Source: Agrobacterium vitis (GTDB lineage: Bacteria > Pseudomonadota > Alphaproteobacteria > Rhizobiales > Rhizobiaceae). Taken from it: 64,000 bases of DNA. A program made the translations under genes and the position numbers. The notes beneath the pieces were generated by a model that was given only the letters and a program-made list of their open reading frames with translations, made no database searches and was not told the DNA's origin. Below, one piece after another: positions 1 to 64,000 of the stretch. Each line of letters starts with the position of its first letter. Within the stretch, counting starts at the first letter, position 1. The stretch covers positions 3,303,001 through 3,367,000 of the forward strand of contig NZ_CP118259.1 in the NCBI RefSeq assembly GCF_013337045.2, written 5' to 3'.

Positions 1-124
1 CCATCCTGAGATCCTGGATCACCGCACCCCAGGTGAGCACTTTGGCCTTCAGGCCACCGCCATGCAGCGTGACCTGCTCTACCGTTTCACCCTTGGTGGT
101 CGTGCCAAATTCCAGACGCTGCAT
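1..124 (-). CDS. Aldose 1-epimerase (galactose mutarotase), N-terminal part
   Basis: Only the first 41 codons lie in the window; the gene runs off the left edge. Read on the minus strand from the ATG at 124, the protein begins MQRLEFGTTTKGE and continues with VLTWGAVIQDLR, the opening beta-strand region of aldose 1-epimerases, enzymes that interconvert alpha and beta anomers of hexoses in the cytoplasm. Too little is visible to see the catalytic His and Glu, so the substrate cannot be named. The next gene rightwards is also on the minus strand but lies 177 bp away across a palindromic repeat, so co-transcription is doubtful. Confidence 0.7.
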   Translation of the reverse strand, partial: MQRLEFGTTTKGETVEQVTLHGGGLKAKVLTWGAVIQDLRM

Positions 125-199
125 ATGCTTCCTCACCCTTGCATCGACGGTGCCTGCCATGGGCGGGCGCGTCATCGTTTCTGCTGTGTCACATAGGTT

Positions 200-275
200 T
201 ATTGCATAATTCCTCAAACCGAAATCGTTTACAGATAAAATATCCAGCAACCATAAGGCGTTACAGCAAACATCA
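200..275. repeat. Dispersed palindromic intergenic repeat, copy 1 (degenerate)
   Basis: The stretch carries TTGCATAATTCCTCAAACCG and then GCGTTACAG. The same words occur at 7871-7918, 8513-8556, 8571-8620 and 17011-17111, always outside genes. This copy has lost most of its pairing. Confidence 0.5.
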
Positions 276-301
276 GCGCACCATAGACGATGCGGACTGG
301 G

Positions 302-1489
302 TTAGCGCGACAGTTCTCGTGCCGCATCCTCCAACCCGCCAAGCGTCAGGGGATGCATGCGCCCGCCCATGAGACGGGAAATCAAACCGATAGAATGGGT
401 ATAGTCCCAATGCTCCTGCTGCATCGGGTTCAGCCACAGACATTTGCGAAAATGCGCCGTGATGCGTGAAAGCCAGAGGGCACCGGGCTCGCCATTCCAA
501 TGCTCCACCGATCCGCCGATCATGGTGATCTCATAGGGGCTCATCGCCGCATCGCCGACGAAAATCACCCGGTAATCCGGCCCATAGGTACGGATAATCT
601 CTTCCGTCGGGATGAGATCGGTCCGGCGGCGGCGATTGTCTTTCCAAACCCGCTCATAAAGGCAGTTGTGGAAATAGAAATGCTCCATATGCCGAAATTC
701 CGACCGGGCTGCCGAAAACAACTCCTCCACGCCTTTGACGTGATCGTCCATGGAGCCGCCGATATCGAAGAACATCAGCAGCTTGACGGCATTGCGCCGT
801 TCCGCCTGGGTCTTGATGTCAAGATAGCCATGCTCTGCCGTCGCACGGATCGTGCCACCCAAATCAAATTCGTCCAACGCGCCTTGCCGCACGAACCGCC
901 GCAACCGGCGCAGGGCAACTTTGATATTGCGGGTGCCAAGCGCGACGGAATCGTCGAGATTGCGAAACTCTCGCTGGTCCCACACCTTGACGGCGCGCCG
1001 GTGGCGCGAGCCGTCCTGGCCGATCCTCACCCCTTCCGGATTGTAACCATAGGCCCCAAAGGGCGACGTACCCGCCGTGCCGATCCATTTCGAGCCGCCC
1101 TGATGGCGCGCCTTCTGCTCGGCCAGCCGCTGTTTCAGCGTTTCGATCAGCCTGTCGAAACCACCCATGGACTCGATCAGCGTCTTGTCTTCCTCGGACA
1201 GGTGTTTTTCGGTCAGCTTGCGCAGCCATTCCTCCGGCAGAGCGGTCTCAGACACACCCGCCTGCGGCCCACCAGTCGCTTCCAAACCCTTGAAACATTC
1301 GGCAAAGACCAGATCGAAACGGTCGATATGCCGCTCATCCTTGATCAGCGTCGTGCGCGCCAGATAGTAGAAAGCCTCAATGTCGAAATCGACAAGGCCG
1401 CGCCCCATGCCTTCCAGCAAGGCCAGATATTCCCCGAGGGAGACCGGGACTTTCTGTTGTTTGAGCTTGAGGAAGAAGGGCAGGAACAT
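302..1489 (-). CDS. CoxE-like vWA-domain protein
   Basis: This 395-residue protein has the layout of the CoxE/vWA family that works with MoxR AAA+ ATPases in maturing or remodelling protein complexes. The N-terminal half is charged and helical. The C-terminal half has the vWA fold, with FFDIGGSMDDH at the metal-site position: the usual DxSxS reads DxGGS, so metal binding may be altered. The likely partner is the MoxR ATPase at 3082-3948, but metA and an acetyltransferase gene sit between the two. The gene starts 6 bp after the acetyltransferase stop and is probably the last gene of the metA transcript. The client protein is not known. Confidence 0.85.
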   Translation of the reverse strand: MFLPFFLKLKQQKVPVSLGEYLALLEGMGRGLVDFDIEAFYYLARTTLIKDERHIDRFDLVFAECFKGLEATGGPQAGVSETALPEEWLRKLTEKHLSEEDKTLIESMGGFDRLIETLKQRLAEQKARHQGGSKWIGTAGTSPFGAYGYNPEGVRIGQDGSRHRRAVKVWDQREFRNLDDSVALGTRNIKVALRRLRRFVRQGALDEFDLGGTIRATAEHGYLDIKTQAERRNAVKLLMFFDIGGSMDDHVKGVEELFSAARSEFRHMEHFYFHNCLYERVWKDNRRRRTDLIPTEEIIRTYGPDYRVIFVGDAAMSPYEITMIGGSVEHWNGEPGALWLSRITAHFRKCLWLNPMQQEHWDYTHSIGLISRLMGGRMHPLTLGGLEDAARELSR

Positions 1490-1495
1490 CGGCGC

Positions 1496-1948
1496 TCAGA
1501 GCGGTTGCTGATAGATGATGAAGGGTGTCTTGTCCGCCACCTGATCATAAAGGTGCCGGGCCGTGCTGTTAAACTCCTGGGTCATCCAATAGACCTTGCC
1601 CGCGCCTGCTTCCACCGCCGCAGCATTGACCGCTTTAATCAGCGCCCGACCGACGCCGAGCCCACGCATTTCAGGATCGACATAGAGATCCTGAAGATAG
1701 CAGACATCGGCAATATACCAGCAGGACCGATGAAAGACATAATGGCTAAGGCCCACGGCTTTACCCTCAGCCACAGCCAGAAACCCGCGAAATTCGCCAG
1801 CCCCCTGCCCCGTCAGCCGGGCAAAAGTTGTGGCATAGACATCTTCGGGCAGTTCCGTTTCATAAAAGGCGAGATAGGCGCGCCATAGTCGGCGCCAGTC
1901 TGCCTCGTCATCATCAGTCAAGGGACGGACCAGAAGATCGCCCGTCAT
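1496..1948 (-). CDS. GNAT-family N-acetyltransferase
   Basis: The 150-residue protein is a single GNAT domain. [15 protein letters not shown] is the acetyl-CoA pyrophosphate-binding loop (R/QxxGxG/A), and the C-terminal [18 protein letters not shown] is the usual motif-B region. GNATs move the acetyl group of acetyl-CoA to an amine; the acceptor here cannot be told. Its ATG overlaps the metA stop by four bases, which points to translational coupling, so it should share the SAM-II riboswitch upstream of metA. Whether it has anything to do with methionine is only an inference from position. Confidence 0.85.
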
Positions 1949-2874
1949 TTGCCGCGACCCTTACCGATATCGTTCAAATCATAGCTGGTGGTCTGATACA
2001 TCTCGTTGATCCAGTTTCCAAACAGCAGATGCGCGTGGCTGCGCCAGCGGTTAAGCGGCGTCAGTGTATCATCGTTGTGGGGAAAGTAATCATACGGCAG
2101 ACGGATCGGGATGCCAGCACTGACGTCACGGAAATATTCATCCGCCAGCGAGGTGGAATCATATTCGACATGATTGAACATGTAGAGCCGGTTTCCCTTG
2201 TTCTCCTGCACCAGGCAGACGCCCATTTCATCGGATTCCATCAGGATGTTCAGGTCCGGCACTTTTTCGATATCGGCGCGACGTACCTCGGTCCAGCGTG
2301 AGACCGGCACCTGGAAATCATCCGAGAACCCGTTGAGATAGATGGACGAGGGTGCCAGATTGCGATGGCGGAACACGCCGAAGGCCTTTTCCTTCAGCGC
2401 CTGTTTCGGCACCTTGTGGAAGTGATAGATCGCCGCCATCGCCCCCCAGCAGACATTCATTGTCGTGTGGACATTGGTTTGCGTCCAGTCGAGAATCTGC
2501 TGCATCTCGCTCCAATAGGTGACGTCTTCAAAAGGCAGCGTTTCCACCGGCGCACCGGTAATGATCAGTCCGTCGAACTTGCGGTGCTTCACCTCTTCCC
2601 AGGTCTGGTAGAAGGACAGGAGATGCTCTTCGGGCGTGTTCTTGGCCTTATGCCCGCCGATCCGCACCAGGGTCAGTTCCACCTGCAATGGCGATGCGCC
2701 GATCAGCCGGGCAAACTGCACCTCGGTCTTGATCTTGTTGGGCATGAGATTGAGCAGGGCGATCTGCAACGGGCGAATATCCTGACGGATCGCTGCGGTT
2801 TCCGTCATCACCCGCACGCCCTCATGAACGAGGGCGTCGAAGGCGGGAAGCGTATCGGGAATCTTGATCGGCAT
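1945..2874 (-). CDS. metA: Homoserine O-acyltransferase MetA, probably acetyl-CoA type
   Basis: MetA activates the hydroxyl of L-homoserine in the first committed step of methionine synthesis. The 309-residue length fits the family. NVCWGAMAA places the nucleophile at Cys142, and [11 protein letters not shown] at the N-terminus is diagnostic. Residue 111, in [10 protein letters not shown], is glutamate. In characterised MetA proteins Glu at this position goes with acetyl-CoA use and Gly with succinyl-CoA use, so this is most likely a homoserine O-acetyltransferase despite the family's succinyl name. A SAM-II aptamer lies 86 bp upstream. A GNAT gene and a vWA gene follow on the same strand with overlap or a 6 bp gap. 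Confidence 0.96.
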
Positions 2875-2959
2875 CGGCTTTAAACTTTCCTGTCACGGCA
2901 CGGTACGGCAGCTTTGCTATCGCCATCGGCCTTGGAAAGTCTTGGATAACTTGCCTCGG

Positions 2960-3013
2960 CCCTTTAGCAATTTATTTTACGTGGCTGCAAGCCGGCCGGC
3001 CAAATCACCACGA
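2960..3013 (-). promoter_or_regulatory. SAM-II riboswitch
   Basis: Read on the minus strand, this contains TCGTGGTGATTTG, then GGCTTGCAGCCACG, an A-rich connector, and GCTAAAGG. These are the conserved blocks of the H-type pseudoknot SAM-II (metA) aptamer of Alphaproteobacteria: GTGG pairs with CCAC, and the 3' GCTAAA segment enters the groove. Binding of S-adenosylmethionine should lower metA expression by hiding ribosome access. The aptamer ends 86 nt before the metA ATG, so the leader after it may hold further structure. Confidence 0.93.
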
Positions 3014-3081
3014 GACAGGCGCTTATTTACGCCTTCACCCGTTACGAATCAATGAAAACATCAGCTGCACCGCAGCAAGGA

Positions 3082-3948
3082 TCAGCGTCCGTCCCGCGCT
3101 CCATCCCGGCGGGCCATGAAGGCAAGCCGCTCGAACAGATGCACGTCCTGCTCATTCTTCAAAAGCGCGCCATGCAGTTTCGGCAGGGCATTGGCAGCAT
3201 CGTTGCGCAGATCGGCGGGATCGACCTCATCGGCCACCAGCAGGCGGATCCAGTCCAGGGCTTCCGAGGTCGACGGACGTTTTTTCAGGCCCGGCGTTTC
3301 GCGGATTTCGTAAAACCGGGTCAAGGCCGCCTGGAGCAGCCGCTGCTTGATGCCGGGATAGTGAACCTCGACGATCCGCGCCAGCGTCTCGGCATCTGGA
3401 AAGCGGATATAATGGAAGAAACACCAACGCAGGAAGGCATCTGGCAGCTCTTTCTCATTGTTGGAGGTGATGATGACGATCGGGCGCACCTGCGCCTTCA
3501 CCCGCTCGCCGGTCTCATAAACGTGAAACTCCATTCGATCCAGTTCCTGCAACAGATCGTTGGGAAACTCGATATCGGCCTTGTCGATCTCATCGATCAG
3601 CAACACGGTTTTCCGGCCTGCGGCAAAGGCTTCCCAGAGCTTGCCACGCCTTATATAATTGCCGATATCGCTGACGCGCGGATCGCCCAGCTGGCTATCG
3701 CGCAGGCGCGACACAGCATCATATTCGTAAAGACCCTGCTGCGCCTTGGTGGTGGATTTGATCGTCCATTCGATCATGTCGAGACCAAGAGCCGCGGCAA
3801 CCTGGCGGGCCAACTCGGTCTTGCCGGTGCCTGGCTCCCCCTTGACCAGCAGCGGCCGTTCCAGCGCAATGGCCGCATTGACGGCCACCGTCAGGTCCTT
3901 GTCGGCGATATAATCCGCGCTTCCGGTGAATTGCCCGGCAAATGGCAT
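3082..3948 (-). CDS. MoxR-family AAA+ ATPase
   Basis: The 288-residue protein is a single AAA+ domain of the MoxR type. GEPGTGKTE (about residues 37-45) is Walker A, VLLIDEIDKAD is Walker B, and IVIITSNNEKELPDAF is sensor 1 with its following helix. MoxR ATPases act as cytoplasmic chaperones together with vWA proteins; the CoxE-like vWA protein at 302-1489 is the obvious partner. The next gene downstream on this strand is metA, with the SAM-II riboswitch in the 207 bp gap, so the MoxR-vWA pair is split by methionine genes. The protein is intact and of normal length. Confidence 0.9.
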   Translation of the reverse strand: MPFAGQFTGSADYIADKDLTVAVNAAIALERPLLVKGEPGTGKTELARQVAAALGLDMIEWTIKSTTKAQQGLYEYDAVSRLRDSQLGDPRVSDIGNYIRRGKLWEAFAAGRKTVLLIDEIDKADIEFPNDLLQELDRMEFHVYETGERVKAQVRPIVIITSNNEKELPDAFLRWCFFHYIRFPDAETLARIVEVHYPGIKQRLLQAALTRFYEIRETPGLKKRPSTSEALDWIRLLVADEVDPADLRNDAANALPKLHGALLKNEQDVHLFERLAFMARRDGARDGR

Positions 3949-4429
3949 GATCTCTCCAATTCATCGTGAATTTCGGTGAAAGTAATCAGCCGCACAGCCA
4001 GCGACAAGCCAGTGCAGGCCAATCTCTTCACAAATAAAGCTTGTATTTTGTTTGAAATCTGCCAGTTTGGCCCCCACATCCTGCTCGACCATTCAGGATG
4101 GGGTCACCTTTTCCGGCAGGAAAGCGCTTTGGCCCCGAATGGGCATGAGTTAAACTTTCCTCTGCCTGACTGAGCTGCAAGACCGGACGTTCCGGTTTTT
4201 GTCTGTGCCGCTGAACCGGGTGCGGTTCGATGGCAGGATTGGGCAGGGACTATTCGTTTTTGCAGCGGCACGTGAGCGCCGATATCGGCGCACAGCGCTG
4301 CAAAAATCCGCACCGCGCCGTTCGCACTGTTGTCCGCATCTTTTCGCCCCGGCGAAACCAAAGCGGTTCCCCGGCGCATTTTCGTTTCGGCATTTGATCC
4401 GCGAGCAGTAGTCCTGCAAGGAGACCGGC
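3949..4429. other. Intergenic region between divergent genes
   Basis: This 481 bp stretch separates the MoxR gene (minus) from a small plus-strand gene. Reading frames here have no recognisable protein content. It should hold promoters for both directions, but no clear -35/-10 pair was found. Confidence 0.4.
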
Positions 4430-4699
4430 ATGACGGCGCATTTATACAAGACAGGCGACATGGTCGTGCTGAAAGACGGTCCCGTCAGGCTTTCCCGGTC
4501 GGTCGGCGTGTGCAAGGTGCTTGCCACCCTGCCGGAATCCCAAGGCGCACGCCGGTATCGGGTTCGCTTCGAAAGCGAAACGTTCGATCGGTCGATTGCC
4601 GAGGACGAGATCGATGTCAGCCGTTCGCCACGGTCAGGCACGGCCTCAAAAACACAAAAGGCCGGCGGGGCCTGGGCAACGCCAGTCAATTCGAAATAA
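4430..4699 (+). CDS. Small conserved-type protein of unknown function
   Basis: An 89-residue protein starts at an ATG preceded by AAGGAGA at good spacing, which supports a real gene. The sequence looks like a small beta-rich domain: [18 protein letters not shown], then [20 protein letters not shown], then [16 protein letters not shown], followed by a loose Ser/Ala/Gly-rich tail. The alternation resembles SH3- or KOW-like barrels that bind nucleic acid or ribosomes, which is a guess from pattern only. It ends 35 bp before rpsU on the same strand, so the two may be co-transcribed. No function is assigned. Confidence 0.7.
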
Positions 4700-4734
4700 C
4701 CAGATTATCATCCTCAACCATCAAAGGAGAGACA

Positions 4735-4983
4735 GTGCAGGTACTCGTCAGGGATAACAATGTTGAGCAGGCATTGCGCGTGCTGAAGAAGAAAATGCAG
4801 CGCGAAGGCCTGTTTCGTGAAATGAAGGCCCGTTCGGCCTATGAAAAGCCGTCGGAAAAGAAGACCCGCGAAAAGGCCGAGGCCGTGCGCCGCACCCGCA
4901 AGCTGGCCCGCAAGAAGCTTCAGCGCGAGGGCCTTCTGCCTGCGCCGAAGAAAAAAGTTTTTGCACCACGCGCCCAAGGGTAA
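4735..4983 (+). CDS. rpsU: 30S ribosomal protein S21
   Basis: The product begins [20 protein letters not shown] and is 82 residues long, the S21 family pattern with its very basic C-terminal half and an alphaproteobacterial [11 protein letters not shown] tail. S21 joins the small subunit near the anti-Shine-Dalgarno end of 16S rRNA and aids initiation. The start is GTG at 4735, preceded by AAGGAGAGACA. The longer in-frame reading to 4330 overlaps the neighbouring gene and lacks S21 homology. A strong hairpin terminator follows at 5107. Confidence 0.95.
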
Positions 4984-5106
4984 GGGCCGAAGGGCAAGGG
5001 ACACATCGCCCTTGGCCATAAAATCGAGACCGGGCAAATCCGTGCAGGTCTCGAATCCTTTGTTCCAGGCAATTATGCCTCGGGCAATCGGACTGGAAAA
5101 TGCCGC

Positions 5107-5136
5107 AGGCGTTCCGTTGATCACGGAACGCCTTTT
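5107..5136 (+). terminator. Rho-independent terminator after rpsU
   Basis: AGGCGTTCCGT and ACGGAACGCCT form an 11-bp perfect stem around the loop TGATC, followed by TTT. It ends about 15 bp before the thiN reading frame. Confidence 0.85.
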
Positions 5137-5150
5137 GCATTTGGCCTCAG

Positions 5151-5822
5151 ATGCGTTATGGCATGGCCATGACGGAAAGCACCTTCACCATTCTGCTCGG
5201 CGGTCCCCTCGCCATCACGCCCCGGTTGCTCGGCACTGTTGCAGGAACCCGCGCCATTGCCGCCGATGGCGGCATGCGCCATGCCGAACCGCTGGGACTG
5301 ACACCTGAGCTTTGGGTGGGTGATTTCGACAGTTCCGACGATCTGCCCGCAGACCGGTTTCCGAATATCCCGCGCCTGCCCTATCCGGCCCGCAAGAACC
5401 TCACGGATGGTGAAATCGCTATTGACGAAGCCCGCAAGCGTGGTGCGAGCTCCCTTCTGCTGGCGGGCGCGCTCGGAGGAGAACGATCCGACCATGCGCT
5501 GATGCATCTGCTGCTGGCCGTGGCGCTGGCGGTCCAGGGACTTGATCTGCATCTTACATCCGGTGAGGAAGAGGCGTGGCCGCTTCTGCCGGGCAAAACC
5601 GTGACCCTGGACCTGCCGCCGGGTTCGTTGTTTTCCATTCTCGGCTTTTCCGCGCTGGCAGGCCTCACCATCGACGGTGCGCGCTATCCATTACAGGGCT
5701 TCGATCTACCATTCGGATCGTCCCGCACCATTTCCAATGTGGCCGAAGGTCCGGTAACGCTGTCGCTTGGCAGCGGCGACGCCGTGATCCTTGCCCGCCC
5801 TTATGACATGACCGGAGCGTGA
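5151..5822 (+). CDS. Thiamine diphosphokinase
   Basis: The protein, up to 223 residues, matches thiamine pyrophosphokinases, which make thiamine diphosphate from thiamine and ATP in the cytoplasm. IAADGGMRHAEPLGLTPEL, VGDFDSSDD and KNLTDGEIAIDEA are the conserved segments of the catalytic domain; the C-terminal half fits the thiamine-binding beta domain. ATGs at 5151, 5163 and 5169 are all possible starts and none has a strong ribosome site. The rpsU terminator ends just upstream, so it needs its own promoter or read-through. The thiBPQ transporter is 6 kb away, so uptake and activation of thiamine are encoded near each other. Confidence 0.92.
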   Translation: MRYGMAMTESTFTILLGGPLAITPRLLGTVAGTRAIAADGGMRHAEPLGLTPELWVGDFDSSDDLPADRFPNIPRLPYPARKNLTDGEIAIDEARKRGASSLLLAGALGGERSDHALMHLLLAVALAVQGLDLHLTSGEEEAWPLLPGKTVTLDLPPGSLFSILGFSALAGLTIDGARYPLQGFDLPFGSSRTISNVAEGPVTLSLGSGDAVILARPYDMTGA

Positions 5823-5825
5823 CCC

Positions 5826-7655
5826 TTGGCACCGCCAATCCTGAAACTTGACAATATTTTCCTGTCCTTCGGCGGCGCACCGCTGCTCAACGGCGCTGGC
5901 CTGCAAGTAGAACCGGGCGACCGCATCTGCCTTGTCGGCCGCAACGGGTCGGGCAAGTCCACCCTGATGAAGATCGCCGCCGGTCTGGTCGAGGCCCAAT
6001 CGGGTGAAGTGTTCCGCCACCCCTCGGCCACCATCCGCTATCTCGAACAGGCCCCGGATTTCGGCAGCCACGCCACCGTGCAGGCCTATGCCGAGGCAGG
6101 GCTTGGCCCCGGCGACGACCCCTACCGGGTCACGTATCTGCTGGAACATCTGGGCCTGAGCGGCCAGGAAGATCCGAAAAGCCTGTCGGGCGGTGAAGCG
6201 CGCCGCGCAGCCCTCGCCCGCGTGCTTGCCCCGGAACCCGACATCCTGATGCTGGACGAGCCGACCAACCATCTCGACCTGCCGACCATCGAATGGCTGG
6301 AAGAAGAGTTGCGCAAGACCCGCAGCGCTCTTGTCCTCATCTCCCATGACCGTCGCTTCCTGGAGAAATGCTCGACCGCCACCGTCTGGCTGGATCGCGG
6401 CCTGTCGCGCCGTCTGGCGCGCGGCTTTGGACATTTCGAGGAATGGCGCGACAAGGTGCTGGAAGAAGAAGAGATCGAACAGCACAAGCTGGGCAAAGCC
6501 ATCGAGCGCGAAGAACATTGGCTGCGTTACGGCGTGACGGCACGGCGCAAGCGCAATATGCGCCGGCTTGGCAACCTCCAGAACCTGCGCGCCGAATATC
6601 GCGGCCACAAAGGTCCGCAGGGAACAATCCTTGCCAGCGCCACCGAAGGCAAGGAAAGCGGCAAGCTGGTGATCGAGGCTGACAAGATCACCAAGGCCTA
6701 TGGCGAACGGACGATTATCGCACCGTTTTCAATCCGCGTGCATCGCGGCGACTGTATCGGCCTGGTCGGCCCGAATGGCGCTGGCAAAACCACGCTGCTG
6801 AAAATGCTGACCGGCCAATTGGCACCTGACGAAGGCACGATCAAGCTCGGCACCAATCTGGAAATTGCCACGCTTGACCAAAAGCGCGAGGACCTGAACC
6901 CTGATGACACGCTGGCCAATTACCTGACCGACGGACGCGGCGAAAACCTGCTGGTCAATGGCGAGCAGAAACATGTGACCGGCTATATGAAGGAATTCCT
7001 GTTTCAGCCGGAACAGGCCCGCACCCCGATCCGCAACCTATCCGGCGGCGAGCGGGCCAGGCTGATGCTGGCCCGGATCATGGCCAAGCCTTCCAACCTG
7101 CTGATCCTCGACGAGCCGACCAACGACCTCGACATCGAGACGCTGGACCTGCTTCAGGAAATCGTCACCGGCTATTCCGGCACCGTCATTCTCGTCAGCC
7201 ATGACCGTGATTTCCTCGACCGCACCGTGACCTCGACCATCGCCCCCGCCAATCCGGAGGCCCCGGATGGCCGCTGGATCGAATATGCCGGTGGCTATTC
7301 CGACATGCTGGCGCAGCGCCGGGGTGTGGAAGACGAGCGCAAGCGCGTGGAAAAAGCGGAAAAAGCCAAGACGCAGGAGGGCGGCGGCAAAAGCGCCGAT
7401 ACGACAGCCAAGAACAAGGGAAAACTGTCCTTCAAGCAGAAATTCGCGCTGGAAAACCTGCCGAAGGAAATGGAAAAGGCCGAGAAGGAGATCGGTCTGC
7501 GGGAGGCGAAAATGGCCGATCCCAACCTGTTCGTGAAGGACCCCGCCACCTTCAACAAACTCGCCGCCGAAATGGAAGCGCTACGTCAGTCCATCGCCCG
7601 CATGGAAGAGGAATGGCTGGAACTGGAAATGCTGCGCGAAGAACTGGAGGGGTAA
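5826..7655 (+). CDS. ABC-F family ATPase (Uup-like)
   Basis: The 609-residue soluble protein has two ATP-binding cassettes and no membrane segments, the ABC-F plan. Cassette 1 has GRNGSGKST, LSGGEARR and LMLDEPTNHLD; cassette 2 has GPNGAGKTT, LSGGERAR and LILDEPTNDLD. A Lys/Glu-rich linker leads to a C-terminal coiled coil (KLSFKQKFALENLPKEME onwards), the DNA-binding type of tail found in Uup. Family members act on the ribosome and affect transposon excision and branched DNA. The start is TTG at 5826, four bases after the thiN stop. Both ATP sites look intact. Confidence 0.92.
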   Translation: MAPPILKLDNIFLSFGGAPLLNGAGLQVEPGDRICLVGRNGSGKSTLMKIAAGLVEAQSGEVFRHPSATIRYLEQAPDFGSHATVQAYAEAGLGPGDDPYRVTYLLEHLGLSGQEDPKSLSGGEARRAALARVLAPEPDILMLDEPTNHLDLPTIEWLEEELRKTRSALVLISHDRRFLEKCSTATVWLDRGLSRRLARGFGHFEEWRDKVLEEEEIEQHKLGKAIEREEHWLRYGVTARRKRNMRRLGNLQNLRAEYRGHKGPQGTILASATEGKESGKLVIEADKITKAYGERTIIAPFSIRVHRGDCIGLVGPNGAGKTTLLKMLTGQLAPDEGTIKLGTNLEIATLDQKREDLNPDDTLANYLTDGRGENLLVNGEQKHVTGYMKEFLFQPEQARTPIRNLSGGERARLMLARIMAKPSNLLILDEPTNDLDIETLDLLQEIVTGYSGTVILVSHDRDFLDRTVTSTIAPANPEAPDGRWIEYAGGYSDMLAQRRGVEDERKRVEKAEKAKTQEGGGKSADTTAKNKGKLSFKQKFALENLPKEMEKAEKEIGLREAKMADPNLFVKDPATFNKLAAEMEALRQSIARMEEEWLELEMLREELEG

Positions 7656-7689
7656 CCCAAGCGCTCTATAGCAGCATGCGCAAAGGTCC

Positions 7690-7780
7690 GGTCTAGAGCA
7701 TCGGACCGATGCTCTAAGTTTTTGTTTACGCATCGGATTTATCCGAAAACCGGCTCCCACTTTTCGGTCCGATGCTCTAG
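7690..7780. repeat. Rhizobial intergenic mosaic-type palindromic repeat
   Basis: The block opens with AGAGCATCGGACCGATGCTC, itself a palindrome. It continues through a T-rich arm and CGCATCGG to CGGTCCGATGCTCTAG, which repeats the opening word inverted. Nested inverted repeats that form a clover-like fold outside genes are typical of RIME-like rhizobial elements. Confidence 0.65.
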
Positions 7781-7870
7781 CGCTTTACATGTGTGGCATG
7801 AAGCCTTGCATTCCCAATGCCTGAAGGCACAAAGACATCTCCAGGCATTGGCTGTAGCGCTTTATATCTG

Positions 7871-7918
7871 CTGCATAATTTTCTCTTTAAACCGATTCTG
7901 GTTTAAAGAATGATGCAG
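7871..7918. repeat. Dispersed palindromic intergenic repeat, copy 2
   Basis: TGCATAATTTTCT begins the unit, CTTTAAACC and GGTTTAAAG pair around GATTCT, and ATGATGCAG closes it. It has the same plan as the copy at 17011-17048. Confidence 0.65.
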
Positions 7919-7924
7919 TAACCA

Positions 7925-8212
7925 TTATTTGGTTTTGAGCAGCCACATCTTGCCAGCCATCGTAATCCGGCGGGAATCTTGCTCGGCTTCTTCTGCGGTA
8001 TTGCACCGTTCCAGGAGGCCCAGGTCCGTCAGTTCCGTCACGGTCGTGGTGGTGAGAAACTTGATCTTCTGCGGCCGTTCCTTGAAACGGTCGGTCCGGG
8101 AATAGGTCACCTCTGCGTTCAGATGCGTCCATTTCTTCAACGGCTGGGGATATAGATCGCCGTCCTTGGCAAGCTTCAGTCCGCGGATCTGCGTGGGTGT
8201 CAATTCGATCAT
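7925..8212 (-). CDS. Hypothetical protein, possible winged-helix fold
   Basis: A 95-residue protein starts at an ATG preceded by AGAGG, which favours a real gene. TTTVTELTDLGLLERCNTAE followed by RRITMAGKMWLL looks like the recognition helix and wing of a small winged-helix domain, and the N-terminal half is polar. This is pattern reading only. It is a single gene between repeats, downstream of a strong terminator at 8320-8365, so it has its own promoter. No pathway can be inferred. Confidence 0.6.
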   Translation of the reverse strand: MIELTPTQIRGLKLAKDGDLYPQPLKKWTHLNAEVTYSRTDRFKERPQKIKFLTTTTVTELTDLGLLERCNTAEEAEQDSRRITMAGKMWLLKTK

Positions 8213-8634
8213 ATCCAGCCTCTAGTGGGACCATTTCCAGCGCCAGGGACGCTCCAGGAAATGCTCTGTCTCTTTTGTGTTATACCAAGGCCCGAAGACG
8301 CGCATGCATCCCTGCCTTGAAAAAAAAACGACTATCTCAAGTGCCTTACAGGCTTGAGATAGTCGCAACGGAATACCGACTGCCATTGTGAACGGCTATA
8401 GGCATGATGCGGTGGCACGTGGAAAACGGCCCAATGAATTCTGATATTGCGAGCGCCCGTGCATAACGCCCCGAAGGCGATGTCATAGTCTGCTTGGCGC
8501 GCAATTTCGCTTTTTTAATCCATATCTGGTTTAAAGATTATGCAGTAAGCTTCTGCGGGCAGAGAGTCTACTGGATAATTCCTTAAATCGGACGAGATGA
8601 TACCCGCTTTAAGGCGTCATGCCGTCGAGCAGGC
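8213..8634. other. Intergenic region with terminator and two repeat copies
   Basis: No gene is seen. The region holds the terminator at 8320-8365 and two degenerate copies of the dispersed repeat at about 8513-8556 (GGTTTAAAGATTATGCAGTA) and 8571-8620 (GGATAATTCCTTAAATC). Confidence 0.6.
8320..8365 (-). terminator. Strong Rho-independent terminator
   Basis: CGACTATCTCAAG and CTTGAGATAGTCG form a 13-bp perfect stem. On the minus strand it is followed by nine T residues. It should end transcription from the ABC transporter gene at 8635-10449. Confidence 0.9.
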
Positions 8635-10449
8635 CTATTCCGGCACCGGCACGTCCATCCGTTCCAGATGCAGGATGCGCGGCGATACCGCATCGATGAA
8701 GCCCTGGGCGCGACCGATATAGATCAGCGTCGCCTCCTCTAACTGCGTCATGACACCGGTCAGGATCGCCACCGTTTCCGGTTCCATGCCATCAAGCACA
8801 TCGTTAAACACCACCCAATGGGGCTTACGCAACAGGATATGGGCAAAAGCCAGCGCCATCTGCTCATCCTTGTCCAGCACCCGGTCCCATCGCTGCCGCT
8901 CGTCCAGCGCGCTGGCAAGGCGGCTGAGCTTGACGGTTTTCAGCGCCAGCGTCATCGCCTTGTCACCATAGGTGGAGGCATCCTCGGGATAGGCCAGGAT
9001 ATCGCGCAACCGTCCCTCCGGCAGATAGGGGGACTGCGGCACGAACAGGATATGATCTTCCTGCGGCAGCCGGATCAGGCCTTCACCATAGGGCCAAAGC
9101 CCGGCGATGGCATTGAAGAATTGCCGCCGGTTGATGCCGGGATCGCCGTTGACCATCACATGTTCACCGGCAAGGATGATGGGATTGTCATCTTTCAGAT
9201 GATAACCGCCCCAATGAGCCTCTGCTTCAACGGGCGTGCGGATATAGACATCCTCGAAAGCCAGTTCGCCCGGCTTTCCGGCCTCCACCCGGATCTGGCC
9301 TTCCACCGTCTCGGTCAGCGCCGGTTCGATCAGGGCGGCGCGCAGCACCATCACCCGCAGCAACGTCGCCTTCCAATCGGCAATCGCCCCGAAATTATCG
9401 ACATACCAGCGCAGCGCCGTATAGACCTGCGTGAAAGCCGAGGCCGCCATCATCAGGCCGCCGAAGGTCATCGTCCCACCAAAATAGGCTGGCGAGGCGA
9501 TCAGCACCGGCACGATCAGCGCCAGCCAGCCGAAGGCTGCCGACACCCAGGTCAGATTGGTCAGCGCCAGCGCCAGCTTGGAAATAATCGCCAGCACCCG
9601 GTCGATGGTGGCATGGATCTGGGCGCGCTCGACATCCTCGCCGCGCGCGAGCGCAATCGGCTCCAGATGCTCGTTGCTGCGCATCAAGGCCGCACGAAGC
9701 TCGGCCTCGCGGGCATAGCGGGTGGCGTTGAGACGGGTCAGCGTCGCGCCGACCAGATTGCTGGCCACCGCCGCCCCACCCGCATAGATCAGCGCCGCCC
9801 AGACCATATAACCGGGAATAGCGATCTGATGCCCGAACAGCGTCAGCGAAAAATCACCCGACAATTTCCAGAGCACACTGATGAAACTGACGAGCAGAAT
9901 GGTGGATTGGACCAGGCCGACGGTGAGCGACGTCGTCGATTCCGCCAGCTTGCGCGCATCTTCATGCAGGCGCTGATCCGGATTGACACCAAGCGGGCTG
10001 GAAACCGACAGCCGATAGGCGCGCCTTCCCTTCAGCCATTGATCGACCATATCGCGGGCCAATCCCTCGCGCATGTAAAGCGCGGTCATCTGGCTGAAAA
10101 AGGTCTGCGCCACATTGATGACAAGCAGAAAGGCGGCAATGAAGAAAAAATTGCGCAACTCCTGCCAGAAGGCCGATAGATCGCGATTTTCCAAGGCGTT
10201 GTAGAACGGCTGGTTCCAGCGATTGAGTAATATCTGGCCGTAGGTCAGAAGCAGAATGACCGCGAGCAGCGAAAGCGCCAGCAGCAGAATTCGTCCTCTG
10301 ACATGGCTGGACCAGAAGGATTGGCCAGCCATGCGCATCTGTTCGGCAAATGTCAGGTCCGGCGCGGCGGGTTCGTTGTCCGGAAGTATGGTCTTGGATG
10401 CGGTCATCAGTGGTGATCGGCCATGAAAAGAAGTTCTGTTTCCCATCAT
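8635..10449 (-). CDS. SbmA/BacA-like ABC transporter with a degenerate ATPase domain
   Basis: The 604-residue protein has the YddA/SbmA-BacA plan: about six membrane segments (roughly residues 52-72, 100-120, 180-235, 290-340) and a C-terminal nucleotide-binding domain. The NBD fold is kept (PQSPYLPEGRLRDILAYP is a clear Q-loop region) but the catalytic motifs are gone. Walker A reads NGDPGINRR (about 434-442) with no GKS/T, the signature reads KDEQM instead of LSGGEQ, and Walker B reads VVFNDV, losing both the Asp and the catalytic Glu. There is no frameshift or stop. It probably cannot hydrolyse ATP; SbmA/BacA proteins run on the proton gradient, which may apply here. A start at 10407 is also possible. 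Confidence 0.85.
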   Translation of the reverse strand: MMGNRTSFHGRSPLMTASKTILPDNEPAAPDLTFAEQMRMAGQSFWSSHVRGRILLLALSLLAVILLLTYGQILLNRWNQPFYNALENRDLSAFWQELRNFFFIAAFLLVINVAQTFFSQMTALYMREGLARDMVDQWLKGRRAYRLSVSSPLGVNPDQRLHEDARKLAESTTSLTVGLVQSTILLVSFISVLWKLSGDFSLTLFGHQIAIPGYMVWAALIYAGGAAVASNLVGATLTRLNATRYAREAELRAALMRSNEHLEPIALARGEDVERAQIHATIDRVLAIISKLALALTNLTWVSAAFGWLALIVPVLIASPAYFGGTMTFGGLMMAASAFTQVYTALRWYVDNFGAIADWKATLLRVMVLRAALIEPALTETVEGQIRVEAGKPGELAFEDVYIRTPVEAEAHWGGYHLKDDNPIILAGEHVMVNGDPGINRRQFFNAIAGLWPYGEGLIRLPQEDHILFVPQSPYLPEGRLRDILAYPEDASTYGDKAMTLALKTVKLSRLASALDERQRWDRVLDKDEQMALAFAHILLRKPHWVVFNDVLDGMEPETVAILTGVMTQLEEATLIYIGRAQGFIDAVSPRILHLERMDVPVPE

Positions 10450-10567
10450 GCCCGCGATAACGCTATTGTGCTACTCCCAAACCATAAAAAGCCGTAGAGA
10501 AATCCTCACCCCCCGGACTTCATTCAGTGGGCTTCATTCACTGGAATGGCACCGCAATCGCACAAGA

Positions 10568-11308
10568 TCAACGCGGAGGCGCCACCTTGGGAATAAGCAC
10601 GGCTTCGGGTTTGGCCACCATCAGAAAATCCTTGGCTGGCTTATAGTTCGTGGTCTTCTTCTTGGAATAATTCGGCGTCACCATGCCAGGAAGCATTCCA
10701 GATCCGTGGATACGATCATCAATCGGAAAATAGCTTTCCTGCTTGGGATGTTGAAGATTGGCGGCCGCCTCATGCACGCATTGTGTCCGTCGATCATCCT
10801 CTGGATGCCACCGGTAGATGTTGGTCGTCCAGACCTCGACTTTCATCATAATAACGCCATTGCGATTGATTTCTTCAATAAATTGCCAGTTCACATTCAA
10901 TGAGCCCGTCGCAAACTGCCAATCGTGATTTCGAAAATTGGTTTGCGGAATATCCACGATGCCGGAAGAGGCAGGGTGAGATGACGGGGACAGGATTGGC
11001 GCAGTCCTTGAATTTTCCCCCTTTGAATTTTTCAACGGCGCCCGCGCCGCATTGATTGCACCAAAGATGCGAGCACGTACCCCCGGGTCCTCTTCCATCA
11101 ATGTCCGAAGCGAAAAATGGATCGGCTCACCCGAGCCCGCCAGATAGTGATTGAGGAACTGTTCTGCCCGACCGCCTTTATCCATGGTTCTTGCCTTGGC
11201 AAGCGTCATGATCTGCAGGTCAGACCATGTCTGACCATGGTCTGTGTATTTGCCGGTAAACCGCACACTGTTGCATACAAAATCAATATCACTTTTTTCC
11301 AATGGCAT
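10568..11308 (-). CDS. Hypothetical protein
   Basis: A 246-residue protein of no recognised family. The ATG at 11308 is chosen because GGAGG lies 8 nt upstream; upstream in-frame ATGs at 11323 and 11335 overlap or precede that site. The N-terminal half has GGRAEQFLNHYLAGSGEPIH and a helical stretch. After a Ser/Pro linker, the C-terminal half is rich in aromatic beta segments (NHDWQFATGSLNVNWQFIEE, KVEVWTTNIYRWHPED). There is no signal peptide or membrane segment. It is a monocistronic gene between the ABC transporter and the thi operon. Confidence 0.6.
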   Translation of the reverse strand: MPLEKSDIDFVCNSVRFTGKYTDHGQTWSDLQIMTLAKARTMDKGGRAEQFLNHYLAGSGEPIHFSLRTLMEEDPGVRARIFGAINAARAPLKNSKGENSRTAPILSPSSHPASSGIVDIPQTNFRNHDWQFATGSLNVNWQFIEEINRNGVIMMKVEVWTTNIYRWHPEDDRRTQCVHEAAANLQHPKQESYFPIDDRIHGSGMLPGMVTPNYSKKKTTNYKPAKDFLMVAKPEAVLIPKVAPPR

Positions 11309-11557
11309 GCGATGTTCCTCCATCAACCAAGGCAAGCAAGCGTATACTTTTCAAAGCTTAAGAGCCGCAGTAAACCAGATGGCAGGACATGGCGTCAATA
11401 AAATATCTCATTTGCGTCAAATTCGGCGCAATATGAATGACGATACTGATCCGTGACGATTGAAATCCACTGGCCCTCCAAGATCAATGAAGGGTCACTC
11501 ACCGTCCCATCCAATCACCCCTTGTCAGTTTCATTCCCCACCGCTAAACCTCCTAGA

Positions 11558-11654
11558 GATCTAACGGGGTGCAATGGTGTCTGCCATTGCTGAGAGGCGA
11601 CGCCGCCAACCCGCGGAACCTGATCCGGCTAACACCGGCGGAGGGATTAGATGC
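11558..11654 (+). promoter_or_regulatory. TPP riboswitch (THI element)
   Basis: ACGGGGTGC, CTGAGAGG, AACCCGCGGAACCTGATC and GGCTAACACCGGCGGAGGGA occur in the order and spacing of the thiamine diphosphate aptamer. It lies 58 bp before thiB and should switch off the thiamine uptake operon when thiamine diphosphate is plentiful. Confidence 0.96.
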
Positions 11655-11711
11655 GCGGCTGCCATACCGCCTTTTCCCATCTCGCGCTATTGACATTAAA
11701 GAGGAAAAGCC

Positions 11712-12743
11712 ATGGCTGACCAGTCCCCACGCATGTTCTTGTCCATCCCAGCAACCGCTTTACTGACGCTTCTCGCTATAGGCACGCCCGCCGCCCAGGC
11801 CGAAGACAAGGTACTGACCATCTACACCTATGAAAGCTTCGTTTCCGAATGGGGCCCGGGGCCGAAGGTGAAAGCCACCTTTGAAAAGACCTGCGGCTGC
11901 ACCGTCAAGTTTGTCGGACTGGAAGATGGCGTGGCACTGCTGAACCGCTTGAAGCTGGAAGGCGCTTCCAGCGAGGCAGATCTGGCGCTGGGGCTGGATA
12001 CCAATCTCACCGAGGAAGCCAGGCAGACCGGACTTTTCGCCCCGCACGGCATTGATGCCTCGGCAGCCCAGGTGCCTGGCGGCTTTAAAGACGATATGTT
12101 CGTGCCTTACGATTACGGACATTTCGCCGTCGTCTATGACACCCAGACCATAAAAAATCCGCCCAAAAGCCTGAAGGAACTGGTGGAGGGAGACCCCGCC
12201 CAGAAGATCGTCATCGAAGACCCGCGCACCTCGACGCCGGGGCTTGGCCTGCTGCTCTGGGTTAAATCCGTCTATGGCAAGGACGCGCCCGCCGCCTGGG
12301 CAAAATTGAAAGATCGGGTGCTGACCGTCACTCCCGGCTGGTCGGAAGCCTATGGCCTGTTCACCAAGAGCGAAGTGCCGATGGTGTTTTCCTATACGAC
12401 CTCGCCCGCCTACCACATGGTTTCAGAAAACACCGATCGTTATCAGGCCGCGTCCTTTTCGGAAGGGCATTACATCCAGATCGAAGTGGCGGGCCTGCTA
12501 AAGAATGCCAAGCACAAGCAACTGGCCGAGGATTTCCTGAAATTCATGCTGACGTCAGGATTCCAGGATGAGATCCCCACCAACAACTGGATGATGCCAG
12601 TCACCAAGACCTCGACCCCGCTGCCAGAGGCTTTCGACCGTCTGGTCAAGCCAGCCAAGACCTTCCTGATGAGCCCGCAGGAGGTTGCTACCAACCGCAA
12701 GAGCTGGATTGCGGAATGGCAGGCGGCAATGGCGGCAAAGTAA
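11712..12743 (+). CDS. thiB: Thiamine ABC transporter, periplasmic binding protein
   Basis: The 343-residue protein is the solute-binding part of the ThiBPQ importer for thiamine and its phosphates. A cleavable signal peptide (hydrophobic core [20 protein letters not shown]) precedes [20 protein letters not shown], the ThiB opening strand, and [21 protein letters not shown] sequence follows (here [17 protein letters not shown]). GAGGAAA lies just before the ATG. It is the first gene under the TPP riboswitch and is followed closely by thiP. Confidence 0.95.
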
Positions 12744-12751
12744 GGTCCGGC

Positions 12752-14482
12752 ATGGCTCTCAAGCATTTCCAGCAAAAGTGTTTAGCGGTTTTGCGTCCGG
12801 AAATGCGCAAAAACAAAGTGCGAGCGCATTTTCGCGGTTCAACGACAAGCAAAAATGCTCTCGCACGGCAAAACCTGCTACCGATTGCCGGTGGGGTCAT
12901 TGGCCTTGCCAGCCTGTTTGCGTTTATCGGATTGGCAATCACCGCCTTGCTGGTGGCAACCGGTGGCAACGTGCCGCTGGCGCTGGACAGTTACACCCTG
13001 TCCATCCTGCGCTTCACCCTGGTGCAGGCCGGGCTATCGACATTGCTGTCTCTTGTCTTTGCCCTGCCTGTGGCGCTTGCCCTGGCGCGGCAACGGCATT
13101 TCTGGGGCCGTCGCTGGCTGATCCGGCTGATGGCGCTGCCCATGGGCCTGCCGGTGCTGATTGGCGCCCTGGGCCTGATCGGCATCTGGGGTCGCAATGG
13201 GTTTGCCAATGACCTGCTGGCGCTGCTCGGCCGCCAGACACCGGTCAGCATTTACGGCCTGACCGGCATTCTCATTGCCCATGTGTTTTTCAACATGCCG
13301 CTCGCTACCCGCCTGCTGCTCGCCGGGCTGGAACGGGTGCCACCGGATTATTGGCGCATGGCCGCCAGCCTTGGCATGGGTCCGGTTGCCATTTTCCGGA
13401 TGATCGAATGGCCAGCCCTCAGCCCCTTGCTTCCCGGCATCGCCGGGCTGATCTTCATGCTCTGCGCCACCAGTTTCACGCTGGTGTTAACGCTAGGCGG
13501 CGGGCCGGGCGCCACCACGCTGGAAGTGGCGATCTATCAGGCGTTGCGGTTTGATTTCGATCCGCCCTTGGCCGTATCCCTGGCCACCCTGCAACTGGCC
13601 GTCACAGCCCTGCTGCTTGGCCTTTTGGCGCTGTTTCCGGCACCGGACGACCAGGCATTACCCGATGAACGACCTGTGCTGCGGCTCGATGGCAAGGGGC
13701 TGGCAGCGCGGGCCTGGGATGGCGCCTTGCTGCTGGTCGCTCTGCTCTTCCTTGTCACGCCGCTTGCCAATATCGCTTTTGCCGGCGTCAAAGCCGATCT
13801 TTTGAAACTGCTGGGTGATCCCTCGGTCTGGCGGGCTGCCGGTCTCAGCCTTGCGATCGCCTTTCCCGCCGCCCTGCTGGCGCTGGGTCTCAGCCTCGTC
13901 TTCATCAATGCCAGAACAGCACTGGCAGGCCTGCGGCGGAAAACCCTGGCCGCAACCACTCTGTCCCGGCTGATTGGCGCAACATCCTCGCTGGTTTTGC
14001 TGGTGCCGGTCATCGTGCTGGCCACCGGCTGGTTCCTGCTGCTGCGGCAGATGGGCAATGCAGCAGGTTTTGCCGGGCCGGTGGTGGTGGCGATCAATGC
14101 GATCATGGCACTGCCCTTTACCATGCGGGTCTTGGCACCGGCCATCGCCACCCATCACCACCGCACGGCGCGCCTGTCTGCAAGCCTTGGCCTTGGCGGC
14201 CTGGCCAAGGTCCGCCATATCGACTGGCCGGGCCTGCGCCGTCCGATCTTGACGGCCCTGTCCTTTGCCATGGCGCTATCGCTTGGAGACCTTGGGGCGG
14301 TTGCCCTGTTCGGGGCTAATAATCTGGCGACGTTGCCATGGCTGATCTATAGCCGGATAGGCAGCTACCGCACCGCCGATGCCGATGGTCTGGCGCTGCT
14401 GCTCGGCCTTGTCTGCCTTGTGCTGACCGTGATTGGAACGGCGGGCGGCTCAAGTGCTGGCAAAACGGAGGATCGACCTTGA
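12752..14482 (+). CDS. thiP: Thiamine ABC transporter, permease
   Basis: ThiP is the double-length permease: two homologous halves with about twelve membrane segments and an EAA-type loop in each (YWRMAASLGMGP and LSASLGLGGLAKVRHIDWP). The ATG at 12752 lies 8 bp after the thiB stop. The first 35 or so codons are odd: they are encoded by a rhizobial palindromic repeat (12758-12855) and give a charged, non-conserved leader (KHFQQKCLAVLRPEMRKNK) before the first membrane helix at LLPIAGGVIGLASLFAFIGL. Translation might instead begin inside or after the repeat. The stop overlaps thiQ by four bases. Confidence 0.93.
   Translation: MALKHFQQKCLAVLRPEMRKNKVRAHFRGSTTSKNALARQNLLPIAGGVIGLASLFAFIGLAITALLVATGGNVPLALDSYTLSILRFTLVQAGLSTLLSLVFALPVALALARQRHFWGRRWLIRLMALPMGLPVLIGALGLIGIWGRNGFANDLLALLGRQTPVSIYGLTGILIAHVFFNMPLATRLLLAGLERVPPDYWRMAASLGMGPVAIFRMIEWPALSPLLPGIAGLIFMLCATSFTLVLTLGGGPGATTLEVAIYQALRFDFDPPLAVSLATLQLAVTALLLGLLALFPAPDDQALPDERPVLRLDGKGLAARAWDGALLLVALLFLVTPLANIAFAGVKADLLKLLGDPSVWRAAGLSLAIAFPAALLALGLSLVFINARTALAGLRRKTLAATTLSRLIGATSSLVLLVPVIVLATGWFLLLRQMGNAAGFAGPVVVAINAIMALPFTMRVLAPAIATHHHRTARLSASLGLGGLAKVRHIDWPGLRRPILTALSFAMALSLGDLGAVALFGANNLATLPWLIYSRIGSYRTADADGLALLLGLVCLVLTVIGTAGGSSAGKTEDRP
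12758..12855. repeat. Rhizobial palindromic repeat inside the 5' end of thiP
   Basis: AAGCATTTCCAGCAAAAGTG, GCGGTTTTGCGTCCGGAAAT and GCGCAAAAACAAAG are words of a common rhizobial intergenic repeat (RIME-like). CATTTCC pairs with GGAAATG. The element is normally intergenic; here it is open in the thiP frame. Confidence 0.7.
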
Positions 14483-15228
14483 GCGAGACGGCCATTATTC
14501 CCGATGCAGCAATTGTACTCGACACCGTGCACCTGCGTCTGGGAAACCAGAGTTTTGCTTTCCACGATCAGATCGCGTCCGGAAAGATCACTGCGATTAC
14601 CGGCATGTCGGGCTCCGGAAAATCCACCCTGCTGAACCTGATTGCCGGATTCGAGATCGCCGATTATGGCCGTATCCGAATTGGGTCGGAAGACATCACC
14701 GATCTGCCCCCCGCCAGGCGTCCAGTCTCGCTGGTGTTCCAGGACCATAACCTGTTTGCCCATCTCGATCTCGCCACCAATATCGGCCTTGGCATCGATC
14801 CGTCTCTACGGCTTGGCGCGGCGGATCGGCTGGCGGTGAGCGAGGCGCTGGAAAGAGTGGGGCTTGGTGGCTATGACCGACGCAAGCCCGCGACGCTTTC
14901 CGGCGGAGAAAAACAGCGCGCCGCCTTTGCCCGTGCGCTGGTGCGGCGCAAGCCGGTATTGTTGCTGGACGAACCTTTTGCCGCCCTCGATCCTGGCCTG
15001 CGCGCCAGCATGGCAGAACTGCTGCTGGATCTGCACCGCGAAACCGGCCAGAGCGTGTTGATCGTCAGCCACGATCCCCAGGATGTGCGGCGTCTGGCTG
15101 ATGATGTGCTATTTCTGGATCAAGGCCGGATTTTATTGCATTGCGACGCAAAAACCTTCCTTTCCGGCGAAGGCCCAGCCGCACTCAAGACCTTTCTCGG
15201 TCCTTTTCATGATCGTGACCGGCTTTGA
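14479..15228 (+). CDS. thiQ: Thiamine ABC transporter, ATP-binding protein
   Basis: The 249-residue ATPase powers ThiBP. Walker A is GMSGSGKST, the Q-loop is LVFQDHNLFAHL, the signature is LSGGEKQRAAFARAL, Walker B is VLLLDEPFAALD, and the switch histidine is in VSHDPQDV. It begins with TTG at 14479 overlapping the thiP stop, which suggests translational coupling. It is the last gene of the TPP-controlled operon; no terminator hairpin is obvious in the following 290 bp. Confidence 0.95.
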   Translation: MSETAIIPDAAIVLDTVHLRLGNQSFAFHDQIASGKITAITGMSGSGKSTLLNLIAGFEIADYGRIRIGSEDITDLPPARRPVSLVFQDHNLFAHLDLATNIGLGIDPSLRLGAADRLAVSEALERVGLGGYDRRKPATLSGGEKQRAAFARALVRRKPVLLLDEPFAALDPGLRASMAELLLDLHRETGQSVLIVSHDPQDVRRLADDVLFLDQGRILLHCDAKTFLSGEGPAALKTFLGPFHDRDRL

Positions 15229-15522
15229 GGCCATGATTTCGACGCGACTGGCTGGCATGGCGTGGTACATACAAAGCACAAATCAATGCGATCATTAACA
15301 TTTTCTTATCCAATTGACTGATCTTGTGCGATGCGCAGTTTTATCCATTTCAATAATATGCTGTTAAGGATTTGGATAAAAATCGTGAAACATCCCGCTT
15401 CGCAATACCGGCGAAATGGCGGGCAAGGCTTGAACAGGCAAGGGGACGAAGACGTTTCTAGGATGCGCTGCAATATGATCCTGATGGCCCCTGCACAGCG
15501 AGGCACCTGGCAGACCACGCGA

Positions 15523-17004
15523 ATGGTGGTGGGAAAAATGCGCCCTGGATTAAAAGCGAGCCTCGGCCTTATCGCCGCCCTGTCGCTTGCCGGCTGCCAG
15601 TCGATGGTTGAGCAGTCCTACCAGCCGAACATCTCGCCCTCGTCTTCACCGCAGATCGTTCAGGAAGTCCAAAAGGACGATCCCCGGGCCCAGATGGGTG
15701 CGCGTGAGCATCCCCGTATCGTGGCAAGCTATGGCGGCGAATATCACGACGAAAAAACCGAACGCCTGGTGGCGAAAATTGCCGGTGCGTTGACGGTGGT
15801 GTCTGAAAACCCGCAGCAGTCCTACCGCATCACCATTCTGAATTCGCCTGCCATCAATGCCTTTGCCCTGCCCGGCGGCTATCTCTACGTCACCCGTGGC
15901 CTGTTGGCGCTAGCCAATGACGCGTCGGAAGTCGCCGCCGTGCTGTCGCATGAAATGGCCCATGTCACCGCCAATCATGGCATCGAGCGCCAGCGGCGCG
16001 AGGAAGCCGAGGTCATCGCCAGCCGGGTGGTTGCCGAGGTCCTGTCCAGCGATCTCGCTGGCAAGCAGGCCTTGGCCCGTGGCAAGCTGCGGCTGGCTGC
16101 CTTCTCACGCCAGCAGGAATTGCAGGCCGATACGATCGGGGTGCGCACGCTGGGCGAAGCAGGTTACGATCCCTATGCGGCGGCGCGCTTCCTGGATTCC
16201 ATGGCCGCCTATCAGCACTACAGCTCATCCGACCCGAATGCCGACCAGAGCATGGACTTCCTGTCCAGTCACCCCAGCACACCGCAGCGGGTGGAATTGG
16301 CGCGCGACCATGCCCGCGCCTTCGGACCCGACGGATCGACCGGCGACAAGGGCCGCGATTACTTTTTCGATGGCATTGATGGCATGCTGTATGGCGACAG
16401 CCCACAAGAGGGCTATGTCCGTGGCCACACCTTCTTGCATGGCGGCCTCGGCATTCGCTTCGACGTGCCGGACGGTTTTCAGATCGACAATAAGGTGGAA
16501 GCGGTCATGGCCACCGGGCCGGGCGATGTCGCCATCCGCTTCGACGGCGTGGCGGATACCCAGAACCGCAGCCTGACCAATTATATTTCCAGCGGCTGGG
16601 TCACCGGCCTGTTGCCGGACAGCATTCACGAAACCAAGATCAATGGCATGGAGGCCGCGACCGCCAGGGCCTCTGCGGATCGCTGGGATTTCGACGTCAC
16701 CGTGGTGCGACTGGGCAATCAGATTTTCCGCTTCCTGACCGCCGTTCCAAAAGGCAGCGACCAGCTGGTGCCGACATCCGATCTTCTGCGCCAAACCTTC
16801 CGCCGCATCACACCCGAGGAAGCCAAGACGCTGAAACCATTGCGCGTCCGGGTCGTCACCGTTGGACAAGGCGACACGCTGGCCAGCCTGTCGGCCAGGA
16901 TGATGGGAACGGATCGAAAGCTGGAATTGTTCAAGGTGTTGAACGCCATTCCCGCCGGGCAAAGCCCGGCGCTCGGCAGCCGGGTCAAGATCGTCTCGGA
17001 ATAA
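15523..17004 (+). CDS. M48-family metalloprotease lipoprotein
   Basis: An envelope zinc protease. The start at 15523 (or 15538) gives a signal peptide with lipobox LSLAGC, so it is likely anchored to a membrane facing the periplasm. The catalytic motif is SHEMAH with the third ligand in QQELQADTIG, as in BepA/LoiP-like M48 proteases that handle outer-membrane assembly. The C-terminal 50 residues (VVTVGQGDTLASLSARMM onwards) resemble a LysM-like module that would hold it near peptidoglycan. The reading frame stays open upstream to 15331 but that part has no signal-peptide character. Its 3' end faces rpoH across two large palindromes. Confidence 0.9.
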   Translation: MVVGKMRPGLKASLGLIAALSLAGCQSMVEQSYQPNISPSSSPQIVQEVQKDDPRAQMGAREHPRIVASYGGEYHDEKTERLVAKIAGALTVVSENPQQSYRITILNSPAINAFALPGGYLYVTRGLLALANDASEVAAVLSHEMAHVTANHGIERQRREEAEVIASRVVAEVLSSDLAGKQALARGKLRLAAFSRQQELQADTIGVRTLGEAGYDPYAAARFLDSMAAYQHYSSSDPNADQSMDFLSSHPSTPQRVELARDHARAFGPDGSTGDKGRDYFFDGIDGMLYGDSPQEGYVRGHTFLHGGLGIRFDVPDGFQIDNKVEAVMATGPGDVAIRFDGVADTQNRSLTNYISSGWVTGLLPDSIHETKINGMEAATARASADRWDFDVTVVRLGNQIFRFLTAVPKGSDQLVPTSDLLRQTFRRITPEEAKTLKPLRVRVVTVGQGDTLASLSARMMGTDRKLELFKVLNAIPAGQSPALGSRVKIVSE

Positions 17005-17010
17005 CCTATG

Positions 17011-17048
17011 CATAATTCCTTAAATCCTAATCGATTTAAGGAATTATG
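17011..17048. repeat. Perfect palindrome of the dispersed repeat, copy 5 (part 1)
   Basis: CATAATTCCTTAAATC and GATTTAAGGAATTATG form a 16-bp perfect stem around CTAATC. It lies 6 bp after the M48 protease stop, between convergent genes, and could act as a bidirectional transcription end. Confidence 0.8.
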
Positions 17049-17065
17049 TAGCAGATTTAAAACGT

Positions 17066-17111
17066 TACAGCGTCCTTTGTGCGTTTTATAAAACGCACAA
17101 AGGACGCTGTA
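17066..17111. repeat. 46-bp perfect palindrome without a loop
   Basis: The left half starts TACAGCGTCCTTTGTGCG and the right half ends CGCACAAAGGACGCTGTA; the two 23-base halves are exact reverse complements with no spacer. It sits between convergent genes, 28 bp from the rpoH stop. Confidence 0.85.
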
Positions 17112-17139
17112 GAGATTTGGCTCGATCTATCTGATCTGG

Positions 17140-17997
17140 TTACGCCACCATCTGCGGATTGGCCTGGACCAGCGCGACCTTCAGCTTTTCCATCGCCCGG
17201 GTCTCGATCTGGCGCACCCGCTCCTTGGAAATACCAAGCTCACAGCCCAGCTCTTCAAGCGTCGCACCATCCTCCGAAAGCCGCCGGGCGCGAATGATGC
17301 GCATTTCGCGCTCGTTCAGATGGGCCATGGCGCCGCGCAGCCAGTCCAGGCGACGCTCGGTATCGATCATATCCGTCACCTGCTCGTCCGGTGTCGGCTC
17401 ATCGCTGGCCAGCATGTCCAGCCGCTCCGCCCCCTCTTCACCATTGTTGGAAATCGGTGCTTGCAGGGAGGTGTCATTGGAAGAGAGCCGAGCGTCCATC
17501 GACTGGACATCGGCAAGGCTGACACCAAGCGCGGTGGCGATTTCCTGATGAATGGCCTGATCGGTCAGGCGTTGATCGCCCTGGGCAAGCTTAGCCCGCA
17601 ACCGGCGCAGGTTGAAAAACAGCGCCTTCTGGGAGGAACTGGTGCCGCCGCGCACGATGGACCAGTTGCGCAGGATATAATCCTGCATGGAGGCGCGAAT
17701 CCACCAGCCGGCATAAGTCGAAAAACGCACATCTCGGGTCGGCTCAAACCTTGCCGCGGCTTCCAGCAGCCCTATATAGCCTTCTTGAATGAGATCGCCG
17801 AGCGGCAGGCCGAAGCCACGGAACTTGGAGGCCATGGCAATCACCAGCCGCATATGGGCATGGGCAATCTGGTTGCGGGCCACTTGGTCGTTGCCGTGTT
17901 TCCAGCGTACCGCCAGATCATGCTCCTCCTGGCGCTCCAGATACGGTGCGGCCATTGCAATCCTGATGAGCTTCTTATCGGCTTGCAGGGAATTCAT
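17140..17997 (-). CDS. rpoH: RNA polymerase sigma-32 factor (RpoH-type)
   Basis: The 285-residue sigma factor belongs to the heat-shock RpoH group. Region 2 is LGDLIQEGYIGLLEAAARFE and FSTYAGWWIRASMQDYI, the RpoH-box is QKALFFNLRRLR, and region 4.2 is TLEELGCELGISKERVRQIE. Rhizobia usually have two RpoH proteins; the short N-terminus and sequence suit the second, stress-linked type (RpoH2), which is an inference. The start at 17997 is used because GGAGGT lies just upstream; a start at 18009 would bury that site. htpG, a typical RpoH target, is divergent from it. Confidence 0.92.
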   Translation of the reverse strand: MNSLQADKKLIRIAMAAPYLERQEEHDLAVRWKHGNDQVARNQIAHAHMRLVIAMASKFRGFGLPLGDLIQEGYIGLLEAAARFEPTRDVRFSTYAGWWIRASMQDYILRNWSIVRGGTSSSQKALFFNLRRLRAKLAQGDQRLTDQAIHQEIATALGVSLADVQSMDARLSSNDTSLQAPISNNGEEGAERLDMLASDEPTPDEQVTDMIDTERRLDWLRGAMAHLNEREMRIIRARRLSEDGATLEELGCELGISKERVRQIETRAMEKLKVALVQANPQMVA

Positions 17998-18009
17998 TAC
18001 GACCTCCAT

Positions 18010-18482
18010 TCGCGCGGCACCACGAGCCGCGTCGAGAGCAATTTAAAGGTTGAAACCACGGCAATGAATGTTTCATTCTTTTACGATGGGACTTGCCAAA
18101 CGGATCACTGCGCGACATATCTTTCATAGATTTAACTAATATGCTCAGTAATGAGATGGTGTTTTGCCCGTACCAACGTCGCTGTAACGCTTAAGGCTGC
18201 GGAATGTTCCAGCTATAGGGCTGGACAAATTCTGTTGCGCGCCCAACGTCCCCATGCCCGCACCTATCAATGCGTTCGCTTAGCTCAAAAAAAGCGGATG
18301 ACGATCATCCCGCCACATCTCAGCTCTTGAATTTCACCTGATCTTTCGCCACCTGAAGGCGGTTGCGGGCCGCAGGTGGAACATCCTTTGCGCTGCCAGC
18401 AAAATGCTCTTTTTGCCGCATGCCGAGCGACCGGTCACAGGACCGGTCCAGGCATGCTGCCTCACGTCATACGGGAGTTACA
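18010..18482. other. Divergent control region between rpoH and htpG
   Basis: No gene is seen in these 473 bp. The region must hold the promoters for rpoH (left) and htpG (right). Confidence 0.5.
18326..18350 (+). promoter_or_regulatory. Possible RpoH-type promoter of htpG
   Basis: CTTGAA matches the alphaproteobacterial sigma-32 -35 element, but the segment 13 nt later (TTCGCCA) is a poor -10. It lies 130 bp before the htpG ATG. Weak support. Confidence 0.3.
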
Positions 18483-20414
18483 ATGTCGACAGAAACCGCC
18501 GAAAAGCTGGGCGAAACAACGCCAGAATCACATGTGTTCGAAGCCGATGTGGCACGCCTTCTGCATATGATGGTGCATTCGGTTTATTCGGACAAGGATG
18601 TGTTCCTGCGGGAACTGGTCTCCAATGCCGCCGATGCCTGCGAGAAACTGCGCTATGAGGCGATTACCACGCCGGGCCTTCTCACCAGCGATACCGATCC
18701 CCGCATCCAGCTGCGGCTCGATGCGGATAACAGGCAATTGATTCTCGAAGACAATGGCATCGGCATGAGCCGGGCTGAGTTGATCGAAGCGCTGGGGACG
18801 ATTGCCCGGTCCGGCACCCGTGCCTTCATGGAACGGATTGAGGCCAGCAAGGCGGAAGCCGGCAAGACCGGCGAGGATGCCCAGCTGATCGGCCAGTTTG
18901 GTGTCGGCTTCTATTCCTGCTTCATGGTGGCGGACAGGGTGGATGTGGCAACGCGCCGTGCTGGTGAGGCGCAAGCCTGGGCCTGGTCTTCCGACGGCAA
19001 GGGCAGCTATTCCATCAGCGAGATCGAGGCCGACGACGCGCCAGCCCGTGGCACCCGGATCACCCTGCATCTGATGGAGGATGCCAAGGACTATGCCACC
19101 CGCGCTCGGGTGGAACGGATCGTCAAGCAGCAGTCAGGCCATGTCCCGGTGGCGATCACTCTGGTTGAAAAGCCCGGCGAGGAACCAACACGAATCACCG
19201 AAGGTACAGCGCTCTGGACCCGCTCGAAGTCCGAGATCAGCAGCGAGGAATACGCCGATTTCTACCGCGGCATTTCCGGACAATATGACGAACCGGCCTT
19301 GACGGTGCATTTCCGCGCTGAAGGCCGCCACGAATATACCGCCCTTGCCTTTGTGCCCGGCACGCCCCCTTTCGACCTGTTTGATCCCGACCGCAAGGGC
19401 CGTATCAAGCTCTATGTGAAGCGGGTGTTCATCACCGATGATGCCGAACTTCTGCCGCGTTACCTGCGCTTCGTGCGTGGGCTGGTCGATACTGCCGACC
19501 TGCCGCTGAACGTGTCGCGTGAAATGATCCAGGAAAGCCCGATCCTGTCTGCCATTCGCAAGGGCGTGACCAATCGCATCCTGACCTCCGTGGAAAAATT
19601 GGCCCAGAACGAGCCGGAAACCTACAAGACGCTCTGGGAAAATTTTGGCGCTGTGCTGAAGGAAGGGCTCTATGAGGATTTCGAACGGCGCAACCAATTG
19701 CTGGGACTTACCCGTTTTCGCACCACGACATCAGGCGACGACCAGCGTAGCCTTGCCGACTATATCAAGGACCTCAAGCCGGAACAGGACAGCATTTATT
19801 ACCTGGCCGGGAGCAACCTCGAACAGCTGAAGGCCTCGCCGCAGCTGGAAGGTTTTCGCGCCCGTGGCATTGAGGTTCTGCTGCTCTCCGACCAGATCGA
19901 CAGTTTCTGGGTGATGAATGCGCCGGAATTCGAGGGCAAGACTTTCAAATCCGTCAGCCAGGGTGCAGCCGACCTTGCCAAATTCGCCAAGGCCGACGCC
20001 GGGGCTGATAGCGACCAGGATAGCAACGAGCAGGCAAAAGCCGATATTGCCGGTTTCCTGGCGCTCGCCAAGGAGCAGTTGAAAGATCTGGTTGCCGATG
20101 TCCGCGCCTCAGACCGGCTGACGGAAAGCCCCGTCTGCCTTGTGGCGCCGGAAAGCGGTTATGACCGTCAGCTGGAGAAAATATTGGCCGGAGCGGGCCA
20201 GCTTGCCTCGACCTCCAAGCCGGTGCTGGAGCTGAATGCCGATCACGCGCTGGTCAAGGCGATGGCGGGCGCCCAGCATACGCCGGCTCTGCAAAATGAT
20301 GCGATCCACCTGCTCTACGATCAGGCCCGCATTCTCGATGGCGAAAAACCAGCCGACGCCCGGGCTTTTGCGGAGCGCATGGGACGGCTGTTCGAAAAGG
20401 CGCTTCGCGCCTGA
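18483..20414 (+). CDS. htpG: Chaperone protein HtpG (Hsp90)
   Basis: The 643-residue protein is bacterial Hsp90. The N-terminal GHKL ATPase has YSDKDVFLRELVSNAADAC, LILEDNGIGM and GQFGVGFYSCFMVADRV; the middle domain has LPLNVSREMIQES; the C-terminal dimerisation part follows. It folds client proteins in the cytoplasm during stress. The ATG at 18483 is used because MSTETAEKLGETTPESHVFE leads straight into the conserved domain; the frame is open 120 bp further upstream but lacks similarity. Two imperfect hairpins (about 20424-20504) and a bidirectional terminator follow. Confidence 0.97.
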   Translation: MSTETAEKLGETTPESHVFEADVARLLHMMVHSVYSDKDVFLRELVSNAADACEKLRYEAITTPGLLTSDTDPRIQLRLDADNRQLILEDNGIGMSRAELIEALGTIARSGTRAFMERIEASKAEAGKTGEDAQLIGQFGVGFYSCFMVADRVDVATRRAGEAQAWAWSSDGKGSYSISEIEADDAPARGTRITLHLMEDAKDYATRARVERIVKQQSGHVPVAITLVEKPGEEPTRITEGTALWTRSKSEISSEEYADFYRGISGQYDEPALTVHFRAEGRHEYTALAFVPGTPPFDLFDPDRKGRIKLYVKRVFITDDAELLPRYLRFVRGLVDTADLPLNVSREMIQESPILSAIRKGVTNRILTSVEKLAQNEPETYKTLWENFGAVLKEGLYEDFERRNQLLGLTRFRTTTSGDDQRSLADYIKDLKPEQDSIYYLAGSNLEQLKASPQLEGFRARGIEVLLLSDQIDSFWVMNAPEFEGKTFKSVSQGAADLAKFAKADAGADSDQDSNEQAKADIAGFLALAKEQLKDLVADVRASDRLTESPVCLVAPESGYDRQLEKILAGAGQLASTSKPVLELNADHALVKAMAGAQHTPALQNDAIHLLYDQARILDGEKPADARAFAERMGRLFEKALRA

Positions 20415-20556
20415 TAAGTGCACAATACGAAGGTTCATTGAAAATGACTCTTCGTATTCCTTTTGAAAATATCTCAAGCCTTTGATGCATTTGAGATATT
20501 TTCAATGCCTTCAAGTCGAGGATGCGTCAGCATGTCAGAGACTTGGTATAACAACG

Positions 20557-20595
20557 AAAAGGCCCGGTTCGCATCTGCAAACCGGGCCTTTTTCA
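20557..20595. terminator. Bidirectional terminator between htpG and bfr
   Basis: AAGGCCCGGTT and AACCGGGCCTT form an 11-bp stem followed by T runs on both strands. It serves htpG on the plus strand and bfr on the minus strand. Confidence 0.85.
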
Positions 20596-20606
20596 TGGAA
20601 AGAACG

Positions 20607-21092
20607 TTATTCCGAAGCGTCGGCGGAATCGGCGTTGAGCTGGCCGTATTTTTCGGCGCCAAGCTTGGAAAACAGCTCCAGCTGAGTTTCGAGGAAGTCG
20701 ATATGGCCTTCCTCATCCATCAGCAGCTGTTCGAACAGCTTCATGGTGACGTAGTCACCAGCCTGATAACAGATATCGCGGGATTCCTTATAGGACGTCC
20801 GGGCTTCGTATTCGCCAGCCAGATCGGCCTCAAGAACTTCCTTGACCGTCTGGCCGATGCGCAAAGGCGCCAGAGTCTGAAGGTTGGGGTGACCTTCCAG
20901 GAAAATGATCCGCTCGACCAGTTTGTCGGCATGCTGCATTTCTTCGATGGATTCCGCCCGTTCCTTCTTGGCAAGCTTGGTATAGCCCCAATCTTCCAGA
21001 AGACGGTAGTGCAGCCAATACTGATTGACAGCACCCAGTTCCAGAAACAATGCCTGGTTCAAACGTTCAATAACTTTTGCATCGCCCTTCAT
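20607..21092 (-). CDS. bfr: Bacterioferritin
   Basis: The 161-residue ferritin-like protein stores iron in a 24-mer shell with haem. [20 protein letters not shown] begins the four-helix bundle. Ferroxidase glutamates and the haem-ligand methionine are present in [16 protein letters not shown] (Glu51, Met52, His54 numbering of the family), with further ligands in [12 protein letters not shown]. The start at 21092 matches the family's N-terminus. The bacterioferritin-associated ferredoxin gene lies upstream on the same strand, but a terminator between them suggests separate transcripts. Confidence 0.96.
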
Positions 21093-21333
21093 CGCAGGAC
21101 CCCTATCTAAACGGTTACCGGCACGGATAATTGCTTCGATTGCCTGCAACCGACAGAATTATGAGTGCACTCCAATGTTTTACAACGCTTCGCATCACAT
21201 GCGCAGCGATATGCGCGATAAAAGCAGGATTGAATTGCCAAGTCGAGCATTAATTTTAGAATGATTCCAAAAAGACGAAAAAGATAGGAGAGTGGCGCGG
21301 GAACTTCGTGACACCCATGCAGGCTGCTAGAAC

Positions 21334-21359
21334 GAAAAAACCCCGCATGAAGCGGGGTT
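21334..21359 (-). terminator. Rho-independent terminator after the bfd-like gene
   Basis: On the minus strand AACCCCGC and GCGGGGTT pair around TTCAT, followed by a run of T residues. Confidence 0.88.
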
Positions 21360-21394
21360 GTGGGTGGCTTTGAGTATCTCAACGCAGGAGGTGA

Positions 21395-21736
21395 TCAGGC
21401 GGTCCGGCTGACACGATTGCGGCGTTCGATGAGTTCGTTTTTCTGCTCTTCCTGGAAACGCTTCAGGCGCTCCATGAAATTCACGAGGTTTTCGCCATCG
21501 CTATTTCGCTGAGCGTGGAAGGCCTGGGTCGTCGAGACGATGATATCCACGACATTCGGGAAGCACCCACAACAGCGACCACGCTTTTCCATGGCGTGAT
21601 AGACCTTTGCAGGCACGATCAACTGCCAACAGTCCTGCTCAAGAAATTCCGTGATCGTGTCACGGATTTCTTTCTCGGTGATGAAATTGCAACTGCACAC
21701 CAGCATCGGCTTCAGCCCGTCAAACAAACATGACAT
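21395..21736 (-). CDS. Bacterioferritin-associated ferredoxin-like protein
   Basis: The protein holds a BFD-type [2Fe-2S] site: MLVCSCNFITEKEI gives the first CxC pair, and GRCCGCFPN gives the second pair of cysteines. Bfd reduces stored ferric iron in Bfr so it can be released. GAGAG lies 5 nt before the ATG at 21736. Family members usually start at the later ATG (21706, MLVCSCN), so the first ten residues are uncertain. At 103-113 residues it is longer than E. coli Bfd because of a C-terminal Arg/Glu-rich helix. Neighbouring bfr supports the role. Confidence 0.88.
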   Translation of the reverse strand: MSCLFDGLKPMLVCSCNFITEKEIRDTITEFLEQDCWQLIVPAKVYHAMEKRGRCCGCFPNVVDIIVSTTQAFHAQRNSDGENLVNFMERLKRFQEEQKNELIERRNRVSRTA

Positions 21737-21844
21737 CTATTCTCTCGTTTTATGGCTAAACAAGAGGCTGCCTGTCAAGAAAAAACATGACGATCTACAA
21801 AACCTGGCGATCACAAGGATGTTGTATTGTACGCATGAAATGCG

Positions 21845-22327
21845 TCAGGACCGATGATAGGGATGGCCAGAGAGGATGGTAACGGCGCGGTAGAGCTGTT
21901 CGGCCAGCATGATGCGCACCAGCTGATGCGGCCAGGTCATCTTTCCTAGATTCAGCACCAGATCGGCCCGGTCGCGAAAATCCGGGTCCAACCCGTCGGC
22001 CCCGCCGATAACGATGACCATGTCACGACGACCACGATCCTTATGGTCGCCGACATAGGCTGCGAATTCCTGGCTGTCCCAACTCTTGCCGCGCTCATCC
22101 AGCGCCACGACAAGAGGGTTGTCCGGCAGGGATTTTTCGATCTGCGTCGCCTCTTCCCGCTTGCGGGTGGCGGAATTGGAGGCTCTGCTTTCCGGCAGCT
22201 CGCTGACCCGGGAAAATTCCAGCCCGCTTGCCGGACCGGCCTTGGCAAAACGGTCCAGATAGCGTGACACAAGATCTTTCTCTGGCCCGGCTTTCAACCG
22301 GCCAACGGCAACAATGCCTATCCGCAT
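21845..22327 (-). CDS. rlmH: 23S rRNA (pseudouridine1915-N3)-methyltransferase RlmH
   Basis: The 160-residue SPOUT methyltransferase modifies pseudouridine 1915 of 23S rRNA, in helix 69. MRIGIVAVGRLKAGPE is the N-terminus, VIGGADGLDPD is the SAM-binding knot, and GHPYHRS is the conserved C-terminal end. The start at 22327 is used because upstream residues are not family-like. Gene order with rsfS and nadD is the usual one in the Rhizobiaceae. Confidence 0.95.
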   Translation of the reverse strand: MRIGIVAVGRLKAGPEKDLVSRYLDRFAKAGPASGLEFSRVSELPESRASNSATRKREEATQIEKSLPDNPLVVALDERGKSWDSQEFAAYVGDHKDRGRRDMVIVIGGADGLDPDFRDRADLVLNLGKMTWPHQLVRIMLAEQLYRAVTILSGHPYHRS

Positions 22328-22490
22328 CCCATCCTCTTGAGGGTTCGATCCGCAAAACCAGAGGCAACCGAGCGGATATCCGCTCGCTTTCTTGGCAGAC
22401 AAGGATCATCCCGTCGAAAACACGCGACGATCATTGCCTTATCGGGCTCGATACCATCTCCAGGCCAGCAAATATACGGCCAGCGAGAGG

Positions 22491-22904
22491 TTAGTGCAGT
22501 CGGCTTTCCTCGATATCCGGTGCGGCCCACATCTTTTCGATGTTATAGAACTCGCGGATTTCAGGGCGGAAGACATGCACGATAATGTCTCCGGCGTCGA
22601 TCAGTACCCAATCGCCGGTCTCAAGACCTTCGACGCGCGGTGCGCCAAAGCCCTCGTCCTTCAGATCGGAAACGAGATGTTCGCAGATCGCCACGACGTG
22701 ACGGGACGAGCGACCGGACACGACCACCATGTAGTCGCCCAGCGCCGATTTTCCGGCAATGTCGATAGAGACGATATCTTCTGCTTTCGAGTCCTCAAGG
22801 CTTGTGAGGACCAGCTCAAGCGCGCGGGCTGCGGCATCGACGCCACGTTCCGGGCTTTGCGGGATCGCGACAGTGGCGCGGCCCTTGGTGTGTACTGTTG
22901 TCAG
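22491..22904 (-). CDS. rsfS: Ribosomal silencing factor RsfS
   Basis: RsfS binds ribosomal protein L14 and blocks subunit joining when nutrients are low. The domain runs from AARALELVLTSLEDSKAEDI through GDYMVVVSGRSSRHVVAI to GDIIVHVF. The start is unusual: GGAAAGGA is placed 6 nt before a CTG at 22904, in the region where family members begin (LTTVHTKGRA). No ATG, GTG or TTG is available there in frame; the nearest ATG is upstream at about 22964 and lacks a ribosome site. Initiation at CTG is therefore proposed. Confidence 0.85.
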   Translation of the reverse strand: MTTVHTKGRATVAIPQSPERGVDAAARALELVLTSLEDSKAEDIVSIDIAGKSALGDYMVVVSGRSSRHVVAICEHLVSDLKDEGFGAPRVEGLETGDWVLIDAGDIIVHVFRPEIREFYNIEKMWAAPDIEESRLH

Positions 22905-22990
22905 AGTTTGTCCTTTCCGTCGGTAACAGCACGAAAACGACTCAGAGGCACCCATTGCCAATGAGCCAAGAATAAGGTGGCACTGAATAG

Positions 22991-23620
22991 TTAATCTTTC
23001 AAGACAGGCCCTGTGCGAAGCGCTGTAGAACTCAGCATCGAACGCGGTCCGTGAATGAAGGTCCAGGCGGGCGCCTGCCTGCGCCACAGCACACCGGCAT
23101 CGCTTTCATCGACCCGGGCAAAATCGAAGCGCTGCGCCATTTTCGATGACAGATAAGACAGAGTCGCACCGGGCCTGTCGATAACAGCGATTGGAAAGGT
23201 CATGGCGATCTTCTGCCAATCCTGCCAATGGTGAAACGAGCGAAGATTATCCGCCCCCATGATCCAGATGAAATGCACATGCGGGTTCAACCGCTTCACA
23301 TGGTCCAGCGTGCGGGCGGTGTAGCTCGTGCCCAGCTCTGCCTCAAACGCAGTGATCTTCAGCCGGGGGTCCTGCGCCAGGCCCTCGCAGAGCGACAGCC
23401 GCTCGGCCAAAGGCGCCAGCTGGCTGTGGTTTTTCAGCGGGTTTCCGGGCGTCACCATCCACCACAACTGATCCAGGCCCAACCGGCGAAGGGCAATCTC
23501 GGCCACCAGCACATGGCCTTGATGCGGCGGATTGAACGATCCGCCGAACAGGCCGACCACCATGCCGCGCTCGGTATGCGGCATGCGCAGATAGTGTGCA
23601 GCGACCCCGGGATGGCTCAC
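22991..23620 (-). CDS. nadD: Nicotinate-nucleotide adenylyltransferase
   Basis: NadD joins ATP and nicotinate mononucleotide to make deamido-NAD. VGLFGGSFNPPHQGH is the nucleotidyltransferase motif with its HxGH, WIMGADNL is central, and RSMLSSTALR fits the closing ISST-type motif. Starts at GTG 23620, two bases after the proA stop, and at ATG 23647, overlapping proA, are both open. The GTG is given because it follows proA neatly; the ATG at 23584 is a third option. It lies downstream of proA in the cluster. Confidence 0.92.
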   Translation of the reverse strand: MSHPGVAAHYLRMPHTERGMVVGLFGGSFNPPHQGHVLVAEIALRRLGLDQLWWMVTPGNPLKNHSQLAPLAERLSLCEGLAQDPRLKITAFEAELGTSYTARTLDHVKRLNPHVHFIWIMGADNLRSFHHWQDWQKIAMTFPIAVIDRPGATLSYLSSKMAQRFDFARVDESDAGVLWRRQAPAWTFIHGPRSMLSSTALRTGPVLKD

Positions 23621-23621
23621 G

Positions 23622-24897
23622 TCAGGGCCGGATCTGGCCGGTGCCATGCACCCGGTACTTGAACGAGGTCAATTGCTCAACGCCAACCGGCCCGCGCGCA
23701 TGCATTTTGCCGGTGGCAATGCCGATTTCGCCGCCCATGCCAAATTCGCCACCATCGGCAAATTGCGTCGAGGCATTGTGCAGCAGGATAGCCGAATCCA
23801 CTTCATTGAAGAACCGCTCGACCACAGCAGGATCTTCGGCAATGACCGCCTCGGTATGGTTGGAAGAATAGCGGGCGATATGGTCGATGGCCCCACCGAT
23901 GCCATCGACAACGGCAACGGAAATGATCGCATCGAGATATTCGGTGCGCCAATCCTCCTCCACAGCAGGCTTCAGGCCGGGAAAGACTTTCAGCACCGTC
24001 GCCGAGGCACGGATCTCGCAACCCGCCTCGGTGAGGGCTTCGAGAAGCGGCATCAAATGGCTGCCGATGGCAGCGCTATCGACCAACAGGGTTTCCGCCG
24101 AGCCGCAAATTCCGGTCCGACGCATCTTGGCATTGACCACGATGCTTTTCGCCATCTCGAGATCAGCGGAGCCATCAACATAGACGTGGCAGAGACCTTC
24201 CAGATGGGCAAAGACCGGCACCCGCGCATCCGATTGCACCCGCGCCACCAGGCTCTTGCCGCCTCGCGGCACGATCACGTCAATCGTGCCGTTCAGCCCG
24301 GTCAGCATCGCGCCAACCGCAGCGCGATCCGTGACCGGCACCAGCTGGATGGCATGGTCCGGCAGACCGGCAGCCACAAGCCCGGCCACCAGGCAGGCAT
24401 GAATGGCGCGCGAGGAATTGACCGAATCCGAGCCGCCGCGCAGGATCACGGCATTGCCGGATTTCAGGCAAAGCGCCCCCGCATCCGCTGTCACATTCGG
24501 ACGGCTTTCATAAATCACCCCGATCACGCCAAGAGGGGTGCGGACCCGTTCGATCTTCAAACCATTAGGACGCTCCCAGGCCGCGATGACTTCCCCGACC
24601 GGGTCCTTCAACTCGGCCACCTCGCGCAGGCCCTTGGCCATCGCGGTGATCCGCTCTTCATTCAGCGTGAGCCGGTCGATGAAGGAAGCCGCCAGCCCTG
24701 CCGTTTGCGCAGCCTTGAGATCGATGGCATTGGCGGCGATGATCTGGCTTTTTCCAGCCAGGATCGCCTCACTCATCGCCATCAGCGCGGCATTTTTCTG
24801 GTCAGCCGAGGCAATGGCCAACGGTCGCGCAGCGGCCTTGGCCTTGGCGCCGATGTCTAGCATCAGCGCGTCGATACCATCCGCCTTGGCGACTGTG

Positions 24898-24905
<8 letters not shown>
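23622..24905 (-). CDS. proA: Gamma-glutamyl phosphate reductase
   Basis: ProA reduces glutamyl-5-phosphate to the semialdehyde with NADPH, the second step of proline synthesis. The 427-residue aldehyde-dehydrogenase-fold protein has [32 protein letters not shown] and the catalytic cysteine in [15 protein letters not shown]. Its start overlaps the end of proB by eight bases, as expected for the coupled proBA pair. Confidence 0.97.
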
Positions 24906-27194
<2,289 letters not shown>

Positions 27195-27260
27195 TCAGGA
27201 TACTCATATCATATATGCGGCCATCGTTATCGCCGCTTGACGCGGAGGTCAAAGAGTATC

Positions 27261-28121
27261 GTGCGTTTCGTCAGTTACAATATTCAATACGGGATCGGCC
27301 TGGACGGCAAATTCGACCCCATCAGGATTGCCAAAAACCTCGAGGGCGCCGATGTCATCGCCCTCCAGGAAGTCACCCGTGGCTATCCCGCCAATGGCGG
27401 GGCCGACCTGCCGGAAATTTTCGCCAACCATTTTCCCGAATATCATTGGGTCTATGGACCGGCCTGCGACCTGCACGCCTCCTCGGCGCTGATCAAGGGC
27501 CGCCGGGTCGACAAGCGCTTCCAGTTTGGCAATATGGTGCTGTCGCGCTGGCCGATCCTCGCCAACCGGATGCTGCTTTTGCCGCGCACCCGCACGTTCG
27601 AAAAGCTCAACAATCAACGCGCCGCGACCGAAGCAGTCATCGATGCGCCCGGCGGGGCGCTCCGGGTCTATTCCGTCCATCTCGACCATGTCGCACCGGA
27701 CGAGCGCATCGCCCAGATCCAGTTCCTCAAGGACCGCGCCATCAACTTCATCCAGGAAGGCGGCGCGATGACCGGTGGACAGGAATTTGCCCTGCCGCAA
27801 CCGCCGCTGCCGGAGGATTTCCTGCTGATGGGCGATTTCAACATGCAGCCGGAATCGCCTGAATATCGCGAGATGGTCGGAACCATCGATGCTTACTACG
27901 GTCGCACCGCCCGCGCCGACGCCCCCCTGGACGCACTGGCCCGGCTCGGCAAACTCAATGCCGAAAGTTACAGATGGGAAGAGGTCGGCAAGCCGGATAT
28001 GCGCATGCATCTCGATTATTGCTTCCTGAGCGGTTCGCTGGCCCATCGCCTGAAAGCGGCAAGCGTCGATACCGATGCGGTCGGCTCAGACCATTTTCCG
28101 GTCTGGGTGGAATTGGATTGA
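27261..28121 (+). CDS. Endonuclease/exonuclease/phosphatase-family protein
   Basis: The 286-residue protein has the EEP (DNase I-like) fold: FVSYNIQYGIGLDG, VIALQEV (metal-ligand Glu), LLMGDFNMQPESPEY, and SDHFPVWVEL at the end. Such enzymes are metal-dependent phosphodiesterases or phosphatases acting on nucleic acids, phosphoinositides or lipids; the substrate here is not known. GTG at 27261 is taken as the start, with GGAGG upstream. It is the only plus-strand gene in this stretch and stands apart from the obg operon. No signal peptide is seen. Confidence 0.85.
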   Translation: MRFVSYNIQYGIGLDGKFDPIRIAKNLEGADVIALQEVTRGYPANGGADLPEIFANHFPEYHWVYGPACDLHASSALIKGRRVDKRFQFGNMVLSRWPILANRMLLLPRTRTFEKLNNQRAATEAVIDAPGGALRVYSVHLDHVAPDERIAQIQFLKDRAINFIQEGGAMTGGQEFALPQPPLPEDFLLMGDFNMQPESPEYREMVGTIDAYYGRTARADAPLDALARLGKLNAESYRWEEVGKPDMRMHLDYCFLSGSLAHRLKAASVDTDAVGSDHFPVWVELD

Positions 28122-28157
28122 GGTTGCGGCGGCCACGTCCGGCCGCCGCAACTGTCT

Positions 28158-28745
28158 TTAAAACGCTTTCGCTCTCTGAAACCCGTCTTGCGTCAGGCGG
28201 GTTTCGATATGCGGTGCCATGGCATTGCGCGACAGGCTGTAGAGATCGGCGCAGCGGGTCAGGGTGAAGCCCAGCTTGTCCTGGATCTTCAGCGATGCGG
28301 CATTATCGGCAAAGGCGCCGGAATGCAGCACCGCCTCCGGCATACGCCGGAAGAACCGTTCCACCGCAGCCCGGGCTGCCTCGCTCATCAGCCCCCGCCC
28401 CCAGTAGAAACGATTGAGCCAATAACCGAGATGCCAAAGCCCATGGCGCAGTTCCAGGCCGACCATGCCGATATGAACGTCATCGCCCGACGTAATAGCC
28501 AAGTGCCAATCCGGCATGACACCGGCGCTGGTGCGGTTCAGCCAGTCGCAAGCATCCTGCCGGTCGTAGGGCATCGGCACCCGGCTTAACATCCGCGTCA
28601 CCTGCCAATCGTTCAGCGAGGCGGCAATGGCATCCGCATCGGAAAGCCGATGCGGACGCAGCACCAATCGTTGCGTTTCAATCACCGGGCAAGGCCCAAG
28701 CGAGGGAAGCCGCGTTTGCAGCCGGGGCTTTTCAAGCGCAGCCAT
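28158..28745 (-). CDS. GNAT acetyltransferase, RimJ/RimL-like (second of pair)
   Basis: The 195-residue protein is a RimJ/RimL-type acetyltransferase: TQRLVLRPHRLSDADAI at the start, GYWLNRFYWGRGLMSEA as the acetyl-CoA site, and KIQDKLGFTLTRCADLYS at the end. Its ATG overlaps the stop of the preceding acetyltransferase (TGATG), so the two are coupled. The pair may share an origin by duplication: both carry the YWL-x(3)-YW-x-G/N-x-G-MSEA-like core. The substrate, perhaps a ribosomal protein N-terminus, cannot be told. Confidence 0.88.
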   Translation of the reverse strand: MAALEKPRLQTRLPSLGPCPVIETQRLVLRPHRLSDADAIAASLNDWQVTRMLSRVPMPYDRQDACDWLNRTSAGVMPDWHLAITSGDDVHIGMVGLELRHGLWHLGYWLNRFYWGRGLMSEAARAAVERFFRRMPEAVLHSGAFADNAASLKIQDKLGFTLTRCADLYSLSRNAMAPHIETRLTQDGFQRAKAF

Positions 28746-29377
28746 CACCGCATCTCCCCCCAGCTCTTCAGTGACATCCAGGTCTTGCGATCCAGCCGGT
28801 ACCATTCCACCGGCACCATGCCACGGGCAGCCAGATGGCCAACCATGCCGGAGCCCTGGAACTGGAAGCCGCATTTCTGGATGACCCGCCGTGCCGCCAC
28901 ATTGGTAACCCGGCAACGGGCATCGATGAAGGCGATATCGCGAGTGCGGAAGGCCATGTCGATCAAGGCATGGGCGGCTTCGGTGGCGTAGCCGTTGTTC
29001 CAATAGGGCTCACCCAGCCAATAGCCGATTTCCAGTGTCTCCAGGTCGGTATGCGGCTCAAGCGCGCAGCACCCGAGAAATTCGCCATTTTCGCCCTTCG
29101 TAATCGCATAGACGCATTTACCGATCTCGCCGAGATTGGAACGTCGCACAAAATCGGCGGCATCGGCTGCCGTGTAAGGATGTGGCATACGCGACACCAT
29201 GGTCGCAACGGCGGCGTTATTGGCGAGATGGGTAAGGGCGTCAATGTCTTCTACATGCGGAGCGCGCATAACCAGCCGCTGCGATAAGAGGACGGGGCAA
29301 CTTTGCCTTAACCGATCCGGCCTCAGCCGATCGTCGGGTGACCGGAATTGGTCATCCCTCAGTAATAAGCGTTCCAT
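28745..29377 (-). CDS. GNAT acetyltransferase, RimJ/RimL-like (first of pair)
   Basis: A 210-residue acetyltransferase of the RimJ/RimL group. SQRLVMRAPHVEDIDALTHL opens the domain, GYWLGEPYWNNGYATEA is the cofactor site (the usual Arg/Gly there is Asn-Asn-Gly), and RVTNVAARRVIQKCGF is motif B. AAGGAG lies well placed before the ATG at 29377. It sits downstream of rplU-rpmA beyond a terminator, and the position next to ribosomal protein genes hints at, but does not prove, a ribosomal target. Confidence 0.88.
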   Translation of the reverse strand: MERLLLRDDQFRSPDDRLRPDRLRQSCPVLLSQRLVMRAPHVEDIDALTHLANNAAVATMVSRMPHPYTAADAADFVRRSNLGEIGKCVYAITKGENGEFLGCCALEPHTDLETLEIGYWLGEPYWNNGYATEAAHALIDMAFRTRDIAFIDARCRVTNVAARRVIQKCGFQFQGSGMVGHLAARGMVPVEWYRLDRKTWMSLKSWGEMR

Positions 29378-29400
29378 GGCTCAGTCTCCTTTGGAGGTAA

Positions 29401-29442
29401 GAAAAAAGGGAAGAGAGGTGGCGCCTCATCTTCCCTTTTTTC
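29401..29442. terminator. Terminator between rpmA and the acetyltransferase pair
   Basis: GAAAAAAGGGAAGA and TCTTCCCTTTTTTC pair around a GAGG/CCTC inner stem. A run of T residues is present on either strand; it most likely ends the rplU-rpmA transcript. Confidence 0.8.
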
Positions 29443-29503
29443 TGACTGAACCTGTACGCTCAGCCGGGTCGATGAGACGCCGGCTGTTGGTAAGCGACCG
29501 GCT

Positions 29504-29776
29504 TTATTCTGCGGCTTCCGCCGTTTTCGGCATGACGGACACGAATACGCGGCCGTTGGACTTCGTACGGTAGGTGACATTGCCGGTGGTGAGTGCAAAG
29601 ATCGTATGGTCCTTGCCCATGCCGACGTTTGCGCCCGGATGCCACTGCGTGCCGCGCTGACGAACAATAATATTGCCTGGAATGACGACTTCGCCGCCGA
29701 ACTTCTTCACGCCAAGGCGCTTGGACTCGGAATCGCGACCGTTGCGCGACGAACCGCCAGCTTTTTTATGTGCCAT
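29504..29776 (-). CDS. rpmA: 50S ribosomal protein L27
   Basis: The 90-residue protein begins [20 protein letters not shown], the L27 hallmark, whose N-terminal tail reaches the peptidyl-transferase centre. [19 protein letters not shown] is the core. It follows rplU by 38 bp with AAGGAGAA before the ATG, forming the standard rplU-rpmA operon. Confidence 0.98.
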
Positions 29777-29814
29777 TGGAGTTCTCCTTTAAAACCTGGT
29801 TTCCCGTTGACCGA

Positions 29815-30129
29815 TTACGCAGCGACGATGTCGGTGATGCGAACGACTGTGTGGTGCTGGCGATGGCCGCGCGACCGCTTGGAATTCTGGCGACGGCGCT
29901 TCTTGAACGCGATGACCTTCTTGCCACGGTTATGCTCGACAACTTCAGCCTTAACGGTTGCACCAGCAACAAAAGGCGCACCGATCGTCGCATCGGCACC
30001 AACGCCAACAACGAGAATTTCGGTGAATTCAACGATAGCACCAGCTTCGGCTTCCAGCTTTTCGATGGTCAGCACGTCGTTGGCGGCTACGCGGTACTGC
30101 TTACCGCCGGTCTTGATGACTGCGAACAT
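29815..30129 (-). CDS. rplU: 50S ribosomal protein L21
   Basis: The 104-residue protein begins [20 protein letters not shown], the L21 signature, and ends with a short basic tail after [11 protein letters not shown]21 binds 23S rRNA and contacts L20. GAAGGA precedes the ATG. It is the first gene of the rplU-rpmA operon, with a 5' leader of about 175 nt that can fold but shows no known regulatory motif. Confidence 0.98.
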
Positions 30130-30305
30130 ATTTTATCCTTCCATGTTCGTTACCGGTTCTGACCGGCAGGTGCCGGACGACCGTCTTTTTGTCAGTCGGA
30201 TAGCAGATCTTGAGATCTGCCGGTGGAAACCTCTCGGCAAAGCGAGAAGCGATTATAGACTTGAGAACCCACACAGAGGGATCACCCATATCTAAAGTCG
30301 CACGT

Positions 30306-30334
30306 CGCATACGTGAGAAGCCCCAAGCTGTCAA
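30306..30334 (-). promoter_or_regulatory. Possible promoter of rplU-rpmA
   Basis: TTGACA is followed 17 nt later by TATGCG on the minus strand. A second TATAAT lies at 30252-30257 but has a poor -35. Confidence 0.35.
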
Positions 30335-30495
30335 GGCGAAAGCCCCTAAACACAAAGAGAATTCCTGACGATAAACCATCCGCGCATCACATCACCCTCG
30401 CCCTTTGTCTTTCCTGCAACAGACAGGCGACAGGCCCGCGCTGCGATCCATCGAGGCGATCCAGTACACGACAGAGAATTATGCCTTTTTCGCTC

Positions 30496-30524
30496 TTGCC
30501 AGCCCCCTCAATCGCCGCTATGAG
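30496..30524 (+). promoter_or_regulatory. Promoter of tRNA-Ser, copy 1
   Basis: TTGCCA and TATGAG are separated by 17 nt, with the tRNA starting 35 nt after the -10. The identical hexamers and spacing recur ahead of the second tRNA-Ser. Confidence 0.65.
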
Positions 30525-30559
30525 ACAGCCCGCGCGACACAAGCGCCGACCAGACCCGC

Positions 30560-30649
30560 GGAGAGGTGGCTGAGTGGTCGAAAGCACCGCACTCGAAATG
30601 CGGCATACGGGCAACCGTATCGTGGGTTCGAATCCCACCCTCTCCGCCA
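30560..30649 (+). tRNA. tRNA-Ser(CGA), copy 1, left end of island 1
   Basis: The 90-nt sequence has a GGAGAGG/CCTCTCC acceptor stem, a D-arm with GGCTGAGTGG, anticodon loop CTCGAAA (anticodon CGA), a long variable arm (ATACGGGCAACCGTAT) typical of serine tRNAs, a T-arm GGGTTCGAATCCC and an encoded CCA. It reads UCG codons. Its 3' end is a usual integrase target, and island 1 begins here. Confidence 0.97.
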
Positions 30650-30753
30650 AGCTGAACCTCTGGCCATAAGGGACCCAGAGCTAAAAGCTGATTTTTCTCG
30701 ATCTTACGTTCTAGTTCCGGAAGCGGTCAGTGCCACATCTAAGGCACAGTTGA

Positions 30754-30990
30754 TCAGGATGAAGCGCCTGATTCTCTATCAATTCGAATAGACGAGCCGC
30801 CCGCTAAAACAATCTGGCCAGCGACGACACGAGCACCATCGCCTACAATAGCGCCAGGTGCAACGATAGCTCCAGTAGCAATGTGAGCCGTAGAGGAAAC
30901 ATGAGCGCGTTTGGATACCTCACCACCCAGACTTCCGTCTGGATTGCGATGGCGCGTCCAATCCCCACTTGAATTCCAGTATGGTTTCAT
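30754..30990 (-). CDS. Small hexapeptide-repeat protein
   Basis: A 78-residue protein starting with AGAGGG 8 nt before the ATG. The middle, AHVSSTAHIATGAIVAPGAI continuing VGDGARVVAG, follows the hexapeptide rule of left-handed beta-helix acyltransferases, but there are too few turns for a whole enzyme. It may be a remnant of a larger transferase or a small structural protein. It lies just inside island 1. Confidence 0.5.
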   Translation of the reverse strand: MKPYWNSSGDWTRHRNPDGSLGGEVSKRAHVSSTAHIATGAIVAPGAIVGDGARVVAGQIVLAGGSSIRIDRESGASS

Positions 30991-31019
30991 ACCTAGGACC
31001 CTCTGCCTGATCAGGCTGA

Positions 31020-31478
31020 CTAAAATGCCGACGTTATCACGCTTATCATACGCCGCGAAAACGATAACATTTCGCTAAAACACAAAATCACAACGAATGA
31101 GCCAAACAAAATAGGGAACCCGACTTCAAGAGCAATGCTTAGCCGGGCAGCAAAAAGATAAACCCGATGACTGCGGGTTCCCTGCTCCGCCTCGCCCATT
31201 CCCAACGAGCGACCGTCAGCAAAGATTGTAACAGGACCTGAGCGGTCTTTATTGATTTGCCGACTTATATCCTTTGTTGTTTCCACCGCTACACAAATCA
31301 TTAGATAAAGCGCCAACGCAGCAAGGATACCAACGACAACAGCGCGATCCTCGAACTCTATGTTAACGTCAGACACTGTGACCGCTTTCAGCGGAATTAC
31401 TTTTAGACATAATGCTATACCAGCGAAGGTTGTTACCCTTCCTGACAGATCATAAAAGCGATCTGAAAAGGTTACCAT
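31020..31478 (-). CDS. Hypothetical membrane protein
   Basis: A 152-residue protein with three probable membrane segments (about residues 13-33, 48-70 and 112-135) and a charged cytoplasmic loop between the second and third (ETTKDISRQINKDRSGPV). It overlaps the preceding gene by seven bases, so the pair is probably one operon. A membrane protein beside a small soluble partner in a mobile island could be an effector or immunity pair, but no family is recognised. Confidence 0.55.
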   Translation of the reverse strand: MVTFSDRFYDLSGRVTTFAGIALCLKVIPLKAVTVSDVNIEFEDRAVVVGILAALALYLMICVAVETTKDISRQINKDRSGPVTIFADGRSLGMGEAEQGTRSHRVYLFAARLSIALEVGFPILFGSFVVILCFSEMLSFSRRMISVITSAF

Positions 31479-31807
31479 CCGAACCTTTTAATTTTACCGT
31501 TGACCCGATGTATTATCAGCACGCGTCCGCTAACAGAACCATCATCTCTTATCCTGTGACATTGGATTTTTAAGTTTCGACCACCAAAAAAACCACTCCA
31601 GGCTCGAGCAATAACAAGAATATTCTCTTGTTTACTGTGATGCTTCCATCTGAAAGTTTTTACTTCGCCGACAGGGAGGTAAACCTCATCTCCAAGAAGG
31701 TCTAGCGCCACTTTCAAGAGATTCTCGTCTCTTTCCTCACTGAAACCTCTGACAACGCCAGTGTCATTTCTCGAAGGACAAACTACTGGAGTGTGGATGT
31801 CGACCAT
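31472..31807 (-). CDS. Hypothetical protein
   Basis: A 111-residue soluble protein of mainly beta character (EVYLPVGEVKTFRWKHHSKQ, RNLKIQCHRIRDDGSVSGRV). AGGGA lies before the ATG. It overlaps the three-helix membrane protein gene downstream. No family is recognised; base composition is lower in GC than the flanking core genes, in keeping with the island. Confidence 0.5.
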   Translation of the reverse strand: MVDIHTPVVCPSRNDTGVVRGFSEERDENLLKVALDLLGDEVYLPVGEVKTFRWKHHSKQENILVIARAWSGFFGGRNLKIQCHRIRDDGSVSGRVLIIHRVNGKIKRFGW

Positions 31808-31890
31808 AGGTCCCTATAGTTTTTGAATATACAAATTTAGCAAAGCTAAATTGATTTGTTCTTTTCTGCAACCCCGCGCGTTACACTTTC

Positions 31891-31928
31891 GGAATAATCC
31901 TTGGCTCCCCCTCGGGGCGTCCTACGCA
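31891..31928 (+). repeat. Integrase leader repeat, copy A (orphan)
   Basis: GGAATAATCCTTGGC, then CCCCCTCGGGG, then CGTCCTACGCA. It matches copies B-E (34473, 52064, 52683, 54434), but no integrase start follows here. Confidence 0.7.
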
Positions 31929-32061
31929 TCGAACGCGCAATCACAAATGATCACAGAGCCACTTTATCGGCTCAACCTCCTACGAAAATGACTTACTGTC
32001 GATAAAATTGGAATCTTGGATGTATTCGACCGGTAGTTGACTGGCCACCAGGAATTGACCA

Positions 32062-32084
32062 AACTCTCCCTCGGGTAGGGGAGA
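32062..32084 (+). promoter_or_regulatory. Hairpin covering the ribosome site of the TIGR04141 gene
   Basis: TCTCCC can pair with GGGAGA around TCGGGTAG, hiding the only Shine-Dalgarno-like segment (GGGGAG), which lies about 7 nt before the ATG at 32091. Confidence 0.4.
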
Positions 32085-32090
32085 TTTTGC

Positions 32091-33770
32091 ATGGCGATAG
32101 AGCCGCGAACGGGAGCAGTGACGCTAAACGTGAGGCTTTTGAAGCCTGGTGTTCATATTGAAGATGCATTCAGAGACACCGCCGATCCCGATGAGGTTGC
32201 GACTGAAACTCCACAAGGAAGTCGCCTGTTCGTCGATACGTCGCGCAGTCGTCCTAGTTGGATGCCGCTCCTTGCGGATTTGACAACCCACGAGCCAGAT
32301 TTTTGGACCCAATCATCGTCTGCAGCCCTCTCAGTCCCCGTTGAAGATCAGGAAGGAAATACGCGACTTTTTGTGTTGTGTTTCGGCGGTGGGCACTTCC
32401 TCATAGATCCAGCCAAGTTGGAGCGGAACTTCGGGCTGAAAGTTGTGCTCAACACGGTATCCAGAGGTAATCTTCGAAGCCTCGACAGCGCTACGCTCGA
32501 CGCAACCGTGTTCCAACGACGGACGCAGGCTAGCCGAAATTCTGACTTGGCTGGCTTCGGGATAGATGTGCAGCGTGATTTATTGCGAGTTGCGGCTGGC
32601 ACCCCCACCGACAAGTCCTTCGCGAAGTTTGTTGCTGGCCGAGATAGCTTGACGATCACATGCGCGGTCCAGCCTGGACAGATTAAGGCGAAGCTTAGCC
32701 GATGCCTCGAGGTGTTCGAGGACAACCAATATCGCCGGGATTATGAATGGATCGACAACGTTCAAATTGTTACTGACGCGGAAGATGCCCGACAACTTGA
32801 CGAATTGCTCAGCCAGCAGATTGCTGCACTCAGAGCGGGCGAGCAAAGCGATTTGCACATGTGCCCGCCAGAGATCGTCGACTACATCGAGGGCCAGGAT
32901 ATTGCCTATTATGGTAGGGGTTTTTCTCGTGAGAAGAACTGGTATTCCGAGTTAGATATTGATGATTACGTAGCCGAATTGAATGCCATAAATTTTGCTG
33001 AACCATTTGATGCCATTAAAACCCACCATTTCGTTCACATGCACGAAGATGAAGAGACAAGAGCAAAACGGAAATGGAAGGTTTATGACTGCTTCGTTTT
33101 CGAGTGCGAGCTCAATCAGCAGACATATGTTATCTTTGGCGGCACCTGGTATCGTATCAGCCACGCTTACAAAGCTCGAATTGAGAACTTTGTCCAATCT
33201 CTAATCAAGCCATCCTTCATTGCTCAGAGCACGGCAAGGAATGAGCAAGAACTTATAGCAGAGCTGAATCAACGGCCAGACTTGTTAATGATGGACCGGA
33301 CGAAAGTGAATCCTCGCGGCGTTAACAACGGCAATATCGAGGTATGCGATTTCTTCTCAAGGCAGCGCCAGTTTATACATTTGAAAGACGGCCATTCATC
33401 CTCCTCGATAAGCCATCTCTGGATGCAGGCGGTTACAAGCTGTGACTCCTTGATGTCAGACGCGACGTTTCGTAACGGCGTTAGGCGGCAAGCACGTCGG
33501 CGTCAGGGCGAGATGCCTGTTAAAGCAGGCTTTGAGCAGCTTTTGCCCGCTGGGCGGCAAGGTCGTGTCGATACCGCGTCGTATACGGTCGTCTACGGTA
33601 TTCTGCGGCGAAGGAATCGCAGGTCGAACATAATGGACTTGCCATTCTTCAGTAAAGTCAGTCTGCAAGCGCCAGCGTCGCTGCTGGCAAAATACGGCTA
33701 TGGTGTAGAGATGCATCTTATCGAAAAAATAGATCCCGTCGTTCCGGGCGCTGGTGAAGCGAATGGCTAG
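32091..33770 (+). CDS. TIGR04141-family (DUF6119) sporadically distributed protein
   Basis: The 559-residue protein matches the TIGR04141 family of patchily distributed, mobile-DNA-associated proteins. Conserved stretches are TLNVRLLKPGVHIEDAF at the start, LFVLCFGGGHFLIDPAKLER, NFGLKVVLNTVSRGNLRSLD and QASRNSDLAGFGIDVQRDLL. The biochemical activity of the family is not established. The C-terminal half (from about residue 330, WKVYDCFVFECELNQQTYVI) resembles a beta-rich nuclease-like core, which is only a suggestion. Its stop lies inside the start of an HNH nuclease gene, pointing to a coupled pair with a likely defence role. Confidence 0.8.
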   Translation: MAIEPRTGAVTLNVRLLKPGVHIEDAFRDTADPDEVATETPQGSRLFVDTSRSRPSWMPLLADLTTHEPDFWTQSSSAALSVPVEDQEGNTRLFVLCFGGGHFLIDPAKLERNFGLKVVLNTVSRGNLRSLDSATLDATVFQRRTQASRNSDLAGFGIDVQRDLLRVAAGTPTDKSFAKFVAGRDSLTITCAVQPGQIKAKLSRCLEVFEDNQYRRDYEWIDNVQIVTDAEDARQLDELLSQQIAALRAGEQSDLHMCPPEIVDYIEGQDIAYYGRGFSREKNWYSELDIDDYVAELNAINFAEPFDAIKTHHFVHMHEDEETRAKRKWKVYDCFVFECELNQQTYVIFGGTWYRISHAYKARIENFVQSLIKPSFIAQSTARNEQELIAELNQRPDLLMMDRTKVNPRGVNNGNIEVCDFFSRQRQFIHLKDGHSSSSISHLWMQAVTSCDSLMSDATFRNGVRRQARRRQGEMPVKAGFEQLLPAGRQGRVDTASYTVVYGILRRRNRRSNIMDLPFFSKVSLQAPASLLAKYGYGVEMHLIEKIDPVVPGAGEANG

Positions 33771-34479
33771 AACTCAAGGACATGGAAATCCAAATTGGAC
33801 ACGCGACGAGACGATTCTCGCTCTGAATTTATTCCAGAAACTCAACGGCGATGTCCCCTCGCCGAAGTCCATGGAGATAAAAGAGCTGTCCGATCTTCTC
33901 CGATCGCTTCCTTATCACGCTGAGGCAGCCAAGCAGCCGACATTCCGAAATCCTGACGGCGTCGGCTTCAAGCTAAGTAACATTCGCCAGGTCGCAACTG
34001 GCAAGGGCCTGGGCAACGTTTCCAATATGGACCGCTTGATCTGGAAGGAATACGGCGATCGGATAGATGAAGTGCACCAGATCGCTGCAGCGATAAAATC
34101 TGGGATTCTGATCGCAGGCTCAGAACCATTACCGGATGTCGAGCAGGAGCTTCCAGAAGGGCGACTTCTCACAGCGCTACATGTTCGTCGAGAGCGAAAT
34201 CCGAAAGTCAGAAAGCTCCTACTAGATGACCGACGTCCGACTGGTCTGCGATGCGAGATATGTGATTTATCTCGGCCCGATCTCGACGTATCCATGCAGG
34301 AAGCAATGTTCGAAGCCCATCATTTGATTCCATTGGCTGACGCGGGAGAACGAAAGACACGGCTCGCCGATCTCGCGCTCCTTTGTGCTTGCTGCCATCG
34401 ACTAATTCACCGGGCAATGGTGATGCGATCAGGGTGGGTCAGCGTGGCTGATGTTCGCGCGATCATCGTGCCGGGATAA
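33754..34479 (+). CDS. McrA-like HNH endonuclease
   Basis: A 241-residue protein with an N-terminal DNA-binding-like segment (NPNWTRDETILALNLFQK, then FRNPDGVGFKLSNIRQVATG) and a C-terminal HNH domain: CEIC, EAHHLIPLADAGERKT, then CACCHRLIHR, with two cysteine pairs for zinc and the catalytic His. This architecture is that of HNH nucleases related to McrA, several of which cut modified DNA. It overlaps the TIGR04141 gene by 17 bases (8 if translation starts at 33763). The integrase leader repeat begins at its stop codon. Confidence 0.87.
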   Translation: MKRMARTQGHGNPNWTRDETILALNLFQKLNGDVPSPKSMEIKELSDLLRSLPYHAEAAKQPTFRNPDGVGFKLSNIRQVATGKGLGNVSNMDRLIWKEYGDRIDEVHQIAAAIKSGILIAGSEPLPDVEQELPEGRLLTALHVRRERNPKVRKLLLDDRRPTGLRCEICDLSRPDLDVSMQEAMFEAHHLIPLADAGERKTRLADLALLCACCHRLIHRAMVMRSGWVSVADVRAIIVPG

Positions 34480-34511
34480 ACCTTGGCACCCCTCCAGGGG
34501 CGTCCTACGCA
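34473..34511 (+). repeat. Integrase leader repeat, copy B (with intact integrase)
   Basis: AAACCTTGGCACCCCTCCAG continues GGGCGTCCTACGCA; CCCCT/AGGGG can form a hairpin. It lies 29 nt before the integrase ATG. Confidence 0.75.
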
Positions 34512-34539
34512 AGATCTTCAACATCTATTGGAGATCACC

Positions 34540-35532
34540 ATGGCAACCATCCGGAAACTCAGAGGGCGCTGGCAAGCTCAGGTGCGTCGGCGCGGCATGA
34601 AGCCCCGCTGCAAAAGCTTCGACACCAAGTCCGAAGCTGAAAAGTGGGCGCGAGAGCTTGAGGCTCAGGTTGATCGCTTCGGTGCCGCACCCGACACCCG
34701 TATTCTTGAAAGCACGACGCTGGGCGAGCTTCTGGAGCGCTACCAGCGCGAAATCTCGCCAACGAAGCGGGGATCAGTCCAAGAGATCCAGCGGATCGAT
34801 GTGCTGCGGCGTCACGAGCTTTCTTACCGGACTATGATTGGCCTCAGCCAACAAGATATTGCCGCGTTCCGCGATGAGCGCCTTCGAAGCGTAGCACCAT
34901 CTACAACGGTGCGGGAGCTGGCAATCTTGAGCCACGTCCTCGAAGTTGCAATTCGTGACTGGGGTCTACCGCTGGCAAAGAACGTGGTGAAGCTGGTGCG
35001 CCGTCCCGTCATCCGCAATGAGCGCAGCAGACGGCTGACGGGCACCGAGGAGCAACGGCTTCTGGACGGTTGCGATGGTGGACAGCTTCCTTACTTCAAG
35101 ACGCTGTTGATTGTCGCCCTGGAGACAGGGATGCGTCGTGGCGAGATTCTTGGGCTGCAATGGAGCGATATCTCGCACAATCGCCGGGTGATTTCGCTGG
35201 CTCTGACGAAAAACGGCTCCAGTCGTGAGGTGCCACTATCACAGCGTGCTTTCGACGCACTGACAGATTGGAAGTCTCGCGCCGATGTGGAGCAGGCTGT
35301 GGTATTTCCTATGACGGCCGGAGCCTTGGAGCAGGCCTGGCGCAGGCTGCTGATCCGGACTGGCATCACCGGACTGCGATTTCACGATTTGCGTCACGAA
35401 GGCGTCAGCCGTCTGTTTGAGAGAGGGTTGAACGTGATTGAAGTTTCAACTATTAGTGGTCACAGAGAACTACGTATGTTGCGACGATACTCGCATCTCA
35501 ACGCCGAGGATCTGGTAGCTCGGCTTGGCTAG
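34540..35532 (+). CDS. Tyrosine-type site-specific integrase
   Basis: The 330-residue integrase is complete. The N-terminal arm-binding part begins MATIRKLRGRWQAQVRRRG, a SAM-like core-binding domain follows, and the catalytic domain has Arg in ETGMRRGEI, Lys in TKNGSSREVPL, HxxR in FHDLRHEG, His in SGHRELR and Tyr in RRYSHLN. All six catalytic positions are present, so it could be active. TTGGAGATCACC gives the ribosome site before the ATG at 34540. It is the best candidate for moving island 1 at tRNA-Ser. Two broken relatives lie at 52748 and 54500. Confidence 0.95.
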   Translation: MATIRKLRGRWQAQVRRRGMKPRCKSFDTKSEAEKWARELEAQVDRFGAAPDTRILESTTLGELLERYQREISPTKRGSVQEIQRIDVLRRHELSYRTMIGLSQQDIAAFRDERLRSVAPSTTVRELAILSHVLEVAIRDWGLPLAKNVVKLVRRPVIRNERSRRLTGTEEQRLLDGCDGGQLPYFKTLLIVALETGMRRGEILGLQWSDISHNRRVISLALTKNGSSREVPLSQRAFDALTDWKSRADVEQAVVFPMTAGALEQAWRRLLIRTGITGLRFHDLRHEGVSRLFERGLNVIEVSTISGHRELRMLRRYSHLNAEDLVARLG

Positions 35533-36332
35533 AAAAATCAACGCCGGGCCCCTGACAGAACCCTGCCCAGCCTTTACAGTGCCTTGCCTATGCGCAAGTT
35601 TTGTCAAGTTTGAGAGAAAAATCAACGCAAAATACATACTTTAGATTGCACAAAACCTTGCATCCAAAACCGAAATCGTTGCGGAAATGAGCTCAAACTT
35701 GCGTTTTCTTTCCCTTAAGTTTACAAAACTGCCTCGAAAAGGCTTTTTTGTCTTATTTATAAAGGCTGCTGAACTCGTTTTGGTTGTGATTGCCCGCTTT
35801 CTCAGTGCTGCACCGCCAGAGTTGAGCGTAAAGAATGCACTCAGCAGCCCATATCATTGACGAAGGCCACCGTCATAGAGCCGGAAAGCCTTGATCCCCA
35901 GTGGAGAAAACATATCCGGATAGAACTCGTTTGGATTTCCGGTTGATCTATTTACACATCGCGCCAGTGCTCAGCAGTCGAGCATAAGTGACCTTGATAT
36001 CGGTTGATGACTGATCAAGCTGGATCGTTTGGCGTGAATGCATGATAGGAAAACTGACAGCACCACCGTTTTGTTCTCCGACATCCGGTGCCGCCCGACC
36101 TCCTCATCCAGATCCAACCTCATGCCATGCGCACACAGAAGTTCAGTGTGCTGGAAGTCGAAGTCCTAGGAAAAAGCAAGCTGCGTGATGGGGATGCTTT
36201 CAGTGCCCCCGACTAGTGTGCATCCTATCCTCCCGTGCCCAGGGACTATAGAGCGTTGGCCGTAGCGTGAGGCCCGCCGAGGAACGTCGGCGAGCGGTCT
36301 TTCCACTACGGCTATTAAGCCAGCCAGCTTTC
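35533..36332. other. Gene-poor stretch after the integrase
   Basis: No supported gene in 800 bp. Composition shifts to low GC after the integrase stop. A GC-rich inverted repeat (GCCCGCCGA with TCGGCGAGCG, about 36271-36297) lies before the end of the next minus-strand gene and may act as its terminator. Confidence 0.4.
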
Positions 36333-37427
36333 TCAGAACGATCCAAACTTAACCGAAACAGTTCCGGCTTCCGAGTCTGCCGCTTCGGTCGTCGCCGTCT
36401 TTTCGGCAACCGGGGCATTGGTCGAGTGGATCGATGCAGGCTCCATGCCTTCGATGGCCCTCAAAATCCTTTCTGAACCGGCGATAGCCACGGAGAGTTC
36501 GGACCGGAACTCTTCGAACTTGTCGCGACCAAGGGAAATAAGCAACCAGTTCGCGACACGCTTGGCATCATGCTCCTTGCGCACGTTTTCAGCCTGCAAT
36601 TCGCAACGCCGCCTCTGCTCTTCTTCCTCGCGCTTCTGCTTCGCGTTTTCGTTAGCCCTGAGCTTTGCCTCCTCCGCGGCGTCCCACTTCTTCCGCTCCA
36701 TCAGGACTTCGTCATCGGGCTTCCCGGCTTCAGCAAGTTCCTTTGCACGCAACTGCCATGCATCGTCTTCCTCCCGCTTCCGGCGGTCTGCTTCCATCTG
36801 CTCACGTTCTGCCTGCTTACGCGTCCGCTCCTCGTTCGCCGCGAGGTTGCGCGCTACCGCGATACGGCGCTCTACCTCATCTTTCAACAGAGTTGCTCCG
36901 GACTCAATTTCGGCGACAACCTTATTACGAACAGCTACCGGAGTAGTCTTCGCGGCAAGCTTATAGACGGTGCCGGGCGGCAAGACTTCAACTACCTTCG
37001 GCGCACTGCCGAACTGCAGGGCTGCGTTGATGTAGTTCCACGCCGTAGCCTTCGACATATCGAACTCAACCTTCAGCCACCTGTCGAACTGGCCGGAAAT
37101 GCTATTCTTAATTGCGATAAGATCATTGCCCGTTTCGATGATCCCGATACGTGCGATCCTATCGCGTTCCTTGATCCTAGCCGCGACGGCCTGAAGCTTT
37201 TCAGCCTGGGTCTTATCCATCGGCCTATAGAATGCCTCGAGTTCAGTCGGCGGCGTCGTCAAGACGGCAGGTCCCACAGGCAGGGGAGATATATGAGTAG
37301 AAGATGCAGCGGATGCCGGAGCAAGGGGAGCGGATGAAGTCGTGCCGCTAAGATCGAGGTCAGCTAAAGCCTCATCGAGAGCGGCGAGATCTGCCGCCGA
37401 AGGCTTGCGGAATGAAGATGCTGCCAT
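36333..37427 (-). CDS. DUF3102-like coiled-coil protein
   Basis: A 364-residue protein with AAGGAGACAAAC before the ATG at 37427. Residues about 90-180 (IGIIETGNDLIAIKNSISGQ, then FDRWLKVEFDMSKATAWNYI) match the DUF3102 pattern found in plasmid and phage proteins: a helical domain that recalls ParB/KorB-type HTH proteins. The middle third is a long Arg/Glu-rich coiled coil (ERTRKQAEREQMEADRRKRE). It may act in partition or replication control of the element; the origin-like inverted repeat lies 600 bp upstream of its start. Confidence 0.75.
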   Translation of the reverse strand: MAASSFRKPSAADLAALDEALADLDLSGTTSSAPLAPASAASSTHISPLPVGPAVLTTPPTELEAFYRPMDKTQAEKLQAVAARIKERDRIARIGIIETGNDLIAIKNSISGQFDRWLKVEFDMSKATAWNYINAALQFGSAPKVVEVLPPGTVYKLAAKTTPVAVRNKVVAEIESGATLLKDEVERRIAVARNLAANEERTRKQAEREQMEADRRKREEDDAWQLRAKELAEAGKPDDEVLMERKKWDAAEEAKLRANENAKQKREEEEQRRRCELQAENVRKEHDAKRVANWLLISLGRDKFEEFRSELSVAIAGSERILRAIEGMEPASIHSTNAPVAEKTATTEAADSEAGTVSVKFGSF

Positions 37428-38213
37428 GTTTGTCTCCTTGACGTGTCTAACGGTTGGACAGGGACAAGGCGGTGATCGGAGCATTGTCCCCGCGATTCAG
37501 GGGACTTCCTATTAGTCACATATTTCGTTGGTTTTCCATAGGTGAATGAAGGAATAAAAACCCAAATAAGATAGGCGTTTATTCCTTTTGTGCTTTTTTT
37601 CGAGACGTCGACGATTCCGGGAGGCTAGGTTCTGGCTCGAGCACAATGACACCTCCACCAAATCGAGTATCTGTCGCCGTTGGCATTTCAGCTCTTCGTG
37701 AAAAACAATATAGAAGCTCACAGGCGAGCGCCAGCAGGGCGACGTCGCAATGATGCACTTTACTCGACGAAGCGCGCCAGCGCGAATCCTCGAGTCAATG
37801 AGGAATGCCTGCGTGCGCCTCGTCTGTATTCGTGCACCCCGATCAGTTCTGCAATTGACGCGGCGGCCAAACGGAGCGCTCGTATCTCCAGCACGTTCGA
37901 TGCGACAGCACCAAGCTCGCCTCCAAGCGAAAGGCCTCGAGTTTACTCCGATGTAGATCTTATCCACCGGAAGCCTTTGTCCCTCCCGGAAGCATCAGAA
38001 GATGACAAGCGCCGGGAGCGTGAACTTTTGACCGGAGTATATAAGACTCTAATTATATATAAGTTATTATGTATAATAAGAGGTAGATAAATACGGCCAA
38101 AAGTTCACGCTCCGGGCGTCTAAACGCTCCATCTCCCGCTCACAACTTGAAGCGGTTGCTCCGGTCATCCGCTATAAGTCTCCGTGAAGACAAACAGCAG
38201 AGGAGCCTCCGGC
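37428..38213. other. Noncoding region with origin-like features
   Basis: No convincing gene in 786 bp. It holds a DnaA-box-like TTATCCACC at 37960-37968 and the inverted-repeat/AT-rich block at 38014-38115. Confidence 0.5.
38014..38115. repeat. Long inverted repeat around an AT-rich core
   Basis: The left arm GGGAGCGTGAACTTTTGACC and the right arm GGCCAAAAGTTCACGCTCC are inverted copies with one mismatch. The 59-bp core between them is almost all A and T (TATATAAGACTC, AATTATATATAAG). A DnaA-like box sits 46 bp upstream. This could be a replication or transfer origin of the island. Confidence 0.6.
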
Positions 38214-38747
38214 ATGGAAAATCCAAGTGATGATGATACGTATGTGCTCGAGCGTGCGGCGATTAAGCTCACTGCCTATGACCGTCGGTTGAAAGAGCTT
38301 CGTGACTTGCAGGAGAAGCGTAGCGCGCTTTTGACTCATCCGGATAGCCAGCGTCGAATCGCGCAACTGGATCTCTTGATTGAGCATGCACAGAAGCGAT
38401 TTGACACGGAAAGCAAGCGGAGCACCGACGACGCGTGGCGTCGCCGTCGTGACATTGATGACTGGCGCTCGCGAGACGGCAGGGAACTGCGCAATGCCAG
38501 CCGACGCAAGGTTCGTAGCACGCCGAATGAAGACTTGTCGCATCTAACGCCCGAAGAGAAAGTGCAGCGCAAGCGTGGCCAGCGAGCCGACGCAAATTTC
38601 ATCAAGCGTAAGGAGCAAGAAGGTATGCCCCAGGCCGATATTCAGGCCGCGCTTTTACTGCGTCAGCAGGAGCGGGCCGTTAAGCGAATGGCGTCAAAGG
38701 AAATGGACCATGACCCGGCAACAAATCCGGCTTACGGAATGTTCTGA
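38214..38747 (+). CDS. Hypothetical basic coiled-coil protein
   Basis: A 177-residue protein; AGAGGAG lies 8 nt before the ATG at 38214. The sequence is highly charged and helical: LKELRDLQEKRSALLTHPD, then an Arg-rich central part (RRRRDIDDWRSRDGRELRNA) and a C-terminal KRKEQEGMPQADIQAALLLR. No family is recognised. It starts about 100 bp from the inverted-repeat locus, so a DNA-binding accessory role (replication or transfer) is possible. Confidence 0.6.
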   Translation: MENPSDDDTYVLERAAIKLTAYDRRLKELRDLQEKRSALLTHPDSQRRIAQLDLLIEHAQKRFDTESKRSTDDAWRRRRDIDDWRSRDGRELRNASRRKVRSTPNEDLSHLTPEEKVQRKRGQRADANFIKRKEQEGMPQADIQAALLLRQQERAVKRMASKEMDHDPATNPAYGMF

Positions 38748-38854
38748 ACTTGAGACGGCCCGATTGCAAGTCGTCGACATGCTGCTGACTACTTTCGTAG
38801 CGAGCCGATCCCGAGAGTGCAACTGAACATGAGCTTGACCACAGCTCCACAACA

Positions 38855-39115
38855 TCAACCGAGCCAGGGACGCTCCGGGTCTTTCGGATTGGCTGCGAAC
38901 TCGCTGTTTCCTTGTGGCCTTTGCGATCGACCACGGTCAGCCTGCGATGACTTCGTAGCGGGCGATAGCGCTGCAATTACAATCAAGGCGATGAAGCTGA
39001 AGAAGAAGCCCAAGGCAAACCAGCCAAGCGGGTCGCGGTTCTTGTTGGTTGCTAAAATTGCACAAGCGCCACCGAACACGCAGCCGGATACGAAAATGAT
39101 CAAAGAAAAGTCCAT
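38855..39115 (-). CDS. Small two-helix membrane protein
   Basis: An 86-residue protein with GAGGAG before the ATG. Two membrane helices (SLIIFVSGCVFGGACAILAT and GWFALGFFFSFIALIVIAAL) flank NKNRDPL, a pattern seen in short phage and bacterial membrane proteins that are often called superinfection-immunity-like. The C-terminal third is polar. Function not assigned. Confidence 0.65.
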   Translation of the reverse strand: MDFSLIIFVSGCVFGGACAILATNKNRDPLGWFALGFFFSFIALIVIAALSPATKSSQADRGRSQRPQGNSEFAANPKDPERPWLG

Positions 39116-39318
39116 ACGCTCCTCGCTGAACGTCGAGCCGATACATGACCGACAGAGCGAAAGGGAACCTTTGTCCGATAGACGTTGCGTATAAACGCAG
39201 ACCGGATCGCCTCCAGTGATTTCAGTGACTTCCGGATTTGCTCCATTTTAACCCCGACAGAGCGAAATCGTTCCATTATGTCAATGGCTTGGTTGCGTTA
39301 TGGAAGGTTCATCTTATC

Positions 39319-39897
39319 ATGAAACTAATCGGATACGCTCGCGTCTCGACGGTCGAGCAGAACCTCGATTTGCAGGTTTCAGCACTGCAGATAGCAGGGT
39401 GCTCAGAAATTTTCACCGATCAGGGGCTTTCCGGTGCAGACTTTCAACGACCGGGCCTGAGGAAAGCACTGCGAAATTTAAAAGATGCTGATATGCTTGT
39501 CGTCTGGAGGCTTGATCGGCTCGGACGCTCCTTGATAGATCTCATCGAGACTGTAGATCGGCTTGCAAAGCGGGGTTGCGAGTTTCGATCACTGACCGAA
39601 AATATTGATACCTCATCATCGGGCGGGCGGTTGGTTTTTCATATGATGGCAGCGATGGCCGAATTTGAGAGGGCAATCATTAGCGAGCGCACCAAAGCTG
39701 GAATGGAAGCTGCCAGAGCTCGAGGTTCTCGCTTAGGACGCCGCCCTTCCATGACCGACGCTCAGACATGTGCTGCTCGGCATGCCATCGAAATAGATCA
39801 ACGGCCAATTTCTGAGGTGGCCGCAAAATACAACATTCATCCCAAAACGTTGGCTCGTATTCTGCGGACGTCCGGAATGTCTTACACAAGCAGCTAA
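39319..39897 (+). CDS. Serine recombinase (resolvase/invertase family)
   Basis: The 192-residue recombinase starts MKLIGYARVSTVEQNLDLQ, with nucleophile Ser10 in RVS. VVWRLDRLGRSLIDLI holds the catalytic arginines, ERAIISERTKAGMEAARARG is the long E helix, and GRRPSMTDAQTCAARHAIEI with NIHPKTLARILRTS is the C-terminal HTH. It is complete and of normal length for a Pin/Tn3-type small serine recombinase. It could resolve or invert part of the island; no recombination-site pair was confirmed by eye. Confidence 0.93.
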   Translation: MKLIGYARVSTVEQNLDLQVSALQIAGCSEIFTDQGLSGADFQRPGLRKALRNLKDADMLVVWRLDRLGRSLIDLIETVDRLAKRGCEFRSLTENIDTSSSGGRLVFHMMAAMAEFERAIISERTKAGMEAARARGSRLGRRPSMTDAQTCAARHAIEIDQRPISEVAAKYNIHPKTLARILRTSGMSYTSS

Positions 39898-40546
39898 ATA
39901 GACAGGGATACTCGCTGCCGAGTTTGGCATATAGAGAGCTGCGAAGCAGCGTCTAGAAGCACAAAGCCAGCCTACAACCTTCCTTGTGTCGAAAGCGTGC
40001 GTTGCTAGTTACGCAGCCATCCACCCTACGCCTCCGTGCAGATTAAACGGTAACGTCGAGTGGAGAGACACGCGCCACGACAGAAATCTTGGGTCGGGGG
40101 CCGATTCTCCTGATCATCGCTGCTAGGACGGGAATGTTCGTCACATTCTGGTGCCACTAACTTACCAAACCGGTAACCGGAATTCACCGGACTCTAGCCC
40201 CGCATCCCAAATCCTGGTGTATGCTCTCCGTAGACTTTTGGTCATTGCTGAGCATTGTTAGGTCATATGCAATCTGCAAAAAGGCATGAGTGGTAATCGT
40301 GGTTTGATCGTCAAAGATGTGAACGCAACGGGGTCCTCGCCCTTTAGAAGGCCCTCATGTTTCGTGGCCTGAGATTTGTAGTTCTGCGCCCCCGGTGTAA
40401 TTGTTCAGCGCCTAACGTCCCTACAAGGCAGCTGTTGTCCTCATGGCTATGCGTTCAACGGAAATTTGAAATAAACCTTCCTTTGAAGCTTGCATGGGTG
40501 ACCTACTCAGGATTAAGTGAGTAAAAAGTAATAAAGTGGGGGCTTT
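39898..40546. other. Intergenic stretch between recombinase and SIR2 gene
   Basis: No supported gene in 649 bp. A short palindromic cluster (ACCGGTAACCGG then ATTCACCGG, about 40169-40190) is the only structure noticed and might be a recombinase site. The SIR2 gene promoter should be in the last 150 bp. Confidence 0.35.
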
Positions 40547-43500
40547 ATGGACAACTTAACTTCAGCAGAAATTCAATTGCCTACCCCGCTCATTGAAGCG
40601 GTGCGCAACCGCCGCGCCATACCATTTCTTGGCGCAGGTTCGTCGAAGGAGGCTCGAAACAGTGCCGATGCAACTCCCCCTGATGCCGACCAGCTTCGTG
40701 ATATTTTGGCAGAGCGGTTTTTCGGGAAAGCAATGAAAAATCGCGACGTCATGGCGGTTGCAGAGATGGCAATTCAAACCGTGGGTGGACAGTCTCAGGT
40801 TTTCGAACAGGTAAGGCAGGCACTGGATAGCTTTGAGCCGGGCAAAGCTCATGATTTGATGACCGAATTTAGTTGGAGGATGATTGCGACCACGAATTAT
40901 GATCTGATCGTCGAGAGGGCTTACGGTAGGGCAGCTAATTCTCGGCAAAAACTTGTCCGATTCGTTAAGGACGATGAACCAGTCGAGGAAAAGCTTCAAT
41001 CTGTCGTAAATGGGGTTCTATATGCAAAACTCCATGGCTGCCTCGATCATATTCACGACACAGATATACCACTTGTTTTGTCGCGGGAACAATTCGCCGC
41101 ATATAGCAAAAATAGAGCAAGATTGTTTGGACGCCTTCGAGACAAAGCGCGTGAATCAACGCTTATATTTGTTGGATATAGGCTAGATGACGCCCATATT
41201 CGCTCGCTAATATATGATCTTTCGTCCGATAAGCGCCCGCGCTGGTATATTGTTACGCCCGACGCGGAGGATTACGATATTGATTTTTGGGCCTCGCAAA
41301 ACGTAGGCGTAATCAAAAGCCGTTTCGGTGATTTCATGGCCGCATTAGACAGGGCAATTCCGCCATTACAGCGCGCCTTGTCACCAACAAACGATGTGGC
41401 GGACCTTCCCATAAGGAAGTTCTACACAAGTCCGTCCAGAGAGTCGGCTGGTTTGCTCGCGGCATTGGAGAAAGATATCACCTTCTTGCACGCAGGTATC
41501 GCCGTGCAGGTTCAAGATCCTAAGAAATTCTATGAGGGATATGATACCGGATGGGCCGCTATCACCCGTCGTCTGGACGTTAGGCGCAAGGTAGAGGACG
41601 ATCTACTTTATAAGGCCGTCCTTGAGAACGAGAAGCCTTCCGGCCCAGTGTTGCTTATGTTGCGCGGGGCAGCCGGAGCCGGCAAGACGATCGCACTAAA
41701 ACGTTCGGCTTACGAGGCAGCGACAGCTTCAAACGTCCTAGTGCTTTGGCACGAAGAAGATGGTGCCCTCCATCCCGAAGTATTTGTAGAGCTATATGAG
41801 CTCTCGAAGGCACCTATTTACCTTTTTGTTGATCAGGTGGCATTGAACGTAGACAAGGTCCATCACCTGCTAAAGGTGATGGCATCGCGATCTGTGCCAC
41901 TCTTAATTGTTGGTGCTGAACGGGACTCTGACTGGAACACTTATTGTTCGTCGCTGGAGTCTGATTTCAGTCCACAGTTCATTCGAGTAGGAAATTTGTC
42001 TCGCGCTGAAGTGGAAGGACTTCTCGATCTTCTTGAACGCCACAGTTGTTTGGGGGCCCTGGCAAGGTTAGGAAGGCACGAGCAAATTGAGGCATTCATG
42101 GAGAAGGAGCGTGCAGACAGGCAACTTCTCGTCGCGCTACACGAATTGACACAAGGAAAGCCGTTTGAAGAAATAATCTTAAATGAACATCAACGGATTC
42201 ACCCTCCACAAGCACGTCAACTTTATCTCGACATTGCAACCATGCACCAATTCGCGGTCAAAGTTCGAGCTGGCACAATATCCCGGATATCCGGCATTGA
42301 ATTCGACGACTACGAAAGGCACTTTTTCTCCCCTCTACAAGATATCGTTAAAGTTGTGGAAGGCAGCTACACGCAAGATCACTATTATCAAACTAGACAC
42401 GCGCGAGTAGCTGCAATTGTTTTTCGGCAAGTTTGCCCAGACGATTCTACTAAGTCAGCGCAGTTCAATCGACTAATCAATGGACTCGATGTCGGTTATG
42501 AGACTGACAGACATGCCCTTATTGAAATAACAAGAGGGCGCCATCTTTCTGAAACTTTCGTGGGCGTCTCCGAGGCCAGAAAAATCTATCAGGCCGCCGT
42601 TGATGCAGCCCCAACGCTTGCATTCCTATATCACCAATGGGCTGTTTTTGAGCTCAATCATAAGCACGGTTCACTCAATGAAGCCGAGCGGCTTTCGGCG
42701 ATTGCGAGAGAAATGGACCCAAAGAGCAAGTCGATCATACATACACAAGCTGAAACCGATCGAAAACGGGCCTGCCACGAGTCATCTCCAATACTAAAAG
42801 ATTCCCTCCGCAAGCGTGCGCGTGTTCGCCTCAATGAAATGCCAATCCACGATAGGTTCGCGGCCTCCAGCAGGTGCAAACTGCTCGTTGATGAATTGGA
42901 GGAGCTAAATGCAGCTTTAGGGGATGACCCAAAGCAGCATGAAGCCTTATTTTTCGCTGAAAAGGTCAAAGACACTGAAACTGCGCTTTTGCGTGCTCAA
43001 CAAGCGTTTCCCGATGACGCAGACATGATTCAAATCGAGGCACGCTTCAGGGAGGAAATTGACCAGGAAGATCGCGCGTTACGTGCGCTCGAACGCGCGT
43101 GGTTGGCTGGCACAAGAGGTTCTGGCACCGCTATACGAATTGCAAAAATGTATGATACCCGGAACCGGCCCGGTGATGCCATTAAGGTGTTAAAGGAGGC
43201 TCTAGCACGTAATCCTGATGAGAAGACGGCGCACAATGCCTTAGCCTTTCACTACCTTGCCCAAGAACCATATGACGGTGCCCTAGTTGAGAGCCATCTG
43301 AGGCTAAGTTTCTCACTGGCAGACCAAAACTTTGAAAATCGATATAATTTGGCTCAATTTCTTTTCATGGAAAATAAAGTCTCCGATGCTGTCACACTTT
43401 TTGCAACAATAGACCAAATGGCCCCGGACGGGTTTCGTCGACATGCGCCTGCCACAGACAATGCGATTACTGCCATGTTAGGCAGATATATGGGTGTAGT

Positions 43501-43690
43501 AGAAGAAGTTAGAGATCGCTTTATTCTCATTCGCACCCCGAATTACCCGAAGAAAATATTCAGCCATCGGCTAGCGTCTGATCCCGACGTGTTTGACGAG
43601 CTGAGTGTCGGAAGCCAAATCAACTTTCGACTGCGTTTTAATAGAGAAGGTCCGGTTGCTGTTGAAATAAAGACGGGACGGTTGCGATAG
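40547..43690 (+). CDS. SIR2-STAND-TPR protein with C-terminal cold-shock-like domain
   Basis: A 1,047-residue defence-type protein. Residues 24-270 form a SIR2 domain: PFLGAGSS (26-33), TTNYD (115-119), KLHG (161-164), FVGYRLDDAHI (208-218), the NAD site kept. A P-loop NTPase follows with Walker A GAAGAGKT (374-381) and Walker B YLFVDQ, as in STAND ATPases. From about 690 to 960 there are TPR-like helical repeats. The last 65 residues (MGVVEEVRDRFILI, KIFSH, ELSVGSQINFRL) follow the strand pattern of a cold-shock/S1 OB fold. SIR2-STAND proteins (Avs5-like) deplete NAD on sensing phage; the OB tail is the odd part. A strong terminator follows. Confidence 0.88.
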   Translation: MDNLTSAEIQLPTPLIEAVRNRRAIPFLGAGSSKEARNSADATPPDADQLRDILAERFFGKAMKNRDVMAVAEMAIQTVGGQSQVFEQVRQALDSFEPGKAHDLMTEFSWRMIATTNYDLIVERAYGRAANSRQKLVRFVKDDEPVEEKLQSVVNGVLYAKLHGCLDHIHDTDIPLVLSREQFAAYSKNRARLFGRLRDKARESTLIFVGYRLDDAHIRSLIYDLSSDKRPRWYIVTPDAEDYDIDFWASQNVGVIKSRFGDFMAALDRAIPPLQRALSPTNDVADLPIRKFYTSPSRESAGLLAALEKDITFLHAGIAVQVQDPKKFYEGYDTGWAAITRRLDVRRKVEDDLLYKAVLENEKPSGPVLLMLRGAAGAGKTIALKRSAYEAATASNVLVLWHEEDGALHPEVFVELYELSKAPIYLFVDQVALNVDKVHHLLKVMASRSVPLLIVGAERDSDWNTYCSSLESDFSPQFIRVGNLSRAEVEGLLDLLERHSCLGALARLGRHEQIEAFMEKERADRQLLVALHELTQGKPFEEIILNEHQRIHPPQARQLYLDIATMHQFAVKVRAGTISRISGIEFDDYERHFFSPLQDIVKVVEGSYTQDHYYQTRHARVAAIVFRQVCPDDSTKSAQFNRLINGLDVGYETDRHALIEITRGRHLSETFVGVSEARKIYQAAVDAAPTLAFLYHQWAVFELNHKHGSLNEAERLSAIAREMDPKSKSIIHTQAETDRKRACHESSPILKDSLRKRARVRLNEMPIHDRFAASSRCKLLVDELEELNAALGDDPKQHEALFFAEKVKDTETALLRAQQAFPDDADMIQIEARFREEIDQEDRALRALERAWLAGTRGSGTAIRIAKMYDTRNRPGDAIKVLKEALARNPDEKTAHNALAFHYLAQEPYDGALVESHLRLSFSLADQNFENRYNLAQFLFMENKVSDAVTLFATIDQMAPDGFRRHAPATDNAITAMLGRYMGVVEEVRDRFILIRTPNYPKKIFSHRLASDPDVFDELSVGSQINFRLRFNREGPVAVEIKTGRLR

Positions 43691-43694
43691 CAAT

Positions 43695-43726
43695 AAAAGC
43701 TCGTGATGCATGGCTCACGAGCTTTT
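43695..43726 (+). terminator. Terminator after the SIR2-STAND gene
   Basis: AAAAGCTCGTGA and TCACGAGCTTTT form a 12-bp perfect stem around TGCATGGC, with a short T tract in the stem end. Confidence 0.8.
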
Positions 43727-43777
43727 GATTACGCCAACAGCAATTGGTAGGCGCTACGTTTACGGCTCTAATTCAAC

Positions 43778-43987
43778 CTATAAGCTCCTTGCTGGAGGAT
43801 CCCCAAATCCGACAAGCGCATGAGTGTTTCCTGCCTCGTTCTCCTCCGAATTCTGAACGTCGTCTAAGCTACGCATAGTCCCCGGCGAATAATTTCGCTC
43901 GACCTCGTAGAGCGTATCGCCAATCCCGCCCGCCCAGAAGGCATTCCAGACCTGATCGACTTTTGAGCGAATTTCACCTGTGAGCAT
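43778..43987 (-). pseudogene. Relic of a type I restriction methylase (hsdM) 5' end
   Basis: The 69-codon frame begins MLTGEIRSKVDQVWNAFWAG and later has MRSLDDVQNSEENEA. These match the first 50 or so residues of HsdM, where LTGEIR.QVD.IWN.FWSGGI leads to LLFIRRLDD. The segment between (YEVERNYSPGT) is scrambled and the rest of the roughly 500-residue methylase is gone. No hsdS or hsdR is nearby. It marks a former type I system in this defence-rich island. Confidence 0.75.
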
Positions 43988-44089
43988 GCATAGATTTCCA
44001 TGTTACTGACGAATCGAATTGACACTATTCCTTTGCGCTATACTACTGAAGAGACATCTTTAAGTTGACGTTTACGTGGATAGAATTTT

Positions 44090-45031
44090 ATGAGTGGTGA
44101 TGAACCTGTTGGCCGCGTTGTCAAGATTTTCATAACAGGTCAGGATCCACGAAGCCTGCGCACGGTAGAGCTGGACAATTGGACCGGGGTCGCCATCACC
44201 GGGCAACCTGAATTCTTCAAGAAGGCGCTCGAGGCTGAGGTGCTGGCAAGATCATGCGTCTATCTGCTGACACGCGCTAGTGCCGACGATGACCTGCCGG
44301 AAATCTATATCGGTGAAAGCGACGACTTTTCCCAGCGTTACACGAGCGGCAAGTTTCCCATTGAGTTCGACACCTTCCTGATTTTTACCAGCAAGGATGA
44401 CGCACTCACACGAGCGCATGTGAAATGGCTTGAGCTCGAACTGTGGACTATCCTTAAAGGTAACAGCGGCAAAGCAATTGTCGCCAACAGCAACAAACCA
44501 ACGGGCTCCAATCTCCCGCGCGCTGATATTGCGACAATGCGCACCTACCTCAACAACATGATCTATGTGCTCGAGGCATTGGGTTATGATCTATTTTCTG
44601 TTGAGGAGCGAACTTCTGCAACGGCTCCTGCAAGCGAGCCACAAGCAGCCCCCGACGAACTCTTCCTTGATCTGTATGCCACGACCCTTCCAAGCCGCAC
44701 CGATGCAAGGGCATATCTGCGATATAAGGATGCTGCATATACCCTGCTGGCAGGTTCTAAAATTAATCCGGTCGCGACGGACAGCCTACCTTCCAACATT
44801 AGAAAGCTCCGTGAGGCGTTACTTAAAGAAGGTCTCCTAGTGCAACGTGACGGCTACCTTGAGCTGCTACGTGATATTCCTTTCTCCAAACCGTCTCCAG
44901 CATCCGCTTTGGTGAAAGGCCGGAGCTCAACAGGCTACCGCGATTGGTTACGTAAGGATGACGATAGGCCCCTCGGTAATATTTTGAGCCCAGCCGTTCA
45001 GCAGCCAACATCAGATATAGCGTTGCAATAG
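44090..45031 (+). CDS. GIY-YIG nuclease-family protein with DUF4357
   Basis: A 313-residue protein. Residues about 50-130 form a GIY-YIG-like domain: SCVYLLTRASADDDLPEIYI continuing GESDDFSQR, where the two short motifs read VYLL and IYIGES, then VKWLELELWTIL. The C-terminal part (residues about 205-300) matches DUF4357, ending ASALVKGRSSTGYRDWLRKD. Such proteins accompany restriction and other defence genes. The start has only a weak ribosome site. It is the last gene of island 1 before the second tRNA-Ser. Confidence 0.82.
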   Translation: MSGDEPVGRVVKIFITGQDPRSLRTVELDNWTGVAITGQPEFFKKALEAEVLARSCVYLLTRASADDDLPEIYIGESDDFSQRYTSGKFPIEFDTFLIFTSKDDALTRAHVKWLELELWTILKGNSGKAIVANSNKPTGSNLPRADIATMRTYLNNMIYVLEALGYDLFSVEERTSATAPASEPQAAPDELFLDLYATTLPSRTDARAYLRYKDAAYTLLAGSKINPVATDSLPSNIRKLREALLKEGLLVQRDGYLELLRDIPFSKPSPASALVKGRSSTGYRDWLRKDDDRPLGNILSPAVQQPTSDIALQ

Positions 45032-45069
45032 GCACATCACGGCCACATCCCGGTGCCGCAGTGTCAAAA

Positions 45070-45098
45070 TTGCCAGCCCCTACAAACGCCGCTATGAG
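45070..45098 (+). promoter_or_regulatory. Promoter of tRNA-Ser, copy 2
   Basis: TTGCCA and TATGAG are 17 nt apart, exactly as for copy 1, though the spacer has changed at several positions. Confidence 0.65.
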
Positions 45099-45132
45099 AC
45101 AGCCCGCGCAGCTAAGCGCCGACCAGTTACGC

Positions 45133-45222
45133 GGAGAGGTGGCTGAGTGGTCGAAAGCACCGCACTCGAAATGCGGCATACGGGCAACCGTATCGTGGGT
45201 TCGAATCCCACCCTCTCCGCCA
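45133..45222 (+). tRNA. tRNA-Ser(CGA), copy 2, between islands 1 and 2
   Basis: The 90 nt are identical to copy 1 at 30560-30649, including the long variable arm and encoded CCA. About 60 bp upstream are also related, including the promoter. A partial third copy of the 3' end is at 55233-55252, so this gene is the left attachment side of island 2. Confidence 0.97.
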
Positions 45223-45332
45223 TTTTGAACCTTGACCATAAGGCTTTCCCACTGTTTCTGTTGATTCCATAGTGCCTGCACCAGGGTGTAGAAATGCGCC
45301 GGACCACAAACCAAGGCACTGCGGATGTAGAT

Positions 45333-46940
45333 TTAACGTGCCGCCCTTACGTCTTCGAACTTGAGGCCAAATCGGGCTAGGTATTTGATGAGGCGATCGG
45401 CGTCGTTACTGCTCTTCTTTTCCAATCGCGACTGTGCGAACAAAACCCTGCCCGCGGAGCTTGAGGTTGCATGTTCCCTGCAGATGCGGATAACGGCAGA
45501 GAGCTGGATGGCGTCGAAGCGGTCAAGGCGCGCGGCGACGTCGAAGCCCAATAGTTCTTCGAGTAGTGTATCGGCTTCGTGGCGGTCGGACGATGAGCGC
45601 CAAAAGTTATTCAATCTCTGGATCTCATCGTCGACGACATCTGTTGTAATGCGTCCATGAGGTGCCAAGGTCGCCATGCGGGTGATAGAGGCGGAGAGGT
45701 CGCGGAAGTTTGCACTCCAGATGCCTTGCGGGCCGGTCGCAAAGGCAAGGTATCGGTCGCGGGCTTCCTTGTTGAACGTGACGTTTTCGCCCTCCCGCTC
45801 CAGAAAACGTCTGAGTTCGAATTCGAGATTGGGTTCGATATCCTCCTTGCGGTCTCGCAGGGCCGGAAGCTGGAAAGTCCAGAGATTGAGCCGGGCATAG
45901 AGATCTTCGCGGAACCTCCCTTTGCGGACATCTTCGCCGAGGTCGCGATTGGTGCCGGCAAGCAGTTGAAAGTCTGCCGATGTCTCTCGGTCAGACCCTA
46001 CGGGCAAAAATCGCTTTTCCTCGATCGCGCGTAAGCACATCGCCTGTTCGTCAGGGCCGAGTTCGCCAATTTCGTCCAGGAAGAGCACGCCTTTGTCAGC
46101 CGATTTAAGCAAGCCGGCACGCTCACCCGCAGCGCCGGTGAATGCACCCTTCACGTGGCCAAACAGGGTGGACATGGCCTGATCGCCGCGCAGGGTGGCA
46201 CAATTGACTTCTATGAACAGGCCAACAAGCTTGCGCTGGTTTTTCTTGAGCTCATAAATCCTGCGGGCGAGCTGGGATTTTCCGGCCCCTGTCGGACCGG
46301 TCAGGAGAACGGGCGCCGTCGAGCGGATGACTACTCTCTCGATTTCGTCGATCATTCGGTTGAACGCCGCGTTGCGGGTCGAAATGCCTGATTTCAAAAA
46401 GGATGCCGCGTCTTCTCGCTCCGAGGCAAAACGCTTGGCGATCTCATCGTAGCGGGAGAGGTCAAGGTCGATAATCCTGTGCGTGCCAGCAAAATCCTGT
46501 GTCAGTTCCCGGTCGCGTGGTGGCGAAAGTTGCAGCAAGCGACCCGGAATAATCCGGGCCTCGGTCAACAGGAACCAGCAGATCTGCGCAACGTGTGTGC
46601 CCGTGGTAATGTTAACAAGATAATCCTCAGTATCCGGGTCGAAGGCATAATTGCGGGCAAAATCTCGCAGATGCGTATAGACCTCGGAAAAGTCCCAAGG
46701 ATCCTTGAAATTGATCAGATTGCTGCGCACCTCGGTCGCCGGAGACACGATTGCGATATCACTGGTGACCCGGCTGGCCAGTGCGCTCGCATGATTATCG
46801 TGAATGAGCTCTAGTCGATCGATGAACAGTCCACTCTGTTGGCAAAGCCCGACATTAGGCCGCCACCGCGTCCAGCGATTCTCCCATTTTCCTGCATCAA
46901 GGGTAGTTCCCAAAATACTAAGAGCCACTCGACGCTTCAT
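45333..46940 (-). CDS. rtcR: RNA-repair transcriptional activator RtcR
   Basis: The 535-residue protein is the sigma-54 activator of RNA-repair operons. Residues 1-180 are the RtcR sensor, a CARF-type domain (VALSILGTTLDAGKWENRW, VNITTGTHVAQICWFLL). The AAA+ domain has GPTGAGKSQ (Walker A), KGAFTGA (sigma-54 contact loop) and GVLFLDEIGELGPDEQ (Walker B). The C-terminal part should bind DNA. In the family, RNA-end signals such as 2',3'-cyclic phosphate ligands relieve the sensor. It is divergent from rsr across 210 bp holding a -24/-12 promoter. Confidence 0.95.
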   Translation of the reverse strand: MKRRVALSILGTTLDAGKWENRWTRWRPNVGLCQQSGLFIDRLELIHDNHASALASRVTSDIAIVSPATEVRSNLINFKDPWDFSEVYTHLRDFARNYAFDPDTEDYLVNITTGTHVAQICWFLLTEARIIPGRLLQLSPPRDRELTQDFAGTHRIIDLDLSRYDEIAKRFASEREDAASFLKSGISTRNAAFNRMIDEIERVVIRSTAPVLLTGPTGAGKSQLARRIYELKKNQRKLVGLFIEVNCATLRGDQAMSTLFGHVKGAFTGAAGERAGLLKSADKGVLFLDEIGELGPDEQAMCLRAIEEKRFLPVGSDRETSADFQLLAGTNRDLGEDVRKGRFREDLYARLNLWTFQLPALRDRKEDIEPNLEFELRRFLEREGENVTFNKEARDRYLAFATGPQGIWSANFRDLSASITRMATLAPHGRITTDVVDDEIQRLNNFWRSSSDRHEADTLLEELLGFDVAARLDRFDAIQLSAVIRICREHATSSSAGRVLFAQSRLEKKSSNDADRLIKYLARFGLKFEDVRAAR

Positions 46941-46945
46941 GGATT

Positions 46946-46989
46946 ATCCAATTTTATAAACTTCAATATTTTTAGATAGAATATTGGAT
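46946..46989. promoter_or_regulatory. Possible RtcR upstream activator site
   Basis: CAATATT and AATATTG form an inverted repeat (46964-46986) inside a longer one, ATCCAAT ... ATTGGAT. It lies about 110 bp before the sigma-54 promoter of rsr and just upstream of the rtcR start, where an enhancer or self-control site would be expected. Confidence 0.4.
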
Positions 46990-47099
46990 GTGCCGTGATT
47001 AGGCAAACTCTGAATCTTTTTTAAGAGACGAGAAATTATTGAAGTTATTACAAATACATAAAATTATTTTTTGCGCATTACAGGCCGTTTTCTTCCAAC

Positions 47100-47115
47100 T
47101 GGCACGCCTCTTGAA
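47100..47115 (+). promoter_or_regulatory. Sigma-54 promoter of the rsr-Y RNA-rtcB operon
   Basis: TGGCACGCCTCTTGAA matches the -24/-12 consensus (TGGCAC-N5-TTGCA) except that the final GC reads GA. It is 36 bp before the rsr start and divergent from its activator gene rtcR. Confidence 0.75.
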
Positions 47116-47150
47116 TTGTATCTGGCACGAACCAAACAACAGGTGCTGTC

Positions 47151-48704
47151 ATGGTCAACAAGGCGATCTTCAAAACCTATCTCGGAAAACTGCTTCCGTT
47201 CGCAGAGACGACAAACCATGAAGGTGCTCCGGCTTATCGACTGACGCCGCGCGAGGCGTTGGCACAGTATGCCGTAACCGGCACTTTCAATGGGACATTC
47301 TACGCGGATGGTGCCGAGCAGTTGGAAGCGGTGAAGACGCTGGCGCTTCAGGTCGAGCCGGAGTTTCTGGCCAAGGTAGCGATTCATGCCGCAGAGAGTG
47401 GCCACATGAAAGACATGCCGGTGACCTTGCTGGCGGTGCTTTCCGGCCTTCAGAGTGAGGCCTTTGCACGGGCATTTCCGCGCGTGGTCCGGAGTGGCAA
47501 GATGCTGCGCGGATTCGTCCAGGTGATGCGCTCAGGCGCGACAGGACGCAAGTCACTGGGCACGCGGCCGAAGAAGCTGGTGCAGGCATGGCTGGAACGG
47601 GCGAGCACGGAGCAGATCCTACGGGCGATGGTCGGCAACGACCCCTCGCTTGCCGACGTGATCCGCATGGTGCACCCGAAGCCTGCCTCGGAAGAAAAAA
47701 AAGCGCTCTATGCATGGGTGATCGGCAAGCCGCACGACTATGCGGCGCTACCGGAACTCGTCAAGGCGCTGCACGCCTTCCGGCAGGACCAGACGTTGCC
47801 GATACCGGATGTGCCGTTCCAAATGCTGACCTCACTGCCGCTGACACGGGAGCATTGGGTCGAGATCGCCGAAAAAGGCAGCTGGCAGATGGTGCGTCAG
47901 AACCTTAACACTTTTGCCCGCAAGGGCGTGTTTGAGGTCGAGGGCGTCGCGATGATGCTGGCTGCGCGGCTTGCCGATCCAGATGAGATCCGAAATGCCA
48001 AGGTCTTCCCCTATCAGTTGATGATGACGTGGAAGATGGTTGGCGGCCAGGTTCCGGACGTGGTGCACGATGCCTTGCAGGATGCGATGGATATTGCGAT
48101 CGCCAATGTGCCGTCGTTGCCCGGCAATGTCGTGCTCTGCCCCGACGTTTCCGGCTCCATGGGTTCTCCCGTGACCGGTTACCGCAAGGGCGCAACGTCC
48201 GCAGTGCGCTGCATTGACGTGGCAGGCCTGATGACGGCGGCGTTTCTGCGGCGGAACCCGAAGGCGCGCGTGCTACCGTTCGAGAAAGACGTGGTCGACG
48301 TTAAGCTCAACCGCCAGGATTCGGTGATGACGAATGCTGGCAAGCTGGCAGCGGTCGGTGGCGGCGGAACAAACTGCTCCGCGCCGTTGAGGAAGCTCGC
48401 AGACGACAAGGCCAAGGTTGATCTCGTCGTGTTCATCTCGGACAACCAATCCTGGGTGGATGCGCGCGGCAGCGGTCAGCCAACCGCTGTGATGACGGAA
48501 TGGGCGAGGATCAAGCGGGTCAACCCGGCTGCAAAGCTGGTCTGCCTCGACATCCAGCCCCACGCCACCTCGCAGGCACCAACACGCGACGACGTGCTCA
48601 ATATCGGCGGCTTCTCGGACGCCGTTTATGGAGTAATCTCCGAGTTCGCTGCCAATAAAAGGGCAGACGGCTGGGTGAAAACCATCGAGGCGATTGAGCT
48701 CTGA
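47151..48704 (+). CDS. rsr: Ro60-family RNA-binding protein Rsr (TROVE + vWA)
   Basis: The 517-residue protein is a bacterial Ro60 orthologue. Residues 1 to about 310 form the TROVE ring of HEAT-like repeats that takes RNA 3' ends in its centre and Y RNA on its outer face. The vWA domain then begins with VVLCPDVSGSMGSP, a good MIDAS DxSxS motif, with GGGGTNCSAPL as the second MIDAS loop. Rsr with Y RNA can tether polynucleotide phosphorylase or sequester misfolded RNA. It is the first gene of the sigma-54-controlled operon and is followed by the Y RNA array. Confidence 0.95.
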   Translation: MVNKAIFKTYLGKLLPFAETTNHEGAPAYRLTPREALAQYAVTGTFNGTFYADGAEQLEAVKTLALQVEPEFLAKVAIHAAESGHMKDMPVTLLAVLSGLQSEAFARAFPRVVRSGKMLRGFVQVMRSGATGRKSLGTRPKKLVQAWLERASTEQILRAMVGNDPSLADVIRMVHPKPASEEKKALYAWVIGKPHDYAALPELVKALHAFRQDQTLPIPDVPFQMLTSLPLTREHWVEIAEKGSWQMVRQNLNTFARKGVFEVEGVAMMLAARLADPDEIRNAKVFPYQLMMTWKMVGGQVPDVVHDALQDAMDIAIANVPSLPGNVVLCPDVSGSMGSPVTGYRKGATSAVRCIDVAGLMTAAFLRRNPKARVLPFEKDVVDVKLNRQDSVMTNAGKLAAVGGGGTNCSAPLRKLADDKAKVDLVVFISDNQSWVDARGSGQPTAVMTEWARIKRVNPAAKLVCLDIQPHATSQAPTRDDVLNIGGFSDAVYGVISEFAANKRADGWVKTIEAIEL

Positions 48705-48719
48705 CGTAGAGGCAATACC

Positions 48720-48744
48720 CCCGCGCCGCCGTGAACGGCGCGGG
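48720..48744 (+). other. GC-rich hairpin between rsr and the Y RNA array
   Basis: CCCGCGCCG and CGGCGCGGG pair around CCGTGAA, with no T run. It ends two bases before the first Y RNA stem, so a processing site or 3' barrier for rsr mRNA is more likely than full termination. Confidence 0.6.
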
Positions 48745-48746
48745 AA

Positions 48747-48880
48747 CCGTGACGAATGCCGGATGAAACTACAGGCTGTTAACCTCCAGGTCGCGGGTTC
48801 GAATCCCGCCGGGTTCTCGATTTTCTGAACCCGTAGCTCAGCGGATAGAGCAGGACGTTTCTCCAACCTCGTCGTCACGG
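48747..48880 (+). ncRNA. Y-RNA-like (YrlA) gene 1 with permuted tRNA module
   Basis: The ends CCGTGACGA and TCGTCACGG pair perfectly (9 bp). Inside, in order, are GCGAATG-like and GAAACTACAGG words, a T-arm GCGGGTTCGAATCCCGC, an acceptor-like stem CGGGTTC / GAACCCG closed by a TCGATTTTCT loop, and a D-arm TAGCTCAGCGGATAGAGCA. The order T-arm, acceptor, D-arm is a circularly permuted tRNA whose anticodon side is replaced by the long Y stem. This agrees with the known tRNA mimicry of bacterial YrlA RNAs. It is the clearest copy for tRNA similarity. Confidence 0.85.
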
Positions 48881-48888
48881 ATGAATAA

Positions 48889-48994
48889 CATGGCGAATGC
48901 AAAGGAAACTACATAGCCGCGGCAGGTTCAAACCCTGCAAGGGATGTCACACTCCCATTCTGGTAGCGGAGTTTCCTTGTCACTGGTCGCCATG
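48889..48994 (+). ncRNA. Y-RNA-like gene 2
   Basis: The closing stem is CATGGCGA / TCGCCATG (8 bp perfect). GCGAATGCAAAGGAAACTAC follows the 5' arm. The T-arm is GCAGGTTCAAACCCTGC, the short acceptor-like stem is GGGA / TCCC, and TGGTAGCGGAG takes the D-arm place. The 3' arm is preceded by CTTGTCACTGG, similar to the Ro-binding strand of Y RNAs. It starts 8 nt after copy 1 ends. Confidence 0.78.
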
Positions 48995-49008
48995 ACAAAG
49001 AAGCAGAA

Positions 49009-49108
49009 GGCCGGAAACGAAACTGGTGCTCCGCAAATGGAGTTGTGGGTTCGAAGCCTGCCCCGTCGTCGCCTGCCATTGTGTAGGACCGGCGGGAAGT
49101 GTCCGGTC
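49009..49108 (+). ncRNA. Y-RNA-like gene 3 (divergent)
   Basis: A weaker copy. GGCCGGA pairs with TCCGGTC (7 bp, one G-T). GTGGGTTCGAAGCCTGC is a T-arm with wobble pairs, and CCCG / CGGG may form the acceptor-like stem. The GCGAATG word is missing, although GAAACT is present. It may be a decaying or specialised copy. Confidence 0.5.
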
Positions 49109-49123
49109 TATTGCCATAACTAG

Positions 49124-49262
49124 ATTTGCAGCGGCGAATGCCGGACGGAACTACAGCCTCCACACTTGGATGGTCTGGCAAGGTTCGACTCCTTCCCTTG
49201 GCGGCGCTCTCTGGCACGAGCGGGGCCATCCGGTTTCGTCCACCCTTGTCGCCGCTGCAAAT
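49124..49262 (+). ncRNA. Y-RNA-like gene 4
   Basis: The ends ATTTGCAGCGGCGA and TCGCCGCTGCAAAT pair perfectly over 14 bp, the longest closing stem of the array. GCGAATGCCGGACGGAACTA follows the 5' arm, a T-arm AAGGTTCGACTCCTT lies in the middle, and CACCCTTG precedes the 3' arm. The D-arm is less tRNA-like than in copies 1 and 5. Confidence 0.8.
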
Positions 49263-49268
49263 AATACT

Positions 49269-49401
49269 CGGCGAATGCCGGCAGGACTACAGGTAGAGCA
49301 CACCAACGGCTTGCGTTGGGGAGGTCGGATGTTCAAGCCATCCCGCATTTCCAAAATGGAATGCGTAGCTCAGTTCACTGTCTTGCCTTACCTCGTCGCC
49401 G
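49269..49401 (+). ncRNA. Y-RNA-like gene 5, abutting rtcB
   Basis: CGGCGA pairs with TCGCCG (6 bp). GCGAATGCCGGCAGGACTAC follows the 5' arm. The T-arm is GGATGTTCAAGCCATCC, the acceptor-like stem is GCATTTC / GGAATGC closed by CAAAAT, and GTAGCTCAGTTCACTG is the D-arm, so the same permuted order as in copy 1 is seen. It ends 7 nt before the rtcB ATG, so folding of this RNA may hide or expose the rtcB ribosome site. Confidence 0.8.
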
Positions 49402-49408
49402 GGGCCTG

Positions 49409-50875
49409 ATGAAAGACCTGACGAAACGAAGAAGGACTGCAATCGCAGAAAAGAAGATGATCGAGATATTGAGCGGGCAGGATTTGATCGATGCGGGGAT
49501 GAGCCAGGGCAAGTGGTTTCGCCCGGCACTCGACGCCGCCAACAAGAGATTGAGCGAGGGCGGTTCTGTCGCGGATGCTCTGGAAGCGGCAAAAGCCTTT
49601 CAGCCGGGGCCGACGCTTGCCTTGCGGACAGACAATGATATCGAGATCTATTGCAACATCCGCGCCGAGAACGCCTTCGAGCAGGATAATATCGAGAAGG
49701 TCAACGCGACCATGCGGGCGCTGGTGCGCACGCCGGTGGTTCGTTCCGCCGCGATCATGCCAGATGCCTGCCCCGCGGGGCCGATCGGGACGATCCCGGT
49801 CGGCGGGGTGGTGGCGTCTGAAGCGATCCATCCCGGCATGCATTCGGCCGATATCTGCTGCTCGATGGCGATCTCGATTTTTCCGGGCATCGATCCGAAA
49901 TCACTTCTTGATGCCGTCCATGCGGTAACGCATTTCGGTCCCGGCGGGCGTCCGCATGACGCGCAGATCAAGCCGTCCGAGGCAACGCTTTCCGCCTTCC
50001 AGCAGAATCCCTATCTGCGGGAAGGTCCGCTTAAAGCTGCCGTCGAACATTTTGGGACGCAGGGGGATGGCAATCACTTTGCCTATGTCGGCACGATGAA
50101 ATCAACCGGCGAGACCGCACTGGTGACTCACCATGGATCGCGAGCACCGGGCGCGCGGCTTTACGACAAAGGCATGGTGGTTGCCAACAAATTCCGGGAA
50201 CTTCTCTCGCCGGAAACGCATCGCGAGAATGCCTGGATTCCGGCGGAGACCGAGGAGGGCGAGTTCTACTGGTCCGCGCTTCAGATCATTCGCCAGTGGA
50301 CGAAGGAAAACCATTATGTGCTGCACGACATGGCCGCAGAAAGGCTCTCCGCCAAGGTGGCCGATCGCTTCTGGAACGAGCATAACTTCATCTTCCGCAA
50401 GTCGGATGGGCTATTCTACCACGGCAAGGGCGCGACACCAGCCTTCGACAATTGGGCAGCGGACGCGACCGATCTGACCATCATTCCGCTCAATATGGCA
50501 GAACCGGTGCTGATCGTTCGTGGCTCGAATGCCGCGCATGGCCTCGGCTTTTCACCGCATGGCGCGGGGCGTAATGTCTCGCGCAGCGCACATATGCGCC
50601 AGCTGGCTGCTGAATACGGAGCGGATTCGCGTGGCCTTAGTCCGAACAACATCGCTGCGGTCCTCGAAAAGGAAACGAACGGTCTCGATGCGCGGTTCTT
50701 CTCAGGTTTTGCCGACGTGTCGGAGTTGCCGAGCGCCTACAAAAGCGCTGCAAAGGTGCGGGCGCAGATCGAGCATTACGGCCTGGTCGAAGTGGTCGAC
50801 GAGGTGATGCCGTTCGGCAGCATCATGGCCGGAGACTGGCAGAGGGACGCGCCTTGGCGCAAGAAACGACGCTAA
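49409..50875 (+). CDS. rtcB: RtcB-family RNA ligase
   Basis: RtcB joins RNA 2',3'-cyclic phosphate or 3'-phosphate ends to 5'-OH ends using GTP and manganese. The 488-residue protein has metal ligands in HSADICCSM and GTQGDGNHFAY, HHGSRAPG, and the guanylylated histidine in FSPHGAGRNVSRSAH. MPDACPAGPIGTIPVGG replaces the usual DxHxGxG stretch, so it belongs to a side branch of the family. The start at 49409 has GGGG close by; 49458 is an alternative. It is the last intact gene of the operon; no rtcA cyclase is present in the window. Confidence 0.93.
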   Translation: MKDLTKRRRTAIAEKKMIEILSGQDLIDAGMSQGKWFRPALDAANKRLSEGGSVADALEAAKAFQPGPTLALRTDNDIEIYCNIRAENAFEQDNIEKVNATMRALVRTPVVRSAAIMPDACPAGPIGTIPVGGVVASEAIHPGMHSADICCSMAISIFPGIDPKSLLDAVHAVTHFGPGGRPHDAQIKPSEATLSAFQQNPYLREGPLKAAVEHFGTQGDGNHFAYVGTMKSTGETALVTHHGSRAPGARLYDKGMVVANKFRELLSPETHRENAWIPAETEEGEFYWSALQIIRQWTKENHYVLHDMAAERLSAKVADRFWNEHNFIFRKSDGLFYHGKGATPAFDNWAADATDLTIIPLNMAEPVLIVRGSNAAHGLGFSPHGAGRNVSRSAHMRQLAAEYGADSRGLSPNNIAAVLEKETNGLDARFFSGFADVSELPSAYKSAAKVRAQIEHYGLVEVVDEVMPFGSIMAGDWQRDAPWRKKRR

Positions 50876-50928
50876 CCAAAAGAGAGGGCGGTATTTGCCG
50901 CCCTCTCGAGCGCTGTGTCTGTTCCCCA

Positions 50929-51852
50929 TCAATTCAGCGCGAGCTTTTTCTCTATTGCTTCCCTCAGCATATCGATGACTTCAGGACCCAGATTTGCAGG
51001 CATGTCGAGGCGCCGGCTCGTCTTATAGAAATCCGCCGCTTGATGACCGAGGTTGACGGCCATAACCGAAAGGCGCTCATCGGACTCAAGACCTAATATT
51101 ACCTGTTGAAGATGTTGCGTCAGAAAATCGGCACCGTTTGCCGCGAACGTCGAGTCATCCATCGGAACTCCATCAGACAGGACGAGCAGAAATTTATGGC
51201 GCTCTGGTGCACGAAGCAGGCGTTCGCTTGCCCATTGAAGAGCTTCACCATCGATATTCTCTTTGAGAAGATCCGGGCGAAGCATGTTCTTCAGCCGATG
51301 CCCGAGTGATGAAACGCGCATGTCATCGGCTGAGCGATAAATAATATTGAGCAGATCGCAAAGACGACCCGGTCTCCGGGGCGATCCAGCATTCTGCCAA
51401 CGCTTGCGGGAATTTCCACCCTTCCAGCTGGCAATCGTATACCCGAGAACCTCCACCTTGCATCCGAGATTTCGAAGAAAGTCCTGAGCTGCATCTGCGG
51501 CGGCGGCGGCCATCAAAATCGACTGGCCCCGCATCGATCCGGAATGATCGATAAGAAGCGAGACAACGATATCTTCTCGGCGGCACGTCGGCAGATGGGC
51601 CGCGAGGTGTGATCCCATCCTTATGCCCGCTATTGTCCATTCTGCTCGCAATGCTGTCAAAGACAGCTCGAAGGTCTGCTAGGCGTGATCGAGAATCGCG
51701 GCATCGTCCTGAGCAAGAGGCCCCAGGACTTGATCGAGGTCTTCGCTCTTTACGATGTGATCGAAATCGGTGGTGAATGCGTGGTAGTCCTTCTTGTCGA
51801 TCAACATCGGATTGATCGCTCGGCGAGCAAAGATCTTCTCGAAAAAACTCAT
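50929..51852 (-). pseudogene. Broken CobT-like vWA protein
   Basis: Read on the minus strand from 51852, MSFFEKIFARRAINPM leads to YHAFTTDFDHIVKSEDLDQV, the FTTEFDEVV region of CobT-family proteins. An in-frame TAG ends it at about 51679. The same frame continues from 51660 with a vWA domain (SLLIDHSGSMRGQS, RPGRLCDLLNIIYRSADD, LLKENIDGEALQWA, LVLSDGVPMDDST). The N-terminal 400 or so residues of CobT are missing, as is most of the helical part between. The vWA half could still be made from a TTG at 51660. It is a remnant, or an unusual short vWA protein. Confidence 0.7.
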
Positions 51853-52063
51853 TGTCAGGTCCGATGTATCGGAAAACAGCGTCCATTCAGTCCGGTAATC
51901 TCGGATTTGGATAGTTAAGTCTTCGTGTTTAGCAACGACATTTCACCACCAAATATAAGGCGAATGAAACAAAGAGCCATACCTTCAGAACCAGATTGCC
52001 AATTTCTGGGTGGTGCATATCAAAATTGCATTTCGTCGATCACCGACAAGGTCATTACTGCAT

Positions 52064-52098
52064 CGGGATAGTCCTCCCCTCCTGGGGCATCCTATGCG
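52064..52098 (+). repeat. Integrase leader repeat, copy C (captured)
   Basis: GGGATAGTCCTCCCCTCCTG continues GGGCATCCTATGCG, with CCCC/GGGG able to pair. It lies 29 nt before the ATG of an unrelated gene. Confidence 0.7.
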
Positions 52099-52126
52099 CG
52101 ATCTCCAACAACGATTTGAGGTCACA

Positions 52127-52621
52127 ATGGCAACGATCCGGAAGCTCGCCACGGCGTTGCGTGGCGTGGTTCATATCAGCCTTGCCTCTCACAGCAGAAA
52201 CGCTACACTTGTGGTGCTAGTGGACGGAAAGCTTTGGGAGGAGCGTTACGTGAAACGGATGTGGCCAGACGAATTTGCCTTTATACTGGACGATGCGGAA
52301 GAAGTTGATCTTCAAATTCCGTCGGTTGCACACAGCGATGGTTCAACCGAAAAGGCGATTACGAGAAGAGCTTTGAAAGCTCGTATCAGCCAGCAGAATT
52401 TCGAAAAGATCTGGCACCTCTCTGAAGCTCGCTATCGGCTTAGCGGACGCTTTTCGGGTAAAGCCATCACGTTGATCACCAACAACCCGCATTACCGTAA
52501 CTGGCATCCGTCCGAGGGTGGCAGCGTTGAGAGTGTTTCCGATAGCGGTCAGCACTATACGACACGTTATGTGATTGTGCATTTTCTTCTGGATGATGTC
52601 CGAGAGACTGTCGAGGTTTAA
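52127..52621 (+). CDS. Hypothetical protein with integrase-derived start
   Basis: A 164-residue protein. The first seven residues, MATIRKL, and the 60 bp before them match the integrase at 34540 and its relics; after that the sequence is unrelated. The rest alternates strands and short helices (ATLVVLVDGKLWEERYVKRM, AISRRALKAR-like TRRALKARISQQNFEK, YTTRYVIVHFLLDDVRETVE) and has no recognised family. The gene seems to have captured an integrase leader and start codon by recombination. It is intact, which suggests it is expressed. Confidence 0.6.
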   Translation: MATIRKLATALRGVVHISLASHSRNATLVVLVDGKLWEERYVKRMWPDEFAFILDDAEEVDLQIPSVAHSDGSTEKAITRRALKARISQQNFEKIWHLSEARYRLSGRFSGKAITLITNNPHYRNWHPSEGGSVESVSDSGQHYTTRYVIVHFLLDDVRETVEV

Positions 52622-52682
52622 ACCGACACTGTCCGTTCTGGCCATGCGGTGAGTCAGCGATGCCGTCGAGTATCCAGTGCCA

Positions 52683-52720
52683 GGATAATTCCTGGCGCCC
52701 TTCCAACCGCATCCTACGCA
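52683..52720 (+). repeat. Integrase leader repeat, copy D
   Basis: GGATAATTCCTGGCGCCCTT continues CCAACCGCATCCTACGCA. The hairpin has decayed. It precedes the wrecked integrase at 52748. Confidence 0.65.
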
Positions 52721-52747
52721 TGAGCTTCAATATGTATTGGAGATCAC

Positions 52748-52900
52748 GTGGCAATGATCTGGAAACTCAGAGGACGCTGGCAAGCTTAGGTGCGTCGACG
52801 TGGATGAGCCCGCGAGTTTCGAGAGCAAAGTTGATGCGAGAAGTGGTCGCGACAGCCGAAGCATAGTTCGATGCCATCGCAAATCGACGCTCGTCGCCAT
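52748..52900 (+). pseudogene. Decayed 5' end of a tyrosine integrase
   Basis: GTGGCAATGATCTGGAAACT begins a frame matching the integrase start (KLRGRWQA, then RRRG), broken by a TAG after 13 codons, a TGA soon after and further frame loss. Only the first 130-150 bp remain. Confidence 0.75.
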
Positions 52901-53010
52901 TTCGCCTCCGCATGTCGTTGTCGCGGCAGTCGAATAGCGATGTTGATGTTCTGCTGATGGGGTTAAGGTGCATTGTCTAGCTGACATGATCTTTTCGAGG
53001 AGGAAAAGGT

Positions 53011-53040
53011 TTTGAATACGGCAGAACTGCCGTGTTCAAA
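53011..53040. promoter_or_regulatory. Palindrome upstream of fdhA
   Basis: TTTGAATACGGCAG and CTGCCGTGTTCAAA are inverted with one mismatch and a 2-nt spacer (AA). It ends 52 bp before the fdhA start and could be a repressor operator or mRNA hairpin. Confidence 0.55.
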
Positions 53041-53092
53041 GAACTGCCAGGCGAGCAGCAGCTTCAAATCTAAACCCAGAGGAGGAATGGGA

Positions 53093-54283
53093 ATGAGCAG
53101 GAACAGAGGTGTCGTGTATTTGCGGCCGGGCAAGGTCGAGGTGAGAGATATCGACGACCCCAAGCTCGAGGCACCGGACGGTCGTCGGATCGAGCATGGC
53201 GTCATCCTAAAGGTCATTTCTACCAATATCTGCGGGTCCGACCAGCATATGGTGCGTGGTCGCACTACGGCCTTGCCAGGCCTCGTGCTGGGCCATGAAA
53301 TTACTGGTGAGGTCATCGAAAAGGGCGTCGATGTCGAAATGCTGGAAATCGGAGATATCGTCTCAGTGCCCTTCAACGTCGCCTGTGGCCGCTGCCGCTG
53401 CTGCAAGTCGCAGGATACTGGCGTCTGCCTGACCGTCAATCCATCACGCGCGGGCGGGGCCTATGGGTATGTTGACATGGGCGGCTGGATCGGCGGCCAG
53501 GCCCGTTACGTTACCGTCCCCTACGCGGATTTCAATCTCTTGAAATTTCCGGATCGCGACAGGGCTCTATCGAAGATCCGTGATCTTACGATGTTGTCCG
53601 ATATCCTGCCGACGGGTTTTCACGGGGCAGTGAAGGCGGGGGTCGGTGTCGGATCGACGGTCTATGTAGCAGGCGCCGGTCCGGTCGGTCTCGCAGCAGC
53701 AGCATCAGCGCGCATTCTTGGTGCAGCGGTCGTGATGATCGGTGATTTCAACAAGGATCGCCTTGCCCATGCCGCCAAGGTCGGATTCGAGCCGATCGAT
53801 CTATCGAAGAGCGACCGGCTCGGGGACATGATTGCCCAGGTCATTGGGATTGATGAAGTCGATAGCGCTATCGATGCCGTCGGATTCGAAGCCCGCGGAC
53901 ATTCGGGCAGCGAGCAGCCGGCCATAGTTCTGAACCAAATGATGGAGATCACCCGCGCGGCAGGCTCGATCGGCATTCCAGGCCTCTATGTCACGGACGA
54001 CCCCGGTGCCGTAGATGACGCCGCCAGAAAGGGCAGTTTGTCCCTTCGACTGGGTCTTGGCTGGGCGAAGGCCCAGTCCTTCCACACCGGCCAGACGCCC
54101 GTGCTGAAATACAATCGTCAGCTCATGCAAGCCATCCTTCACGACCGGCTACCGATCGCCGACATCGTCAACGCAAAGATCATTTCGCTTGATGACGCCG
54201 CGCAGGGCTATGAAAGCTTTGATCAGGGGGCAGCGGTAAAATACGTGCTGGACCCTCATGGAGACCTGACGAAGGCCGCCTAA
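53093..54283 (+). CDS. fdhA: Glutathione-independent formaldehyde dehydrogenase
   Basis: The 396-residue zinc alcohol-dehydrogenase-family enzyme oxidises formaldehyde to formate with NAD and no glutathione. NRGVVYLRPGKVEVRDIDDP is the family N-terminus. Catalytic zinc is bound through STNICGSDQHM and GLVLGHEITGEV; FNVACGRCRCCKSQDTGVC is the structural zinc loop; VYVAGAGPVGLAAAA binds NAD. AGAGGAGG lies 8 nt before the ATG at 53093. The frame is open back to a TTG at 53012 that also has GGAGG upstream, but those residues are not family-like. It is a metabolic passenger in island 2. Confidence 0.94.
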   Translation: MSRNRGVVYLRPGKVEVRDIDDPKLEAPDGRRIEHGVILKVISTNICGSDQHMVRGRTTALPGLVLGHEITGEVIEKGVDVEMLEIGDIVSVPFNVACGRCRCCKSQDTGVCLTVNPSRAGGAYGYVDMGGWIGGQARYVTVPYADFNLLKFPDRDRALSKIRDLTMLSDILPTGFHGAVKAGVGVGSTVYVAGAGPVGLAAAASARILGAAVVMIGDFNKDRLAHAAKVGFEPIDLSKSDRLGDMIAQVIGIDEVDSAIDAVGFEARGHSGSEQPAIVLNQMMEITRAAGSIGIPGLYVTDDPGAVDDAARKGSLSLRLGLGWAKAQSFHTGQTPVLKYNRQLMQAILHDRLPIADIVNAKIISLDDAAQGYESFDQGAAVKYVLDPHGDLTKAA

Positions 54284-54433
54284 TCTGCTCTGGCAGCATT
54301 GCGGCTCGCTGTCCTTGCTCCGTGTCCCACTAGCGAGGCCGGACAAGGGCAGCCGGTTCGGCTGCGCTATCATCCCCAACGATCTGGCAAATCCTTATCA
54401 TAGCCGCGCTTTAGATCTTCCCGTGGCAGTGTC

Positions 54434-54472
54434 GGAATCATCCTTGGCCCCCTCAACGGGGCATCCTACGCA
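54434..54472 (+). repeat. Integrase leader repeat, copy E
   Basis: GGAATCATCCTTGGCCCCCT continues CAACGGGGCATCCTACGCA; CCCC/GGGG can pair. It is 28 nt before the integrase relic start at 54500. Confidence 0.72.
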
Positions 54473-54499
54473 TCGTCTCGATCGCAAACGGAGATTGAG

Positions 54500-54893
54500 A
54501 TGGCAACGATCAGAAAACTGAGAGTACGCTGGCAAGCCCAGGTGCGCCGTCGTGGAATGAAGCCGCAGGCTAAGAGCTTTGACAGCAAAATTGAAGCGGA
54601 GAAGTGAGCGCGCGACCTAGAAGCCCAGGTTGATCGCTTCGGTGCCGCCCCTGACACGAAAATACTCAAAAGCACAACGCTCGGGCAGCTTCTCGAACGC
54701 TATCAGCACGAAATATCACCCACCAAACGCGGTTGCATCCAGCAGATCCAACGGATCGATGTGCTACGCCGCCATGATCTCGCCTATCGGACGCTGATCG
54801 GCCTAAGCCAACAAGACATTGCCTCGTTCCGTGACGAGCGCCTTCACTCTGTAGCTCTATCTACCACGGTTCGTGAACTCGCGATCCTCAGCT
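54500..54893 (+). pseudogene. Truncated tyrosine integrase
   Basis: The frame MATIRKLRVRWQAQVRRRGM follows the intact integrase at 34540 closely for about 130 codons, through STTLGQLLERYQHEISPTKR and LIGLSQQDIASFRDERL, to AILS. A TGA at 54605-54607 interrupts it, and the catalytic domain is absent. It lies 340 bp from the tRNA-Ser 3' remnant, so it is probably the former integrase of island 2. Confidence 0.9.
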
Positions 54894-55021
54894 GTCAATC
54901 AGCTGCGAACATAGTCGCGGCATGCCTCTTATGCAACACGACACGACATAAAGCGAAGCATCCCGTAGACGCGGCCACACACGCTGCCGTCGTGCGTTCC
55001 AGGCTGGAGAAGGGCAGGTAG
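54894..55021 (+). pseudogene. C-terminal scrap of an HNH nuclease fused to the integrase relic
   Basis: Right after the break in the integrase, the same frame reads NIVAACLLCNTTRHKAKHPV and ends SRLEKGR. The CxxCN-x-R/K pattern after a hydrophobic strand is that of the last zinc pair and helix of HNH nucleases. The first half of such a domain is missing. Confidence 0.45.
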
Positions 55022-55232
55022 CACTCGCCGCAGGTTACTCCCGCTTTTAGCGAACAAGCGACCCCACCGATCTGACGCAAAGGGCTCGGAAGCACGCAAT
55101 CGTCAAGTCAAAAATGGAGGGAAAAATACGCGTCAAAATGTTTCGCGCCATGTATCGCTCCAAGTATCGTAATCGGGATTATCTGTCAGTGTATTGGTGG
55201 AAACCCTTGATTTTTCTGTAATTATGGAAGAG

Positions 55233-55252
55233 TCCCACCCTCTCTACCATTT
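55233..55252 (+). repeat. tRNA-Ser 3'-end remnant (right attachment site of island 2)
   Basis: TCCCACCCTCTC then TACCATTT repeats the last part of tRNA-Ser copy 2 and its downstream bases (TCCCACCCTCTC then CGCCATTT) with two changes. The DNA to its right carries core-type genes. Confidence 0.75.
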
Positions 55253-55258
55253 ATTACC

Positions 55259-56557
55259 TCACTCCCCTGCTTCCAAGTCTAAAAGCTCACTCTCATAACG
55301 GAAACGGCTGCGCTCCGGTGAAGGCTCACGGGCAAGTGGTTTTGTTTCGGCCAGCAGTCTGTTGGCCATTGCCGTGACACCGTCGGTGATGGCCTGCTTA
55401 CCGATGAAGCCGCCGGGGAGTTGGATGGTGGCGGTCATAGCGCGGATCAGGTGATTGAGCAGGGTGGCGTCAGGCAATTCGGGTGCCTTCCAGAAGCTGG
55501 CGAGACTTTGCTGATGGGTGAGGCCGGGTACGTCGTAGATTGCTGGCGCAAGCGCCATGACCGGGACGGCATGTTGCAACGCTGTCAGGCCGACTGTGGA
55601 ATTGACCGTCACCAGGCCTCGGCTCGCCCTTATCAGGGCGGTCAGGTCACCGCCGTCGATCACATCGATCTGATGGGCAATGCCGCAGCGCGCAGCCATG
55701 CGGGCAATGTCTGATGACCAGTCACGCAGACCGTTGTCGATTGGATGGGTCTTGAACAGCAACCTGCTGCCGGATGGCGCGTGGCGGGCAAAGGAACGGA
55801 TCACGGCTTGCAGGATGCGAAACAAGTCGCCCATCGGCGCATGGCGGCGGATCTGGTAATCCCCCGGCAATTGGAGCGGAAAAAGATAGAAGTCGAATTC
55901 TCTGTCCGTCGCCAGATAGCGTTGTTGCAGGCGCAATGCTTGCGCCTTTCGGCGGCGTGCGGTTAGGCCTTTGCTGATCCATCCGCTATATTCCACGACG
56001 GGATGGACAGGGCCATGCGCCTTGTAATGCGGATGCAGCAGCCAGCCGAGCGCGACATTCGGAATATGATAGATCAAGTCGTAAAGCGCATAGGTGAGAA
56101 AGCTGGAGGGATAGGGACTGCGCGGCTGAGGAGCCTCGACGCCCTGCGCCAATGCCACGATTGCCTGCGGATCGACGGGAAAACGCGACTGGCTGGACAT
56201 GCCGAACGGCTCCACCGTCAACCAGTCGGGCCGCAGATAGCCATGTTCGAAAATATGGGCGCGCAGGCCAAGCCTGATGCATAGCGTAACGGCGGCAGCA
56301 TGTTTGGGGCGGCCATCGCCCAGCATCAGCACATCGGTAATGCCGTGACGCAGAATGAGCCGTTCAAGAAAGCCGGGCCAGGCATCATCCCGGCCACGAA
56401 AAAAATCAAAAGGCCATTTTTTCCAGAAAATGACATCACCTGAACAAAAATTGACCTTACGCACGGCTACGTCGCGCGTTTCCAATGCTCTTGCGAGCGC
56501 TGGGAGAAACGGCGAGGCCGGGCCTTGGAGAAACAGAAATGTGCGTCGCTTTGTCAC
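55259..56557 (-). CDS. KpsS-type capsule polysaccharide glycosyltransferase (copy 1)
   Basis: A 432-residue protein of the KpsS/RkpJ family, which adds Kdo to the lipid anchor of capsular (K-antigen) polysaccharides at the inner face of the membrane. Conserved parts are FLFLQGPASPFLPALARALE, EHGYLRPDWLTVEPFGM, LQLPGDYQIRRHAPM, LLFKTHPIDNG and VTVNSTVGLTAL. GTG at 56557 is preferred because the protein then aligns with its neighbour; the frame continues to a TTG at 56617 that overlaps a TATAAT. It is divergent from a second KpsS gene. Its end abuts the tRNA remnant, seven bases away. Confidence 0.88.
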   Translation of the reverse strand: MTKRRTFLFLQGPASPFLPALARALETRDVAVRKVNFCSGDVIFWKKWPFDFFRGRDDAWPGFLERLILRHGITDVLMLGDGRPKHAAAVTLCIRLGLRAHIFEHGYLRPDWLTVEPFGMSSQSRFPVDPQAIVALAQGVEAPQPRSPYPSSFLTYALYDLIYHIPNVALGWLLHPHYKAHGPVHPVVEYSGWISKGLTARRRKAQALRLQQRYLATDREFDFYLFPLQLPGDYQIRRHAPMGDLFRILQAVIRSFARHAPSGSRLLFKTHPIDNGLRDWSSDIARMAARCGIAHQIDVIDGGDLTALIRASRGLVTVNSTVGLTALQHAVPVMALAPAIYDVPGLTHQQSLASFWKAPELPDATLLNHLIRAMTATIQLPGGFIGKQAITDGVTAMANRLLAETKPLAREPSPERSRFRYESELLDLEAGE

Positions 56558-56692
56558 TCGATATAAACGATTCTCTAACGAATCCCTGCCTTCTGTGGTG
56601 TTTAAGTCATACGACAAAATTATAACATGGCCTATAAGAGCCGTTGAATTGAAAACCTTGCGTGGAAATTGAGACGAGGGGTCCCGTCCGCA

Positions 56693-58045
56693 ATGACATC
56701 ATCTGAGCCGACAAAGGCCGTATTGTTCCTTCAGGGGCCTCCCTCCATTCTCTGGACGGAATTTGCAAGAGCTTTTGAACAAGCGGGCGTAAAAACCCAT
56801 CATGTGAATTTTACGTTGGGCGATTTTCTGTTCTGGCGCAAACGCGGCGCTAAAAATTACCGCGGTTCCTTTTCCAAATGGCCAGCCTTTCTGCGGCGGC
56901 TGATTGCCGAAAAGGGCATTACCGATATCGTCTATTATGCGGACCGCCTGCCCTATCACGCCAAAGCGGCTGAAATCGGCGCTGAAATTGGGGTGCGCTG
57001 TCATGCGGTCGAATGGGGCTATCTGCGGCCGGACTGGCTGACCTTCGAGCGCGACGGCATGGGCCGCTTCTCGCATTTTCCCAATGATCCGAAGGCTATT
57101 CGCGCCATTGCCGCCAAGGTGGAAGAACCTGATATCGCGGTGAAATATCCGCATACGTTCGGACAGGAAGCCTTCAACGAAGTGATCTACAACCTGCTGA
57201 ATTTCTTCGGCAGGCCCTTCTATCCGCTCTATAACGCCGACAAATATTATTCTGCCCTGGTGGACTATCTGCCCTGGCTGCTGAAAGCGGGCGTCAAGCC
57301 TGCCCGACTGCCGGAGGGATTTCTGGAGGACGGCCAGCCGCCTTTCTATCTCGTCGCCCTGCAATTGCAGAGCGATTACCAGATCCGCGCCAATTCACCC
57401 TACCGGCATCTGCGCGACATGATGCGGCAGGTAATCGCCTCCTTCGTCAAGAATGCGCCAGCGGGTAGCAAGCTGCTGTTCAAGCAGCATCCGCTCGACA
57501 ATGGTCTGGAGCGTTGGCACAAGGTGCTTCGCCATATCGCCCGCGAGTTCAAGATCGAGGATCGCGTCGTCTTTATCGAGGAAGGCGACCTGCACGATAT
57601 TCTGCAAAAGACGGCGGGTGTTGTCATCGTCAATTCCACGGTTGGCCTTCACAGCCTGCGCGCCCAAAAGCCAACCATCGTGCTGGGCTGCGCGGTGTTT
57701 GACGTGCCGGGGCTGACCCATCAGGGCCGGCTGGATGATTTCTGGAAGCGGCCGGAGCCGGTCGATCCAGAATTGATGCGCGATCTCGTCAAGGCCCTGG
57801 CCGCGACCATTCAGATCAAGGGCGATTTCTTCAACAAGGCAGGCCGTCAGGCAGCCATTGGCGCCATGGTGCAGCGGGTTATCGAGGGAACGGTCAATAT
57901 GCCCGATGCCTTCATCGATCCGCCACCGCGGCTTACCTCGCCCAAGGGCATCCTAACCGTTCTGGGAAGACCCGTCGAACTCGATTGGGAAGAAGACGCG
58001 GCGGTGCCTGATATGACCTATGCGCGGTCCGGCCCAACCCGCTGA
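56693..58045 (+). CDS. KpsS-type capsule polysaccharide glycosyltransferase (copy 2)
   Basis: A 450-residue KpsS-like protein: VLFLQGPPSILWTEFARAFE, VEWGYLRPDWLTFERDGMG, LQLQSDYQIRANSPY, LLFKQHPLDNGLERW and VIVNSTVGLHSL. It is clearly related to copy 1 across its length but well diverged. GAGGGG lies before the ATG at 56693. Having two KpsS-like genes back to back suggests two Kdo-adding steps, or different acceptors, in capsule assembly. No other capsule genes are in the window. Confidence 0.9.
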   Translation: MTSSEPTKAVLFLQGPPSILWTEFARAFEQAGVKTHHVNFTLGDFLFWRKRGAKNYRGSFSKWPAFLRRLIAEKGITDIVYYADRLPYHAKAAEIGAEIGVRCHAVEWGYLRPDWLTFERDGMGRFSHFPNDPKAIRAIAAKVEEPDIAVKYPHTFGQEAFNEVIYNLLNFFGRPFYPLYNADKYYSALVDYLPWLLKAGVKPARLPEGFLEDGQPPFYLVALQLQSDYQIRANSPYRHLRDMMRQVIASFVKNAPAGSKLLFKQHPLDNGLERWHKVLRHIAREFKIEDRVVFIEEGDLHDILQKTAGVVIVNSTVGLHSLRAQKPTIVLGCAVFDVPGLTHQGRLDDFWKRPEPVDPELMRDLVKALAATIQIKGDFFNKAGRQAAIGAMVQRVIEGTVNMPDAFIDPPPRLTSPKGILTVLGRPVELDWEEDAAVPDMTYARSGPTR

Positions 58046-58072
58046 ATTCGCCAGTCAGGACTTCATAAAAAA

Positions 58073-58105
58073 GGGCGCGGAGTGAAAAACTCCGCGCCCT
58101 TTTTT
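58073..58105. terminator. Bidirectional terminator between the KpsS gene and purH
   Basis: GGGCGCGGAG and CTCCGCGCCC pair around TGAAAAA, with T runs on both strands. It ends the KpsS copy 2 and purH transcripts. Confidence 0.88.
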
Positions 58106-58121
58106 GACGAATAATAGCCAA

Positions 58122-59738
58122 TCAATGCCGGAAATGGCGCACGCCGGTAAAGACCATGGCGACACCGTGCTCGTCGGCGGCGGCAATCACCTCGGCATCG
58201 CGCATGGAACCGCCCGGCTGGATCACCGCCGTCGCACCGGCGGCAATTGCAGCCAGCAATCCATCGGCAAAGGGATAGAAGGCTTCGGAGGCAACGGCAG
58301 AGCCACGGGTCAGCGGCTCGGCAAGCCCCATGGCCTTGGCCGCGTCCTCGGCTTTCATCGCCGCGATGCGGGCGGAATCCACCCGGCTCATCTGGCCCGC
58401 GCCAATGCCGACGGCCTGGCCGTCCTTGGCATAAATGACAGCGTTGGATTTCACATGCTTGGCAATCTTGAAGGCCAGCTTCATGTCTTCCAGCTCGGCT
58501 GCGGTCGGCGCGCGCTTGGTAACCACCTTCAGATCCAGATCTTCCACCACCAGATTGTCGCGGCTTTGTACCAGCAGGCCACCCGATACCGTTTTGGCGG
58601 TCAGGCCCGGCGCGCGTGGGTCGGCCAGACCGCCGGTGGTCAACAGCCGCAGATTGGCCTTGCGGGCAATAATGGCCTTTGCCTCTTCCGTGACGTCAGG
58701 GGCGATGATCACTTCGGTAAACAGCTTGACGATTTCTTCGGCAGTTTCAGCGTCCAGAGTCTGGTTCAGCGCGATAATGCCGCCGAAAGCCGAAACGCTG
58801 TCGCAGGCCAGCGCCCGGCGATAGGCATCGGCCAGCGTCTTGCCGACCGCGACACCGCATGGATTGGCATGTTTGATGATGGCGCAGGCCGGGCCGTTTT
58901 CGGGCAGGAATTCCGAAACCAGCTCGAAAGCGGCATCCGTATCGTTGATATTGTTATAGGAAAGCTGCTTGCCCTGCAAAAGCGTGGCAGTTGCGACACC
59001 CGGACGCTGATCGCCATTGACGTAGAAACCGGCTTTCTGGTGCGGGTTCTCGCCATAGCGCATTTCCTCGCGCAGGCTGCCACCAATCACCCGGTTGCGA
59101 GGCGTCTCAATGGCAAGCGCCTCGGCAAACCAGTTGGAAATCGTTGCGTCATAAGCGGCGGTGCGGGCATAGGCGCGGGCAGCAAATTGCTGGCGCAGCG
59201 CATAAGGCGTGTGACAATCATCCGCTTTCAGCGCTTCCAGAAGCTGGGCATAGTCGGCGGGGTCGGTCACCACGGTGACATAGGCGTGGTTCTTGGCAGA
59301 GGCGCGGATCATCGCCGGGCCACCGATATCGATATTTTCGACCGTGGTCGGATAATCGCCGCCCGCCGCCAGAACGGCCTCGAACGGGTAAAGGTTGATG
59401 ACGGCGAGATCGATGGCCTCGATCTTGTGCGCCTGCATGGCCTTCACATGGTCTTCATCGTCGCGGATGGCAAGCAGACCGCCATGCACGGCAGGATGCA
59501 GGGTCTTGACCCGGCCATCCATGATTTCCGGAAAGCCGGTCACGTCTGACACGTCGGTTGCGGGCAGGCCTGCCTCGATCAGCGCCTTGTAGGTGCCGCC
59601 GGTTGATAGCAGCCGCACACCCATATCGTTCAAGGCCCGGGCAAGATCGACAATGCCGCTCTTGTCGAACACCGACAGCAGGGCGGTGCGAATTTGCACT
59701 CTGTCCGGAACAGGGATTTTCTTCGAGACAACAGCCAT
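58122..59738 (-). CDS. purH: Bifunctional AICAR transformylase / IMP cyclohydrolase
   Basis: PurH carries out the last two steps of IMP synthesis. The N-terminal cyclohydrolase has [31 protein letters not shown] and [17 protein letters not shown]. The C-terminal transformylase has [41 protein letters not shown] and [20 protein letters not shown] near the end. At 538 residues it is full length. The ATG at 59738 is used because GGAG lies upstream of it. The heparinase-like gene and rsmB upstream on the same strand form the usual rhizobial neighbourhood. Confidence 0.97.
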
Positions 59739-59890
59739 GGCCTTCACTCCGAAAGAGCAATTCCTGGATGGACTTCAAAAGCATCCCAGCGGTGGAATTG
59801 CGTGAACAAAAATAGCCGATACAGCCCGCAGACCGGCGGCAAGCATGATGCCTGCCCGCCTAGCACAGCCCGTTCATGGAGGAAACAGCC

Positions 59891-61588
59891 TTATCCCTGC
59901 TTTGAAAAAAACCACCAGATTTCCGGCGTTTCCAGGACAAGCTCGATCTGCTCGGAAGCCTGAATGCCTGAAAGGCCCGCGAAAAACACGTCCTCGGCAA
60001 TGACAGGAAAGCCGGTCGGAGAGGAAAACATCCAGGTCTCGCTACCGCCATTGGCGGTCAGCCGGATGTTATGGTCATCCTCCTGGGTGAGGCGCACCGA
60101 GGGGTGAATGTGAAAACGGATGATGACCCCGCCCTTCGGCATATCGGCCAGCGGCTGTTCCTTGTCCGAGAGCAGCCGGTCATGGCCCACCAGTTTGGTA
60201 CCTGCCGCATTGAGGCGCAGATCCCGCTCGTGAAGAATGCCGAAACCCCTGAGGTAACCGTCATGGCGGGCCGTCAGATGGTCGCTGCCATCGTCACCGG
60301 CGCGGCGCATCACCTCCACCGAAGAGACGCCGCCGACAATGATCGGTCCCAAAAACCGCGAGGTCGAGATACGGAAGGAGGATTGATCGGCGATGACAAG
60401 GGTCGAATGGGCCGCCGTTGCCCGCGCCATCTGCCGGTATCGCTCTCCGGCAAAACGCGGTGTGCCGGAATTGACCACCAACCGATGGCGCCCGCAAGAC
60501 AGTTCGAACGACAGGCAACCCGCATGGGCGGTGCGGCTGACATCGCCTTTCGCAGGCACGCCGGTATCGACGAGAACGACGGCACCGCCCGCCGCCAGCC
60601 GTTGGTAATGGCTGTGCGGCAAAGCCCGGAATGGCTGGCCGCCGCTTTCGTCATAGCGCAGCACCGACATCAGATCATTGGCAAGCGTTGCCGTGGCGCC
60701 ATTGAACAGTGCCAGATCGCCATTGCTGTGGCGAAAGAACCTTATTGCGGGGAACATCCGGTCGATGGTGGAAATCAGCTTGATCGGCACATCATGACCG
60801 AGATTGACATAGGTCTGCCGCAGCGGCAGCAAATCGAACAGGATGTCGAGTGCTGCCTGCGGATTGCGGGAGATATGCCCGCCATCGGCCAATACCTGCC
60901 GCTCCAGTTCCAGGTCGAGGAAATGGGCTGCCTTGCGGATCTGGCGCGCCGAGGCCGACATGGCAATCGAGGCCATCGCCAAAGCGATACGCAGTCTCAG
61001 CCGGTCCACTCCATCGGGGGCAAGGTCGGCGCTCAGTCCGGCATAAGCCACCTGACGGCTGAGGCTTTTCAGGAAACGCCGGTAAAAGCTGCTCTCGCAA
61101 TCCTGAAGGACGACCGGCGAATGGGACAGCCAGGCAATGATCCTCTGACCCAGTACCCCAGCCTCCCAGCCGATCCCGACCCGCTTGCCGTTCAACTTGA
61201 TCCAGCTATCGACAATGGCGCGCGCATGGGCCGATGCCTCCGGCGTCTTGTTGGCGCGGATATGCCGAAGCCAGGAAAAGGAATGGAGCCTGGCGGCAAA
61301 GACCTGCGACGGCAGTTCCAGGGTGAAGGGCGAGGCGCGTCCGCATTCCAGCAAGCGTCCCGCGAGTGGAAAGCGTCCCTCGAAAATCTCTGTCGCCACA
61401 TGGGAATCCACCACCCGCAGATCGGTCGGCGCCACCAGAAGGCGAACCTGCCGACGATGCAGCCGCGAAAAAGCAGCACGTACGGGCAACCAGCCGCGCC
61501 GCTTCCATCGCCGCCAGCCTTCGCGGACGTAGAGCACCGGCAAACTCTGGCCCTGTCTCTGTGGCATTCGACATTCCGTTGCGCGCAA
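59891..61588 (-). CDS. Heparinase II/III-family protein
   Basis: A protein of up to 565 residues with the two-part plan of heparinase II/III-like lyases: a helical toroid (residues about 100-340, with RIIAWLSHSPVVLQ and ADGGHISRNPQAALDILFDL) and a C-terminal beta-sandwich (SCGRHRLVVNSGTPRF, ATAAHSTLVIADQSS). HISRNP and AHSTL hold the likely catalytic region. There is no signal peptide, so a cytoplasmic place and polysaccharide substrate are uncertain. MPQRQGQ at 61567 is an alternative start. It lies between rsmB and purH on the same strand. Confidence 0.87.
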   Translation of the reverse strand: MRATECRMPQRQGQSLPVLYVREGWRRWKRRGWLPVRAAFSRLHRRQVRLLVAPTDLRVVDSHVATEIFEGRFPLAGRLLECGRASPFTLELPSQVFAARLHSFSWLRHIRANKTPEASAHARAIVDSWIKLNGKRVGIGWEAGVLGQRIIAWLSHSPVVLQDCESSFYRRFLKSLSRQVAYAGLSADLAPDGVDRLRLRIALAMASIAMSASARQIRKAAHFLDLELERQVLADGGHISRNPQAALDILFDLLPLRQTYVNLGHDVPIKLISTIDRMFPAIRFFRHSNGDLALFNGATATLANDLMSVLRYDESGGQPFRALPHSHYQRLAAGGAVVLVDTGVPAKGDVSRTAHAGCLSFELSCGRHRLVVNSGTPRFAGERYRQMARATAAHSTLVIADQSSFRISTSRFLGPIIVGGVSSVEVMRRAGDDGSDHLTARHDGYLRGFGILHERDLRLNAAGTKLVGHDRLLSDKEQPLADMPKGGVIIRFHIHPSVRLTQEDDHNIRLTANGGSETWMFSSPTGFPVIAEDVFFAGLSGIQASEQIELVLETPEIWWFFSKQG

Positions 61589-61681
61589 TCCCGCTTTGGC
61601 CTTGCGCGATAAAAGTGTGAGGCTGACAAACCAAAATCGAAGGATGTCAGTTTATCAGCCGCCAATTATGTAAAGATTTAT

Positions 61682-63181
61682 TTAAACCCGGCGTAAACGG
61701 CAGGCATAAAAGCCATCCAGCCCGCCCGCATGGCTATCGCCGCCCGGTAACATGGCCTGCCCTGGTAACATAGCAGGCGTGGTGCGAAATTCGCCAAGCG
61801 GCGTGATCGCATCTTCCAGCCCCGGCCAGTCGGCAACCTGCATCGCAACCCGCTCCAGTTCCGGATGATCGGCCAGAACCCGAGCCACAACATCCTCGCC
61901 CTCCTGCGGATCGAGCGAGCAATTGGAAAACACGATAGAGCCACCCGGCGCCAGCAACGTCACGGCGTGGCGCAGCAACCGTTCCTGCACGCCCGCCAGC
62001 TTGACGATATCCTGCGGCCCCTTGGTGTAAAACACGTCCGGGTGCCGGCGCGTCGTACCGGTCGAAGAGCAGGGCGCATCCAGCAGCACGGCGTCAAAGC
62101 CCGGATGGTCGTCGCCCCCCGCACTGTCGTCTCCCAGAGTGAACTCCATCAGGTCCTGATGAACCAGTTGCGCTGAAAAGCCCAGCCGTTGCAGGTTGCC
62201 ATCCAGGCGCTTCAGCCGGTTGGCCGATTGTTCGACCGCCGTCACCACCGCACCCGCGGCAGCCAATTGCGCCGTCTTGCCTCCGGGTGCGGCACAGAGA
62301 TCCACGGCCCGCTTGCCTTCGATGGCCCCGAACATCCGCACGGGAAGGGCCGCCGCCGCATCCTGAACCCACCAGGCACCCTCTTCAAAGCCGGGAAGCG
62401 CTGAAACCGCACCAGCAAAGCTTGCCAGCCGGATACTGCCAGTCGGCAACACCACGCCATTGAGCTTTTCGGCCCAAATGGCAGGATCGGCCTTGACGGT
62501 CAGGTCGATAGCAGCCGGGGTCAATTGGGCCTGCGCGATCCGCCGCGCTTCCTCCTCCCCATAGACTGCGATCAACCGTTCGAAGAACCAGTCTGGCATG
62601 CAGATGACATCTTCGACATCCGCCAAGAGTGCCTGTTTTTCACGGCCAAGCCTGCGCAAAACGGCATTGACCAGCTTGGCGAACCGGCGGCTGCGCGGAT
62701 CCCGATTGGCCTGCTCGACGGCAAGATCGACGGCGGAATGATCGGGGACATCAAGGTAGACCATTTGCGCGGCGGCAACGATCAGCGAATGATAAAGCGC
62801 GCGCGCACCGTCGGGCAAAGGCGCGTCCAGCAGCCGGGCCAGCATGGCCTCGATGCGGGGCAGAAAGCGTAAGGAGGTGTTGAGAATAGCGCGTACCAGG
62901 CCACGATCGGCCTCCGACAGGGCGGCATAAGCGGGATTGCCATGGTCGCCGTCCATCATGCCATCCAGCGAGGTCTTGCGGTCGATCACCGCCGCCAACA
63001 GGCGGCTCGCGGCCATGCGCGCTTCCAGCCCCGGCTTGTCGTCATACGCTGGCCTGCGGGGTCTGTCGGACTTGTGCCTGGATTGGCCATCCTGTTTGCC
63101 AGGGGTCCCAAGGCTGGACTCCCGATGGCCGGAGGATGGTTTGCCGGTTGGAGATTTGCCGCGTCTTTCGTTCAATTCCAT
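61682..63181 (-). CDS. RsmB-type 16S rRNA (cytosine-C5)-methyltransferase
   Basis: A 499-residue RNA m5C methyltransferase. An N-terminal NusB-like helical domain (residues about 55-200) follows a disordered basic leader. The SAM site is [15 protein letters not shown], motif IV is [17 protein letters not shown], and the catalytic Cys is in [14 protein letters not shown]. The family modifies C967 of 16S rRNA. Its start overlaps the htpX stop by ten bases. A later start near residue 56 (MAASRLL) is possible. The IS insertion in htpX upstream may have cut it off from its usual promoter. Confidence 0.92.
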
Positions 63182-63734
63182 GGTCCCTTCGGGGCGTCAT
63201 TATCCTTGCCGCGCCGCCCGATTTTGGGAACGGAGCGCGTGCTTGCCCCTCCCTTAACACCCCAGGGATCATCCGTCGATCTTTCCGCGCTGCCGCCCCA
63301 CGGGCCTGAAGCCGCCGCCCTGTTTTGCTGCGGGCGATAGACATTTTCCTGACGCGCACCCATCTCCTGCGCCAGGGCTTGCAGCGCCGCGATCCGGTTG
63401 CCAGTATCTGGATGGGTGGAAAACAGGCTGTCCATTTTCTGGCCCGACAAGGGATTGATGATGAACATATGCGCTGTGGCCGGATTGCGCTCGGCCTGAT
63501 AATTGGGCTGGTGAGCGCCGGCGATTTTTGCCAGTGCCGAAGCCAGCCATAGCGGATTGCCACAGATTTCCGCGCCACGCCGGTCGGCAGCATATTCGCG
63601 GGTTCGGCTGATGGCCATCTGCACCAGCATGGCGGCAAAGGGCGCGACAATCATCGCTACAAGCGGACCGATAATGCCACCGCCATTGCCGTTTTCGTCG
63701 CGGCGACCACCGAAGAAGAAGGCAAAATTGCCTA
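63172..63734 (-). pseudogene. htpX: 3' part of htpX, cut by an insertion sequence
   Basis: The minus-strand frame reads [40 protein letters not shown] sequence (here [20 protein letters not shown]), and [15 protein letters not shown], the C-terminal half of the HtpX membrane zinc protease with its third zinc ligand Glu in REYAADR. The HExxH half is absent. The match stops at about 63734, where IS DNA begins. The rest of htpX should lie beyond the IS, outside the window. Confidence 0.85.
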
Positions 63735-64000
63735 GGCCGCACACTCATAAACCGGGTTTGCAAATCGGCCTGATTTTGATTCACTGAGGCCTTGATTTGG
63801 AGGCCTCTCATGACCCGTCGCCGGTTTGATCTCACCGATTTCGAATGGACTGTCATCCAGCCCTTGTTGCCCAACAAGCCGCGTGGGGTGCCACGTGTTG
63901 ACGACCGGCGGGTGATCAACGGCATCTTGTGGCGGTTTCGGACAGGTTCACCCTGGGCAGACGTTCCTGATCGATATGGTCCATATACAACCTGCTACAA
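63735..64000 (+). mobile_element. IS5-family insertion sequence, left part
   Basis: DNA unrelated to htpX begins near 63735 and runs off the window. It contains a transposase start at 63810. The exact left end and target duplication cannot be fixed because the right end is not visible; CCTAGG lies at the junction. Confidence 0.8.
63810..64000 (+). CDS. IS5-family transposase, N-terminal part
   Basis: From the ATG at 63810 (TTGGAGG upstream) the frame reads MTRRRFDLTDFEWTVIQPLL, then INGILWRFRTGSPWADVPDR and YGPYTTCYN, the DUF4096-type N-terminal part of IS5/IS427-group transposases. The DDE catalytic part lies outside the window. It is oriented against htpX and rsmB. Confidence 0.9.
   Translation, partial: MTRRRFDLTDFEWTVIQPLLPNKPRGVPRVDDRRVINGILWRFRTGSPWADVPDRYGPYTTCY

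Follow-up and report, generated by a model that had tools for sequence, protein, structure and literature searches.

A window of 64,000 nucleotides of Agrobacterium vitis DNA, meaning the whole stretch that was analyzed, carries between rsr and rtcB an array of five folded RNA units (48747-49403), of which the fifth, judged by its order of elements, is a circular permutation of a tRNA body that differs from the first. Unit 1 is opened at the anticodon in the manner of the bacterial Y RNA YrlA, and in unit 5 the Y RNA stem enters the D-loop instead (Table 1). That the units belong to a known kind, the bacterial Y RNAs, is well supported by their structure. The D-loop-opened head type departs from the YrlA order of elements and looks like a new variant of bacterial Y RNA; no report of such heads was found in a literature search, which did not reach the 2014 bacterial Y RNA survey of Chen and colleagues.

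Table 1. Features of the Y RNA locus, in positions of the window.
Feature	Position	Strand	Basis
rtcR, sigma-54 activator with RtcR domain, divergent from rsr	45333..46940	-	Pfam PF06956 (1.7e-78); PF00158
Sigma-54-like -24/-12 site TGGCACGCCTCTTGAA, 5′ of rsr	47100..47115	+	Pattern, at most one mismatch
rsr, Ro60-type protein	47151..48704	+	Pfam vWA_Ro60 PF25045 (1.6e-19); homologues annotated 60 kDa SS-A/Ro ribonucleoprotein
Y RNA unit 1 of class A, with T-arm, closed acceptor and D-arm in the order of an anticodon-opened tRNA	48747..48880	+	YrlA match, 9-bp ends, fold centroid, class A grammar
Y RNA unit 2, class A but worn, with T-arm, acceptor hairpin of 4 bp and D-arm not clear	48889..48994	+	YrlA match, 8-bp ends, fold
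Unit 3 (class F), whose end stem lacks the GAATGC/ACTACA words; small hairpin CTCC-GCAAAT-GGAG, T-arm and an acceptor-like stem of 7 bp	49009..49108	+	8 related sequences, fold
Y RNA unit 4 (class E), T-arm plus a hairpin GCTC-TCTGGCAC-GAGC resembling a D-arm, acceptor stem absent	49124..49262	+	14-bp ends, 17 related sequences
Y RNA unit 5 (class D), D-loop-opened tRNA	49267..49403	+	Model R1, covariation, fold with GAGC/GCTC-closed junction
Unit 5, G18 G19 U A21 and D-stem 3′ strand GAGC	49292..49299	+	tRNA-numbered grammar
Unit 5, anticodon-like arm, loop shortened	49301..49321	+	Helix 4: two-sided changes in 8/8 pairs
Unit 5, variable loop AGGTC (44-48) and T-arm	49322..49343	+	tRNA numbering
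Unit 5, acceptor stem CGCATTT/GAATGCG with 8-nt closing loop	49344..49365	+	Helix 6: two-sided changes in 6/7 pairs, 80.9% of cells paired (MAFFT alignment)
Unit 5, U8 A9, D-stem 5′ strand GCTC, A14 G15	49366..49373	+	tRNA numbering
rtcB RNA ligase	49409..50875	+	Pfam RtcB PF01139 (9.7e-28); in-frame ATGs 49409 and 49457

The window lies in a genome of 6.08 Mb, and among 120 matches listed of 8000 its Rsr is 96% identical to Agrobacterium vitis Rsr and 92% identical to that of Allorhizobium taibaishanense. With a divergent rtcR, a sigma-54 site and rtcB, the locus has the composition of an RtcR-type RNA repair operon; no rtcA was found among the seven window proteins scanned with Pfam. The gap between rsr and the first in-frame rtcB ATG is 705 bases long and holds all five folded units. 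This setting recurs in related rsr loci, with a sigma-54-like site 5′ of rsr in 79 of 82 loci as compared to 1.8% of shuffled upstreams (at most one mismatch) and a divergent RtcR in 80 of the 82 loci with enough upstream DNA, and a downstream RtcB of more than 45% identity was present in only 66 of 84. Next to the operon, a convergent gene 3′ of rtcB (50929-51660) has a Pfam match to the CobT_C vWA domain. On the other side, two copies of tRNA-Ser(CGA) in the same direction (30560-30649 and 45133-45222) flank ∼14.5 kb adjoining the rtcR operon, and this bracketed stretch is possibly an inserted element. It contains an integrase-like (34483-35532) and a resolvase-like (39238-39897) open reading frame, both judged by eye only, and a large protein (40547-43690) with Pfam matches to SIR2-like, nSTAND NTPase and TPR domains, a make-up known from anti-phage proteins.

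An earlier reading made from the sequence only had described five consecutive units with complementary ends between rsr and rtcB, and this description holds. The lengths that it gave for the end stems are right for units 1 (9 bp), 2 (8 bp) and 4 (14 bp), but the end stem of unit 3 spans 10 positions with one mismatch rather than 7 bp, and that of unit 5 is 8 bp rather than 6. Likewise, of two words said to be shared by four units, ACTACA is present in units 1, 2, 4 and 5, but GCGAATGC is found only in units 2, 4 and 5, with ACGAATGC in its place in unit 1. The basal module common to these four units consists of the end stem and GAATGC ... ACTACA ... TTGTCG-like words, and an end stem with such words adjoining the rsr/Ro60 gene is what broadly characterizes a bacterial Y RNA; unit 3 has the paired end stem but neither basal word. 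A T-arm is common to all head classes, and D-arm elements occur in classes A, D and E. An acceptor-like stem followed by a D-arm had been assigned to units 1, 2 and 5, of which only unit 1 has it; the full YrlA order is worn in unit 2 and absent from units 3, 4 and 5. Folding of the region, which had been proposed as a check, agreed with the description, each unit folding better than most of 200 dinucleotide shuffles (z of -2.73, -3.23, -2.37, -4.31 and -3.17 for units 1 to 5, with 3, 0, 3, 0 and 1 shuffles folding as well). A covariance search, also proposed, succeeded in part: the Rfam YrlA model (RF02553) matched unit 1 at 59.4 bits (E 9.4e-12), unit 2 at 39.3 (6e-6), unit 5 at 25.3 (0.069) and unit 4 at 19.5 (3.1), with no window unit reaching the gathering cut-off of 69 bits and no match to unit 3. 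The same model was used to look for further Y RNAs elsewhere in the genome, and none were accepted; of seven matches at E≤10, three were units 1, 2 and 5, and four lie on or beside tRNA genes, which shows how tRNA words by themselves may be misleading. As a separate observation, the array (48740-49410) matches 50 plasmid records, 43 of them from Rhizobium, and among the 12 listed, two cover 99% of the query and ten cover 79-84%, perhaps because unit 3 is absent there.

In unit 5, ACTACA is followed directly by GGTAGAGC, and GTAGCTCAG comes after the acceptor-like hairpin, where the sequence-only reading had placed a D-arm hairpin. No such hairpin exists. Instead, GTAGCTCAG holds the 5′ half of the D-stem, which pairs back to the GAGC of GGTAGAGC, ahead of the anticodon-like arm, and this difference in the opening point had been missed. 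In tRNA numbering, the first half of the head runs G18 G19 U A21, D-stem 3′ strand, base 26, a stem-loop at the place of the anticodon arm and AGGTC (44-48), and the second half runs T-arm, acceptor 3′ strand, closing loop, acceptor 5′ strand, U8 A9, D-stem 5′ strand and A14 G15. From this order it follows that the Y stem enters the D-loop between positions 15 and 18, before G18-G19, and the head retains the remainder of the tRNA, lacking only the free acceptor end and an anticodon loop of regular form. Folded on its own, unit 5 has as its minimum-energy structure a junction closed by the D-stem, with the anticodon-like and acceptor arms formed and the T-arm distorted.

A grammar written in tRNA numbering found 52 D-loop-opened heads in 43 of the 84 related loci, and its sister grammar found 91 anticodon-opened heads in 74 of them; a first version, with 34 matches including a few false ones, was superseded by this second one. 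On 20 dinucleotide shuffles of all 84 gaps (75,192 bases) there was one match per head type in total, and neither the reverse strand nor rsr coding sequence (126,000 bases) gave any match. The D grammar requires GG, A21 and A14 and adds one score point each for U8 and a purine at 15, so the presence of the latter two in 52 of 52 heads is partly selected. Features neither required nor scored include C48 opposite G15 (the Levitt pair) in 52 of 52, a purine at 26 in 51 and AGGTC in 45. The anticodon-like arm can be closed to a loop of 3-6 nt in all 52 heads (4 nt in 40), sizes that represent maximal closing and allow a wider loop in individual heads, and the acceptor closing loops measure 3-10 nt. 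Strands also pair better within a locus than between loci. In the acceptor, 6.67 of 7 positions pair with their own partner as compared to 4.28 with the partner from another locus, and the corresponding values are 5.67 and 3.90 for six positions of the anticodon-like arm, 4 and 3.59 for the D-stem and 5 and 4.78 for the T-stem. Because the D- and T-stems vary little, support for the D-stem comes from few changes, namely one of its four pairs plus a further exchange, GAAC/GTTC, in the folds of three Labrys units.

Covariation was measured on 36 of the 46 non-redundant class D units, ten having been omitted, mostly for a long variable arm. In this alignment 94.6% of cells are paired as compared to 78.5% in shuffles, two-sided changes affect 28 of 40 pairs and occur in all six helices, and none of 500 shuffles reached any of five measures. 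Sliding the partners left 38-54% paired, a control that favors structures which, like this one, derive from a member of the sequence set. The end stem is paired in 100% of cells and the second stem in 98.3%, which means that homologues keep the paired ends whose loss had been named as grounds for rejecting the proposal of Y RNAs with permuted tRNA-like modules; structure and covariation together support that proposal strongly.

Covariance model R1, which has unit 5 as one of its training sequences and scores it at 124.9 bits (E 2.6e-30), gave 84 matches of at least 73.6 bits in 59 of the 84 loci, a number that includes the 36 training sequences and was counted by score, not by inspection one by one. 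The next score is 64.4 bits, and long-variable-arm units, atypical units and, from 57.1 bits down, class A units follow. Counts of D-type heads vary with the method: the motif gives 81 in 54 loci, the grammar 52 in 43 and the model 84 in 59; a first unit classifier was crude, calling the 81 strict-motif D heads 70 D, 7 A, 2 none, 1 E and 1 T. Heads that resemble tRNA-Leu, with a long variable arm and the D-loop opening, occur at several loci and, by eye, at one locus outside the bacterial class; when three long-variable-arm heads were folded singly, the D-stem formed in L069 and was absent in L161 and L061. In 19 genomes picked for an Rsr-type match, all 33 R1 matches with an E-value no higher than 1e-7 map to the rsr locus, and six of the genomes had none. 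Across the class, R1 at E≤0.01 has matches in 204 of 289 genomes. Besides the genome of the window, one of these (G240) has a strong match (93.6 bits) and one (G387) a possible match (62.3 bits), and the other listed matches reach at most 48.4 bits and are partly tRNA-like, so weak R1 matches alone mean nothing.

The heads of units 3 and 4 are of other kinds. In unit 4, the T-arm with TTCGACT is followed by ∼10 bases at the place of the acceptor and then by the D-arm-like hairpin. An alignment of 17 class E sequences, out of 22 collected rows from which four that were not class E and one that was mis-oriented were omitted, has 92.8% of cells paired and two-sided changes in 10 of 30 pairs; in the outer head stem the paired fraction is 82.2%, and the number of pair types was reached by 113 of 500 shuffles. 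Class F, the type of unit 3, was recognized by inspection in 8 of 84 loci, and its 8 sequences have 93.8% of cells paired and 6 of 26 pairs with two-sided changes; 7 of 500 shuffles did as well. L030 has retained the basal words in its class F unit, which suggests that they were lost from unit 3 of the window and makes Rsr binding by unit 3 doubtful. A small hairpin in unit 3 (49028-49041) has GCAAATG in its loop, or GCGAATG in most of the 8 relatives, which is close to the lost basal word GCGAATGC and may be chance. Decay of some members of the set is conceivable, given the worn head of unit 2 and the missing acceptor of unit 4.

The 84 loci comprise 79 of 80 named rsr loci, four further loci from the family and the window; of 89 parsed loci, L009-L012 and L014 were omitted as duplicates of L023, L037, L043, L044 and L061, L055 was not parsed since its rsr lies at a contig end, and related species remain among the rest. 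They contain 376 parsed units, with one unit in 2 loci, two in 3, three in 21, four in 13, five in 25, six in 12 and seven in 8, and these counts are mostly lower bounds because the parser misses some units. The size of the array had been thought unusual, but it is ordinary for the group, 3-7 parsed units being present in 79 of 84 loci. Three rsr loci from the same phylum but another class have 5, 4 and 4 units, counted by eye from motif and grammar matches. The Rfam YrlA model at its cut-off finds few units at such loci, with 6 matches, all in class A units, as compared to 64 parsed units in 12 loci. The head types also keep an order: class A stands first in 65 of the 67 loci that have it together with another class, and class E precedes class D in 44 of 44 (L013 and L015 were omitted from this count). 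Arrays in viruses were looked for and rejected, as only five of 37 viral rsr loci (contigs L171-L207) have a basal-motif unit in the fetched DNA, one each; in L171, L176 and L184 a D-grammar match without the basal motif is presumed to mark a tRNA cluster.

The possibility that the heads copy one tRNA species was also discarded. Against 28 distinct tRNA sequences (30 fetched of 47 tRNA matches, plus the window), the best head identity averages 0.80 for class D and 0.86 for class A, the latter slightly above the 0.82 found between a tRNA and its best match of another anticodon. The nearest tRNA is Arg(CCG) for 41 and Thr(TGT) for 29 of 91 class A heads, and Pro(CGG) for 14, Met for 14 and Lys for 13 of 52 class D heads, and no clear isotype emerged among the 28 sequences compared. 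Two other kinds of unit were seen in passing. Very short Y-like units with the basal module, a second stem and hardly any head lie at L050:6725-6838, L051:6730-6832, L052:6723-6811, L053:6779-6880 and L054:6722-6827, and another recurring head that is not obviously tRNA-like, with words like CGGACTCATCGTTATCCGGAGC, lies at L082:7407-7517, L085:6612-6721, L087:6687-6800, L088:6627-6741 and L097:7585-7704.

According to PMC8394870, the basal stem of YrlA tethers Rsr, and the head of YrlA is a binding partner of PNPase and a substrate for modification by TruB and DusA. Salmonella RtcR responds to damaged tRNA and switches on rsr-yrlBA-rtcBA, according to PMC7790460 and PMC9879122, the latter describing two Y RNAs in the operon. 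The window shares with this system the rsr and rtcB neighbors, the divergent RtcR, sigma-54 control, paired ends with GAATGC/ACTACA/TTGTCG-like words and, in unit 1, the head order. It differs in having five units instead of two (yrlB and yrlA), all below the Rfam gathering score, and in a D-loop-opened unit 5, a unit 4 without acceptor and a unit 3 without basal words. The Deinococcus Y RNA of the Rsr-PNPase machine RYPER, compared by role and not by sequence, is alike in being proposed in the literature as a tether between Rsr and another enzyme.

We give roughly even credence to the following reading of the locus: a co-directional Y RNA array under sigma-54/RtcR-type control would supply Rsr-tethered tRNA mimics that present different faces to tRNA-handling proteins. 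The array, its structures, the order of head types and the operon context can be read off the DNA itself; beyond them, the units would presumably be processed into separate RNAs, and the basal module of units 1, 2, 4 and 5 would hold Rsr, by analogy with YrlA. The heads would then be tRNA mimics of several makes, anticodon-opened in units 1 and 2, D-loop-opened between G15 and G18 in unit 5, and reduced to T- and D-like arms in unit 4. Under this proposal, tRNA damage would activate RtcR, and expression of the operon would yield Rsr and RtcB together with several handles tethered to Rsr. The handles would differ in the face that they offer to tRNA-gripping proteins, since the point at which the Y stem departs from the tRNA body is not the same throughout; PNPase, RtcB and tRNA-modifying enzymes are candidates for such proteins, which may be brought to the Rsr ring with damaged RNA, the heads acting as putative adaptors. 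Several adaptors for Rsr had been one idea of the sequence-only reading, and the array would fit it. What the complete heads appear to keep is the tRNA body. With the acceptor closed by a loop and the anticodon loop removed or replaced, they should neither decode nor be charged. tmRNA, by comparison, is charged and has an open acceptor end, whereas the acceptor is closed in the window heads. The two are alike in that the tRNA-like domain of tmRNA is a partial tRNA mimic, as stated in PMC8394870.

Duplicate units might instead raise the amount of Y RNA, with differences between heads being drift. Copy number differs between loci, and units 2 and 3 of the window are worn, as such redundancy would have it, but the head types hold their order and compensatory changes occur in each of classes D, E and F, if most weakly in F, and we consider this explanation unlikely. 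A role as decoys, in which the array would lure tRNA-attacking nucleases or toxins during the damage response and spare real tRNA, seems rather improbable to us. The sequence-only reading had suggested tRNA decoys, the heads do resemble tRNA in an operon of a type switched on by damaged tRNA, and a lure had already been raised as a possibility for YrlA in PMC7790460. According to the same paper, however, Salmonella YrlA is not cut by the nuclease, a result that is also compatible with an inhibitor that escapes cutting. The heads have a closed acceptor end and no regular anticodon loop, the Y stem standing in its place in class A and the loop being closable to a few nucleotides in class D, and these losses argue against a part in decoding or charging as well as against luring anticodon nucleases. 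Such a lure is therefore disfavored, and decoys aimed at enzymes that recognize tRNA elsewhere are possible.

In the circularly permuted tRNA genes of algae and archaea, the tRNA halves are swapped, with the opening in the D-loop or the anticodon loop. The permuted order of halves and an RtcB encoded next door could suggest that the units are genes of this sort, processed with RtcB as ligase to working linear tRNAs as in some algae and archaea. The heads differ, though, in sitting on a Y RNA stem with the acceptor closed, and the loops of the 52 class D heads, 3-6 nt in the anticodon-like arm when maximally closed and 3-10 nt in the acceptor, do not match a regular 7-nt anticodon loop and processable acceptor ends; they leave little room for a CCA end and leader, and ARAGORN calls no tRNA in the array, which makes this explanation highly improbable. 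Chance folding or stray tRNA pseudogenes, which the weak YrlA-like matches beside tRNA genes might bring to mind, are scarcely credible in view of the shuffle, strand and coding controls, the covariation and the confinement of R1 matches to rsr loci in the 19 genomes.

The array bears on the question of what bacterial Y RNAs use tRNA mimicry for. It offers a natural set in which a tRNA body is attached at no fewer than two points and the anticodon loop and free acceptor are dropped, which narrows down what is imitated, and its heads are ready-made variants for binding tests. Tentatively, and with somewhat less than even confidence, we propose that a second, possibly undescribed route from tRNA to Y RNA, with insertion in the D-loop, no anticodon loop, a closed acceptor and a stem that leaves at the elbow, would together with the anticodon-opened and reduced heads give Rsr a kit of tRNA faces, which may place tRNA-handling enzymes in different attitudes around its ring during RNA repair.
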